From the NCBI GenBank assembly GCA_030062745.1, contig CP099846.1:29161201-29225200 (forward strand): DNA of 64,000 nt, in the 5' to 3' direction. Source of the DNA: Capitulum mitella. Its lineage: Eukaryota > Arthropoda > Thecostraca > Pollicipedomorpha > Pollicipedidae. The translations under genes and the position numbers were made by a program. The notes beneath the pieces are model-generated. The model searched no databases, was not told where the DNA came from, and saw only the letters and a list, made by a program, of their open reading frames with translations. This document shows positions 1-64,000 of the stretch, in pieces. The number at the start of each line of letters is the position of its first letter. The first letter of the stretch is position 1.

Positions 1-3000
1 ACAGAACGTCATAAACGTAACAACTGGCCTATTTTGGATTTTTTTAGAAAATCGAAGTTCGCGCTTTGCACTATATGATATATAATTAATGACTTTTGGC
101 CCAGTGCTTATGCTTAAAATATTCCTTTAACCTAAGTCTTCTTGCTGTAATTTCACGGTGTCATATCCTTTGTTTGTGGCCTATCATGATAAATTATTAC
201 GATCAGTTAGAATTTGGCACCTCAGAACACCTCACAGTTCAAATTGCTGCCACAAGCGATGCCCAAGGTCATCTGAGGCCAACCTAGGTAACTGACCTGT
301 GGTGAAAATTGCGAAAATGTGCTTTACGAAACCAGCTATCGTCATCCGTTATCATTTTGCCGCTAAATGAAATACTTAGAACTGATAGATAAAAACCTCT
401 TTGTGTTCTTCCTTTCCCTCAAAACAGTACGCAGGCATGGTGCGGCACAACCCATCTTATCCATGTTTCCTTGACACCTGCTTACCCGAACGTGCACCAT
501 ATGTAAGTAATTTGGGGCGCAGGATTCGAAATCAGCGTCGACATAAACGCCGGAAAGCAAGTTTTTTGCGGAAAATGCGCTCCAGGGTCAATAATGTTGA
601 AGAACAGTAACCATATGAGTGTGTCCGGTCATCACCTGCTATTGATTTATTCCATTTTAGCCTTGAATTGGGCATGTCACTAGAAACTGGCGGCGTTACA
701 TTGTTTGGCGTCTGTAGAATAAGGATATGCATGAGGACAATTTTGATCACCTCTCCATGACTTGGCCTGATATCGGCGTGAAACTTAATACAGTGGAAGA
801 CGATATAGTGGTCTGTTATTTTTGCACAGTTTTTTTGGGCTGAGATGGTTAGAGCGGAAGTTCTACGTTGGGAAATAATTTATGTTTTTGACGTTAACCT
901 TGTGACCTGATTTCAGATCAGCTGAGCTGCTTTTGTCATTTTGTTAAGTTAATTACCTGTTTAATCACACAAAACTTCAAAGTCCATCTTTATTTGTGGC
1001 AACAGCTTCAAGTTTACCCTGAAAAAGGCCAACTCTGGAAACCATGACCTGACTGACCCGCTCTAGCTCCGTGGTCTTTAAAGACACTGACAATTTGCTT
1101 GAAGCGCTATGTCTGCTATTCAGTTTTGGATGTTTGCCAAATCTAACCGCACCATCTGGAACTTATTTCGGAAAATCCTCAGGGGGCCAAACTGACCAGT
1201 GCGTGTGTTAAGCTCATCATTTATTACCAAATAGAGCGACTCCAAATCTTGTTCAGAAAAGCAACCTGAGTAAAAGACACAGCAGCACCTTAAAAAAACA
1301 ACACTGTAGTGTATCAATAATGTGCCCATTAGGGTGTATCTTTATCGAACTTCGTTGTGAAAATCGCTTCGTAATTGTGAAATTTTCACGGAGCACGCTT
1401 CTGTCAAATAGAATTCACTTCTTCAGTGTTCGAAAAGTGGAAGAAAAAATTTGGCCAGGACCCATTTGTATTTTTCCATGTTACACCGTGCTGCTATTTA
1501 ATGGCAAACTCGTCAGCGGTCTGCCTTACTCAGCAAAAGGTGAACTGTTTTTCTAGCTGTACATTATTAGGTATTTTCTAAATCAACAAACGAAAATCCA
1601 ACCATTGGTGCCAAAGCCGTTGATGTGGATTTATCGTGTCAATTTCGATGGGTAATTTATTCATATACTGCTATCAAAGCGTAAACGTATCACGAAAAGT
1701 CGGGATGATTTGGGCTGAATAACAGTAACCTGCTTCAAAGAAGGATATTAGCAGCACATTTTTGCTCATCGTTGAGCCTTTTCACACGAATGTGAACTCT
1801 GCCTTGCGGAATGGCCGTGACAAAAACGTCGATATTTGAGTGTCGCACAAACGTGACCGTCCGTCCCCGGCATTTTCTCCGATGACTTTTTTCCAACTCC
1901 TCTCTCACTATCCGGACGGTTCGCTCCACGGTCTGAGTACGGACGGGATGTCAGGGGATGTCTAGCGGGGTGATGATCAGTTGCCTGTCATCGTCTGTCA
2001 TCTGTCATCGTCTGTCATCGTTTCAGTGAGTCGAGGGTCGAAAGCTGCTCTGTCATTCGATGTCGCTCGTTCTGTGTGGTTCGCAGGCTTAGTATTGATG
2101 ATGGAGATCTTAAACGGGTGAACGCCGTGCTGCTGCTGGGTTGTGGCTGGTCGGCACTTAGCACAGCTTTCACTGCCCTTCCTCGCACCGCTTTGTTGTC
2201 ATTGTTGAACATGGTCGGCGACAGAATCTCGTGGTGGGGACATTAACAGTTCCGGCGCTGTAATGGCTTTACAGTTTTTCTTAGTCCCAGCTGCCACTGA
2301 CTCCCATGCTTTCAAAGAAGTTCTAAAGTTCATATTGATGCCCAAAATTTCCGCTTTACCTCGGGCCGAATAGTGGCGCAATGTCTGACAATGCACCAGT
2401 TGCACCAGCTCTTCTGGCGGTTCTAGGCTCTGTTTGTGACACGTGCACTGTCATGCAGGCGTGGAACTCTTTTCGCCTATGTCTGCCATTGACTGTGACT
2501 GAATGGCCCGATTTCTTTTTGTCCAAAATGTCCGAAAGAATGTACCCGCAGTGGACACCATTCACCAGTTCTCAGAGAAGCTTCTGGGTGTTATTTAACT
2601 GTTCCATCAAGTCATCCTTCATCTTTGGTTCTGTACGTGCACCGTAGTGGCGGACCTGAAACCAGAGATTTACAGCGGTGCACCGACGTGAAGATAATGA
2701 TGGGTTTCATTTCAAATGAACCGGCCATAAATTTCCTCACTGGCTCAGTTAATGGCTTGGGTCCTTACGTTACACTGTCCAGCTGAAAAAATTCACTTGT
2801 TCAACTTATTGGCATGCAGCTGACAGGTAAGCGAATGGGCGTCGCTATTAGCACCTCAAACAATCGACGGACACGGTCGACGTGACCAGTGTTAGAACTT
2901 TTGCTGCGACGAACGACAGCACAGGTTTTAGGGCCGAAATCGCACGTGATGGACCGCAGCTCCAAACCCACATCCTCCGCGCTTCTGGAGTGTGGCGCGA

Positions 3001-3411
3001 AATGTGTCACGTTTTCACTGCCGAGTCGCGGTCAGACAGCTGTTATAACGGAACAATGGCCAAGCGGTGTGTGCAAATGCGTCCATTGTTTTATGCTTAC
3101 CGGTCAGGGTTTGCGGTATCTTCAACGATAAGTTTAGATAATTAGTCTGTTTGGAACGACATATGCACCATTCGATGCCTTCAGTCGTTCCCAAAATTCC
3201 ATTTTGTGCTCTATTGTATGGATAATCAAAGGGGCAAAATTTCGAATTTTTCAACGACGTGCTGGAGCACTGCGGTACATGACTGTCATAAAAATGACCC
3301 GGTCGCATTTTAGCCTTTTACTTTTCTGGGAACGATGGTCGCATTCAGGGTTTTTGAATGCAAAAATTTTGCTATGACCAAGCGACGATGGTCACAGCAA
3401 TGTGACTGACG
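1..3411. other. No gene recognised (AT-rich, fragmentary ORFs)
   Basis: I see no host gene, RNA gene or terminal repeats here. Short open frames on the minus strand between about 2000 and 3300 look like pieces of a decayed transposon protein, but no catalytic motif can be named. A small direct-repeat patch of the phrase gtctgtcatc lies near 1985-2020. Confidence 0.4.
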
Positions 3412-3659
3412 ATGCACCCTGATGCCCACACGAAAACTGCAGGCTCCATGCGCTACATTGGTGGTACAACGTCTCTGTCTAGACGACTTACCGTGCACCT
3501 TCGTGGCGGTGCTCCTGCCCAGCACTCACGGCAGGTGCATGACGGAACTCTGACAAGACATACAGTGACTGGCAACACGATACTCATGGCCTGCGGCGAC
3601 CACAGACGGCTGTACATACATGACGCCTTATTTGTACAAAATTACAAACCGGCACATAA
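3412..3659 (+). mobile_element. Penelope-like element fragment, GIY-YIG endonuclease end
   Basis: The + frame reads YIGGTTSLSRRLTVHL, then an H-rich middle and a C-terminal stretch ending LYIHDALFVQNYKP. This is the order seen in the GIY-YIG nuclease carried at the C-terminus of Penelope-like retroelements (YIG, R-L-x-x-H, then a late E/D-A-L-x-I-x-x-x-x-P block). The frame stops being coherent exactly where a TTAA-target element begins at 3660, so the fragment looks cut by that insertion. No reverse transcriptase part is visible next to it. It is a broken remnant. Confidence 0.6.
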
Positions 3660-4883
3660 CCCTCTTCCCGGCAGGGGAACTAAATCGGCCCCCCCTCGGA
3701 ATTTTTGCATGCCAATTCCAGGCTTTTTGACGCAGCTTACAAAACTTGGTGACGTTTCCTAGCTATCCGTTCTACGTGCCGTGACAAAATTTCAAAGTTT
3801 TATTTTGCTCAGGGGCGGAGCCAGGCAAGGTTTTTGGGAGGCACCTCAGGCCATTTTGGGCCATGTTGAGGGTAAAAGGAATATGTCTGCCAAAAAAAGT
3901 TTTTTTTTTAAGATAGAACTTGAAATCGTATATGAATGTATAACAAAATAGTTGGGCAACATGCCGATACAATTTTGTTCATGTTAGGTCACTTTACAAG
4001 GTCAAGTGAAAGTCAAAAGTAAGAATTTGGTGTTATAACTATAATTTCGGCGCTATTTTTTCAAACGCCAAACCCGGAATATATATGACGTAGAAAGGTG
4101 CCCTCTACTCTTGCATCAAGTTTCAGCTTGATATCATGTCGGGTCGCGGAGCTATGACATAAAATGTCAGTGCGCGTACCCTATATCACAATAGCCATGA
4201 AATGAAATTTTTGACAGAGTGAATTCAAATGATTGAAAACGTTTACAGACAATACTAAATGCATACGAAATCATTCCAAGTGGCTCCAAGGTCACTGGAT
4301 GTTATTTAAGGTCAAAGGTCACAAGTTGATCTGAAGAACGTGTGACCATGACAGTTCCCCCTTTTTCATGTCCCTGGCACCGCCTGTGCTAACATCATAC
4401 AAACATTGTAATGTGATTTGTACTTCTTTAGCATAACATGACTAGCAGAAGCCAAAAAAGGTGTTTTTGCCTTTTTTGTTCATTTAGTTGTTGAAAAACT
4501 AATCCTCCTATCTTTGAAACCCTGTGAACGCCCATGAATTTTCTCAAAATTCCAGATATGTGCACCAGTGGTAAAAGTGCCATCCATAATCTCTCGATTC
4601 ATGTCAGTTTCATCGAAATCGGTCCATAAGCAATAGAGTTATAAGAAGTCCAAAAATGTCCCTAATTTTGACCTTTTTTCCCCCGTATCCACTCCTTTGA
4701 AAATTTTGACAATTTCTTTTTATAAAAATATAGTTCACGCCATATCGAAATCGAATCACTCCATAACAAATCGACTGCCGTTTGTTGCGATGAAATGGGA
4801 TGTGTAGTTCTCGAGATCTCAGGGGGGCCGAACCACCCCCCTGCCGGGTATCGACCATACCGTCTAGTCCTCCGGGAATAGGG
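3660..4883 (+). mobile_element. TTAA-target DNA transposon, family A, copy 1 (non-autonomous)
   Basis: The element begins CCCTCTTCCCGG and ends CCGGGAATAGGG, forming a terminal inverted repeat of about 12-14 bp. The right flank is TTAA and the left flank is ATAA, a one-base decay of the expected TTAA duplication. TTAA targets with ends starting CCC are typical of piggyBac-type transposons. It is 1224 bp long with no transposase frame. A G-run/C-run stem-loop lies just inside each end. The same element recurs at 19914-21117 and 36366-37578, and one end alone at 18564-18747. Confidence 0.8.
4309..4321 (+). promoter_or_regulatory. DR1 nuclear-receptor-type site inside family A copy 1
   Basis: AGGTCAAAGGTCA is a perfect direct repeat of AGGTCA spaced by one base, the consensus for RXR/USP, HNF4 and COUP-TF type receptors. 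It is also present in the other two near-complete family A copies. Binding in vivo is inference. Confidence 0.5.
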
Positions 4884-4887
4884 TTAA

Positions 4888-5229
4888 GCCGGCACCGCCT
4901 GGCATGTTTCTGTACTCGCGACCGCCTGGGGTTGTTAAAAAGGGCCCCTCCTGTTATCTCAGCATTTAACCGTCGGATCTGAATCGGTCTACCACCAGAT
5001 GATGACCCTGGTCGATCTTGCGATCCAGCGATGCTTGCAATTTCTATGTCATCCCTGTTCACGTGACTGATGACGTCACGGGGTCACATAAAACACGTAA
5101 CACGACGTCGGAAAAAACTGCCACCGATTTGTACATCATATCATTGGCAGTACCAGTCTTCAATTCTTCAGCTGGGTATCAAACGTCAGGTCACGATCTT
5201 CTGCATCGGAGGCATGCCAAAATATGAAA
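4888..5229. other. Unassigned stretch between element and tandem repeat
   Basis: This follows the TTAA flank of family A copy 1. It may be the rest of the interrupted Penelope-like element or older DNA. No motif was recognised. Confidence 0.3.
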
Positions 5230-5640
5230 AAAAATATGGGGGCAAGGTCAACCAAGGTTAGGTTGATCGACTACTGGTCTTACTTTACCTGCCAAAGATC
5301 GGTACTTACTAGTGGCCGTTTTGATCCACGTGACAAAAATGACCGAATGATGGCTGCCTGCCTTCTGATGACCAATTTTGCATTGTCTGCTTTTTATGCA
5401 GTCAGGGTCAGTGCAGGTCAGGTCAGATAAAGTTGCATTACTCTTCCTGCCAAAGAGCAGTAATTACTCACAGAGACTCTGAGTTGTGTCAAGTGCAGAA
5501 CTGAAATGATATCTCGTGACAATTAAATCTGTTCTGCCTGCTCTTTATGGAGTCAAGGTCAAACCAAGTCTGGACAGATAATTATTTTTTTCTGACTAAG
5601 AGCAGTAGCTGCTCTCTGCTGATACAGGACGATGTTATAG
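5230..5640. repeat. ~157-bp tandem repeat, about three degenerate copies
   Basis: The phrase CCTGCCAAAGA plus a following AGTA/ACTTACT block occurs near 5289 and 5446, with a weaker third match near 5600. Each is preceded by GCTCTTTATG or CTTTTTATG and a GTCAAGGTCA-like run. Spacing is about 157 bp. Confidence 0.55.
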
Positions 5641-5786
5641 TTAATGCTGTATTTCATTTCGTTTCGACATCTACTTATGACGTGACCTAACATGATGTTA
5701 CGTTATATTTGATAAACCCTGCCAAGAGACGCAGTCAGACTTGAACGATGGGGAAGGTCACCGGCAACTACTCTTTCACCCACAGT

Positions 5787-5966
5787 CAGGGACGTAGGCA
5801 AGGGGGGCATGGGGGCCATGGCCCCCTGAGCCAAGCGATCTACACTAGATATAGGCGATTTCGCAGAGATACGCAATAGTGATCATATATATGTTCTAAA
5901 AGCAAACATTATATGTTTTCCTGTGCGTTAAATATGAGGTGAATTACGTAAAATTTCTGCGTTTTG
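5787..5966 (+). mobile_element. hAT-like MITE, 5' part only
   Basis: It starts CAGGGACGTAGGCAAG and continues colinearly with the complete copies at 23371, 26597 and 28252 (GCCCCCTGAGCCAAGCG, then CTAGATATA and GATCATATATATGTT). The right half with the second terminal repeat is missing. Confidence 0.6.
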
Positions 5967-6740
5967 GGGACCGCGTCCTATTTAAATCCAAATAATCCAA
6001 GCATTATATTCGCGACTATTTTAAAAAAACAAAGCATGTTCGCGCCACCACCCGAAGAGGCGAAAACATGCATGCAAGAGCTCACTTACGACATCATATC
6101 TCCGTACGCGCTCTCCATGACCTGACCTAGCATGGAAATAGTTTGACGTCAAAATATATAACATTAATTGATGAATGAACTCTGAGAGTTTGGTTGGTCT
6201 GCTTCTAATGGCTCAGAAGTTATTCACGAAAAAACGAGGGGTACCCTATTTGACACCCCCTCCCCAGGCGGTGCCGGATTATTCAGATTAACTCGTGGAT
6301 GTTTCTTGCACTTGCAAGGTGACCCGCAATACTATACTGAAACCATTTGGACTGGATAGACATGACTTTAAGCTAGCCTGCCGATGAAGCCCGGTGCGGA
6401 ATTTTCACTGACGGGAAGTATCAATGACGAAAGTGCTTTTATCATTCGGACGCATAATCTTTTCGGTATTTGTTAAGACGTAGAAGTGTAGCGTCGCGAT
6501 GCATGCTGTTCTTTTTTGTGACGCATTCTGAAGATGAAAGGAAAATATTTTTCCTTTCGAAACGCGAATCAATGACACTGATATCTGAAGGTGCGTGCGA
6601 ACAGCTATACTAAGTCCGAGTTTTATCCAGTTCCAGTACAGTTTGAGTGAGATTGAAAAGTCTGGCTGAAACCTGGAGTCATTCTTCCGCTGCGAACGAA
6701 TGTCGCAGGCCACGTGATGCAATTCTTTCCGATCCATTAA
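5967..6740. other. No gene recognised
   Basis: AT-rich sequence with no coherent frame, terminal repeats or RNA motif that I can name. Confidence 0.35.
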
Positions 6741-6764
6741 GCGACTGGCCTTAGCGCGCCATTT

Positions 6765-7190
6765 TTGGTCCCTTTGGCGCGCGTCAGGATCGCATTGAGT
6801 TATAAAACTTTGTCGATAGGTTGGCAGCGCGGGCTACGCGGGACGGCTGTCGTTTTTCGTTCTGCTCGGCTCAGCGTGTTGCGTGCTAGCTGTAGATCCA
6901 CCGCACTAGTCCCTCCTCGTTCGTCGGCTGACGGCAAAGAGGAGCAGGTATGGCAGAGTGCCGCCGATTTTCGGGATTTCTGCTATCCGGATGGCGCAGA
7001 TCGGGAGCTGAGCCAATTTCTGCTGAGTCCGGGAAACTGCCGAGTCACAATGTCTGCCCCGCAGGGCAGATCAGCAATGGGCTGCATCGAACGGGCACCG
7101 ATGGTTGCGCTACACCACTGGTGGTGAAAGGAGTCCATTATGTCCTCTTCTTATCGCTCAGGTTGTCATCTCTAACCATGAAATAAACTG
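6765..7190 (+). other. TATA-to-AATAAA unit, LTR-like or small transcription unit
   Basis: A TATAAAA box (6801-6807) is followed by a CpG-rich leader, a 78-codon open frame (6950-7186) and an AATAAA (7182-7187) that overlaps its stop. A GGCGACGAAAACC motif lies about 75 bp further on. Promoter and polyadenylation signal so close together fit either a small transcription unit or the long terminal repeat of an old LTR-type element. No matching second repeat was found in the window. The encoded peptide is not recognised. Confidence 0.3.
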
Positions 7191-9887
7191 TCTGTGAGCG
7201 GCGAAATGCACTGCGCTTTTTTAGGACATTTTTCGGTCTCTCGATCGCATAGAGGTCCTGGCTGGCGACGAAAACCGAAAGGGTCGGATCAGGGCCTGCG
7301 TTTCAAGCTACACCCACGGCTTAGGCCTGGGCTAATACGCACGGTGATACCTATACTAGGCCCGTAAGAGGTGATTTGCAAAGTCCGTGCGATTCAGTGT
7401 TCAGGTAAGCCCAGATAACTGAAAATTTGCATAACGATGCACAGTTCGGTCGATGGCTGGAGATCTTACGCGAGGGAAGGTGGTTGGGGTCTAGACTTCT
7501 CAGTGTCCAGAGACTTTAACATTAAGTTAATGACGATGACTGGAAAGGAATGGTCTGAAATCCTGTGCATTCACTTCCCCAAAAATCTCTAGTCTGGTTC
7601 AATTCCTCTTCATTCCCCCATGGTTCACTCTCCGTCGCACAAACCTTTCCCAGATTCTTTCCTGGGCATCCTCCACCCGCCATTCTGCGTCCACCTCCCC
7701 ATCCACCATCCACCACCCGCCGCCTCCGCCCGATTCACGAGTGCTGCCGAGCGTGCATCGGTCGGACGCCGGCGGTCCTGGCAGTCCCCGGCGGCTAGCG
7801 TCGCTTCCTGCGCCCCTCCCGCAGCTCGGTGGGGATGGGGCGGGGGACGGGGGAGCTGCCGCGGAAAAGGTGTTCCTCCTGGCGACGGTGCCCGAGGGTT
7901 GTCCCCAGTCAACGCGGCGGCTCCAATCCAGCAGTGGCAGGGTCAATGGCCCAAGGCGCCGAGGGGCGCACTGATATGGCAAATTGTCCAGATCTCGGGT
8001 GCATTGTAATGCAGACGATGGACGGGAACAGCAGGCAGGCGTAAGCATGAGGACAGAGGATATGAGCTGTGCTTTGCACGATGAAGTCAGCTGAAGCCTG
8101 TTCGAAGAGTGTGATCAGCTAGCAAAATTGAAAACGTGCGAACAAGGAGCTTTTCTCAAAGAAGCCTTACATTGCCAAACTCAAGATTTTGGTGATAAAC
8201 AATAAGAACCGTAGTGAGGCAAGGAGCATGTTAACAGATAAACTACCTGCAGTGGTACATCTTTCAAGGCTCAGAATATCTTAGGTAAGACATGCAGAAT
8301 CGGAGAGATCAATAGCTGACTGGATTATAAGTTTATTTGACGCACATTGTGACACATCACGATGTGTGTAAATACAGATGACATGACACAATGATAAGTA
8401 GCAGAAAGCCTGTAGCCAATACCTCGTATTTTTGTGTACCTTTATATGCAGTGACAAAATAGGACTTATCACACACCACTTTTTATTCACTATCCATTAT
8501 TTGCAATATTCAGAGGTTTTGTTTTCATTAATTTCATTTTTGTTAAGCGCAGTACGACTTTTCCGAATAACGCGGAAGGGGGTCTGAGTCTTATTTCCAT
8601 TAGCATCCATCTGAGTCTTATTTCCATTTCCATTAGGAAAAACCAAAGTGAGCAGGCCGAGCCTCCCCAGCCCAGGCCGGGCCAGCGCGGCCAAGACGCC
8701 TTTTGGAGGCCAATAACAGAGATAGCAGCTAGCATACTGAGGGCCGGGCCAGGCCGGTGCGGCGAACGCATTGGCGCTCGAGTCGACCGGTGACAGTTCA
8801 GTCAGCGACTGATAGATGCGGTCACGATGACAGTGCAGCAGCGGCTGCCAGCAGACTGACTGAAAGGTTAGCCGTTGATGAGAAACAGGAGCGGCTGACA
8901 GATGACAGATTGAGCAACTGGCTGCCAGGATGCGGCAGCAGCTGTCAGGTGCCGCGGCGGTTGGCATTACAGCACGAGGCTGACGAGCCGCGTCAGCAGC
9001 GAACTGACGGCGGTGGGCTGCAGCAGGCGCGTTTGAGTACGGCGTGTGCCCTGATGGGGGCATGACGTCTGCCGGTCGCACTGATGTTTGCCCGCGGCAG
9101 CTGTCGAAAGTCTGCAAATGCCAGGCTAACATCATATCCTTCGCTCTGACGGCAACGTTGATAAGGCCGCAGCATCACTGTAACGGTCCGGTTACTGTCT
9201 GACGGAGGCAGACATCAGTTCCTGAGCGGCGGCGGTGCAGACCACGGTTCATCAGTGCAATTTGGCAGTGGGACAATCAGAACGTCCATTGTTGATGTCT
9301 GACACGTGAGCAGTGTTGATATGACACGGTGTGGCGTAACCCGGCTGGAATCGATTGGCTCGGGGCTGGGGGCACAGCACCGAGCGCAAACGGGCTCAGT
9401 GTCGGACACAGTTGCCTGACGAATCTGTTGCGAGGTGGCCATGCTTCAAAGCTTCTATGAGGCACCAGTAACGTGGGGATTTCGGCGTGTGGCGGACCAA
9501 TGGCTAGTTGGGATAAAGAATACAGTTGAATCGGTAACTCTTACGAGGCATGAGCACAAATTATTTTGTTTCTCTGCTTACTTAATCAATGGCCAAACAC
9601 TGGCCTGTCTTTTGTCTCTGCACGCCTGCAGGAACAACATTGTACGTATTAACTGAAACAGCCTATTTTTCTGTTCTGCTACGATCGTCATCCTGCTCTG
9701 AATAGCATTTGGCTTTCGGTTAACATTTGCGGTCAATGGTCAACACATGTCACATATTAATACCTCTGCATACAGGTAAGGGCCATACCTATCTGAAGCG
9801 GCTAAATCGACTTCTTCCTCGCTTTGATCAGTATCGTCATCATCATTTGGCTTTCTGAAGTATTTGTCCTTTCTGTCTGCATGTGCA
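7191..9887. other. No gene recognised; two GC-rich patches
   Basis: GC-rich patches at about 7620-8050 and 8650-9190 carry overlapping open frames on both strands. None resembles a known domain and none has a convincing splice or promoter context. The rest is unremarkable AT-rich sequence. Confidence 0.35.
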
Positions 9888-10858
9888 TCTGTCACGAACT
9901 TTCCAACGGTAAGTTTATTTTTTGTTGTGCGACCAACCGCTCGTGAGTTTGTGGGGGTCAACTCCCAGTCGGGCGTGCATGGCGCTAACTGCCAATCGGG
10001 CGCTGGTTCAATTAGCTGCTTTTGATAATGGTCTTCTGATAGTGATAACTTTAGAAGAACCTACGAGCGATTTGCCGCAGGAGCTAATCGTCCTTGCACA
10101 GCATTCGCCTTGCATTTTTCCCCAAACGTGCGCATGTAACGGTGCACTTTGCATTGATATACAATCGTATTAAATTTTAACTCCACTATCGTGGGATTAA
10201 TCAACCCACTATCGTGGGTGGTATGACCCCCCCCCCCTCAGCTAGCTTTTCTTAAATCTTTTTGAGGAATTTAACTTACGTTTCTGAAACTCTGTCTCTG
10301 CCACTGTCCGTTCTATGGTTACGCTACTGCCAGTATCATGCAACATGGATGTCAAAGTAACGACTTGTGGATATAAAAAGCCCCACAGATAATGAAGAAA
10401 ATGTTTGTCCTCTCGAAAAAAGCCACAGTGGACTCTATGGCTTGCGCAATAAATACGACGGAAGTTTTCAGTACTGTGAATTCCAGAAACGGAAGTTAAA
10501 CTGTTCAAAAACATTTAGGGAAAGCTAGCTGAGAAAGGACCCATACCATCCGTGATGGTTGGGTTAAAATTTAATGCGATTGTATATCTATGCAAAATAC
10601 ACCGCTATATGCGTACATTTCGAGAAAATGCAAGGCGAATGCTGTGCGAGGACGATTAGCTCCTGGGACAATCACTCGCATGTTTTTTCTACAATTATCA
10701 CTATCAGAAGACCATTATCGAAAGCAGCTAATTTAACCCGCTCCCGATTGGCAGTTAGTACCATGCACGCCCGACTGGGGGGTGTCCCCCCTAACTCACG
10801 AACGGTTGGTCGCGCGGTAAAATAATAAGCCTACCGTTGGAAAACTCGTCACAAATAA
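9888..10858. repeat. Large inverted repeat (~400-bp arms, ~190-bp spacer)
   Basis: The left arm (about 9888-10291) reads as the reverse complement of the right arm (about 10478-10858). Shared anchors include CGACCAACCG/CGGTTGGTCG, the AATTAGCTGCTTT block, CAATCGTATTAAATTTTAAC and CTCAGCTAGCTTT. The outer roughly 110 bp of each arm is the end of TTAA family C. The left arm has an extra duplicated CCACTATCGTGGG. Arms are similar but not identical, so the structure is not recent. Confidence 0.65.
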
Positions 10859-11868
10859 GGAACAGAGCGCGAAACTGGCCTAATTCTAGTTTCGGATAAT
10901 ATGTAAGCCATTTACGCCCCATATATGTTTTCTCATAGACGAGTACATGAAACCGAGAAACGGCCTAAATCTCTAACGCTGTGATTAATAAAGTATAGGT
11001 AAAGACACCAATGAAAAGCAGATGCCGATACACGTGCGATTTTTCTGATTTGTTAGATATATACGCGGAAACGATGAGTTAAAGACGCAGCCATTTTCTC
11101 GCCACAGCTCGACGGGTGCCGGTGCCGAACGCAGCACGGAGAACTACTTTTAGCGTTCTTTTATTTTTGCGACATACGCCTTGCAAAGTGGTGCTTCTTA
11201 ATGCTAGTGATTCTTACGATGGTTTCCGGCACTTAAATTTTGGAGCCATTCAGAAGTTGTCATGCTACACAAATGAAAGAACTTTATTCGCGAAAGCCTG
11301 CTATTTGAAAAAAAAAACATTTTTTAAATCTTTTGAGCTTCTTGGTGTTATTCGCAGCTGAGATAGCCAGTTTTGTCATCTTCCATGCGTTCCAAGTCAT
11401 TCATCGCTGATTCTGACGGCGTTGCATTTTGGCTTATAACTATTATTCTTGACCTGACCTCACGTCAGTAGTTGGAGGTTATTGGTACTTAGCCAACTGA
11501 CGGCAATTGGATGTCTGCACCACCTCATATTACACATGTTGTAACAAATTCCGTCGATTTCCAAAGAAAACGACGATACGTCATGCAAATGGGTTTGGCT
11601 TTAAGTCAGTGACCAAAAACTTTCCAAAAAATCTAAGATAGCAGATTTTTGAAGCTATCAAGATCTCTGGTTTCTGAAAGCATCTTGTGGTATCATCATT
11701 TCCCAAAAAGTTACAGGGCGCGAAACTTTTTTCAACGTAGATCTTCACCCAACCTAGGTCAGACACCTGACTTGAGCTGAGGTCAAAAACGTGGCAAAAA
11801 AATTAAAAATAATGAAGCAAAAGGTACGCAAAATTTTGTGGCGCTGCGTTCGTCCGTTCCCTCGCAAT
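10737..11868 (+). mobile_element. TTAA-target DNA transposon, family C, 3'-truncated copy
   Basis: It starts after TTAA (10733-10736) with CCCGCTCCCGATTGG, then ACTCACGAACGGTTGGTCG, and runs colinearly with the complete copy at 29354-30568 up to CCCTCGCAAT. The last ~45 bp with the second terminal repeat are missing. Its first ~120 bp form part of the large inverted repeat. No transposase frame is present. Confidence 0.65.
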
Positions 11869-13759
11869 GGACGCATTCGTTTAGGCGTGTTTCAAGACCG
11901 TTTGATTTGTACCTAGAGCTGCACTAAAAGCCGAAACCTTTTACAAAAACAGTCCATAAGCGTGATTTCTTTTATATTCGTATAAAGCATGTGGTAATGT
12001 TTCTACAGCGTAGGGGAAGCTGCCCCATGAGCGTCATCCTGGCTAATTGCGCCACCCGCATTATCTTCTAATTGATACAGCTGATTGCCAAATAAAGGTT
12101 TTCTTCTGACAGAGACGGCTTGGCTTCAGATTTGATCCCTTCCTCTTCCTCCTTGGCAGCGGTACAGACGTGTGATGGGTCCGAAAAATTTCAGTGCAAG
12201 TTTGAAATAATTTTCTGTCTACTGTTACCCGTGCGTAACTGTGCGTGCAACGTCGTGAAGCAAAACTGATCCTTTACGATGCCTCCGTTGTACAATTATG
12301 GTTCCTATTTGACCAAATAGAGGCGATATAAGCGCATGTCTTTTTTATCCGCGGGTAGTTTTACTGTGGTACAGCCATTACCCTTTTTGCGCCACCATTT
12401 GTGAGACCGTATTGCGCCAGTAGCACAATCGGGTCAGAACTAGGTAACAGTGACTGATGATTGTTTCAGTGCTTTGTGTGTGTCTGGGACCCGTTTAAGT
12501 AGAGTACCACGGGGGGACGAGATTTAGGCTGCAGAAGGGCACCTTGGGAATGAGGTAGAAACATCACCAGAGCCTCCCTGGGAAGGCTGCAGCCCGCAGC
12601 CCTCCCCCACATCCCACGGAGCCCGTTCAACCTCCCGCCATCCCTGGTCCCAGTCACCATGTAGTCAACGTCCCAAAGTCTTGCAGGCAGGCACCAGGTC
12701 AAGAATCGCAGCGACACCCTTGGAATGAGGACCTCCTATGAATCTTGCGGGTAAACGTTTTTCTGCTTTGGGCCAATTCTTTTAGACGGGTAGCTCGCAG
12801 TTCACCGCACTCACTGTGCCCTTAGGAGCCAGATGACCTCGTTGTGCCCTTCCCCCCTTGGGGATTCGGCTGCCACTGCAGGAATTCTCTTCCTAGTTGA
12901 CATGATAAAATAGACCCTAGAGGGCGAAGAGTGTACCCTTCTGAAACCCCAAAATCCTTGTGCGTTCGGCGGCCTTCCTTTGACGTTTAGGAAATGCAGA
13001 ACGGTTTTATTTTCGGATATCAGAGCGAAACATTTTTGCATCGCAAGAGGGGTATGGACTCCAAGCCCATCGGATGCGCCTGTATAGCCACTTCCATGGG
13101 GCCAACTCCAGGCATTCTGTCGGGATCCGCGCCTCTCCCCGCCTGCTGGCAAGAATCGGCAGAAAAAATAATAAGTGGAACTATTCATAATGTACATGAC
13201 AGTGGTTCATTATCCTCTTTGGCGGTGCAAAATACCTGGAAATCTCTATTATTTCTACGGTGGTGTAATTAGGAACATCACGTGGCGCAAATATGGCAGT
13301 GTTACCCTAATTGCGACTTTTGCATCGTGTTACTAGAAATGAAATAAAAAGTAGTAGGCGAACACTGAAGTACTAAATCCCCAGATTTTCTGGTGGTCAA
13401 AAGACCAGAGAAGACATGTGAGAAATAAAACAATTTTTGCCAGATCATAGTGGCAATGGTCCTTTTTCGAAAAGGTGGCGAAAATTGGGCAGCTTCCCCT
13501 ATTATTACATATTCATGGCGAAAATAGCAAATCTCACATGTTAAAAAATGGGCCAGTAGCCCGTATGGTTTTTAGCCTTCGCCATTCACTGCTGTGAAAA
13601 GGGCTATTTCGTATGCAGATTAGAAATGCTCCTAGGGCGGAGTGAGGTAAAGAAATCCGAAAGGCTCCGACCTCTATTCTTATGTACCAGTTTTTTACAT
13701 AACTAATTTGAGCACAGCACGAATGCATTATGGATGCACGGCAGACACGTATGAAGCCA
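11869..13759. other. No gene recognised
   Basis: Unassigned sequence. A moderately GC-rich patch at about 12500-13150 has overlapping open frames on both strands but no motif that I recognise. Confidence 0.35.
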
Positions 13760-13960
13760 TTGGCAAAGGTGGCTCGGTCGAGTAGGTTGGCCGCCCTTAG
13801 AGCTGGGGTCGAACCAGCCCGCTTTGTTTGGATTTCAAATGAAATCCCCGCATGAGAACAGAGGTAAGTGAAATACGTGTAGAGCGCATGAATCCAACAT
13901 AGGTGAACCTGGTAAATTTCATCTGGTAATGCCTATCATAGACAGTGTTTGTCTGATTCA
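13760..13960 (+). mobile_element. tRNA-derived SINE head or tRNA pseudogene
   Basis: TGGCTCGGTCGAGTAGG matches a pol III A box. GGGGTCGAACC about 35 bp later matches a B box and sits in a perfect T-arm-like stem (GCTGG, 7-base loop GGTCGAA, CCAGC). Possible acceptor-stem ends CAAAG and CTTTG flank it. The D and anticodon arms are poor, so a functional tRNA is unlikely. The sequence after it (about 13820-13960) may be the SINE body. End positions are approximate. Confidence 0.4.
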
Positions 13961-14132
13961 TTTGTGACAATGTTTGTCTGATTCTGCACATGATTTCAGG
14001 CACTGCAACAAAGCTTCAGCGCTGGAGCTCTGCAGGTGAAAGAATAACAGACGTGCCAAGGACCTGGCTACAGAGGCCATGTTACCACAACCTGCCACCT
14101 GATGTGTCAGTGGTTCTCGCATCAGTCTGACC

Positions 14133-16366
14133 ATGGAACATGCCAGCCGTGCCAAGCTGGTAGATCATCATCTGCGTCTTCTCGAACTTGAGAAAGCAGA
14201 AGAAATCATTCGCGACAAAAACCGTCAGGATCCGATCACGCTTGTCGTAGCTTCCGAAGCTGTCGGCAAACGGCACGGCCTCGACACGCTTGTCGTAGCT
14301 TCCGAAGCTGTCGGCAAACGGCACGGCCTCGAGCTAGTATTGCGTTGTCCGGGACACATGGAACCGCGCCTTCCCAAACACCACTTAAAAGTAAAGGATC
14401 CTGTGACTGTGACGGCCCAGCAAAATAGTGTCCATCAGTCGGCGTGCACGGACCCCAAGTGCGCCGTGGTGTTGCGGCTCAACAAATCAGAGCTGACGCT
14501 GTTCTTCCGCCGGAACCCAGAGCTGAAGCAGGGGCAGCTGGTCGACGTGGCGCTAGCTCCCATCGATGTAATTGGCCGGATGCAGGCGGCGCTTAAGCAG
14601 CTGCGGTCGGGCCTGGCCGGGCCAGCGCAGCATCTGCAGGCCGCTCTGTCCGCCGAGAGCCTGCTGGAGCCGCCGGCGCCGCGGCTGCCGCCGCAGCCGA
14701 CGGCCGGCTGCGGCTGATCGACGCTCGCCTGAACGAGTCCCAGCGGCAGACGGTGGAATTTGCACTGCTCCAGACGAGGCTGGCCATCATTCACGGCCCG
14801 CCCGGCACCGGCGGCAAGACCACCGTCTTGGTCGAGACGATCTTGCAGCACCTGCGACTGGGGCAGCGCGTGCTCGCGTGTGCTCCGTCCAATGCGGCCG
14901 TGGACAACATGGTAGAGCAGTTGGTGGCAGCTCGTTGTGACGGCTTGGTGCGGATTGGTAACCCAGCGCATGTCAAGGAGTCACTGAACCAGTTCACCTT
15001 GGACGCACATATTGACAGGTTCATCGCCAGCGACCCGGAAGAGGACTGCAAGTGCCATTTCCTCATGAAAATTGACGATTTAACAAAAAAAGACGCTGCA
15101 TTAAGCGCGCAGCGACGGGATGTGCAAGAAAAGGTGCTCAAACAAGCGCGCGTAGTGCTGGGTACACTGACAAACAGCCTTTTGATCCCCAGCTCAGAGG
15201 AGAAGGATATATCACCAGTTGGCAACCCATTTTTGTACCAGCTGCAGCTGGAGGAGATCTCTGAAGAAGATGCATTCACTGAGCCAGAATCATTTCAGAC
15301 ATTATTGCCGGGAGCCATGGGGGCGCTGCAGAGTCTCAAGCTTACAGACCGGATGGCAAAGAGTCGCAAGGAGGCAGTGCCAGCCATCCCGTCCGACCTG
15401 CTCGTGATCGACGAGTGTTCTCAGGCGTTGGAGGCAGCTTACTGGGTGGCAGTGCCACACGTCGGCCGACTGCTGCTTGCCGGCGACCCCTGCCAGCTGC
15501 CGCCAACAATCCTCAGTCAGACAGCCGCCGCCCAGGGCCTGGCCGTGTCGCTGATGGAGCGCCAAGTGAAACTGCACGGCGACTCGGCCGCACGCAAGCT
15601 CACCACCCAGTACCGGATGCACGTGCTGATCCAGCGCTGGTCGTCGGAGCGGCTGTACGGCGGCCGGCTGGAGGCGGGGCCGACCGTGCGCAGCCGCCGG
15701 CTGGCCGAGCTGCCGGGCGTACGGGAGACGGAGGACACGAGTCCGACTCTGCTGCTGGTCGACACGGCCGGCTGCCGGTTGGCCGAGTCACGCGATTTAA
15801 AGACCAGTTCTCTCTGCAACGAAGGTGAAGCGGACATCGTGGTGGCTCACGCGCGCACGCTGCGGGAAGCTGGGCTGTCCGTGGACACGATGGGCATCAT
15901 CACGCCCTACGCCCGGCAGGCGAGCCTGATCCGAGAGAGACTGCGCCATCTGCAGCTGGCCGTGGAGGTGAACTCGGCGGACGGTTTCGAGGGCCGCGAG
16001 AAGGAGGCCGTGCTGCTGTCGCTGGTGCGCTCCAACCGGTGCGGCCAGATCGGCTTCCTGGCCGAGGAGAGACGCCTCAACGTGGCCGTGACTCGCGCGC
16101 GCCGCCAGCTGATCATCGTCTGCGACACGGCTACCGTCGGCGTAAGGAAACACCTCCATTCTCTGGTAGAGCACATGAGGGCGCACGGCGAGGTGCGCTC
16201 TGCGCAGCGGTATGAGAGCGACCTGGGGCCGGCGGCGATTGCACGCAGAACGATCGTGGACGACATTGCCATGGCCGCGAGCCGCCTTACGAGTATGAAG
16301 ACGGACGCCGGCGAGTCCACCAACACTGACGGAGCTGGCAGTAAGTACACCAACACTGACCAGTGA
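14133..16366 (+). CDS. IGHMBP2: IGHMBP2/SMUBP-2-like DNA/RNA helicase, frameshifted, possible pseudogene
   Basis: UPF1-like superfamily 1B 5'-to-3' helicase, known from vertebrate IGHMBP2 to bind nucleic acid and associate with ribosomes. The start is an ATG in a good context (ACCATGG, 14133) and the N-terminal LLELEKAEE matches the family start. The first frame ends at 14717; the helicase core continues in another frame through 16366, so one shift lies within about 14650-14715. Numbering from the Met at 14753: P-loop GPPGTGGKTT (15-24), APSNAAVDN (45-52 region), VIDECSQALE (218-227), GDPCQLPPT (244-252), QYRMH (286-290), DGFEGREKEA (410-419), VAVTRARR (444-451). Oddities are an extra Gly in the P-loop, a 16-residue duplication near the N-terminus, roughly 55 extra residues before VIDEC, no introns, and no R3H or AN1 domain. 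Homology is certain. Whether it is a live gene, a retrocopy or carries assembly errors is open. Confidence 0.85.
14238..14333 (+). repeat. 48-bp perfect tandem duplication in IGHMBP2-like frame
   Basis: Two adjacent 48-bp copies (14238-14285 and 14286-14333) differ only at the last base. Each adds 16 codons including LVVASEAVGKRHGL, keeping frame. Near identity implies a recent event. Confidence 0.9.
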
Positions 16367-16700
16367 CCAAGCGAGCAGTGAGTCCGCAAACACTGACCCA
16401 ATCAACAGTGAGTTCGCCAGCACCGATCGAGCCAACAGCAAGTCCACCAGCACTGACCAAGCGAGCAGCGACTCCACTAAAACTGATCAAGGGAACCAAA
16501 TGAGTCTACCGACACTGACGAAGCTTATGTGGAATATGCTCCAATTGCGCCCTCCAACACTGCCCAGGCTAGCAGTGTGTGGATCAATTCCGACCAAGCT
16601 AACGTAGAATCTGCTGGCAGGAGACATGCCATCACTGATCAAAGTAACAATGAGTCCACCAACACTGACCTAGACGGCAATGAGTCCACTCTCATTGGTC
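16309..16700 (+). repeat. Degenerate ~33-bp tandem repeat at and beyond the helicase C-terminus
   Basis: The phrase CCAACACTGACC and variants (GCAAACACTGACC, CCAGCACTGACC, CCACTAAAACTGATC) recur every 31-37 bp from 16319 to about 16520 and again near 16655, interleaved with GAGCAGTGAGTCC-like spacers. The first copies encode STNTD in the helicase frame before its stop at 16364-16366; the rest lie in the 3' flank. Confidence 0.65.
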
Positions 16701-18559
16701 TACGTTGTTGTTCTTATCTGCAGTGTTTTTTTAAGAAGGCGACAAAAAGATGTGCACTGGTACGAAAATGCCTTGGTTATTAGCAAGCCATCTTTCGAAC
16801 GTCAAAAACACGCGCATGGGTACACGAGTATGAGCACATGAACACTACGCCAATCGAACTGTTCAGCTTGGCCGCCATTCGCCATCCGACTGCTGCAGCT
16901 GACATGGTGACTGCTGTCAGACCAAGGCTGCTGCTGACGTGCTATACGCCGATTCATCGCGCACCTCACGGGAGCCGGGAATTCAGTAGCTCAGAGGATG
17001 TTTTGTGATCGAAATAACGTTTTGATGGCAAAGCTTGAGCACGATGCATCCTACGCTGCGCGGTGATGGTGGCCTTTGTGGACGAAACTTCACACTCAGC
17101 GCAGGATTACACCATTTTTACACATCTTTGGGCATTTAGTGTTCGCACTCGGGCATCTGCCACCGTTTGTCTTCTTGCGGTGACTAGTCTTCGTGTTCTG
17201 TGCATGGGGTGTTAACAAAAACGTTTGGGAATACGAGGCTTTTGTCGATCCTCATTTTGCGTATAGCACAGATGAGGTTTCCATCGTGTTGTAAAGGTTT
17301 CTGAAGTGATTTCACTTTCAGCTTCACCGAAAGCATTTGCAGCATACCTGGGGTTATCAATTTTCGATATAGATTAAAGTGAAGATGCATTTAAATCATG
17401 CGACTTCAGTACCAACGGCCCAAAACCCTGCGACGCCCTGCTGAAAAAAACTGGGGGGCGGCACCAGCGCGACGATCAAAAGCTGCGAGCCTCGCTTTCT
17501 TCGCGTTTCAGTTTGGCGCGCCTGCACTTGTCCGCCGCAGCCTAGGTCAACCCAATGTAGCGCATATTCTGCGGCCTCGAATGCCTCTGCGCTTGGGCCA
17601 TTAATGCATACGAACAGCAGAGAGTTTAGCGTCTGCGCTGACAATAAGCTTCGCGTCGTTGTAGAACTGGTACTCATGGCCGGAAATCCACGGGCGCATG
17701 GATGGACTCCGGGCTCCGGCATGGATGGACTCCGGGTGATTCGGTTCACGTTCCTGAACCGACCCGCCCGCCGCGCCGCCGCTGAAACGTGACCCCTGGC
17801 CGGAGACGAGGGGCTTCACGGACGGCCGGGCTGGCAAACAGGCGTGAATTAAGATCCGGAAAATATTTCATTTGTTTAATTGCCTCATTACTTGAAAAGG
17901 GGAAATTCCCCAGTTCCGTTCTCGTTCCTTCGGGAACATTTGAAGTGGAGAAAAGCAATTTTGAAGGAGGAAATTCCCCTTCCCCTTTAAAAGTATCCCT
18001 GTATAGTCATCTGCCTGACTTCAGAGTTAGTGGGACCAGAGCTAATTCAAAGACATCCATGCAAAACATTAAAGGGATAATGTCAAATTTCCCTTAAGCT
18101 GGTAGTCCCTGGCCATTGCTTTACCTATCCCATGACATTCTTTACCTACCTATTGGTATACCTTTTGTCATACCATGGCAGTCATTAACATATCAGGATG
18201 ATGATCCTTGCCTGCCAATGGAAAAAGGTAGATTGCCCAAGTCCATCATCAAATAAGTCTTTAGGAATAAAAAGAATTCAGCTCTTACGACGATAATTAA
18301 AGGAAAGAAAAAAAAAACACTCATCTACGAATGCCAGATAATTGATGCCTAGAGTACAACACAAAATACAATCCTGATTACCCATGCTGTTTATACCTCT
18401 CACGTCAGTTAATTTGGTTATAAAATTCATTTGCTTGGCACGGCGACGATTAGTATGCATGCAAGACAAAACAAGAAAGTCAAGGACACGACCCTAAATT
18501 ACTGCATTTTTGTCAGTGCTTACTGCTAAGGGTTAAACAGCTTTCTTATTCAATCGAAA
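16701..18559. other. No gene recognised
   Basis: Downstream flank of the helicase. No clear polyadenylation signal or poly-A tract was found close to its stop, so the retrocopy idea has no direct 3' support. A short direct repeat of ATGGATGGACTCCGGG lies at about 17698-17736. Confidence 0.35.
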
Positions 18560-18563
18560 TTAA

Positions 18564-18747
18564 CCCTATTCCCGGAGGGCTAAACGATATGGCCGATTAC
18601 CTGCGGGGGGGGGCGGATTCGGCCCCCCTGAGATCTCGAGAACTACACATTCCATTTCATCGCAACAAACTTCAGTCGCTTTGCCATGACGTAAACTAAA
18701 TTTTTATGAAAGGAAGTTTTCAAAATTTTGAAAAGGGGTGGATACAG
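18564..18747 (-). mobile_element. TTAA family A, single end only (copy 4)
   Basis: TTAA (18560-18563) is followed by CCCTATTCCCGGAGGGC, the G-run/C-run stem-loop and GAGATCTCGAGAACTAC, matching the start of copy 3 at 36366. Similarity ends near 18747. Confidence 0.75.
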
Positions 18748-19738
18748 TCCCCTGAACACGGTATCGCTGCTCTCCTCCTCCTCGAATGGAGGAGGAGTTC
18801 ACGCAGCGCCGTGGCGATGCAGCTGGCTGACCACAAACCGAACCTTCACGGCCTGCCAGACGTCAGTCTTCGGCAGTGTGACCAGGCGGTGAATCACGTG
18901 CGACTGACACGGCCCAGCTAACGGCGGCGGCCAAATGGCAGTCGCGTCAGCCGGAGCGGTTCGTCGGGGGGGGGGAGTGGGGGGCATGCTCGGTGCGGCC
19001 AGACCATCCATCCTCCCGCCCAGGAAGGGCTTCAAGGTCAGGCAATTGACGTCGTCCAATGCCTGCGTCGATTCGGAGCAGGGCGGCGGACGCAGCGATC
19101 AATGAGGGCTTGCTTTGCTCATACGTGCCATTAATTTCCCTTTGCCGCCGAGGGAGATTTACGATATTGGAAGCCTACTGTTGGTCACTCACGCGAAAAC
19201 CGAACAAGCTGGGCATTGAAAAGGGTGGTAGAGCTCATCTGTGAGTTTGGAAGCTAGGGCCGTAGCATGGGAGGGAAGAAGGGAGGATGCGTTCTTCACC
19301 GTTTGCAAATGCAACATCATCCCTTCAAGTAGCAGTTTAATATTTTGAAGGGGGGCTGTGAAATATTCCTGGTTTTTAGACAAGGTATACATTTAATTAC
19401 TAAACGGCCTTCAGTATACCAGGAGACATTCTATTTTTACCTAAATCAGTTACAAATCGAAAATATTTTCGACTCGACATTTCGACCAGGTGTCATCGTC
19501 AGGAGTACTCTAAAGCACGGAGTCAAAATTCAAATGCACATGGAAAAGGTCGCGTGACAAACAGAAAAGCCGCCGCGACCATGCATACGATTAAAAACAA
19601 CGAACATAATATCACACAGCAAGGCGCTGCGAGCGGTAAAAAGGGCCCAACTTTATTCATACACGAAACAATGAGGGATCCCTATAGAACGGAAGTTTAT
19701 GAGAGACACGAGGAAACATATATACACACAAATATATG

Positions 19739-19771
<33 letters not shown>

Positions 19772-19913
19772 CTGGTCCACGAAATGCAAAGCCAACGAAA
19801 AAAAAAACAACTATGATACGACTCAACAACCATGAACCAACAACAAACCATGAAATCCCGTGAGGGTGATATAAACCAGGTACAAATCTGTAGTTCTCCG
19901 ATCGAACGATTAA
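18748..19913. other. No gene recognised; TA microsatellite inside
   Basis: Unassigned. A TA/CATA simple repeat lies at about 19720-19772 and a homopolymer G run near 18966. Confidence 0.35.
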
Positions 19914-21117
19914 CCCTATTCCCGGCAAGGGGCTGAATCCGCCACCCCTCGGGTTTTCTGCTTGCCAATTCCAGGTTTTCTGACGCAGCTTCACGAAACT
20001 TAGTGAATTTTCCTAGCTATTCTTTCTACGTATTTCGACAAAATCTCGAAATTCTATTTTGCTCAGGGGCGGAGCCAGCTAACATTTTTGGGAGGCACCT
20101 CCTGACATTTTTGACCCCCTTGAGGGTAAAAGGAAAATGACTACCAAAACTACCGTTTTTGAGATAGAGTTTAAAACTTTATATGGATGTATAGCTAAAT
20201 AGTTAGGTAACGTGTAAATGCAATTTTGTTCACCTGAGATCACTTTACAAGGTCAGGTCAAGGTCAAAAGTCAAAGTTTAGCTTGATAGTAAAAATTTCG
20301 TTTCTATTTTCTGAAATGCCGAACCGGAATATATATGGCGTAGTATGGTGCCCCCTACTTATATATCACGTGTCAGCTTGATATCAGGTCGGGTCACGGG
20401 GCTATGACCTAGAATGTTAGTGCGCGTAAAATATATCACAATAGTTGTAAAATGGAATTTTTTAAATAGAGTGAATTCAAGCGATTGAAAACGTTTACAG
20501 ATAATATTTAATGCAAACGAGGTCATTACAAGTGACTCCAAGGTCACTAGAGGTCATTTAAGGTCAAAGGTCAAGCGTTGATCTGAAGAGCATGTGACCA
20601 GGACAGTTCTCCCTTTTTCATCTCCCTGGCACCTCCTATGCATTTTACAAACATTGTAATACGATTTGTACTTCTTTACCATAACATGACTACCAGAGCC
20701 AGAAAAGTGCCCTTGCCTTTTATGTTCATTCAGCTGTTTAAAAACCAGTCCTATTTTGAAATCCTATGAACGTCTATGAATCTTCTCAAAATTTCAAATG
20801 TAAGGACCGATGGTAAAAGTCTCATCCATAATCTCTCGATTCATGCCAATTTCATCAAAATCGCTCCATAAGCAACGGAGTCATAAGATAATATAAAAAT
20901 ACAAAAATATACTTAGTTTCAATTTTTTGCCCCCCTACACCCACCCTTTTCAAAATTTTGGAAACCTCTTTTTACAAAAATATAGTTCACGTCATGGCAA
21001 ATCAATTGCCATTTATTGCGATGCAATCGGAAGAGTAGTTCTCGAAATCTCAGGGGGCCGAATCCGCCCCCCCCCCCGCCGGGAATCGGCCATACCGCTA
21101 GCCCTCCGAGAATAGGG
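19914..21117 (+). mobile_element. TTAA-target DNA transposon, family A, copy 2
   Basis: The left flank TTAA (19910-19913) is followed by CCCTATTCCCGG; the right end is GAGAATAGGG with a decayed flank (TCCA). It is 1204 bp, colinear with copy 1, and has no transposase. Next to its right end lies the Penelope-like element. Confidence 0.8.
20561..20573 (+). promoter_or_regulatory. DR1 nuclear-receptor-type site inside family A copy 2
   Basis: AGGTCAAAGGTCA, identical to the site in copies 1 and 3 and at the same place within the element. Confidence 0.5.
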
Positions 21118-21169
21118 TCCAAATCCAGCTGAAAACGATAAAAACGAAGCTAGTCATATTTTGCATCAA

Positions 21170-22925
21170 CATGTTGTCTGCACGTCTGGCTACGGTCGAT
21201 GGCTTATGATGTGCAGAGATTCCAGAACTTTCCTGGTCGGTGTTGTCTCTCGCTGCTGCCAGAATTTCGACTGCGAATTTATGTTTGTGTCACTGCGTTC
21301 CATGCCAGGATGTTTGTCAATCATGTGTTTACCTATGGTTGTGTTTGCCCTTCGGAATCTAGCATCCGCCCGGTGCTCGTTGTATCGATCCCTGATGCTA
21401 CGCTTTGTTTCTGCGACATAAAAAATTCTGGCACAGCGATTGTATCTAACCTTTTATGCTACGTTTTTTCGCGTACACCTGCCTTTTAAGCCACTGACGC
21501 AAGGGCGGAACGTTCTCCTACCAGCAGGGCACGGGAGGTTCTCCAGAGCGGAACGTTACCCAAAATGGTTTCGGTGTGGGTCGCTACTCCACGCTATCTT
21601 AACATTGTTCAGACGGGACGGGCGTATGATCGAGTCACCTGCCGGTACAACAGCTGCGAAGTGAAGGCGATCAAGGAGCACGCTATAATTTTGTCATCAA
21701 CGAAAGCTCCTTGAAGCTCCTTGAAAATATTATTGGTTTTGTTGTCCCTTTCACGAAGACTTTGCTGGGGGGATCTACGACTGCCATGAGGACGTGCGAC
21801 ACAAGCAGCGCAATGCACGTGATGTGCAAGGTACCCGTTTGGTAAGAAAAGGACCGTCATTTTCGATAAACTCCGCTCACATGAGTTGTTATCGGACGAA
21901 ACTCGTGCTGCTCTCCACATTTGCGATGTTAAAACAGGTTTTTAGTGGTCCTTGGGTGGGCGGAATCATAACGCAGGATCATGAGGGTCAACATGGGTTT
22001 AAAGCATAGCTCAGTCGTGTAGTTCTCATCCGCTTGAACTACAAACAAGGTATCGAGGGAAGGAATCGATCTCCAATGCTCGGTATGCTCCAATGAAAAC
22101 AATGTACTGGCATGTTGTTGGTTAATTTCCGCGAAAAATTCAAGCAGGGAAACCAACCCATGTATCCAGACCCCGCAAACATTATCTATATGGCGCATAT
22201 AGAGTGCTGGCTTTAACTCGCACGAAGCTAAGAAGACCGATTCAAGGCAATGCATAAATACAGTCGCTAGAGGAGGTGCGCAACGCTTTCCCATAGCCAT
22301 CCCTTTGGTTTGTTTGTACGTGGAATTTCCGAAACGTACGAGGCTGTTGTTGAAATTATGTGTCAGGAGCTTCGCACATTCCTGTACATTGATAACGAAC
22401 AGGCAAATGGCGCCCTGATTGTTTCCGATCACACGTACCACAGCAGCTATCCCTTCATGTATGGGAATGATGCCGTAAATATTTGTTACATCCTTGGTGA
22501 AAACGATTTCTCCTCCAAACTGCCCGCTGGTACTTTGGAAGGGAGCCTTTCTTTCACTCTTTTAAAACACGACTTCGTGTAAAGTAAATGTGCGGGTATC
22601 AGTGCGAGTATTTGCGAGTATCCTGCTCAAGAACCAATAAAGTTTGTTCAAGGGGTCTCCGCACGACGACACTATTGGGTGCAGTGGGATATTAACTTTG
22701 TGGTTTTCGAATAGTCGATATAATTCCGCAACACGGCAAGAATGAGGAATAAGGCAAGACACGGGGTGACTGGGTAACTTCCCCGTTAAAGTCTCTGATG
22801 ATAGCACGTGCGTTCCATCTCGAACCGTCTGGAGGGATTAAATTGACAAGGAATGCTCTGATATCCGTCGACTATGTTCATAGCTTTTCATAGCTTTTCA
22901 GTATAATCCATTCCATCCAGCACTA
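21170..22925 (-). mobile_element. Penelope-like retroelement (RT + GIY-YIG), broken
   Basis: Read on the minus strand, blocks appear in the family order. These are FVVLDGMDY near 22910, IPLHPIVSSCGDPLNKLY near 22700, YKQTKGMAMGKRCAPPLA near 22300, YMRHIDNVCGVWIHG near 22180, and a GIY-YIG nuclease with FYVAETKRSIRDRYNEH near 21400. The RIVSS-type block, the K-Q-x-x-G-x-A-M-G block and a C-terminal GIY-YIG domain are diagnostic of Penelope-like elements. The element is broken by several changes and looks old. Ends are approximate. Confidence 0.8.
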
Positions 22926-22935
22926 CGAATGTAAT

Positions 22936-22990
22936 CGGTTAAAACCTATACCTAAAACCTATACCTATACCTAAACCTATAACCTATACC
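22936..22990. repeat. Short CCTATA/CCTAAA-type simple repeat
   Basis: About eight degenerate hexamers of the type ACCTATA and ACCTAAA. It is similar in flavour to, but not the same as, the arthropod CCTAA telomere repeat. Confidence 0.5.
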
Positions 22991-23284
22991 GCCCTGCGTC
23001 ATCTGGCGATATGACGCAAGGCGCAATACGGAATGAACGGAAGCGTTCGTCGGCTGGCACCGCCTTGCTGATGTGGCATGACGTCACGCAACAGCCACAC
23101 GTAGGGCACAGCCAAACAGGACAACGGCCGAAAACCGAGGGAATTCGCTTGAGATCTCCGCAAGCGAAGCATTTTGAAATATAATATTTGTTGTAGATTG
23201 CCCTCCAAGAGTACAGGTTATGCAACTTGTCTTGATCTCTCCTTCTTGCGGGAAGACATCTGCACGCACGGTATTGAAGACTAT

Positions 23285-23333
23285 GCATATATACATATAT
23301 ATATATATATAACATTATATATATATATAATAC
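23285..23333. repeat. TA microsatellite
   Basis: Runs of ATATAT interrupted by one ACATT. Confidence 0.8.
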
Positions 23334-23370
23334 ACGATACGGTATTGAAGATTCTCCAGTTTGGTCGGGG

Positions 23371-23626
23371 CAGGCACATAGCCAAGGGGGCCATGCTCCC
23401 TCCCCCCGAGCCAGCGGTCTACACTAAATATTTAACAATTTCGCAGGAACACAGAATAGTTGATCATATATATGTTACAAAAGCAAACATGATGTTTTTC
23501 TGCGCGTTAAATACGAGGTTAATTACGTAAAATTGTTGCTTTTTGCTAAACATTTCGTCGTATGCCAATGGCATTTGACAGAATTTGACATTTTCCCCCC
23601 CAACAAAAATCCCGGCCATATACCTG
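23371..23626 (+). mobile_element. hAT-like MITE, complete
   Basis: The ends are CAGGCACATAGCCAAGG and CCCGGCCATATACCTG. Flanks GGTCGGGG and GGGCGAGG match at six of eight positions, consistent with a decayed 8-bp hAT target duplication. It has no coding capacity. Confidence 0.7.
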
Positions 23627-24756
23627 GGGCGAGGACGTTACTGCGAACGCAACAGAATATAATTTATGCCAGTTCCCACCAAAGGCAACTACTTAGTTCA
23701 TCCAGCGTTGTTTAGCAATTGGGATAACATTGGAAACCTAGCTTAGATAGACAAACCTGGACCTGACAAGTCTTAATGGCACTAGCTTGCCCTTGATCTC
23801 AGTGGTAGGCAGCGCCGATCTTTCCTCGGCTGTCACGGATGACGTTCCTATCACACTTCATTTCCATATATCCTGTTAACATGTGCCGGGATCCTTGCCA
23901 TTCCTATTTCACACGTTGCCGTTTTGTCGTAGCAGCCGCAAGCGAGCACGTTCGAGGAACACACAACGTCCTGGCGACAGCCACCAGGGCAATCAACTAA
24001 CCCAATCGCGGCGCACCACTTCAGGTTTGACGACTTCACAGACTCCGAGAACACGGCACGACGCACCGAAGCAGCGAGGCGTTTCGCCGACGTGGCAGGG
24101 CTTCTTCCCACGGAGCGCGGTGAAAACCCGCCACTGCCGGGCGGAGCCGGTCGGCCGACGAGAGCGGCCGGCTGATGCGACCATTAACCACACACCTGGC
24201 CGGCCTGGACGCTGCCGCCGACCGGCCGGCCAGTCACGCATCCGGCCCGGCCCACGGCCGTCGGCCCAGTCCGTGACCGTCGGGTGGCAGCGTCCAGCAT
24301 TGCGCCTGTGACGGCTCAGCAATCCACCATAGCGGGCATGACGCAGGTGAATCAGCAAACGTGGCATGCACGCTGCAGCACCGCCCAGTCGACAGGCCTA
24401 CCGCGAACGCACCCGGAACGTGCAATTTCAGTCTATTTGAGGTGGGTCCAGGCGATGGATCTCTGTACACAATGCAGGACTGCGCCGCTGTGCTTTGTTG
24501 CAAACAGGTTTCATTGTTAAATTGATATGACATGTTACGACATGACACATATTGGCTCAGCTTTCCCACGATTACATGGCTGTTGCAAGTTGGCAGTCAG
24601 GGACGTAAAACAGCAAATCTGAACAGTCAAGGGACGTATACAAGAAACAAAAACACAGGCGTTCAGCCGGCACGACACCCTGAAATCCCTCACCAATCCT
24701 AGCTAACCTCTGCAAGCATCATCTCGGTCAAACGGACCTTAAATCTATACCACCGT
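23627..24756. other. No gene recognised; GC-rich hairpin inside
   Basis: Unassigned. A GC-rich island at about 24060-24320 contains the hairpin listed separately. Confidence 0.35.
24200..24299. repeat. Imperfect GC-rich inverted repeat (~100 bp)
   Basis: CTGGACGCTGCCGCCGACC at the left pairs with the reverse complement of GGTGGCAGCGTCCAG at the right, and inner segments (GGCCAGTCACG with CCAGTCCGTGACC) pair partly. Confidence 0.5.
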
Positions 24757-25452
24757 CAAAATCAGCGATGAATTGCTCAGAACGGGTAGAAAATGGCAGA
24801 ACTGGCTTGCGCAGACGCAAGTAAAACCAGGAACCTGAAAAAGTTAAGAAAAATTGCATAATTTTGGAAGTAAATGGGATGTCGCGAAGGAAGTTCCGCC
24901 ATTTGTGTAGATTGGTAACTAATGATTTTTTTAATTTAGGCGTGAAAAACCATCACAAGAACCACTATGATCAATGAGATTTACATGGATAGGCTTATAT
25001 CGCAAAAATAAAGGAACTCTAAAATTAGTTTCCGTTCATTTCTTACTGCGTACGGCTGCGGCGCTCGCCGACAACCGGCGTGAAAATTGCCGTGTCTTTA
25101 ACTGAACGTTGCGGCGTATATATTGAATAAATATGAGAAATTAGATATGTATCGACATCTGTGAACCTTTACTTAAGCATTGGTGTCTTCATCTATGCGT
25201 TATTAGTCACAGCCTTGAGATTCAGGCCGTTTCTTGGTCTCATGCAGTCGGCTACGGCAAAACATATATAGGGCGTAAATGGCTTACATATTATCCAAAA
25301 CTAAAATGAGACTAATTTCAAGCTCTGCTTGCCACGAATTTCCCAACGGTGTGTTTATTTTTATCGCGCGACCAACCGTTCGTGAGTTAGGGGGGCGGTG
25401 AACTGCCCCCCCCGTCGGTCGTGATCGCCGCCGACCTACGGTCGGGCGCGGA
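24757..25452 (-). mobile_element. TTAA family C, truncated copy
   Basis: It abuts TTAA at 25453-25456 with end sequence (reverse complement) TCCGCGCCCGACCGTAGG, then the ACTCACGAACGGTTGGTCG block. It is colinear in reverse with the first ~700 bp of the complete copy at 29354. The far end is missing. Confidence 0.65.
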
Positions 25453-25456
25453 TTAA

Positions 25457-26596
25457 TGCAGCTTGTCCATAGGCGCGGGAGCCATGGGGCCAAGGGGCTT
25501 CGGCCCCCAACTTTTTTGAAATTTAACTTTGATCCCATGTGTGTTAACTGAAAAAATTGACCCAAAATGCCTTCCTCCTCCCATCTGAGCAGAAGTTCCC
25601 GTCCCCTGGGCATAGCCGATGGTACTGTGCGGTCTGCTCGGCATGTAACCACTCAAGATGTTTCAGGTCTGCAGATATGCGGTCGTGTTTCCGTTTGCAC
25701 CCAGACAATTCGCGCACGGAAGTTGATAAGTTTCCGAATGCGGTGCGTCTGTATTTGTCATGCCGCCGGCCTTCTTCCGCATGAATACGCCCGCTCTCGG
25801 CGAAGGTATACTCCAAAGTTGGGTGATCGCCAATTTCAGGTAATAAACGGACAAGGGTGAACAGGGTGTGTTTGCGCGCAGCCTGCCGGGCCGGCGGCCG
25901 AAGTCGCAGGCGATGTTTTTACCGTCTGAACCTTTCATTTTGCTCGTTTCTTCCGGTACAAAGGTGTTGATCTCGATGTGCGTACAGTGAGATCAATGTG
26001 ACGTCAATACATGCGAGCCCCAAACGGTCAGCCACGCTGCTGAGCTGAGCTCCAAACCGAGGACTAGAAAATCTAAAACTGCCTGACCGGAAAACGTGTA
26101 ACAAACGCTTCTGTATACTGCATGTGGTAACATCACCTTCCTGCCAGCGCTAACTTGCACTGCCTGGACGGCGACCTTTCCTGACTGAGACATGATGAAG
26201 ATTGGCCATCTCGCCATTTCTCCCCTGAGACCCTTTTATCCCTCCTTGGAGAGAAGTTCCTTCGTTCAGGAATGCCTCTTCTAGGCAGGCAAGAGAAAAT
26301 TTGCCTACTTTGACAATAATCTAACAAAATATTCATGTTTTGCTTCATTCTAAACCTACAAAAATAAACCTAACCATTCAGCACCGCATCAACCCATTTG
26401 ATGGTGATGGTTCAATCGCGGTTCGTGTTCGCGAACAGCTGGCCGGCCGGCGGCGAAGTCGCAAATGACGACGAACGAACACAACCGAACAGCGGTTTGT
26501 GAGATGTTCACGAACTGTTGGCGAACACCCAGTTCGGTGTATTCTTGACTGACGCATACGCTCACTCACAAGTACGTCAGGGACTGTAGGTATGGC
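25457..26596. other. No gene recognised
   Basis: Open frames are short and unlike any family that I know. Confidence 0.35.
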
Positions 26597-26879
26597 CAGG
26601 CGCGTAGCCAGGATTTTCCTCAGGGGGTGGGAGTGGGGGGGGGCAAGTGTCAAATTTTGTGATATGTTATTGGCATGTGACGGAATTTATAGGGAAAAGC
26701 AGCAATTTTGTGCAATTTACCTCATATTTAAAGCAAAGGAAAACATATAATATTTGGTCCTGGAACACACATATGATTGCCATTCCGTATTTGTGCAAAA
26801 TTGCCATATATCTAATGTAGACCGCTTGGCTCAGGGGGGGGGCACAGCCCCCATGCCCCTCATCTTGGCTACATCCCTG
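26597..26879 (-). mobile_element. hAT-like MITE, complete, with 8-bp target duplication
   Basis: The ends are CAGGCGCGTAGCCAGGATT and CTTGGCTACATCCCTG. Flanks GGTATGGC (26589-26596) and GGTACGGC (26880-26887) match at seven of eight positions, as expected for hAT transposition. It is 283 bp, inverted relative to the copies at 23371 and 28252. Confidence 0.8.
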
Positions 26880-26938
26880 GGTACGGCAGCTCAAAGCTGA
26901 GACTATACCCAGTACACCACCTCACTACAGTACCCAGT

Positions 26939-27080
26939 GGCGCAGCCAGGACTTTTTTCGTGGGGATCCTAGAGGATGAGGGGACCCTTGAACACTTCGG
27001 GGCCCATGACCAGGGGTGGCATTTTATGTAAATGATTTGGGGGAGGGGGTAGACAGAGGAGGCCTCACTACCTATAACCT
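26939..27080 (+). mobile_element. hAT-like terminal fragment
   Basis: CAGTGGCGCAGCCAGGACTT resembles a hAT terminal repeat and the body CTTGAACACTTCGGGGCCC has no match elsewhere in the window. The second end is not found. Confidence 0.3.
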
Positions 27081-27824
27081 TCCCCAAATGTGACTTTTTC
27101 AGCGGATTTAGGGCAGTTTGTTTTGACCGACGGAAGTTGATCTAAAAAGACGTTTATAGAAGATTTTGGTCTGTTTTGGTTTGTGTGTAATATCTGTAAT
27201 ATATAAGTAATATGTGCAATATATATGTAAAGCTAGGAAGCAAATCGTTACGTATACATTGTTTGTTAAAAACTATAGCAGACTTGGCAATGATGATCTT
27301 TGATGTGGCATCGATTGTTCGTATAAGTCGTTTCGTTTCTAATGAATATTCATTAAGAACGTTTCCAAGGCTCAACATAATATAAAGAAGGAACAAAAAA
27401 ATTGTATTTTATTAAAGATCTAACGTTTCGTCTGCACACGAAGACATCTTCGGACGTCAGTATGGGGTCAACGACATTTGGTTTAAATCTGAAAAATAAA
27501 GCACACTGTTAGTAAATACATGGATCTTCCAGTTCGCACACATAATTAAACATAAACAAGCAGCGCTGAAACAATACACGAAAGATCAGTACAGCATCTA
27601 TTCGCATATTCATAGTCTAGGCGCTAGTGGCGGCCCTTCATACACCTGCAAGATCCCACGAGCGTAAATCTGGCTGTTAATTAGTGGGTCCATATCCCGA
27701 ATCAATATGGCTTCAGGAGCCGCTACACGCGCGTTTATCCGTTACCTTCGCCAGGATCTTTGTGTTCGAGGTGATGGTGCGACGAGACAAATGTTTATGG
27801 TGGTGTGGTTCTGTGTGAATGTTG

Positions 27825-27831
<7 letters not shown>

Positions 27832-27875
<44 letters not shown>
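27832..27875. repeat. TA microsatellite
   Basis: About 20 TA units in an almost pure run. Confidence 0.9.
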
Positions 27876-27877
<2 letters not shown>

Positions 27878-27962
27878 ATTTATGCAAGGCATCATTAGAG
27901 TTGCTGTGGTGCCATCAAAGAGAGGTCCCTTGATGTTTTCAGAAAACTCCTCAAACATTAAG

Positions 27963-29349
27963 GAAAATTGTTACACCACGCTAGAACATTGCTAAGAATT
28001 ACTACGAAAATATGATGGTGAAGGGCCCACTCAGGAAGCCAAAGGCCCACAAAACTTTAATGGGCCCTCTAGATAAGTTCAAGACGGGACGATCCCCGAG
28101 GTCTTAAGGGCCTCGTTGAATGCATCTCGAGGGCTTATTGGGGTTTTTGGTGGAACCGTCAAGGTTTTTGGAAACCCTTTAGTGTCTTTAGTGAGCCCAC
28201 AAACCTTTCCTTGTCTGGCTTAAAACCATGTTCCTGAATATGGGCCCCCTGCACGGACGTAGCCAACGGGGTGGAGCTATGGGGGCCATGGCTCCCCTGA
28301 GCCGAGCGGTCTCCACTAGATATATAGCGATACTGCATGAATATGAAATAGTGATCATATGTATGTTGGAAAAGCAAACATTGTGTTTTAACGTGCGTTT
28401 AATATCAGGCAAATTACATAAAACTGCTCATTTTTCTTAAAAACTTCATCATATGCCAATGGCATATAACAAAATTTGGCATTTGCCACCCCCAGCGGAA
28501 AATCCTGGCTATGTGCCTGGACCCCTGAAGATATTGAAGGCCTTCTCAAAGGTTTAAGGGATCCGAAAGTATTTCACTGTGTCCTCTAGATGAATTCAAT
28601 TAGACTTTCGGGAATGCCTCTCCGTGAATTTTAGAAAGTGTCCATTAGAGTTTTTTTGTGGACCTCTAAACGTTTTAGGGGCGTCCTTGGTATTTTCAGA
28701 GAGCCCATGAAACAGTAAATCGTCCAGTTCGCGCTTTCCAGAATATATGATGTACCTCTGAAAATATCAAGGGCATGCCGAATAAATTCAAGGAGGGGTC
28801 CTCGAACGTCACAACGCATTTTTTTAAGAATCCATCGAGTTTGTGTAGAACCTCAAGCCTTTTGAGAAGCTCCTTAATGTTTTCAAAGGGCACCTCAGAC
28901 ACTTGCTCGTCAGATTAAAAACTCCTATCCTGAATGTTTCAGAGACCCTTCGAAATACCAAAAGGACCTCTCAAATGTTTGAGGGCCAAACAAAAACTAC
29001 AACAAGCCCTCAAGAGGAATTCAGTGAGGGTCCCTTGGATTTTAAGGGGCCACTTCTTGGATTCATGTAAAGGGTCCTTAGAGTTTTCCGGTGGGGCTGT
29101 CGATCTTTTCAGGGAGTATTTGATATTTTCAAACGGGCCTCAGACATTCTTTCTCCGGTATATCCTTTCTATGCCTGAGGTTCCCTTTTAAGATATCAAG
29201 GACCTGCAAATCAATTCCAGAGTTTCGTTAGAAATTCTGGAATTGATTTGAATTGACTTGATTGAAATTTCGTTTAAAAAATTGAATTGACTCTGAAGAA
29301 ATTTCGTTTAAAATGAATTCTTAAGATCTTAGGCCCTCCTTGAACTACA
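27963..29349. repeat. Degenerate ~230-bp satellite, left part
   Basis: The phrase TNTTTTCAGAGAGCC/TGTTTTCAAAGGGC with a following CCTC-AGA/CTCAAA block recurs near 27930, 28690, 28875 and 29118, with GGGTCC(T/C)...GAATTCA linkers between. The array continues after the transposons at 31882. A hAT MITE (28252-28519) sits inside. Short open frames across it share the same residues in different copies and are not genes. Confidence 0.5.
28252..28519 (+). mobile_element. hAT-like MITE, complete, inserted in satellite
   Basis: The ends are CACGGACGTAGCCAACG and ATCCTGGCTATGTGCCTG. Flanks GCCCCCTG (28244-28251) and GACCCCTG (28520-28527) match at seven of eight bases, a decayed 8-bp target duplication. 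Confidence 0.75.
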
Positions 29350-29353
29350 TTAA

Positions 29354-30568
29354 CCGGCGCACGACCGTGGGTCGGCGGCGATGACGACCGACTGGAGGGA
29401 GGGGTGGGGCGGTTGACCGCCCCCCTATAACTCACGAACGGTTGGTCGCGCGATAAAAATAAGTACACCGCCAGAAAGCTCGTCACAAGTAGAGCTCGAA
29501 AATGGTCTCATTTTTAGTTTTGGATAATATGTAAGCCATTTAGACCCTATACATGTTTTCTCGTAGCCGACTGCATGAGACCAAGAAACGGCCTGAATCT
29601 CAAGGCTGTGAGTAATAACGCATAGGTAAAAGCACCAACGCACAGGTAAAGGTCCGCAGATGCCGATACGCATCTAATTTCTCAGATTTGTTCAGTTTAT
29701 ACGCCGAAACGTTGAGTTAAAGACACGGCAATTTTCATGCCGGTTGTCGGCAGGCGCTGCAGCCTGACGCAGTAAGAAATGAACGGGAACTAATTTTAGA
29801 GTTCCTTTATTTTTGCGATATAAGCCTATCCATGTAAATCTCATTGATCATAGTGGTTCTTGTGATGGTTTTTCACGCCTAAATTAAAAAAATCATTAGT
29901 TACCAATCTACACAAATGGCGGAACTTCCTTCGCGACATCCCATTTACTTCCAAAATTATGCAATTTTTCTTAATTTTTTCAGGTTCCTGGTTTTACTTG
30001 CGTCTGCGCAAGCCAGTTCTGCCATTTTCTACCCATTCTGAGTGATCCATCGCTGGTTTTGACGATGGTACATTTTGGCTAACAACAGTAATTCGTGACC
30101 TGACCCCAGGCCAATGGCTGGAAGTCATTGATATTTTGCCCATTAACGGTAACTAGATGTCTGCTTCACTCCACACTAAAAATGCTGTGAAAAATTCCGC
30201 CAATTTCCGAAGAACGACGTCATGTTTTCAAAATGCGCTTGACTTTAGGTCAATGGCCCAGACAGTACCGAAAAATCTGAGATAGCAGATTTATTGCATC
30301 TATCAAGATTTCTAATATCTGAACTTATTATTGTGATATGTTGTTTTCCGAAAAAGGTACAGAGCGCTAGATTTCTTGGACGTAGGTCCGTTAAACCTGA
30401 CCTAGGTCAAAGAGACCTGACTTGACCTGAGATCAAAAGTTTGACACAAGGCGTAAAAATGATCAAGCAAAAGGCACACAAAGCTTCGTGACGCTGCGTT
30501 TGTTCGTTCTCTCGCAATCCTAGAAAAACCTCAGGGGGCGGTCAATCGACCTCCCAGTCGGGGGCAGG
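29354..30568 (+). mobile_element. TTAA-target DNA transposon, family C, complete
   Basis: It is flanked by TTAA at 29350-29353 and 30569-30572. The ends are CCGGCGCACGACCG and, in reverse complement, CCTGCCCCCGACTGGG. Stem-loops GGGGCGGTTGACCGCCCC (29406-29423) and GGGGGCGGTCAATCGACC (from 30534) lie just inside the ends. It is 1215 bp with no transposase. It abuts family D and shares a single TTAA with it. Confidence 0.75.
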
Positions 30569-30572
30569 TTAA

Positions 30573-31877
30573 CACGCGCAGTGGAAGGGGGTTCCGCACT
30601 AACGCGACTGGAAGGGGGCACAAAACTGCCCCCTCCTCCGATCTCGGAAACGGAAAGAGCTAGAGATATGAAATATAATGGACAGGGTGGGGCCGTAATA
30701 ATTTACACTGTGTGCAATTTTCATGGCCCTAGGTCAATATTTTCAAGGTCAATTAGGGTCGAAAAAGTCAACTTTGGACACTTTCTCGCCCCGTACAGGT
30801 CATTCCGTACGACTTTTCGAACGAAACGGGAAAGGGGTGTTTGTCTGAACGTTAAAACGTGGAAAACGACAATTTTCATTCATTTGGCGTCTTGACTGAG
30901 GATTTTAGTCGAGGTCATGTGAGGTCATTGACCTATGGCGTCATTTTTTCATCACATCACATGCACATCAAATTTTGAGCAACACGGGATAGCCTGAGTG
31001 TAAATGAGGGCGCTACCCGCATCTTTTGGCGTATTTTTAGTGAGGGTAGCCAACGCCGGTACATCTGATCACTTCAAGCGTTTATATGTGTGTATGCATG
31101 TATATGTATATATGTATATGCATGTGAGTATCAGTGTGCCAAACGTGTTTTTGGTAGGGTCTTTGAATGCATATTTCATACAAATCGACATATTGCAAAG
31201 GAAATCTGGACCAGGCCACAAAATAGCTGACCTTGGCCTTTGATGGCCTTGACCCGAAATGACCCTGGTGCATATATGGTATCCATGTGTGCATACGTGT
31301 CTTTATTAGCGTCTTTGAATGCATATTTCATACAAATCGACATGTCGCAAAGCGAATCTGGGCCAAGTCACAAGATATTTGACCTTGGCCTTTGATGACC
31401 TTGATCTTCACTGACCCTGGTGAATGTAAGCGTATCAGTGTGCGCACACGTGTTTTTATCAGGGTCTTTGAGTGGACATGTTGCAAAACAAATCTGGATC
31501 AGGTCACAAGCTGTTTGACCTTGACCTTCGGTGACCTTTACCCATATTGATCCTGGCTTTGGTCTTGGCACATCCATCACTTATGCCTGAATGACGTCGA
31601 GCAAATGTTTTCAAACGGTAACCTTAGGTACAACTCTAGTCCTTTCACAAAGTTTACATTTGTCAGCGACAGACGCTGTTTTCGTTATGTTTGCTTGACT
31701 TCAAATGCTTGAAACATAACAAACTTTCCGGGTGATTTGCGATTTTGCTTCGTCAATCGACGAGTTATTTAATTGTCATAATTGTCACAAAGTAGCAGTA
31801 ACCAGCTCCGATCCGTTCTCGAGATATTCGAGAAAAACAGATGGGGGGCACAAAAAGACCCCCTTCCAGTGCGCGTG
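30573..31877 (+). mobile_element. TTAA-target DNA transposon, family D, complete
   Basis: Flanked by TTAA at 30569-30572 and 31878-31881. The terminal inverted repeat is CACGCGCAGTGGAAGGGGG / CCCCCTTCCAGTGCGCGTG. Inner stem-loops are GGGGGCACAAAACTGCCCCC (30614-30633) and GGGGGGCACAAAAAGACCCC (from 31843). It is 1305 bp with no transposase frame. It contains a ~150-bp internal tandem repeat. Confidence 0.8.
31128..31565 (+). repeat. ~150-bp internal tandem repeat of family D, three copies
   Basis: The blocks ACGTGTTTTT, GGGTCTTTGAATGCATA, ATCTGGACCAGGCCACAA and TGACCTTGGCCTTTGATG recur at about 31143, 31293 and 31447. The last copy is shortened. Confidence 0.7.
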
Positions 31878-31881
31878 TTAA

Positions 31882-32420
31882 AGGGCCGTTTGGAATTTTG
31901 TTGGCCCTCAAACGTTTCGACAGACCCCTTCACATTTTCAGAGGGCCTCTTAAATAATGCCTCGTCCGGTTGTTCGAAACTCTCTTTCTGAATGTTCTGA
32001 GCATCTCAGAGTTTTGGGGCGTCGCAAAAAATCAACGTGTCCTCGAGGTGAATTCATGAGGGAACTCTCAGGCCTGGGAGTGGGTAATTCCTTCAATTCA
32101 TCCAAAAGGCCCAGGAGGAGTTTTTCTTTTAAACCCCTCGGGTTTTCGAGAGAGCTCTTGGTGTTTCCAGAGAGCCTCTCAAACATGTTCTTAGGGACCC
32201 TCAATTTCCTCGTTGATTTAAAAATCCTCTTCTGATTGTTGGAGGGTCTGCCTAAGAATGTTTAGGGAGGGTCCGTAAGACCGGAGTAGAACCCGCTGTA
32301 TTCTTCTGGAGGATCCCATTGAATACATCTAGAGGGTCCATGGAGTATGCTGTTGGGCTCTCGAGCTTTTGAGGATGCCCTCACTATTTTTGGAAAGTCC
32401 CCAACCAGACCAGGAAATAT
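31882..32420. repeat. Degenerate ~230-bp satellite, right part
   Basis: Continues the array from before 29350 after the TTAA elements: CACATTTTCAGAGGGCCTC near 31930, GGTGTTTCCAGAGAGCCTC near 32160 and a weaker copy near 32380, spaced about 225 bp. Confidence 0.5.
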
Positions 32421-33121
32421 TTCTGTAACTTGGATTTGGTTATCGACTAGTACTGCGGTTTGAAAACGTTGCGGAATATTTCGCCAAATTTAAATATCAT
32501 TTCCATCATGGGTCCCGGCATACCATTGTGTGTCCCACTTCAAGATTAGGGAGAGGCCGAAATCATCGGGGGGGGGGCCGAAATGAACGTTGAGGGGAGG
32601 GGCGCGCACCCCCTAAAAGGATTTAAAATGAAGTCCCTGTCCATGGTTAAAACACAAGGGGTACTGTGTAAGAATCTGTTTTCTTTCCCATAATAACCAA
32701 GCTTTCTGCTGAGAAAGCTGGCCTGGATTATCTCTATTTACTGCTCTGGCCACTGGGGCCCCATTAACGGTAGACCTCCCACTTGTTCTGGATCTAAATG
32801 GTCAGGCAGCCTGCCAGGCGCCAACCTGCCTACATTTCCATTGAATTGCTTTGAGGATCGCCTAGTTAAGCCGCTACGATGCCCGACCCTGGCATCCGGC
32901 AGCCGCTCCAAGGCAGAGATGGCTTTCCTGCCAGGAGCTCCCCGGCAGGAAAGGAATCCTGGAAAGGCCCAAATGTCCACTGGCCTTTCCAGGTCAGTGG
33001 ACATTTGGGCCTTTGGGACATGCCAGGGGCTCGGCCCAGGGGATTCCCTTTCCCTCCCAAAAAATTCTAGAGTTGGGATGATAAGACCCCTAGGCCCTTT
33101 GGCTTACGTTACGTCACTAGG
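32421..33121. other. No gene recognised; contains a hairpin
   Basis: Unassigned GC-moderate sequence apart from the inverted repeat at 32963-33014. Confidence 0.35.
32963..33014. repeat. Perfect 20-bp inverted repeat, 12-base loop
   Basis: AAAGGCCCAAATGTCCACTG (32963-32982) and its exact reverse complement (32995-33014). Confidence 0.9.
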
Positions 33122-33350
33122 GCTCCCTTTCCGACACATGTACACCATGCATGGCAGGAGGACCTTTGCTGGGTGGCGGCTCCTTGGCAGAGCTCCATTT
33201 CCCCTCCTCGCAGATGCATTTGGGCGAGTTTATGCCCTTACCTTTTCCAGGGACACCTTTCAGGGGACACCCTACTACCTGCCAGAGGGGCCGTTGCCTG
33301 GGGCCCTTCGCAGTGGAGTAGATTTACCTTCCCCAGCCAGGGGGACCCTG
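33122..33350 (+). repeat. Dispersed repeat E, copy 1
   Basis: Colinear with 34255-34505: GGCAGGAGGACCTTTGCTGG, then AGGGACACCTTTCA and CTACCTGCCAGA in the same order and spacing. Nature unknown; it could be an old MITE. Confidence 0.6.
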
Positions 33351-33510
33351 TCACTGTCGGTCGTGCAGTGCCCTGTCCGTGGGACGGCGAAGCCCCAGCC
33401 GGCCGGTGCGACCGGCCTGCGCCAGCGGTCCGGCACGTCTCGCCGGACCCGGCCGGCCACCTCTGTTTGTATTTACCGTCTGTTCTGTTCCCAAGACACG
33501 TCCCCAAGAA

Positions 33511-33551
33511 CAAGATAAAGGGGACACGTATCTTGTGTCCCCTTTATCTTG
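33511..33551. repeat. Perfect 17-bp inverted repeat next to a TATA box
   Basis: CAAGATAAAGGGGACAC (33511-33527), a 7-base loop, then its exact reverse complement (33535-33551). Confidence 0.9.
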
Positions 33552-33570
33552 TGACCTCTTTCGCTCGCGC

Positions 33571-33578
33571 TATATAAG
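33571..33578 (+). promoter_or_regulatory. TATA box TATATAAG, orphan promoter candidate
   Basis: TATATAAG lies 20 bp after the 17-bp hairpin and is followed by a pyrimidine-rich stretch (CCCTCTCTTCTTGTC). No gene is recognised downstream. It may belong to an old LTR-type or other mobile element; no second copy was found. Confidence 0.3.
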
Positions 33579-33886
33579 TTTGGCGCAAACACATGCTCCC
33601 TCTCTTCTTGTCTAGCACTCAAACTGTTCGGACATCTCCTCAATACAGAAATTCGTTGTCAGTGATGGTGTGCGGCCGTGCAGTGATGTGAAGGGACGTA
33701 TAGAAGGAAAAAGATAGTCTGCGAGGCTCAGGAGTTTCTCTCTACATTTTCCTTGGCCTCTTGAATGGGAGGTCTCTTTGCTGGCTGCATTGCCATTCTG
33801 GAAATTAGTTCATTCCTATCCCAGCGCACAAGAACTGGAGCGTTCCTTGTGCTCTGAAATTGGATCTCCTGCCTCACCTATACCAG

Positions 33887-34080
33887 CTTGAATTTGCTGG
33901 TCCTTCCTTTCATGCTGTTGAATTGCAGCATTCTCGGTTTGGACACGTATGCCATCTTAAATTGGATGGTTTTCCTCTTATGCTGCTGAATTGTAGCATT
34001 CTCAGTAAGAACCGCATACCGTTTTGAATTGGGTGGTTTTCCTGTTATGCTGCTGAATTGTAGCGTTGTGCGACTGCCTT
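33887..34080 (+). repeat. ~68-bp tandem repeat, three copies
   Basis: ATGCTGCTGAATTGTAGCAT-type blocks start at 33912, 33980 and 34047, each preceded by GGTTTTCCT-like sequence. Confidence 0.75.
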
Positions 34081-34254
34081 CCCTGAATTCTCCTACCTAT
34101 TCCTCATTATTTTTTCTCCTGGGCCGAGCTTAGCCCATTTAAGTGTTGCGGACCTCTAATGTCCATAAAACATACAGTCCACACCAGAGAGCCTTCAGAC
34201 GGAGGCTAGCCGGTCAGCGACAGACCCCTTTAGGCAAATGCCAGCGGGCCCTTC

Positions 34255-34505
34255 GTGGGCCCTTCCCGACACACGAACACCATCCATGGCAGGAGGACCT
34301 TTGCTGGCTGGCGGCTCCTTTCCAGAGCATCCTTTCCTGTCCTCGCATATGCATTTTTGCAGGGATATGCCGGGGGGCACCGCTTACCTTCCTCAGGGAC
34401 ACCTTTCAAGGGGCACCCGGCTACCTGCCAGAAGGGTCTTTGCCTGGGGTCTTGGGGCCCTTTGCGGAAGAGTGGGTTTGTCTTTCCCGGCCAGGGGGCC
34501 CCTTT
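34255..34505 (+). repeat. Dispersed repeat E, copy 2
   Basis: Homologous to 33122-33350. Its downstream flank at 34563-34584 (CTGGCTACGCTACTGCGCCTG) looks like a hAT right end, hinting that repeat E is part of a hAT-type element. Confidence 0.55.
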
Positions 34506-34628
34506 AGGCCAATGCAAGGGGCCCCTCGAAAAATTCCGGGAGTCCCAGGAACCCTAGGGACCCCTGGCTACGCTACTGCGCCTGACAATACCTGACAATA
34601 TCTGCCCATGAGTCAGGTATAAGGAAAT

Positions 34629-35700
34629 TCAGTAACTAATGTTCGACATGACCAGCGAATTGACCACGTATGCGATAATGTCAAATGATAACCTGTCTTT
34701 GGCGTGTGATAGAGTTAAAAGCATACCTGTGCATTTATCTATCAACTGGCCATTATGAGCATGAAACGTGAGATACCTATCCATGTTCAGCCCAAGATTC
34801 TTCACGGTTTTGCTTTCAGGCAAAACTGAATAACCAAATCTAGCGTGAACCTCCTGAAACCCTCGCAACATACTTCTATAGCCAACCACAGTCAGCTGAG
34901 TCTTGGCGGTATTGACTTGAGAGCCAGTCGGAGGTGCTACTTGCGTGCCTTCTTCAGTTTAGCTGTGAGTTGGTGTATGCCCTGTTCTTTCCTGGGACCA
35001 AAAATTGGGTGTCGCAGACTAAATGGTTGCGTCGTGAGAATTAAGGGACAAGTCATTTGAAAAATATGGAAAAAGGAGCGGCCCTAATGACGTGCCTTGA
35101 TAAACTCCAACAGTGTTCGGGAGCGAAGACAAGACGGCGACTGTACCACTGGTGTCTCGGACACGGATTTGTTGCGTATAACTATGAAGATCATTTGTTA
35201 ACCCTCCGCGTCGATGTTGTAGTGCCCAAGCTTTGCCAGGCGTACGTAGTGATCATTTAAATCAAAACGTTTTGAAAGATCAATCAGGACTAGAAGCGTA
35301 ATTTCAGTTTGGTCCATGGAGATTTAAACTCTTTCGGTCACTTCTGTCAAGGCTGTCTCAATCGAATGATGTGTCTGATAGGCATGCTGGGAATAACAAA
35401 AGAAGTCATGACGAGGAAAATACATGTAAAGCTGGTAATGAACGACACGTTCAAGAGTTTTCGATGTTGCGGAAACAAGTGAGATTGGCCTGTATTTGGT
35501 TGGGTCGCTAATGTCACTGGTTTTAGGAAAAGGTGTAACGAAAGCATGTTTCTTTTGGGTCGGTACAAGTCCAGTGATAAGACTTAAGTTGGTTATTCTC
35601 AAAAGAGCATGCCCAATGAAAAACAAACTATTTATTAAAAATTTCTGAAGGAGCTTGACGCTAACACCGTCATCCAGAGGCGTCGATTTGTATTCTTTTT
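34629..35700 (-). mobile_element. LINE reverse transcriptase fragment (CR1/L2/Jockey-like)
   Basis: Minus-strand reading gives ITNLSLITGLVPTQKKHAF and DPTKYRPISLVSATSKTLER (palm start, about 35600-35450), then VLIDLSKRFDLNDH near 35280, SLGPLLFPYFSNDL near 35060, and VKNLGLNMDRYLTFHAH (thumb, near 34790). The order and the YRPISL, D-L-S-K-x-F-D and SLGPLLF motifs are those of non-LTR RTs of the CR1/L2/Jockey group. The frame is broken by several shifts and stops, and the catalytic DD is degraded (HDATI at that position). No endonuclease part is adjacent. Confidence 0.8.
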
Positions 35701-36361
35701 AGAGAGCCTTGGCCCACCTAATGTTGATTTGGGCCCACCCAATGTTGGTTTGCCCGCCCCACCTCCAGTATTTTCTGACGGTTTTAAAGGAGAATGAGTA
35801 ATGATAACGAAAAGAACGGCCGTAATAGATAAGACATCGGCAGAGAGTAAAGCATAAAGTCTAAAGCGATCTACCTGTTTTTCTTTCTGTATACATCGGG
35901 ATAAATGCAATTTTTGGTTGATAAACAGGAACAAAAAGGAAGCTTCTAAATTTTCATAGGTCAGAATAAAGTGGGCTTAACCCGTTCAGAAACTCACAGT
36001 TCAGGGGAGGTTAGGTTGTCGGCCTCGGCACCCTAACATTAACAACCTCGGCCCGGCTCCCGAATCATTTACGGAAATCGACATCCTTGCCGTCATCACT
36101 GCATATAAGTTAGAGTATTCATGATGCGAACCAAAACAGGTCAGCTGTAACCGGTAGCACCTTCAAAGAGAGCGATCCAAGACAAAGCGACCAAGCACGT
36201 ACCAAAATTAACACACCATCGTTTCAAACTTGGATGAAATTGGTCCGGTGGGCAATCTGTGGCTGAGATTTCACTTCCCAGCTCGGTGGGACAGGCGGTT
36301 TTTGTGCTAGAGCCATTTGAAATTTTGAGATTTGATGATTTTTGCCCAAACCCTTGGTGCA
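35701..36361. other. No gene recognised
   Basis: Could include the upstream part of the LINE fragment, but no motif is seen. Confidence 0.3.
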
Positions 36362-36365
36362 TTAA

Positions 36366-37578
36366 CCCTATTCCCGGAGGGCTAGACGGTATGGCCGATT
36401 CCCGGCAGGGGGGGGGGCGGATTCGGCCCCCCCCCCTGAGATCTCGAGAACTACTTATCCGATTTCATCGCAACAAACGACAATCGATTTGCCGTGACGT
36501 GAACTACATTTTTATAAAAAGAAATTTTCAAAATTTTGAAATTTGTGGATACAGGGGGACAAAAATGTCAAAATGGGGGGTCCTTTTGGACTTCTTATAA
36601 CTCCGTTGTTTATGAACCGATGTCGATGAAACTGGCATGAATCGAGAGATTATGAATAGGGCTTTTACCATGGGTATGCAAATTTGAAATTTTGAGAAAA
36701 TTCATGGGCGTTCACAGGGTTTCAAAAATAGGGGGATTAGTTTTCTAATAAGGGAATGAACAAAAGAGACCAAAACACTTTTTTAGCTTCTGCTAGTCAT
36801 GTTATGCGAAAGAAGTACAAATCGCATTACAATGTTTGTATAATGTTAGCATAGGCGGTGCCAGGGACATAAAAAAGGGGGAACTGTCATGGTCACACGT
36901 TCTTCAGATCAACTTGTGACCTTTGACCTTAAATGACCTCCAGTGACCTTGAGGTCACCTGGAATAATGTCGTGTGCATTCAATATTATCTGTAAACGTT
37001 TTTAATCGACTGAATTCACTCTATTCCAAAAAATTCATTTTCTGGCTTTTGCGATATAGGGTACGCGCACTGACATTTTAGATCATAGCTTCGTGACCCG
37101 ACCTGATATCAAGCTGAAACTTGGTACACAAGTAGAGGACACCTTTCTACGTCATATATATTCCGGGTTTGGCATTCGAAAGAACGGCGCCGAAATTATT
37201 GCGAAAAAACAAAGTATGACTTTTGACCTTGACCTGACCTTGTAAAGTGACTTCAGATAAACAAAATTACATATGCACATTGCCTCACTATTTAGCTATA
37301 CATCCATACAAAGTTTTAAGTTCTATCTTAAAAACTCTGTTTTTGGCAGACATTTTCCTTTTACCCTCAACATGGCCAAAAATGGCCTGAGGTGCCTCCC
37401 AAAAACGTTGCCTGGCTCCGCCTCTGAGCAAAATAGAATTTCGAAATTTTGTCACGGCGCGAAGAAGGAATAGCTAGGAAAAGTCAGCAAGTTTCGTGAA
37501 GCTGCGTTAAAAAGCCTGGAATTGGCAAGCAAAAAACCCGAGGGGGGGCGGATTCCGCCCCCCCTGCCGGGAATAGGG
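36366..37578 (-). mobile_element. TTAA-target DNA transposon, family A, copy 3 (complete)
   Basis: Flanked by intact TTAA at 36362-36365 and 37579-37582. The ends are CCCTATTCCCGG and CCGGGAATAGGG, a perfect 12-bp inverted repeat. It is 1213 bp, inverted relative to copies 1 and 2. Stem-loops with runs of 7-10 G and C lie at 36408-36436 and 37542-37564, followed in the first case by GATCTCGAGAACTAC. No transposase is present. This is the best copy for defining the family. Confidence 0.85.
36918..36930 (-). promoter_or_regulatory. DR1 nuclear-receptor-type site inside family A copy 3
   Basis: TGACCTTTGACCT, the reverse complement of AGGTCAAAGGTCA, at the position equivalent to the sites in copies 1 and 2. 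Confidence 0.5.
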
Positions 37579-37582
37579 TTAA

Positions 37583-40500
37583 TGTGTATTATTTCAGTAA
37601 CGAATGACCACATTCTCAAAAAATTGGGTACTGTTGTGATGAGGATAAAATGCTGCATCTTTTTGCTATCTGCATTTTCCAAAACATGTTTTCCTTTTTA
37701 TTTGGCTCTGAAACCCATTTTCAAGGTCAAATTTTAAAGATGTGGCCAGCGATTCCAATTAAAATCTTTCACAGATAAAATGTCCTCGAAAAGAATCCTC
37801 ATTTGTTTTAAATTACGAAAAGTTCCTCATTATGGTTTTTAATGTCACAAATTGCACTTCAAATTCGCGATGCTTTCACCGAGAGCGCTCTTGTCGAGAA
37901 TTTCCGACCTGGATCGGCAAAAAGTAGTATGAACGACCGGCAAAAGCAGTTCTGAACACCCAAGGTCATTGTCTTCTTTCATGTTTATGCCACAAATTTC
38001 GTAATCCCGCCGCATTTATTATCATCCGTCGCCCGCTGCGAAAATGTAGTTATATTCTTCTCCACGATAGATGGCCGTGCCGCGTGCCTTTGCCCACATT
38101 ACACACCACCGCGAAGCACGTCGCGAGGACGAGAAGACAATAACGCTCAGTTTACATGAGGGGTAATCCGTCGAGGACTCGACCGACGCGGACGCGACGA
38201 ACAGAATGACGTCATTCGGACTGCGATGACGTGACACTTCGACGGACTCGACCGAAAATGCAGCCAGCTAACGGCGTTCAACTAATCACAACCCGCAGTT
38301 TCGTCTGTTGATTTCTCCTTTCAGATGCGAGATTTATAAGGACTGTCGATTGGACGGGCTGGGAAAATTTTGTGCCTCTTTAAGCCCGCCCCGTACCAAT
38401 CATTAGATCCACCTTTCTCGTACCAGGGGTGTCTGAACACCATTCCCCTTTCGAACTCGCGAACCTTAGCTACAGGAGAAAACAAAAGCAGCCTCAAAAG
38501 TAGAACGGGTTGTGGTTTCCTATCTCTCTGTGGGTGTTCCGGCATCCACAAAGTGGAAATGGGCGCCCACAATGCGGCTTGGGCACTCACAACTTTGTCG
38601 CTGCCGTTCGTAACTGCGTCTGGTACAGCAAGGCAGAGTGGTGGGATAAGCATCAGGAGCGTCCAAGGTTTACTTACGTATTTTCTGCTCGCTGACTGGT
38701 TCCTTTCTCTAGTACTGTGTTATCGTATTTCGCGTACCGATAGCACGGTCGATAGAAGCGATAAATAAAATGCGTGAAATATCCGTCTAAGATGACCAAA
38801 ATGCGCTTTTCATTCACATGGTAGTCTATAACCAATCTTAAACATTCCCCGGAGTGTGTTTTTGGGATACCGGAAACGAGATATGTCCCCTTTTAGAGAA
38901 TCGCCGCCGTAAAGCCATCCATTATTTCCGTAAGGCATCCTTCTGTTATTTACTTCCCGTAATACGTTTTTAAATTTATTGCTCTGAAGTTAACACATAA
39001 ACCTGTTATGACTGCCTTCCCTCCGTCCGATACGCAATATATGGATGTCCCCATGTGCCTTTTCGGCACCCACAATCACTTTCCAAAAAACACACGTCCA
39101 TGAAGTAGAGTTTACGTATGCAAAACAAATCACTAAAACAAAAAATATCTTTGTCTTTCACAGATAAAAGTTTGTCGTTTTATAATGCGCCCTTCGTCAT
39201 TTGTGTATTCATATGCCAAAAAAAAAACGCCAAAATACTAAAAAGAAACATTTTACTTGCCTTTTCAACCCCCTTACCAAACCTTTCAGGCTCAAATACA
39301 CCCCTGAATCGAGATGACCTTCAGTGACTTCAAATGACCTTGAACCCCTAGAGTGGTACATATCAGGGCTATCTGGGGTGAAAAAGGCAATTCATGGCAT
39401 AAAACTACAAAAAATGTTGTCCCCAAAATGCCTGCAATTAGCTCAAAAGTGAGATGAAAAAAACGAAAAATAACTTTGACCTCGGCCTGACCTCTGGTGC
39501 ATTGACTGAAGTCAACCATCTTGCTTCATTTATGCTATGATATAGCTATAACTCTCTATTCCCGGAATGATTTTTTTTAAGAGGAATAAATATAGAACAT
39601 AAAATTTGTCAAGAATGGCCAGACCTTTCCTTGACCTCATGTTATTGACCTAACCTTTTCGAGAAATTTCAAGGTAACCCTTTTAGGGGTATCGGCAATA
39701 TAAGGCCATGTACCAAAACACAATCAGATATATTTGAATTTGTTAATGTTATGACAGTCTAAACTATTTTTGGCATGGGTCCATTTAACCAGATTTAGGT
39801 CAATAGTTTGGCCCGACCCAAAATTAACGTTTCTCTAAAATGTGTGCAATAGATGTGAGAAAAGGCACTGAAAGTTTGGCAGCGCCACCCACCGCCGTTT
39901 TCTCGCTGTTCTGAAATACCTAAGGAGTGTGTCCAAGCACATCAATAGCGTCAAAGGCGCCGTTCTCGGCCGCCGGGAAGAGGACGGAAAATTGGTGTCC
40001 CTAGAGAGGGGGCTAAGAAACGAACCTTCGGAACAGAAACAGAAGACCACTTCAGGTACTTGCGCATGCCGTGGGAAACATTTAACACCATATTGAGCCA
40101 GAAGTTGCCCAAAGCTTAATCTGTGTTGCCCACAGTATTTTCGAAACAAATGCGGCCACCGGTCTCAAACTGCAGTGCCAAACACAGCCACCATATAAGT
40201 CTACGAAGAATACTTCAATGATGATATGATGACGAGCATATCAACTACTCTCATTTCCGTACTTCTTTGTCCATTTTGGAACCCAAACCGACTGGACTGG
40301 CCGCACCTCCCGCCACTGCCCAGCCTGCGACGGCATCGACTGAAAACCTGGATTTTTTCCGAATCGTCGCGAGCGACACCGAGTGTTTCTTGTATCTGTA
40401 TTTCTATTCAATGTTTGTTCATAACAGCACCACGTGGTAAACTGATACGCATACCATACCATCTATACCATAATTTATGTCTTTTCCCGCGGGTAACGGA

Positions 40501-40977
40501 CGAGGAAATGCCCAACGACGACATTTTCAGCCAATATGTCGTAAATTATAAGTGTATGAATAGCGCTGAACATAAAAATGGGAAACTTTTCTCGATTTAA
40601 AACAAGTCAAAATTCTTTGGAAATTTTTTACCTCTTCGCAGTTTTAATTCGGAATCACTGAACCACCCTCGAAATTTGACCTTGAAAGTATGTTTCCAGA
40701 TCGAATAAAAAATCAAACAGAATTTTAAACAATGCGAAAAGTAGAACATTGCTGCATTTCGTCCTCATCACAACGATATCCAGTTTTTGAAAATGTGAAC
40801 ATCGGTTGCTGAAGTAACGCTCATTAGCTCACCAAGGGTTTGGCCGAAAATCACCAAATTTAAAAATTTTGGATTGCTCTAGCGCAAAAACCGCTCGACA
40901 GACAGAACTGAGAAGTGGAAATCTGACATCGCAGCCACAGATTACTCCCGGGCAAAATTTCATTAAAGTTTGAGACC
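37583..40977. other. No gene recognised
   Basis: Largely AT-rich. TGACCT-type hexamers cluster at about 39310-39500 in a style like the TTAA families, but no terminal repeats were located. The open frame at 38370-38768 has no recognisable domain. Confidence 0.35.
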
Positions 40978-41090
40978 AGGGGCGCAGCTAGGATTTCCTT
41001 ACGGGGACCAGGAGCTGTGTGAAATATCAAACGAAAATTGCCCGCCGGGAAGGCGATGTGCAATGGTTTTCACAAAAAATGCGGGCCTGG
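40978..41090 (+). mobile_element. hAT-like terminal fragment
   Basis: CAGGGGCGCAGCTAGGATTT resembles the end of the fragment at 26939. The other end is not found. Confidence 0.3.
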
Positions 41091-41640
41091 GAGGCCTCGG
41101 CTGCGCCTGTATTTGATACTATGTTGTGTTACCCCCTGTTCAATTTCGCGTGGAATGCCCCAAAGACCAGGTGGCAACCCGCGGAAATCTAACCAGTATA
41201 CTGCTCTCGACTCCTGTGACGCTGGTGGCTGTTATTGAGCCCACGGTGACAAAGTGCACATCAGGATGAACATCAGGAGTGGCATTTGACGCCACAGTTG
41301 ACACCATACCCCGATCACCGGTTTCAAGCACCACCAAAGTCCAGCTCGCCTGGCTTCACCAGCACGCTGTCGTATGTCCTCGCGGGTATCCCGTCGAATA
41401 GCCGCCCGCACTCGCCTGTTAAGTTCCCTGTATGCGTCCCGGCCGGCTCCGCCCTTTAAGGCCCGCGGCGCTGCTGCGTGAGGTCCAGCGTCTCAGCCTA
41501 GACTGATGGGGCGTCCGGGTTACGCAGTTTAATAACCCCGACAGAGCCACTGAGTCAAGGCGTGGAGTGAAAAAGCGTATGAAGGTATTCCATTAGTCAC
41601 TTGGTGAACGCGGAATTCAGACGTAGTCCCACGCAGCGTT
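41091..41640. other. No gene recognised
   Basis: Unassigned sequence between transposon fragments. Confidence 0.3.
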
Positions 41641-41649
41641 CACCAACAC

Positions 41650-42365
41650 AGCATTAAAGTCATCAAATGGCACGCTAGTGATGCGTCTGGTGCTGACGGA
41701 TCTACGCTTACGGCTCGATTTTGACACGAATGGCACTGCTCGGACGCATGACTGCGGACTGTTACGGCGTTCTGTCACACCACTGCCAGGAACAAAATCG
41801 TTCTCGTTGATGACTAATAAATCTACTAGCGATTTACCTGGTCGACACGTTGCACGCGAGAGGAGTTACATATGTGAAGGCCGAATGTGGCCATAAATCG
41901 TCGGAATGTGGGGCCTGGAGAACCAGGGGACGAGGCCAACATATTGGGATTGAAGTCACCAGATAATGTGATTATACCAAAATGTTCAGTGAGCATGCAA
42001 TAAATCTGACTTTCATTGCGACGAGACCTGCTGCTGAACCGTCTGCTGCTGAATCTCTGCTAAACGGTCTCAGTAAGATGCGATAGGCGAAGCCAAACAG
42101 TACACGCCTATGTTTGAATGTACGAATGGTCGCCAAGACAATTGTAAGATTTGATGCGGCATTGTAACATATAGGCGTAGGGCAAGCAACATCATAACAG
42201 TCGCGTGACAGGATCGCAACACCGCCATGTCCCTTGGCCAGCCGGGTGGTGGGCGATCGGTCACGTCGATGGAGTTAGTAACCACTAACGTCAAGCAGAC
42301 GTGCAGGGACACTCGGTGGTAGCCATGTCTCACTCAGGGCTAACACGTCGAAATCGTACAGCACA
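41650..42365 (-). mobile_element. LINE AP-type endonuclease fragment
   Basis: The minus strand reads FDVLALSETWLPPSVPARL near 42350, KGHGGVAILSRD near 42230, then IITLSGDFNPNMLA near 41960 and FGLHICNSSRVQRVDQV near 41890. SETWL, GGVAI and GDFN are the conserved blocks of the apurinic-type endonuclease of CR1/Jockey LINEs. It is interrupted by stops and has no RT downstream. It may come from the same family as 34629-35700, but lies 6 kb away as a separate piece. Confidence 0.75.
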
Positions 42366-42727
42366 GGGACGTCATGGCGGAAACCTGGAAGTTTAAGCTT
42401 TAAAGCATGCCCATTTCACTGTCCGATCCCAGGTTCGTCAGGACGATGTCCTGGCACACGCCACCTGACAGCGCCTCTGCGGCCGCGAGCGCGCGACCAC
42501 TTGCCCTGGTCCCCGGCCACCTCCCCAGCTGGTGGTGGCGGCCGCGCTCCCGCCGGCAGTCCAGAGTTCAGCTGGGCCTGGCCCGCGCGGCGGGGGCACG
42601 TCAGGTTGGTGCTGACGTTGTCTGGGGCTGAGACGCTCCGCTGTAACGGGGCCGGTTTTTCCTCGACGCGAAACTAAAAGCGTCCTGCTGGCGGGAGCTG
42701 GCGAGACAAAACAACTTGCTTTCTGTC

Positions 42728-42733
42728 TTTATT
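42728..42733 (-). terminator. Polyadenylation signal AATAAA for the ARID5-like gene
   Basis: AATAAA on the minus strand about 1.16 kb after the ARID5-like stop, at the edge of the GC-rich tract that continues from the terminal exon. No better signal was seen between. It would end a ~1.2-kb 3' UTR. Confidence 0.5.
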
Positions 42734-43894
42734 TTTGTACAAGGCCGCTGTCCAACACACGCGCTGATGAAAGACAACCACAAAGTCGGATGATCGCAGT
42801 TAGTGAAATGTACACATCAAGAACGCGCGATTCGGCCGGAAGTCCGACCGCGCCGCTTTCTGCGCGCTGCCGACGGCGGGCCACGCCTGGGAGGCCCGCC
42901 GCCCGCGCCCGAGCGCAGCGCAGCGGGGCCGAGCAGTACCAGCCGACCGCAGGCGCCCGGCCGGCACCAGCAAACGAGCGACGCGTCCTACAAAACCGGC
43001 CGCCTCGCCCGTCTCCGGCGCGCGCTCCCGCGCACAGTGGAACGTACAGTTCGCGCAGGAAAACGCCGGGCACGCCCGTCGGCGGGATGGCCGTAACAAC
43101 GCTCCGGATCAACCTGGGGCTCGGCTCCCGGTGCCGTAAACAGGTCGGAAAGGGTTCGCCGGCGGCCCTGGCTAACAGCTACCACGCCAGCCGCGGCCGG
43201 CGTCGGCGCGAGAAGACCGGTCCGCCACGGCGGCGCTCTTCGCGGCAACGACGGCCGGCAGCTCGCCCGCGAGCGCGATGCAAAGCCGAAGACTGGCACC
43301 AGTTCGTCAGCTTCCCGCGCGCCGAGCAACGCAGCTCTCCTGCCGACCTCACCGTCCGAGCTCCGGCCGCTGGCCACCGGCTGCGGGGAAGAGCGCGGCC
43401 GGCCCGAGCGCTGGAAGAGGACCTCGGCAGCCTGGGGCCACTTCGAGTTCCGTCCGCCCAGACATCGTCACGTGAGCCCCGCCAACGCGGAAAAGTGCCA
43501 GCGAGGCCGCGGACGGCAGACTTGCGTCATCTCCGGGCCGGACGAAGAGAACTAGAAGGGGGTGCCGACAGCGCCAGCCCGCGTGCCCGGCACGACGGAC
43601 ATTTGTACTGGCCTTTCCATCCGCGGTCGGCAGCACAACCATCCCAACTGGCCCTCCGGCTGTTTCGCGTCTTCTTCGCGTTCACAAGACGTCTTCGGGC
43701 ACCAGTTCTGGCTGGGTCGGGTGACCTCAACGCCGCGGCGACCGCCAAGCTACACGCCAAAAGCTCGCATGTGCGGTCGAAGCTCATCTCGCTCGGCGCA
43801 CCGGCGACACGACGCCCATCGTCCAAACAAAGCTTCACATACCGGCCACGAGATGGCGGCGCGCACCCGGCAACATCACTAAGGCACACGTCGT

Positions 43895-44549
43895 TCACGA
43901 CTTGTTGAAGTTGCCCTGCAGCATGCGCTGGTACGCCTCGACGCTGGCCTGCGCCTGCTCCTTGGTCATGCCGGGCATGCCGGGCATCATGGTCATGCGC
44001 TGCGCCATGAGGCCCTGCAGCGCCATCTGCTGTTGCGCGCGATGCAGCTGCTCCAGACCGGCCGCCTTGCCCAGCGCCGGGAAGCCAGCCATGTACTGCA
44101 GCATCTGCGGCGGCAGCGACGTGCTGGCCATGTGGAGTGCCATCAGCTGTTCTACGGAGCCGAGCGGGGCGGCGGCCGCCGTCGGCGCCTTCTCCACCGG
44201 CGTGATGGTGATTGAGCCGATCCGGGTGGGCTTGAGCAGCGGCCGGGCGGTGACGGCGGCCGGCGCGCGCGGCCGCTCGGCCGGCTCCGGTCCGGTCGTC
44301 AGGTCGATCACCTCGATCTCGGCCGACCGCGGCCGCACCGCCGCCGGCGCCGCGTCCGCGCGCGGCAGCGGCGTGATGGTGATGGCGGGCCGCGCCTGGA
44401 CCAGCGCCGACAGCGCCGACGGGCCTCTCGGCGCCGGCTCCGACGCCGGCCGCCGGGCCGACGGCCCTGCGGCCGGCGGCCCCACGGCCCACTCTCCCGT
44501 GTGAGGCTCCGGCAGGCCGCGGTCGTACCTCTCGAAGGGCAGACAAAGC
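43895..44549 (-). CDS. ARID5B: ARID5-like exon 8 (terminal coding exon)
   Basis: The acceptor CTGCAG precedes 44549. The exon completes the ARID with LCLPFERYDR, then a low-complexity Pro/Ala/Met/Gln-rich tail containing IEVIDLTTGPEP (SUMO-interaction-like VIDLT) and ITITP repeats (twice), and stops with TGA at 43895-43897. The 3' UTR continues GC-rich towards 42.7 kb. Confidence 0.88.
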
Positions 44550-47500
44550 CTGCAGGGAGGAAGTCAGGCGTCAGACATCAGACGACGTCCGACAGCGGCC
44601 GACTTAAGACGTCAGGCGTCTGGCGTCAGACGACGTCCGACAGCGGCCGACTTAAGACGTCAGGCGTCAGACGTCGGATGACGACAAGCGCTTCATGTCA
44701 GACGACGTTAAGCGTCAGAATGCTCCGCAGACAAAAACGCACGAGCAAAGGGCCCGAGGAGAAGACGGCCTGGGCCGCCAGCAGCCGTGACCCCCCCCCC
44801 CTTGCGAGGGCTGCGAAGCCGCAGCTCCGCCGGACACTGATGACAGATACCCATCTGTTACGTGTTGCACGGTCGGCGGAGGCCGGTCCTCCAGGCAGCG
44901 CCGGGTGCGGTTGGGCTCCGCCGTGTTAGACCCAGGAGGCAGGTCCGGTCAGGTCAGGTCACGTCATGTCATGTCATGTCAGGTCTGATCAGATCAGATG
45001 TTAGCATACCAGGTCCGGTTAGGGTGGGTCGGTCCGAGTAACATCAGGTCGGGTTGGGCCATGCTAATACGTATAAGGTCAAGCTAATGCAGCCCAAGTT
45101 AGGTTACGTCAGGCTAACTTCAGTCAAGTTGGGCCGGGCCAGGTCGGCAGGCCGCTCACCTCTCGAAGCAGCGCCGGGTGCAGGTGGCCGCCGCCGTGTT
45201 GTTCGGACTGCCGCCCATCTCGTCAAACACCTGCTTCCAGAGGCGGCGCACGCACACCGCCTGGTAGCCGCCCAGCTCCTGGACGCGCCGGTAGAACCGG
45301 AACAGGCTCACTGCAACGGCCGGCGGCGCTCAGTGGGCCCCGGACAGGCGACCGCCACGCGCCCGCGCCAACCACCAGCCGGCATCGGCGCAGACGGACA
45401 AACAGAATGACGCAATGAAAGACAATGATTAGCTGTTTTTTTACGGAGCAATAAATACTACACACGTGCATGGATCCCACTGGAATGCATATTGTGCCCG
45501 TTTTGTACTGAGCCCTCGCTGACCTAGGAGTGTCACTACCTAACCTCGGAAAGGCCGTGTCCCGCCGGAGCAAAGCGGTGCCACGGCGACGCAACATTTA
45601 CCCACGCTAACTCAGAATCCGACGCAACACGAGGAAAATCTGTGTTATAAAGAGATCGAGGCACATGTCTGTTGAATATCCAGTCATTTGGCGAGACAGA
45701 AACAGAGAGACGGGCACATACAAATGCAGAGACAGAGACAGAGACAGCGAGACAGAGATGGAGACAGACAGGCCAACAGACAGACACAGGCAGGCATGCG
45801 AACAGGCCGGGCCACTAACGGTGCTGCAGGCCCCAGCTGGGAAGCCGGTTAATGGGCGAGCCGCGCTGGCTCATAAAGTGATGCAGCCGCTGCAGGAACT
45901 CCTTCTCGCCCCAACGCCACGACTTGAGCTGGTGCAGCGGCTTTCCGGCCGAGCTCAGGCCGCGCAGCAGGGTCGGCTTCCGGTGGAGAGCGCCGGCCTC
46001 CAACGGCAGCCGCACCTGCCCGCGCACGGCCGGTCAGATCAGGTCAGGTCAGGTCAGGTCAGGTCAGGCCGCCGCGCCGTGGGCACACCACAGGTGGGCG
46101 GCGGCCAGCTGGCCGGCGGCGGACGACGCGAGGTCGGCCGGCGGCTGGGCGCTGGGTGGCGCCAGGCCGGGACCGCACGGCCATACGAGGCCTCCAGTTG
46201 AGCGGTCGCCACTGCGGAGCACAGCGTAGAAACGAGGACGGCAGCGAGGCCACAGCCTGCCGCGGAACGGCCGGGAACTGGCGGCAGACGACGGTCACCA
46301 GTCCCCTCCCACTCCGAGCCGACAGCCCACAGTCCCCTCTTCCCTCCCCGTCACAGCGCACCCCCGCACCGCGGCCCCGGCCGGACCAGCTGCGTCCCCC
46401 CAACACTGACCACGGCTGGCGACGGCTTCAGCTGGCCCGTCTCCGTGTCGGACGTGGACTCGGAGCCGGGCGACGAGCTCTCCCGCTTGGCCTTTTTCCG
46501 ACTGCGGCCGCGCAGCTTCGGCGCTGAAACAGGGCGGCGGCCCGGGTCACGGCCACGGCTGGCGTAACGGACAGCGGGGTCACAGATGACCGTCTGGATT
46601 TCACATGCCGGGGTCACAGCTGACCGTCTGGGTCACGGACACGCTCCTGGCGCTTATCGCTCTGGAGCAGATCATGTGAGCAATGCGACCAGCAACGGAG
46701 CGAAATGTGGTGAAATGAAATCAAATGAAAAAATGCAACAAGGAAACGCGGAACGACCAACACGTCACATGAAGCGGCATGGACAACACCGGGGAATGTC
46801 GTAACACGCAACGGGAAACCTACACCTGTGATCGCGTCCAGGCTACGCATGACCGGCCACTCGTCGTCTGGCCACACGACTGCCCCCCCCCCCCCCACAC
46901 AACACACATCGGCGCATCCTCCACGAGCCATTCTTCACTCCTTTCGACGTGTGCCGGTCATGCGTGACCTAGACACAGGCGGAGCCCCCATCCAGAGCCG
47001 CTCGCTTCATTCCCGCGTGCACAGCCTCGTGTGACCAGGCACACGGTGACATCACAGATGTCCAGACGCGATGACACGACTGCAGACGTCTGCGGCACAG
47101 TCCTACACGTCATACCGCTGAGCCTGACAGCCTGATAGCGCCAGATCGCGAGTCTCGTGACGTCCAGCACCCCTGGCGTGCACGGCCTTCCATTTCATTT
47201 TGACTTAAACGCCTTTTTGGACCGGGGTGAAACCTGTTTTGGATTTTGGATCTTTCTGAATACTTTTGGCCTCAGCTCGAAATACATCCGGTGCCAGAAG
47301 GGTGGGCGCGGGAAAGATGCCACAGGCCCAGAGCCCACATGGGCGTAACGGTTTCGGACCAGGTATCAGGCAAGCTTCGGGCACCGACGGTCCGTCCACC
47401 CGATGCTGAAGCTCCGCGTACCCAGGTGGTTACAGAAGATCTCGTGTCCGTCCAGCTCGGGGTAGTCGAACACGTCTCGACAGTAGAGCAGGCGCGTGTG

Positions 47501-50500
47501 CCGGCTCGGAATTTGCAATCCGCCGAGCGCCTGCACCAGCGAGTGGCCGTACACCCGAGGACTGACCGACTCCAGACTGAAACAGAGACACAGACGCTGT
47601 ACACCCGAGGACTGACCGACTCCAGACTGAAACAGAGACACGGACGCTGCACACTCGAGGACTGGCCGACTCCAGACTGAAACAGAGATACAGACGCCGT
47701 ACACCCGAGGACTGACCGACTCCAGACTGAAACAGAGATACAGACGCTGTACACCCGAGGACTGACCGACTCCAGGCTGAAACAGAGATACAGACGCCGT
47801 ACACCCGAGGACTGACCGACTCCAGACTGAAACAGAGATACAGACGCCGTACACCCGAGGACTGACCGACTCCAGACTGAAACAGAGATACAGACGCCGT
47901 ACACCCGAGGACTGACCGACTCCAGACTGAAACAGAGATACAGACGCTGTACACCCGAGGACTGACCGACTCCAGACTGAAACAGAGATACAGACGCTGT
48001 ACACCCGAGGACTGACCGACTCCAGACTGAAACAGAGATACAGACGCTGTACACCCGAGGACTGACCGACTCCAGACTGAAACAGAGATACAGACGCTGT
48101 ACACCCGAGGACTGACCGACTCCAGACTGAAACAGAGATACAGACGCCGTACACCCGAGGACTGACCGACTCCAGACTGAAACAGAGATACAGACGCCGT
48201 ACACCCGAGGACTGACCGACTCCAGACTGAAACAGAGATACAGACGCTGTACACCCGAGGACTGACCGACTCCAGACTGAAACAGAGATACAGACGCTGT
48301 ACACCCGAGGACTGACCGACTCCAGACTGAAACAGAGATACAGACGCTGTACACCCGAGGACTGACCGACTCCAGGCTGAAACAGAGATACAGACGCTGT
48401 ACACCCGAGGACTGACCGACTCCAGACTGAAACAGAGACACGGACGCTGTACACCCGAGGACTGACCGACTCCAGACTGAAACAGAGACACGGACGCTGT
48501 ACACCCGAGGACTGACCGACTCCAGACTGAAACAGAGATACAGACGCTGTACACCCGAGGACTGACCGACTCCAGACTGAAACAGAGACACGGACGCTGT
48601 ACACCCGAGGACTGACCGACTCCAGACTGAAACAGAGACACGGACGCTGTACACCCGAGGACTGACCGACTCCAGACTGAAACAGAGATACAGACGCTGT
48701 ACACCCGAGGACTGACCGACTCCAGACTGAAACAGAGATACAGACGCTGTACACCCGAGGACTGACCGACTCCAGACTGAAACAGAGACACGGACGCTGT
48801 ACACCCGAGGACTGACCGACTCCAGACTGAAACAGAGACACGGACGCTGTACACCCGAGGACTGACCGACTCCAGACTGAAACAGAGACACGGACGCTGT
48901 ACACCCGAGGACTGACCGACTCCAGACTGAAACAGAGATACAGACGCTGTACACCCGAGGACTGACCGACTCCAGACTGAAACCACGGACGCTGTACACC
49001 CGAGGACTGACCGACTCCAGACTGAAACAGAGACACGGACGCTGTACACCCGAGGACTGACCGACTCCAGACTGAAACAGAGATACAGACGCTGTACACC
49101 CGAGGACTGACCGACTCCAGACTGAAACAGAGATACAGACGCCGTACACCCGAGGACTGACCGACTCCAGACTGAAACAGAGATACAGACGCCGTACACC
49201 CGAGGACTGACCGACTCCAGACTGAAACAGAGATACAGACGCCGTACACCCGAGGACTGACCGACTCCAGACTGAAACAGAGACACGGACGCTGTACACC
49301 CGAGGACTGGCCGACTCCAGGCTGAAACAGAGATACAGACGCTGTACACCCGAGGACTGACCGACTCCAGACTGAAACAGAGACACGGACGCTGTACACC
49401 CGAGGACTGACCGACTCCAGACTGAAACAGAGACACGGACGCTGTACACCCGAGGACTGACCGACTCCAGACTGAAACAGAGATACAGACGCTGTACACC
49501 CGAGGACTGACCGACTCCAGACTGAAACAGAGATACAGACGCCGTACACCCGAGGACTGACCGACTCCAGACTGAAACAGAGATACAGACGCCGTACACC
49601 CGAGGACTGACCGACTCCAGACTGAAACAGAGATACAGACGCCGTACACCCGAGGACTGACCGACTCCAGACTGAAACAGAGATACAGACGCCGTACACC
49701 CGAGGACTGACCGACTCCAGACTGAAACAGAGACACGGACGCTGTACACCCGAGGACTGGCCGACTCCAGGCTGAAACAGAGACACGGACGCTGCACACC
49801 CGAGGACTGACCGACTCCAGGCTGAAACAGAGATACAGACGCTGTACACCCGAGGACTGACCGACTCCAGACTGAAACAGAGATACAGACGCTGTACACC
49901 CGAGGACTGACCGACTCCAGACTGAAACAGAGACACGGACGCTGTACACCCGAGGACTGGCCGACTCCAGGCTGAAACAGAGATACAGACGCTGTACACC
50001 CGAGGACTGACCGACTCCAGACTGAAACAGAGATACAGACGCTGTACACCCGAGGACTGGCCGACTCCAGGCTGAAACAGAGATACAGACGCTGTACACC
50101 CGAGGACTGGCCGACTCCAGGCTGAAACAGAGATACAGACGCTGTACACCCGAGGACTGACCGACTCCAGGCTGAAACAGAGATACAGACGCTGTACACC
50201 CGAGGACTGGCCGACTCCAGACTGAAACAGAGATACAGACGCTGTACACCCGAGGACTGGCCGACTCCAGACTGAAACAGAGATACAGACGCCGTACACC
50301 CGAGGACTGACCGACTCCAGGCTGAAACAGAGATACAGACGCTGTACACCCGAGGACTGGCCGACTCCAGGCTGGAACAGAGGCACAGACGCTGTACACC
50401 CGAGGACTGGCCGACTCCAGGCTGAAACAGAGATACAGACGCTGTACACCCGAGGACTGGCCGACTCCAGGCTGGAACAGAGACACAGACGCTGTACACC

Positions 50501-53500
50501 CGAGGACTGGCCGACTCCAGGCTGAAACAGAGATACAGACGCTGTACACCCGAGGACTGACCGACTCCAGACTGAAACAGAGATACAGACGCTGTACACC
50601 CGAGGACTGGCCGACTCCAGACTGAAACAGAGATACAGACGCTGTACACCCGAGGACTGGCCGACTCCAGACTGAAACAGAGATACAGACGCCGTACACC
50701 CGAGGACTGACCGACTCCAGACTGAAACAGAGATACAGACGCTGTACACCCGAGGACTGGCCGACTCCAGACTGAAACAGAGATACAGACGCTGTACACC
50801 CGAGGACTGGCCGACTCCAGACTGAAACAGAGATACAGACGCTGTACACCCGAGGACTGGCCGACTCCAGGCTGAAACAGAGACACGGACGCTGCACACT
50901 CGAGGACTGGCCGACTCCAGGCTGAAACAGAGATACAGACGCTGTACACCCGAGGACTGGCCGACTCCAGACTGAAACAGAGATACAGACGCTGTACACC
51001 CGAGGACTGGCCGACTCCAGATTGAAACAGATACAGACGCTGTACACCCGAGGACTGGCCGACTCCAGACTGAAACAGAGATACAGACGCTGTACACCCG
51101 AGGACTGACCGACTCCAGACTGAAACAGAGATACAGACGCTGTACACCCGAGGACTGACCGACTCCAGACTGAAACAGAGATACAGACGCTGTACACCCG
51201 AGGACTGGCCGACTCCAGACTGAAACAGAGATACAGACGCTGTACACCCGAGGACTGACCGACTCCAGACTGAAACAGAGATACAGACGCTGTACACCCG
51301 AGGACTGGCCGACTCCAGACTGAAACAGAGATACAGACGCTGTACACCCGAGGACTGGCCGACTCCAGGCTGGAACAGAGACACGGACGCTGCACACTCG
51401 AGGACTGGCCGACTCCAGGCTGGAACAGAGACACGGACGCTGCACACTCGAGGACTGGCCGACTCCAGGCTGAAACAGAGATACAGACGCTGTACACCCG
51501 AGGACTGACCGACTCCAGACTGAAACAGAGATACAGACGCTGTACACCCGAGGACTGGCCGACTCCAGACTGAAACAGAGATACAGACGCTGTACACCCG
51601 AGGACTGGCCGACTCCAGGCTGGAACAGAGACACGGACGCTGCACACTCGAGGACTGGCCGACTCCAGGCTGGAACAGAGACACGGACGCTGCACACTCG
51701 AGGACTGGCCGACTCCAGGCTGAAACAGAGATACAGACGCCGTACACCCGAGGACTGACCGACTCCAGACTGAAACAGAGATACAGACGCTGTACACCCG
51801 AGGACTGGCCGACTCCAGACTGAAACAGAGATACAGACGCTGTACACCCGAGGACTGGCCGACTCCAGACTGAAACAGAGATACAGACGCTGTACACCCG
51901 AGGACTGGCCGACTCCAGACTGAAACAGAGATACAGACGCTGTACACCCGAGGACTGGCCGACTCCAGACTGAAACAGAGATACAGACGCTGTACACCCG
52001 AGGACTGGCCGACTCCAGGCTGGAACAGAGACACGGACGCTGCACACTCGAGGACTGGCCGACTCCAGGCTGAAACAGAGATACAGACGCTGTACACCCG
52101 AGGACTGGCCGACTCCAGGCTGGAACAGAGACACGGACGCTGTACACCCGAGGACTGGCCGACTCCAGGCTGGAACAGAGACACGGACGCTGTACACCCG
52201 AGGACTGGCCGACTCCAGGCTGGAACAGAGACACGGACGCTGCACACTCGAGGACTGGCCGACTCCAGGCTGAAACAGAGACACGGACGCTGCACACCCG
52301 AGGACTGGCCGACTCCAGGCTGGAACAGAGACACAGACGCTGTACACCCGAGGACTGACTGTCTCCAGACTGAAGCAGAGTTGTAGATGCCGTACACCCC
52401 AAGACTGACCGACTCTAGATTGACGGAGATACCGAGGTCAGGCCCAAGACACAGAAGCCACAACTCCCTTTCCGCTTGTGTTCACAGTCTACTTTGAAGT
52501 ACATCACACAAAAACAGAATAAAATGGCGTGCAGTGCGCGGGATTATCAAACAAATATCAACTACCAGAACAAAAAGGGTCAGGCGGACAAGACTCGCTT
52601 CCCGCAATGTATTACAGGTGATAAAAGCTTCAGTCGCCTCTCGGGAAAACATCAGGTATCGCTTCGATCGGCACCTCCATGACTCCTATCAACAGACTCG
52701 TATCATATGGTCACGCCGGCAGCATCACGCGATTTCCGGGAACGTCACTGCCCGTACCGTTTCATGACGCCGCGCAGCCGGCAGTAGTGGTCGTAGCTGA
52801 GCACCAGCGCGCACGGCTCCTCCGGGCCCACGGTGTCCCCTGCAACGGCGAGCGCACCAGTCACTATCGCACTTTTAGCCGACGACCGAACCGTTGGCCT
52901 GCCGCCGACGGTCAGTCGCCGACGTCCAACCGAGGTCACAATGCCACGCAAGAGCACGGGTCGCGTCACGGAGGTCGCAGCATACAGCCGCGCCCAGCAG
53001 GCCCCGCGGCGCCGGCATTCCACTGAAGTCGCGGCACACAGGTCACAACATCCCGCGATGGCCTTCAACGCGCCGCGCGAAGCCGCGCAGTAGCCCGATC
53101 TGAAGCGCCAGTACTTCGCACAAGAGTCAGCCGGCTCTAGCAGCACCGTCCACGCCGCGGCTGCCGAGCACAATCAGGTCCGGTCACGTCATGTCCGATG
53201 GGGATAGGAGTTCCTTTTCTCCCCGCAGTCGGCCTGGGGCTGCGGCCGTGACGGCCGTGTCGAAAACTTGTGCTCCAAAAACATTTTATAGTCTCAAAGT
53301 CCGATCTTGTGCCTCCGTCAGAAAACTACATTTTAACTAAGTTGACATATTTCCAACTATGCAGGCAAATGACTCTGTCCCTATTCACTGAGAAGCAGGT
53401 ATTTTGTCACAACTGACCGACACAAAGAACGTCAATTTAAACCTGTATTACTCCTGGTAAAATTTTGCGCTCCAAAATAAAAATTATTCTCTGCCACCAA

Positions 53501-55350
53501 GAACAAAAACAAATTTCGACAGCTCGGGTCCCGGGGACGCACGGATCCTGCCTGCAGCTCGAACACCCCACTCCCAACCAGAGTCCCGTTCCCCCGGGGC
53601 AGAGCCCGCAGCCCCCTGCCTTCGACACAGCGCCTTCGACACCTTTGTCCGTCTCGGAGCCCTCTTTCCCCTGTCACGGCGCGCACCGCGCGACGTGCAA
53701 CATCGTTCAGGGGCCGACCTCTGGCTCTCTTATCATCTCCGAGATATGCGCTGCTGCGTCAGAGTGCGAGGCGGCTCGTGCTCTGTCCAAAGCGTGCCGT
53801 GCTGCTGACCAGGACCCGTGATTCAGACGACTCCTGAGTCACGGGGCAGGCCAACGGCCGCCTCACACCAAGCATCATGGTCCAGTGGCTTTGAAAATGG
53901 CGTGTAAAACGCCGATTTAATGGATCCAAATGAAATAAAGTGGCAAAGGGTGGTAACGACGTTAAGCAGTTCCAAAAATAACCATGAAGCAACGATACCA
54001 AGCTTTTACCAAACGGGATCTGCCAACTGAATTTTCTCTCTATCAAGTTCAAAACACCAGTAACATGTCTCGAAAAACAAGACCAGAAAAAGAAGCAGAT
54101 GATTCCGGGCCACCTCTCATTTATACTGCATGCTTTCGCTCACATAAATTTGACCGAAAATTTGGCCCAGAAACAATGAAGCTCTTTTCATGCAAGAATC
54201 TGTCGCAAGGATAACGGTTTAACCATCTCAGTAATTCTAACTACAGGCTAATTTTACCTCACGAGCCAAAAGTAAATTAAAATCTGCATAGCGTCCCGCG
54301 ACGGAGATTGTCATGTCATGTCCCGCGACAAAAACACGTCAGCATGAAACAAGTGCCATTCTTCCCTTTGCCACCGGAACTCGTCGTTTCGGAATTCATG
54401 CCGGGGAAAAACAGTTTTTCTGTCTCCCGTCGCCAGCCTCCGTCCGTATTCAGGCTGTCTAGGCCACCCGGCCGCCGGAACGGCACAAGTATCATGCCGC
54501 AACGCACAGTCATCCAGAGACGCTTCAAAACAACGCTAGGTTTGTAAAACAAAACTAACGTAGCGTTAAGAACAAAAAGTTGGTGTTAGAAAAACAGGTG
54601 GCGTGCAACAAATCACAGATTCTTCTTCCTGTCAGCGCATTTTTCCCTTCAGGCTCCCTCTCCCCACGGATGCATACTATTCCCTTCCCGCAGACGCCAT
54701 CTCCCCTATCTCCCTCCAGTGATCGCAGCCTCCCAAGCCATTCCCCCTGTTGGTGTGTTTCCCCCTCTCCCGGGGGCGGCCTCTCTTTTCCACCCTCCCG
54801 GCTGCGACGTTTCCCCCTACACACGGATGCAGTCTTCCCACCATGGGTGCAGCCCCTGCCTCTCAGAGAAGCAATGTCTCGCTCTGGCCGCCAGCTCCAC
54901 CTCCCCTCCCCTCCCCTTTTCTCCAGACGCAGGGTCTACCCTGGCAGTAGATACCATCTCCCCCTCCCACGTCTCCAGACGCAGGGTCTCCCTCCCCCTG
55001 GCCGCAGATGTCGCCCCCACCTCTTCAAACGCCAGGCCTCCCCCTGGCCGCAGACACCACCCTCCACCTCTCCAGACGCAGGCCGCGAGTGCCGGCGCCG
55101 GATGATTCCACAGCGGGCCGGCGCGTTCCCCACCCGACCTACCGAGATGGCGCTTGGTGCGCTCGACGTCGGCCAGGCTGAGGCGGCCGGCGCCGGCGGC
55201 CGCCGCCGAGCAGAAGGCGGCGGCCGGCGCGGCCGGGTCGTGGGCGGCGCCCGCCGCCCAGCCGGCCGACCAGCGCGGCCCGCGCACCACCACGTCCGCC
55301 AGGTCCTCCAGCCGCACCGTCAGCTTCTCCTGCACGGCCAGCACCTCGTC
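43895..55350 (-). CDS. ARID5B: ARID5-type AT-rich interaction domain transcription factor (7 coding exons)
   Basis: Homologue of ARID5A/ARID5B, nuclear factors that bind AT-rich DNA through an ARID helix bundle; vertebrate ARID5B recruits the PHF2 demethylase. Exons on the minus strand: 55143-55350, 52758-52839, 47422-47576, 46411-46523, 45820-46015, 45160-45310, 43895-44549. All junctions are GT-AG and the phases join without a shift, giving about 520 residues. In order it encodes the N-terminal ARID5 homology region (VLSYDHYCRLRGVMKR, LLYCRDVFDYPELDGHEIF), a basic linker (LRGRSRKKAKRE), the ARID (KEFLQRLHHFM, ELGGYQAV, RLWKQVFDEMGG, TAAATCTRRCFER) and a short Ala/Pro/Met-rich tail ending GNFNKS. 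The tail is much shorter than in vertebrate ARID5B. The first exon(s) with the start Met were not found. One intron holds the 4.9-kb minisatellite. Confidence 0.9.
44561..44715. repeat. 48-bp intronic tandem repeat, about 2.5 copies
   Basis: GACGACGTCCGACAGCGGCC begins at 44581 and again at 44629; partial copies flank both. It lies in the last ARID5-like intron. Confidence 0.7.
44943..45150. repeat. Degenerate GGTCA/TGTCA pentamer tract in intron
   Basis: GGTCAGGTCACGTCATGTCA-like pentamers, then looser GGTCGGGTTGGGCC and AAGTTGGGCC variants. Lies just after the donor at 45159. Confidence 0.6.
45160..45310 (-). CDS. ARID5B: ARID5-like exon 7 (ARID core)
   Basis: 151 bp between acceptor TTGCAG and donor GAGAG|GTGAGC. 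Encodes LFRFYRRVQELGGYQAV and RRLWKQVFDEMGGSPNN then TAAATCTRRCFE, the most conserved part of the ARID (helices with LGGY, W-K and S-T/A-A-A-T-C-T-R-R). Confidence 0.95.
45690..45795. repeat. GACAGA-type microsatellite in intron
   Basis: GAGACAGAGACAGAGACAGC and variants, about 100 bp. Confidence 0.8.
45820..46015 (-). CDS. ARID5B: ARID5-like exon 6 (ARID start)
   Basis: 196 bp from acceptor GGGCAG|GTGCGG to donor CACC|GTTAGT. Encodes GEKEFLQRLHHFMSQRGSP and NRLPSWGLQH, the first ARID helix and the following loop. The acceptor is preceded by six CTGAC pentamers. Confidence 0.93.
46033..46067 (-). promoter_or_regulatory. Tandem branch-point-like CTGAC array before exon 6
   Basis: Six CTGAC pentamers on the minus strand (GTCAG on +) put candidate branch adenosines 19, 29, 34, 39, 44 and 49 nt upstream of the exon at 46015. 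CTGAC fits the yUnAy branch consensus. Use in splicing is inference. Confidence 0.45.
46411..46523 (-). CDS. ARID5B: ARID5-like exon 5 (basic linker)
   Basis: 113 bp, acceptor CTGTTTCAG, donor GTG|GTCAGT. Encodes PKLRGRSRKKAKRE then a Ser/Glu-rich stretch. It matches the APNLKGRPRKKK linker of ARID5B, a likely nuclear localisation signal. Its acceptor (CTGTTTCAG) is identical to that in the minisatellite monomer. Confidence 0.92.
46524..47421. other. ARID5-like intron 4
   Basis: Non-coding; includes a polyC run near 46884-46898 and some CpG-rich sequence. Confidence 0.7.
47422..47576 (-). CDS. ARID5B: ARID5-like exon 4, whose 5' end is the last minisatellite monomer
   Basis: 155 bp from acceptor CTCTGTTTCAG|TCTGGAG to donor CCTGG|GTACGC. 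Encodes LESVSPRVYGHSLVQALGG and LLYCRDVFDYPELDGHEIF. It aligns with the ARID5B stretch from KRIQDKP to YCRDTFDHP. The first ~28 bases and the acceptor lie inside the final copy of the 50-bp repeat. The phase fits exon 3 (two bases CG plus T = Arg). Confidence 0.93.
47549..52430 (-). repeat. 50-bp minisatellite, ~98 copies, each a copy of an intron-exon boundary
   Basis: Monomer starts (GTACACCCGAGG on +) fall every 50 bp from 47549 to 52342. Only two small deletions (5 bp near 48985, 2 bp near 51030) break the register, giving 96 units plus two decayed ones. On the gene strand nearly every monomer carries CTCTGTTTCAG|TCTGGAG and the first ~24 bases of exon 4. Variants include GACTGACC/GACTGGCC, CCAGACTG/CCAGGCTG, GATACAGACG/GACACGGACG and CACACTCGAGG. 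No stop codon occurs in any of the three gene-strand frames, and three monomers encode a 50-residue period. It lies in the intron between exons 3 and 4 and runs into exon 4. Confidence 0.97.
52431..52757. other. 5' part of ARID5-like intron 3
   Basis: Unique intronic sequence between the minisatellite and the donor at 52757. Confidence 0.6.
52758..52839 (-). CDS. ARID5B: ARID5-like exon 3
   Basis: 82 bp, acceptor GTTGCAG, donor AAACG|GTACGG. Encodes DTVGPEEPCALVLSYDHYCR then LRGVMK, matching VIVLSYPQYCRYRSMLKR of ARID5B. Confidence 0.92.
52840..55142. other. ARID5-like intron 2
   Basis: Non-coding. A CT-rich stretch at about 54600-55090 contains three or four loose ~48-bp repeats with CTCCAGACGCAGG. 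It lies just inside the donor at 55142. Confidence 0.6.
55143..55350 (-). CDS. ARID5B: ARID5-like exon 2 (first confident exon)
   Basis: 208 bp, acceptor CCGACAG, donor CTCG|GTAGGT. Encodes DEVLAVQEKLTVRLEDLADV, then an Ala-rich stretch and LSLADVERTKRHLG. It matches DEVIAVSEKVIVKLEDLVKW and NFKDVLKEKADLG of ARID5B, with an Ala-rich expansion between. Confidence 0.92.
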
Positions 55351-56634
55351 CTGTCGGGCAGACGGCCACGCGGTCAGCGGCCGGTCGGCGAGCGGCGGGC
55401 CAGGCCGCCAGAGGGCTTCACGCGGAGTGCACGCAGACGGGTCAGAGAAAGATCAAGATCACGCCAAACACAGGTCATGGACAGGTCAGTCAGGGATCGG
55501 ATACCACAAATTCAGGTCAAGGTCGGGTCGGAGCCCAGACAAGACAGAGACATGTTCATCACGGGTCAAAGACACTGAAGAGGAAAGCGAAAAACTAACC
55601 GTTTTTGCTCGTATGCGTCAGAGTTTGAACACGTCACGCTTTGGTCAGAGATAGGATATTCTACGCCACGTCAAACTTCGCTGCTGAGTAGGTCTCCGCC
55701 AATTCAAAGCTCGCCAGACAAGTCTAGAACACGTCACGCTCGGCCGCAGATCGGCCTCAGACAAGACAGAGATAGGTCTGAGACAAAGAAGTGTCTGTCT
55801 GGCACTGGACAACCGAAGTCGGATCAGGGACAGGTCTGAAAATGTTGGAGACAGGTCAGCCATCCATCACAATTGGACCTCAGATGGGTTAGGTTACCAC
55901 AGTCGCTACATGCGCGATGCACACCGATGTAACCGGCTTCGTTCTCCCGGTGCGCTGGTCGTATTGATTCTCAGCGCCCGGCACCACGAGGGCCCACATC
56001 GCAGCAGACGCCGCCGACTCCTAAAGCAGGGAGCCAAAAGTCGACCGCGTTTGCTCGCAACAAGAGAAAAGTATATTAACACACGCGTTGCCGTGAACAG
56101 TCACAAGCCCTCTGAGCGAAACCACTTTCACCTTTCTCCATCTTTCTAAACTGCAGCACGTCTGCGGTACTGTTGCGGTACCGTGGTTTTATCTCATCCT
56201 TCTGTCAGGGAACGCCACAATTCAATGGTGCTTTCTTTTGCTACTGACTGCCCAATGTACGGGGAGTTACGGAGACCTTCCGCGTCGTGGGGACGGGGGC
56301 TGGTGCACTGCTGACGACCGCTTGTAGGTGACAGACAGAGACAGGAAAAAAACAAAACAAACGAGTCTAACCGCCTCACGACTCGTGGGCCGGGCAATAT
56401 TGTTTCACGGCCAGCTAGTGTACGGGCCTGACGTTTGGGGTATTTGTGGCATCGAGCCTCGCTGCCAAGCCCGTGGCCACTGGGTTTAAGTGAATGACAT
56501 GAGCACACTCGGTTCCATCTGAGCCGTCCGATATCACCACTGGGCTTATATTTTACAGGCCCAATCTACTTGCACAAGTACGACGCAAACACTCGCAAGA
56601 AATGGGCTTCGAATACAGACATACATACATACAC

Positions 56635-56691
<57 letters not shown>

Positions 56692-57080
56692 TTATACGGA
56701 AGTCGTTCGTGGGTAGGGCTTATAATGCACTCCCCCGTCAACCGTTTGGCAAGCTGCCAACTGGCTCCTCCATTCCCAACGTCAGAGCGCACCCGGTCGC
56801 CGGCCCATGCCCAGCCAATGATATCGTGAGCTCGATCTGTTTGGGAGCGGACAAATCGACCTTCGACCTCGAACACCTTGTTTCCGCAGCGGAATGTTAC
56901 AGTGACTTCGACGGAGGTCCTCCGGCCGCGGCCGTTTCCGAGGAGCAAGACTGGTGACGAGTGCTCTGCCAGAAAGGGGAGGTGCGACGCGCTCCCAGTT
57001 ACCTCAAGTGTAACACAGAGTCTGTAATTACACACGATGGACGCCGCACGGAATGACGCAGCACAAAGCCTGAACTTCAC
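55351..57080. other. ARID5-like upstream intron; microsatellite and GACAGG-rich tract
   Basis: AGACAGGTC/AGACAAGACAGAG-like degenerate repeats at about 55440-55870 and a CACA/TA microsatellite at 56618-56690. No coding exon is recognised. Confidence 0.5.
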
Positions 57081-57176
57081 CCCCCGCCGGCCGGTGTCCG
57101 AGGCCAGCTGGCACACCGTGCCCAGACGCTTGGCCTCAAAGAGCTCGCGGAGGCGAACGCCACTGCTGCCGCCGGA
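57081..57176 (-). CDS. Tentative ARID5-like upstream exon
   Basis: 96 bp flanked by a usable acceptor (GCGTGTCAG) and donor (GGG|GTGAAG), phase 0 at both ends, which fits the phase-0 start of 55350. It would encode VRLRELFEAKRLGTVCQLAS then DTGRRG. This resembles, weakly, IAELQLLWEERTSRQLLSSS and DTPQGR of ARID5B just before DEVIAV. The LYFLPE block seen in vertebrates is missing. It could also be chance. Confidence 0.4.
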
Positions 57177-59051
57177 CTGACACGCTTCCGGCGTTCCACA
57201 ACCAACCGTCCCCTCGGGCGCGACCGCGGCAGACGCCTCACGATGGCCGGGTCACGACGACCAGACGCTACCTTGCCGCTCGGCGCGCTGCATCGCGGTG
57301 GGGGGCCACTCAGCAGCGCAATCAGCTCCCGCTCTCCCTTCCTGTGATGTCGCCTGTTGCACACCAAGAACGACGGTCCTCCGCCGGCGGTCAGGCATTC
57401 CACCCGAACAGATCGCCACAGCGCCAGGGTTCTCTCCCCCTGCCCCTAGCGGAAGTCGACGGCAGCTGGCAACCGATATCGGACACCACCAGGTCGACGA
57501 GCTGCCACTTTTTAAGGACATTCTTCCGCACAGAGCCATGGGCTTAACGTTGAAACTAGAATACTGCGGGGAACTATTTCTGTGCCCCCTCATCAGTACG
57601 TTGGTTTTTGCAGCTGATGGCATTCCATTCGTCTCGGTGGGGGGAGGGCTGCGAGGACCCACACGCCGAGCCCGACCACCCCCACTGGGCGTGGCGGGTG
57701 TCCCACTGAAACCAGCTCCGGGAAGGGGAGCTGAACGCCTGAGCTCTCAGAGTGACGCACAATCCCGGCTGTGCCAACCGTGCCGTAACATGAGTACAGT
57801 GTCCAAACCAAGTTTGAAAATCCGTGTGAAACATATGGCTCGCGAAATTTTGAAGTGGAAACCGACATAGTTATCACGCCTATGCAGCTTTCGTCGGTGG
57901 GTTTTTGCAAGCCCTGCCACAGTCAGACTGTGCTTAATGGGCAACAGGTTTCAGTCTTGCTTAAGACAAGTGCTTCGGCGGTCGCAATTCAGTCACTGGC
58001 CAGAAGAAGCCGCAGAACCACAAATGGATAAACCGGATGCAAAATTTATCCAGACATCTATTTGTCGACCCATTTGTCGATTCGCAGGCGCAAAGCTCCC
58101 TGCTTTCTATCAAATGCCATCACTTTCACCTTGACTTTGAATCCCATTCAGAGGCAAGATTCGCCGACAATAAACACTCGTTATTACGTGTAAGAACGTA
58201 CACTGTGAAACACGTTTCGGTATTACTTTGAACAACGCAAAGACAATGTAAGAAATCACTCCCGGCGACATGCAAACCTGAATGTGACGTCAGTACGATC
58301 GGCAGCATGCGGACCGAAGGGTAAACTGGGGAAAAGCTGATTCTGAACCGATTCTCTCTGAGCAACGCCACTGACCTACTGCCAAAATCTGCAAATGGAA
58401 GTCTTCGCTCTTCTAACTTTCCTCCCGTTCAACAACCATGACCGATCCGATTTGACACAAACGCCGAACCCTTTAGCTTCCTTTTTGAGTTAGTTTGAGC
58501 TTCTGAGTCAGTCAGTTTGAGCAATTTTCAGTACGCTGGAAAAAAAACTCCAGGAATCCGCAACAAGGCTACCACGCGGGCTAAAATATGTACAATGCAT
58601 ATGAAGCGAGCAAGACGTGCACAGAGCAGTTTTCAACTCTCAGTGCGATGGTCCGCGTAAGCCCAAATTCAAAACTGAACTGGCTAGTTGGAGAAAATAC
58701 GACTGTCAACTGGCCTGACACAAGCTGACACAGGACAAAGTTGACAACAGAAAGGAATACATCACGACCATCAAAAACGCTGCCATAACCATAACAGGGC
58801 TGTATGGCACAGGAACACGGTCAGAACAGAGGCATAGTTGGACTGAACGCCAAACAATTCCCAAAGAGTTTACGGTCCCGTAAAGACATCTTCCGTGAAC
58901 AAATCTGGGGTTTTGTATGTGTCGAAATTTCCCTCGAGATACGGTATAAGGGAATACATTATCTTTCAGAGACTTCGTACATTTTAGCTGTAAATTGGGT
59001 ATTCCTGAGCAACACAAGTCGAAATATACATGCATACACACACACACATAT

Positions 59052-59085
<34 letters not shown>

Positions 59086-59136
59086 TGTATATATACACAT
59101 ATTTGTGTGTATGTACGTGTGAATATATATATATAC

Positions 59137-59167
<31 letters not shown>

Positions 59168-59577
59168 ACTACGCCTTAGCGGTCATAGTTACAATCCCAT
59201 GGATACATGTATTCCACTGCGTCCCTTACCTCCCCCTCCCCCCAAAAAAACAGGTGCCCTAACACTGGCCTCGCATAGCACGGTACCGGCAAAAAGCCGA
59301 CACCTAAGCCGCCTCGGGCCCCTCGGCGACCCAACATCCCGCCCCGGGGCGCCGAACGGACGGCCGCCGGATAGTCCAATCGCTTCGGCCGGCGCCTGTG
59401 CTGCTGTCCTGGGGATCGATCGCGCCGCCCTGCGCCACGCGCCGCACTGCCAGCGGCTCGTCTGCACGGCTCCGCCGGTACGCGGCGCCAGCCCGGACGT
59501 GGGATACGGGGCACGGGGCGCGGGACACGGTCGGCGGGACGGGACACGGGTCACGGGGCAGTGCCGGTTAACGGTTA
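57177..59577. other. No gene recognised; TA microsatellite
   Basis: No ARID5 first exon (GPY-FY-K type motif) was found on the minus strand. A TA/TATG simple repeat lies at 59035-59168. Confidence 0.4.
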
Positions 59578-59990
59578 CAGACCCGACACAGGAGACGGGT
59601 CGGCGAGAGACCGGACACAGAAGACGGGACAGCGAGAGACCGGACACAGGAGACGAGACAACGACAGACCGGACACAGGAGACGGGACAACGACAGACCG
59701 GACACAGGAGACGGGACAACGACAGACCGGACACAGGAGACGGGACAACGACAGACCGGACACAGGAGACGGGACAGCGAGAGACCGGACACAGAAGACG
59801 GGACAGCGAGAGACCGGACACAGGAGACGGGACAACGACAGACCGGACACAGGAGACGGGACAACGACAGACCGGACACAGGAGACGGGACAGCGACAGA
59901 CCGGACACAGAAGACGGGACAGCGAGAGACCGGACACAGGAGACGGGACAACGACAGACCGGACACAGGAGGCGGGACAGTCCGAAGCGT
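59578..59990. repeat. 29-bp minisatellite, ~14 copies
   Basis: Units such as GAGACGGGACAACGACAGAC plus CGGACACAG repeat every 29 bp, with AACGACAG/AGCGAGAG variants. Open frames exist on both strands across it, as expected for a stop-free monomer of length not divisible by three. Confidence 0.95.
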
Positions 59991-62164
59991 ACCGCAGCAG
60001 TGGATACAGTGGTCACGTTTGACGTCTTTGATGAGCCGTGCTGAGGACAATCAGGCGCCCTGAATGGCACCCATTTTTTTGCTTCGAAAACAGTAAGGAC
60101 GCCGGTCTACTGACCTCCGCTGAAACGAGATCGCACAATCGTGAAAGCCACTATTTGATAAGATTTCGACAGGGGAAAGAAAGGTGCGATTTCCACGTTT
60201 TTTACGCCCGCTTATTTGAAACGCAGACTACAACAAAAGACCGATGGACTGGTATGAACAGACTAAAAAAGGCGCACCCGAAGGGACCATGACACAACAG
60301 ATGAGCCTGCCCAGAGCGGTTGCCAAGAAATATCGACGAACTCAAACCGATCATCGCAAAAAGCTAACTCTGCTTCCGGCAAAAGAGAAACCCTACGTGG
60401 CGTGAAACGCGGGTCATCACGGGAAACCTTAACGCGAGGGCTCTGAAATCCTGAAAAACAGCCGACAAACGTGGAAAGTCAATCAGGGCCAAGTGGGAAA
60501 CCGGCATTCAGACAGAACTTGAAAATCGACAGACTTTTCGGGAAACGGCACACGAACTGAGAAACGAGAGCTGCATATGCGCAGCCTACAGAAGTCAACA
60601 CAGCACAGGCAGCTAGGCTTCAAGAGTCCGCGCACTGGAACGACGTGACAGCACAACGGATCGATACACGAAGTGCGCCCCCATCGACAAAGCCAAGCCG
60701 GTTGGCCTTCTACCGTCAAAACCAGGCCACCGGACGCCAGACCCACATAATTTACAGCCCACTGGGGCTGGGACGGCATGTTCAAACCGCCAACTAGTTC
60801 AGGCTTGCTGATCTGTCTGATACAAAAATCATGTCTTGCGGTAAAAAATGTTCCAAACAAGTTCCCACTTTTGCAAAAAAGCACGTAAAATAATCGGAAA
60901 TGCAAATTCTCGTCTTCTAACAGCAGGGTACATCGGAGACCTCACATCGTTTTCGTTTCCATTTTTAGCCCTTCGCTGAACACGACCAAGGTCTGCAAAC
61001 TACCTTAGGAGCATGATCGGGGGCCCAAATATCGAATGTAACTCGAGCATTAGTCAACAAAATCACGTCGCAGTTTTTCTGATAATTTATCACTCAGTTC
61101 TCCCTCGTCCACTGGGTCAATCTCAACAAAACGCGGTCTAACAGATTATTCAGATGTTTCGGAAATGCCAGGGGATAACAAGAAAAAAAACACAAGCCCG
61201 GCACATGTCTCCTTATTTGATATTCTGGGCATGTTCCGGCCAATGGATTTATCACTTTCATATACGTGCATAGCATAATTGTCGGACGGAAATCACCTGG
61301 GTCAGACCCTCACCTAGATCCGCACCAGGACCATGTTTAATGAACTCTGGCAGAATACTCCTAATGGGTTTCAAAAACTTCCAATAATCAAGGGTTACGC
61401 TGCCTTGGGCATTAGGACCCACTTCAACGCAGAACTGCAACACAGCAACGCCCCCTTTTGATGTCTCCTACATCCGCCCTTGATAATATCCAAACGGTTG
61501 GCGTTGAAGCAGAATTTCTCGTTAACGTGAATGCAGCCTGGAAATAAAGATTTCGAGTATGAAAAACGGAAAAAAAAAACAAAAACGGTTTCGAGTATCG
61601 ATAAGTAGGCGGGGCAGAATGCTCCCGAAACGATTGGAAAATAGCCCGAAATGATTTCGAGGAATCGCTCTTTTTCACCTTGCACAATCAAACTTTGAAA
61701 AGGTTTCCACAAAAGATGCTTAACCAGGGTAGCCGAGTCGACACCCGCATCAAAATTCATTTAGAAAGTCCCTGCAAATTATCGTCATGTTTTAAGCGCG
61801 AAGAGAACCTGCTTCAGTTATGTGTGTCCGAAAACATCAACCTCGGCCATCTGAGTGGATATTCATTGCAACCAATGACAGTGGACGTCAGCGGTGCCAA
61901 CCAAAATGGCGGCGCTGAAGGCGAGCCGACTGGCGATGTGATAGGTCAGGCCGACCAACAAAGGCCGACCTCGACCTGATCTGTGCCAGCCGGCACGCCT
62001 GCTCGTCGACCACCGAAAACCGGACCACGGCGGCGATTCACTGAACCTGACCACGCCAGAGATCCCCTGATCCAGACCACGACAGAAACTCACTGAACCC
62101 GACCATGGCGGCCACTTCCTGAACGGCGGCGTAGAGAGCGGCTGGCCTGACGACGCTGGCCAGT
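59991..62164. other. No gene recognised
   Basis: No domain, splice-consistent exon or element end is recognised. Confidence 0.4.
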
Positions 62165-62510
62165 CGCCAACGCGGCCCGTCCAACACCCAGCCTGAACCA
62201 GGCCCGGAACCCGGCGAGACGGTCCAGCACCCAGCCTGAACCAGGCCCGGAACCCGGCGAGACGGTCCAGCACCCAGCCTGAACCAGGCCCGGAGCCCGG
62301 AGAGACGGTCCAGCACCCAGCCTGAACCAGGCCCGGAGCCCGGCGAGACGGTCCAGCACCCAGCCTGAACCAGGCCCGACACCCACCGAGACGGTCCAAC
62401 ACCCAGTCTGAACCATGCCCGGCACAGACCGAGACGGTCCTACACCCCGCCTGGATCACGGGCGGCATTCACCGCGACGGTCCGAAGACCTAGCCTGGAT
62501 CGGGCCCAGC
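62165..62510. repeat. 43-bp minisatellite, ~8 copies
   Basis: GGTCCAGCACCCAGCCTGAA starts at 62221, 62264, 62307, 62350, 62393, 62436 and 62479, exactly 43 bp apart, with an earlier copy near 62178. Copies decay towards both ends. Confidence 0.95.
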
Positions 62511-64000
62511 GCGCACAGCGACCCGTTGGACGCCCCCAGCAAATGACCCCACATGAATCGCACCCGAGCCTTCCGGCTGCGGCTCGACCCCATTCACGTG
62601 GCAGACGAACACCGATGCCGGGCCACACGGGCCGGGCACGAGACGGACACGGCGAGCAAGCGCAAACACGCGCTCGCCGGGGCGGTCCACGACAGCGGTG
62701 TCTGGGGCAACAGGACGCTGTTGTTGCCCGCGAGTTCACGTCATTCCTCGCACCGCGCCGGCTGACTCCAGTCCGTCTGACCAACGGTGCAGCGGGGCAC
62801 TGCGCTGGCCCTAAACTGCGGCCGCCAGCGCGGTCCCATTTCACGGTAATAATGAACTCCGCTGCTGCGACCGAGAGTGCGACCAAGACTCGTCACTCAG
62901 CCGTTCTGGCCATACTGAAAAAGGAACATCATGAAACCTACCTCGAGAACGCATTCCGCAAGACAACGCCCCAGCTCGAGCCGAGCAGATGGCTGCGGCT
63001 GGGAGGTCAAAACGCTGCCACGACATCAGGTGTTCAAAGACCGCACCGAAAGACAGGACATCTCACATTGCTTTGGTAGACAGAGCCGGCATGAACTTCA
63101 CTTGTTTGTTTAGCACTGTTTTGGTGGCGATAGCTTCTACAGATTTTCCCTGCCTTTCATAACGCGAATGGCGCTTTGAAATATTGCAGAAGTTCGCTTA
63201 CTGGTAATGGACTCCACCATCAATCATATGCTAATTAAACTTTCTGAAGGAAATGGCAGTGCACTCCACCAAGAGCAGAGCCAAGTAGATGGGTGCAAGA
63301 AGTGCAAAAACGCATGCAATTCACCAAACACCTACGAACTCCGCCAAAGACTCGCTTCTGATTACTGCCTGCTCGGAGCGTGCCTCAGGTGCCATTTCAA
63401 ACGCTCGGATTGGAATGAAGGCATGACTGCTCGCGGATGCCCAGCTTCACGTTGCTGGGATCACTTGGTGTATCTTCTGACTTCAGAAGCAATTAGGGAC
63501 CGGGAAGGGACGACTTTCCACGCTAGAACCGCCGGAACCGAAGACAGACCTAGCCCGCAGCCAAACAGTACTCGGTTACCAACAACGGTCAGTAATGAAT
63601 TGTAACAAACAAAGATTACATCAATCCCGACAGGGAAGAAAATCGTAACGAAGCACTGACAGCAGGTGCATCACCTAAATTTCATTCCGAGAGATATGCC
63701 AAAGAGGCTTCAAACTGGTAAGTAAACAAAGACGCCTTGTAAAAAGAAGAAAAATCCCACACCAAAGTCTCCAAGGAAAGCTGGAAGTTCCTCCAAGGAG
63801 ATTGTCCCCCGCTCCTTTACCAAATGACGACGACTCTACCGGATAGCACCGATATCTGATATCGCAAAACCTATCTGTCGCAGCGCCATCGAGGAATGCA
63901 GCGCCGTCGGTCCACACGTCACCGGACGTACCAATGAACGCGCACAACCACCTCATGTACGGCAATATCCGGCCTGCCCTCCGTTACCGCGGCGTCAGGC
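62511..64000. other. No gene recognised
   Basis: A GC-rich patch at 62540-62850 has long overlapping frames on both strands without recognisable domains. The rest is unassigned. Confidence 0.35.

Follow-up and report, generated by a model that had tools for sequence, protein, structure and literature searches.

A barnacle gene of the ARID5 type carries, on the minus strand of the window analyzed here (a stretch of 64,000 nucleotides), about 98 tandem copies of a 50-bp unit that contains the boundary between intron 3 and exon 4. The array is likely a giant acceptor-side "mirage" that originated by boundary duplication, with exon 4 being chosen mainly at the last copy. Under this name, minisatellites that extend across the border of an intron and an exon have been described in amphioxus, where the accessible parts of the literature describe them for the globin genes BflGb6 and BflGb9 and for Adh3, TnC and PGBD5 (PMC3087553, PMC3902484).

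Joining the exons of the gene (Table 1) yields a collinear ARID5 protein with an ARID domain, and the predicted protein is 79% identical to P0001 of Pollicipes over 98% of the query. The nearest protein is found in Pollicipes, followed by Amphibalanus, which indicates a barnacle host. The numbering starts with exon 2, because the exon encoding residues 6-99 of P0004 is located outside the window (C8:29234765-29235037).

Table 1. Exons of the ARID5-type gene and elements of the boundary array, in window coordinates.
Feature	Position	Strand	Description	Basis
Exon 2	55143..55350	-	DEVLAVQEKLTVRLEDL...	
Exon 3	52758..52839	-	donor GAAACG/gtacgg	tblastn of P0001
Branch-site consensus	52437..52441	-	CTGAC, A at 52438	
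Minisatellite	47549..52423	-	about 98 copies, 50-bp unit	TRF, copy list and variant table
Copy 1	52370..52419	-	degenerate; acceptor position CAA; contains TAG (52417), the sole stop trinucleotide in the array	
Copy 28	51022..51069	-	48 bp; ends CAA, acceptor position of copy 29 thereby lost	
Copy 69	48977..49021	-	45 bp	
Exon 4	47422..47576	-	155 nt; R/LESVSPRVYGHSLVQALGG...FCNHL; opening 28 nt form the final, partial copy	homologs and array-free paralog
Exon 4 splice sites	47422..47576	-	acceptor CGTCTGTGTCTCTGTTTCAG/TCTGGA; donor ACCTGG/gtacgc	
Exon 5	46411..46523	-		
Exon 6	45820..46015	-	start of ARID domain	
Exon 7	45160..45310	-	ARID domain	
Exon 8	43895..44549	-	contains the stop codon	

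The preliminary description had reported a 50-bp monomer repeated in register about 98 times, and TRF bears this out with a period of 50, 97.6 copies, 95% matches and a score of 8406; the 5' edge, however, lies at about 52423 and not at 52430. Each unit comprises approximately 21 nt of the intron 3' end and 29 nt of the exon 4 start. Counting on the sequence reveals 98 acceptor positions with a spacing of 50 nt: copies 1 to 97 consist of 95 full 50-mers, one 48-mer and one 45-mer, and the partial copy 98 continues into exon 4. CAG is retained at 96 of the 98 positions, the exceptions being copies 1 and 29. That nearly every copy keeps CTCTGTTTCAG/TCTGGAG was too strong a statement, because on the minus strand the complete 18-mer was counted 65 times and CTCTGTTTCAG alone 83 times, and the exon part starts with C instead of T in 29 of the 94 complete 50-mers (copies 2-97). 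The 20-mer of the real exon 4 acceptor is unique within the array (1/98) by a single base, and the polypyrimidine tracts of the 95 other CAG acceptors are nearly the same as the real one. An ordered series of 98 copies of a 50-bp unit is not a product of chance. For a 93-nt boundary query, all 95 matches listed as best candidates map to one locus (C8:29208695-29213623), and on these matches a dispersed satellite or a transposon-borne repeat was rejected.

The variants within the array provide some insight into its history. The 94 complete 50-mers fall into 18 distinct sequences, neighboring copies are identical at a frequency of 0.347 compared to 0.125 in permutations, and the edge copies (copy 1 and copies 96-97) are divergent. 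The variants cluster locally and blocks recur with lags of 8 and 5 units, which is the pattern that unequal exchange leaves. Probably, 50 bp across the intron 3/exon 4 boundary were tandemly duplicated, and slippage or unequal exchange would then have expanded the units and partly homogenized them. Copy 1, at the 5' edge, probably marks the site of the original acceptor beside its branch site, and this copy would since have lost its AG. Long arrays are in general prone to assembly errors and the copy number rests on one assembly; nevertheless, an existing array with inflated length, or a collapse or expansion error, is very unlikely, because 18 distinct 50-mers in non-random order and two length variants do not result from blind concatenation of one read segment.

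The exon 4 acceptor and the encoded LESVSPRVY were read directly from the sequence and are as originally described. In alignments, none of the proteins P0001, P0002, P0003, P0004, P0005 and P0006 contains an insert at MKR/LES..RVY, and barnacle and beetle proteins run across the exon 3/4 junction without one. A paralog in the same genome has an intron at the same position and in the same phase (phase 2), followed by an exon starting with LETVSSRVY; its acceptor is single, lacks an array, and is preceded by CTGAC with the A 31 nt upstream. Judged from the insert-free homologs and from the features that this array-free paralog has in common with the gene, the last array copy is the authentic exon 4 acceptor, which agrees with the initial view of an amplified intron-exon boundary in which the copy nearest to the exon is the genuine one.

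No consensus branch motif is present inside the array, and, as a point against use of the last copy, neither TGAC nor yUnAy occurs between -50 and -12 of the exon 4 acceptor. The nearest consensus motif, the CTGAC at the 5' edge, is only 19 nt away from the acceptor position of copy 1, but 4,862 nt from exon 4 with 97 other acceptor positions in between, and branching at 52438 is therefore unlikely to serve exon 4. A remote branch site is also a feature of distant branch-point exons, but according to the accessible part of the report, their branch point is located at most 400 nt from the acceptor and no other AG intervenes (PMC1431707). In our sample, TGAC accompanies 18 of 32 acceptors compared to 145 of 900 random positions, and yUnAy is missing from 13 of the 32; the lack of the motif at exon 4 is thus not fatal to the preferred explanation. 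Most likely, exon 4 would be recognized by exon definition: pairing of its donor with the closest acceptor on the upstream side would delimit the 155-nt exon, and the branch point would lie in the penultimate unit and deviate from the consensus. The 3'-most copy, which passes directly into exon 4, is the acceptor that yields the conserved protein, and the other copies would leave with the intron, possibly with some leakage to neighboring copies.

Alternatively, the branch site at 52438 could be active and the first acceptors following it used, such that the array would be retained as a coding exon of up to approximately 4.9 kb. This is in line with the position of the only consensus branch motif and with the upstream acceptors being transcribed first, and from acceptor 3, for example, the frame would stay open as far as the regular stop codon. 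Still, this possibility is highly improbable: the codon usage of the array is non-coding whichever of the three frames is read (log-odds per codon of -0.60 to -0.62, compared to +0.26 to +0.55 in the exons), the lags of the duplicated blocks are not multiples of three as frame preservation would want, and no homolog has such an insert. A translated coding tandem repeat was likewise rejected, based on the negative log-odds, the homologs and a 150-amino acid array peptide that matched no entry of the protein database.

In copies 2-98, all three frames are free of stops. In-frame positions account for 32 of the 96 CAG acceptors (the canonical one and 31 upstream), and use of these 31 would lengthen the protein in frame, while the 64 others, two thirds of the upstream acceptors, are predicted to break the reading frame and to truncate it. 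This openness is weak evidence, because 14.6% of unit shuffles are also open. Among the 150 possible one-base changes of the unit, 20 would create a stop (5 of 50 transitions), and the independent variants are too few to test for selection against stops. The open frames and the retention of CAG would fit a model in which many copies are used and the array serves as a copy-number dial on ARID5 output, with upstream acceptors adding approximately 50 residues per three copies or causing truncation, which probably triggers decay. In addition to the chance level of open units, the absence of the insert from annotated homologs and the unmatched array peptide make such a role rather doubtful, and amphioxus mirages are reported, in the parts of the publications available, not to disturb regular splicing (PMC3087553, PMC3902484). 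The broader proposal that boundary minisatellites are recurrent in barnacle genes and that the ARID5 array acts as a heritable splicing rheostat of variable length is unlikely. If it were true, individual repeat number would set the frequency of upstream acceptor use and hence the amounts of full-length, elongated or truncated ARID5, and the array would serve as a natural assay for the ranking of near-equal acceptors by distance in the spliceosome when no inner branch consensus exists.

In any case, the 96 CAG acceptors with near-identical pyrimidine tracts, placed in fixed 50-nt steps and flanked by one donor on each side, constitute a ready-made experiment on 3' splice-site choice. Copy variants would label the acceptors in cDNA, and the array-free paralog provides a control in the same cells. 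The array thus poses the question whether proximity to the downstream donor, transcription order or branch-point quality is decisive.

As in mirages, the unit spans a real intron-exon boundary, fixed here by homologs and paralog, a splice signal (AG or GT in mirages) recurs in most units, and concerted evolution is seen inside the array but not at its edges, where copies diverge in both systems. The host is a barnacle and not a cephalochordate, which we treat as a wider range of mirages and not as a defining failure. The BflGb6 mirage is also located on the acceptor side, but its two haplotypes carry 6 and 3 repeats, each of 150-160 bp, according to the part of the report available, where amplified exon edges are also proposed as a source of new introns and exon-edge variation (PMC3087553). 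As far as the excerpts reveal, the barnacle array further differs by its unit without branch consensus and its open copies, and the splicing outcome in amphioxus was determined by RT-PCR, while the barnacle array was read from genomic sequence. Thus, the earlier statement that no case was described on this scale holds for the scale, but not for the kind; within the literature searched, the array is new in scale, host lineage and anatomy. NAGNAG tandem acceptors are adjacent competing 3' splice sites as well, but comprise, in the portion of the source available, two sites 3 nt apart with one shared branch point, compared to approximately 98 sites with their own pyrimidine tracts (PMC3250501). 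With its 50-nt spacing, the array does not belong to this class. Many tandem splice donors arise from a minisatellite of the human interferon-induced gene 6-16; like the barnacle array, it repeats a splice signal where an exon meets an intron, but on the donor side.

It is fairly probable that the array is an ordinary by-product of a minisatellite-rich genome, in which one minisatellite happened to include an acceptor; the array would then have no role and its acceptor content would be incidental. This reading is compatible with the acceptor-side mirage favored here and represents its null model for the origin. TRF arrays make up 7.4% of 172 kb examined, a sample that includes the 4.9-kb ARID5 array, and tandem duplication is no more common at acceptors (2 of 36, one of them exon 4) than at random intronic positions (35 of 600); at donors the count is 1 of 38. 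Triple matches to TTTCAG (1,398) hardly exceed those to CAGTTT (1,282), with 148 for the reversal GACTTT, against which TTTCAG had seemed strongly in excess, and 596 for TTTGAC, and the baselines in non-array DNA are 130, 103, 74 and 117, respectively; triple donor matches number 28 for GGTAAGT and 41 for its reversal. Acceptors as preferred sites of amplification were therefore rejected, and in this small sample of 36 they are not preferentially amplified. The by-product reading leaves the retention of CAG at almost all positions unexplained, although recent homogenization would suffice.

Of 19 TTTCAG arrays inspected in the same genome, 10 end with an acceptor that leads into an apparent coding exon. 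Among them, two loci have firm family matches (GPN1 and a leucine-rich repeat); Pfam gave no match for 4 of 5 exon translations in one set and nothing useful for 2 of 5 in a second, and a PDB search with the L052 exon was likewise uninformative. These acceptor arrays at several other genes suggest that the edges of exons can be amplified again and again in barnacles and still be tolerated, as in amphioxus. They are also a caution for gene predictors and short-read data, which will place the starts of such exons wrongly. The GPN1 array has the same architecture as that of ARID5, and its protein is ungapped through the exon junction.

Joining seven exons of the window in phase yields a 519-residue protein with an ARID domain (E 2.8e-21), for which ARID5B is the closest solved relative; the tail of an upstream exon of this ARID5-type gene falls beyond the window. 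The closest match to the protein is annotated as ARID5B-like and comes from the gooseneck barnacle Pollicipes pollicipes (79% identity, 98% of a 325-residue query), followed by three proteins of Amphibalanus amphitrite with 65, 63 and 48% identity to the full ARID5-type protein. The preliminary description had placed the real acceptor of exon 4 in the array copy nearest to that exon, and both homologues and a paralogue back this placement. Alignments show MKR or LKR followed by LE..(9 residues)..ALGG without an insert in the proteins from Pollicipes (P0001) and a beetle (P0002) and in four further homologues (P0003, P0004, P0005 and P0006), all six of which are annotated predictions and not proven transcripts. 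The same genome (477 Mb, 16 contigs) contains an ARID5 paralogue on contig C1 (C1:12035910-12068147) that shares this intron and its phase (CG|T). Its exon starts with LETVSSRVYVHKLVRALGG and is identical to exon 4 at 116 of 155 nt, its acceptor is single with CTGAC 31 nt upstream, and inspection of the locus revealed no tandem array at this acceptor. Thus, as judged from sequence, the last array copy is the authentic exon 4 acceptor, and a single acceptor is likely the ancestral state. An ancient genome duplication is reported for barnacles in passages of PMC11331182. Near the donor of the corresponding intron, the paralogue also carries a 475-bp (TC)n tract (L073 405-879, reverse strand).

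The array comprises 97.6 copies of a 50-bp unit, each with a polypyrimidine tract, CAG and 29 nt of exon. Of copies 1-97, 95 are full 50-mers and the other two measure 48 and 45 bp; the 94 full-length copies among copies 2-97 represent 18 distinct sequences. CAG is present at 96 of the 98 acceptor positions and CAA at copies 1 and 29; substitutions at recurrent sites are transitions, except in copies 1 and 2. The block CTCTGTTTCAG|TCTGGAG, initially described for nearly every copy, is real, but its exact occurrences number 65. The 20-mer of the exon 4 acceptor itself occurs once in the array, as expected for an edge copy. Adjacent copies are identical at a frequency of 0.347 versus 0.125 under permuted order, identity has further peaks at a lag of 7 units (z 3.6) and of 8 units (z 5.7), and repeated blocks of seven units at lag 8 and five units at lag 5 are found. 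Differences from the exon-like unit, counted over eight sites, are most numerous in the distal tenth (4.5) and fewest in the proximal fifth (0.9 and 1.4), with a divergence along the array that is not monotonic. The array may have grown by unequal exchange or slippage.

Because 50 equals 2 modulo 3, the acceptor positions divide into 32 in frame (31 upstream and the real one) and 66 truncating, or 32 and 64 when only the 96 CAG acceptors are counted; the nearest two truncating classes encounter stops within exon 4 and in exon 5. Copies 2-98 are free of stop trinucleotides in all frames, the sole stop of the array being in copy 1. Since 14.6% of shuffled units are also stop-free, this openness need not reflect selection. 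A coding repeat was considered and rejected, as all frames have non-coding codon usage; the encoded peptide had no match in a protein database search.

According to passages of two reports (PMC3087553, PMC3902484), the mirages of amphioxus are the same kind of object, i.e. boundary-spanning repeats with AG in many units and edge copies left out of homogenisation, and they are regularly spliced as determined by RT-PCR. Titles and passages of the open-access literature yielded no report of such repeats in barnacles or crustaceans, and the words tandem and minisatellite are both absent from the Pollicipes genome paper. The barnacle array is therefore of a known kind but new in variant, and its copy number is extreme among the compared cases with numbers.

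Searching the genome for three TTTCAG motifs at spacings of 25-54 nt gave 1,398 matches. We inspected 19 arrays (11 distinct TRF places among the first 30 loci and 8 hand-chosen multi-match places), and in ten of them the last acceptor leads into an apparent coding exon (L049, L052, L057, L059, L068, L078, L079, L080, L081, L083). Codon scores above 15 were obtained for 5 of the 19 arrays versus 7 of 127 non-array TTTCAG sites (p 0.0097). L057 scores 14.5, and on sequence grounds its two exons are certainly coding despite this value: they align to GPN-loop GTPase 1 with no gap across their junction (E 4.4e-52). The donor next after its arrayed acceptors carries a 71-bp donor-side duplication. 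The L083 exon encodes leucine-rich repeats, the only match for L081 is to DUSP and falls below threshold, and the coding call for L049, L052, L068 and L080, which have low codon scores, rests on the open frame. Across the ten loci, an earlier unit repeats at least 9 of the first 12 nt of the exon for 8 of 11 acceptors, and TGAC is present at -50..-12 in 6 of 11.

Repeat arrays and other features (window positions unless a locus or contig is named)
Feature	Position	Strand	Details
Array at exon 4 acceptor	47549-52423	minus	TRF; sequence also read directly
Repeat before exon 8 acceptor, ARID5-type gene	44563-44683		48 bp x 2.5; ends 13 nt before acceptor, which is not in the repeat (TRF)
Minisatellite, upstream intron, ARID5-type gene	59577-59979		29 bp x 13.9 (TRF)
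Minisatellite, upstream intron, ARID5-type gene	62179-62497		43 bp x 7.4 (TRF)
Long open frame	14597-16363	plus	AAA_11/AAA_12 helicase domains
Coding-looking repeat	16364-16524		30 bp; just beyond helicase open frame (TRF)
Reverse-transcriptase-like fragment	35327-35698		RVT_1, E 5e-5, under Pfam cut-off
GPN1-like gene	L057 760-1900		two consecutive acceptors with arrays (47 bp x 6.2; 40 bp x 3.9)
Acceptor array, L083	G000:C4:1873500-1874150		56-bp unit; ~10 matches listed; ~44 nt of exon per unit
Kinase gene, first array	L028 440-1300		24 bp x 27; runs up to acceptor
Kinase gene, second array	L028 2900-3300		32 bp x 7.9 with CTGAC, pyrimidine tract, CAG and exon start; precedes another acceptor

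In the kinase loci and the ARID5-type gene, tandem duplicates (20/30 or better) occur at 2 of 36 acceptors (L028 and exon 4), and the corresponding counts are 35 of 600 for random positions in introns and 1 of 38 for donors; TRF identified a further, gapped acceptor case at L038. The CAGTTT control gave 1,282 triple matches. In the absence of an acceptor excess over random positions, and with this control count, boundary arrays look like the portion of a minisatellite-rich genome that lands on exon edges, without a targeted process. Minisatellites make up 7.4% of the 172 kb examined, the array's own length included.

TGAC was found at -50..-12 in 18 of 32 sampled acceptors (26 predicted by codon usage in kinase loci and six other ARID5 acceptors, five of which have it) versus 145 of 900 random non-coding positions (one-sided Fisher p 5e-7). 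TGAC and yUnAy are both absent from the whole 4,871-nt array; yUnAy is also missing from 13 of the 32 sampled acceptors, and a single motif-less unit explains the lack of a branch motif throughout the array, which cautions against over-reading it. CTGAC is present at the 5' edge of the array; its A (52438) is separated by 19 nt from the acceptor position of copy 1 and by 4,862 nt from exon 4. Because documented distant branch points are no more than 400 nt away from the acceptor, with an AG-free stretch between (passages of PMC1431707), 52438 is unlikely to serve exon 4, whose branch point would be non-consensus and inside the penultimate unit. Elsewhere in the gene, a GACCT/CTGAC-type pentamer array (46032-46068, 7.4 copies, TRF) stops 16 nt short of the exon 6 acceptor and places seven overlapping matches to the branch consensus within the final 50 nt of that intron.
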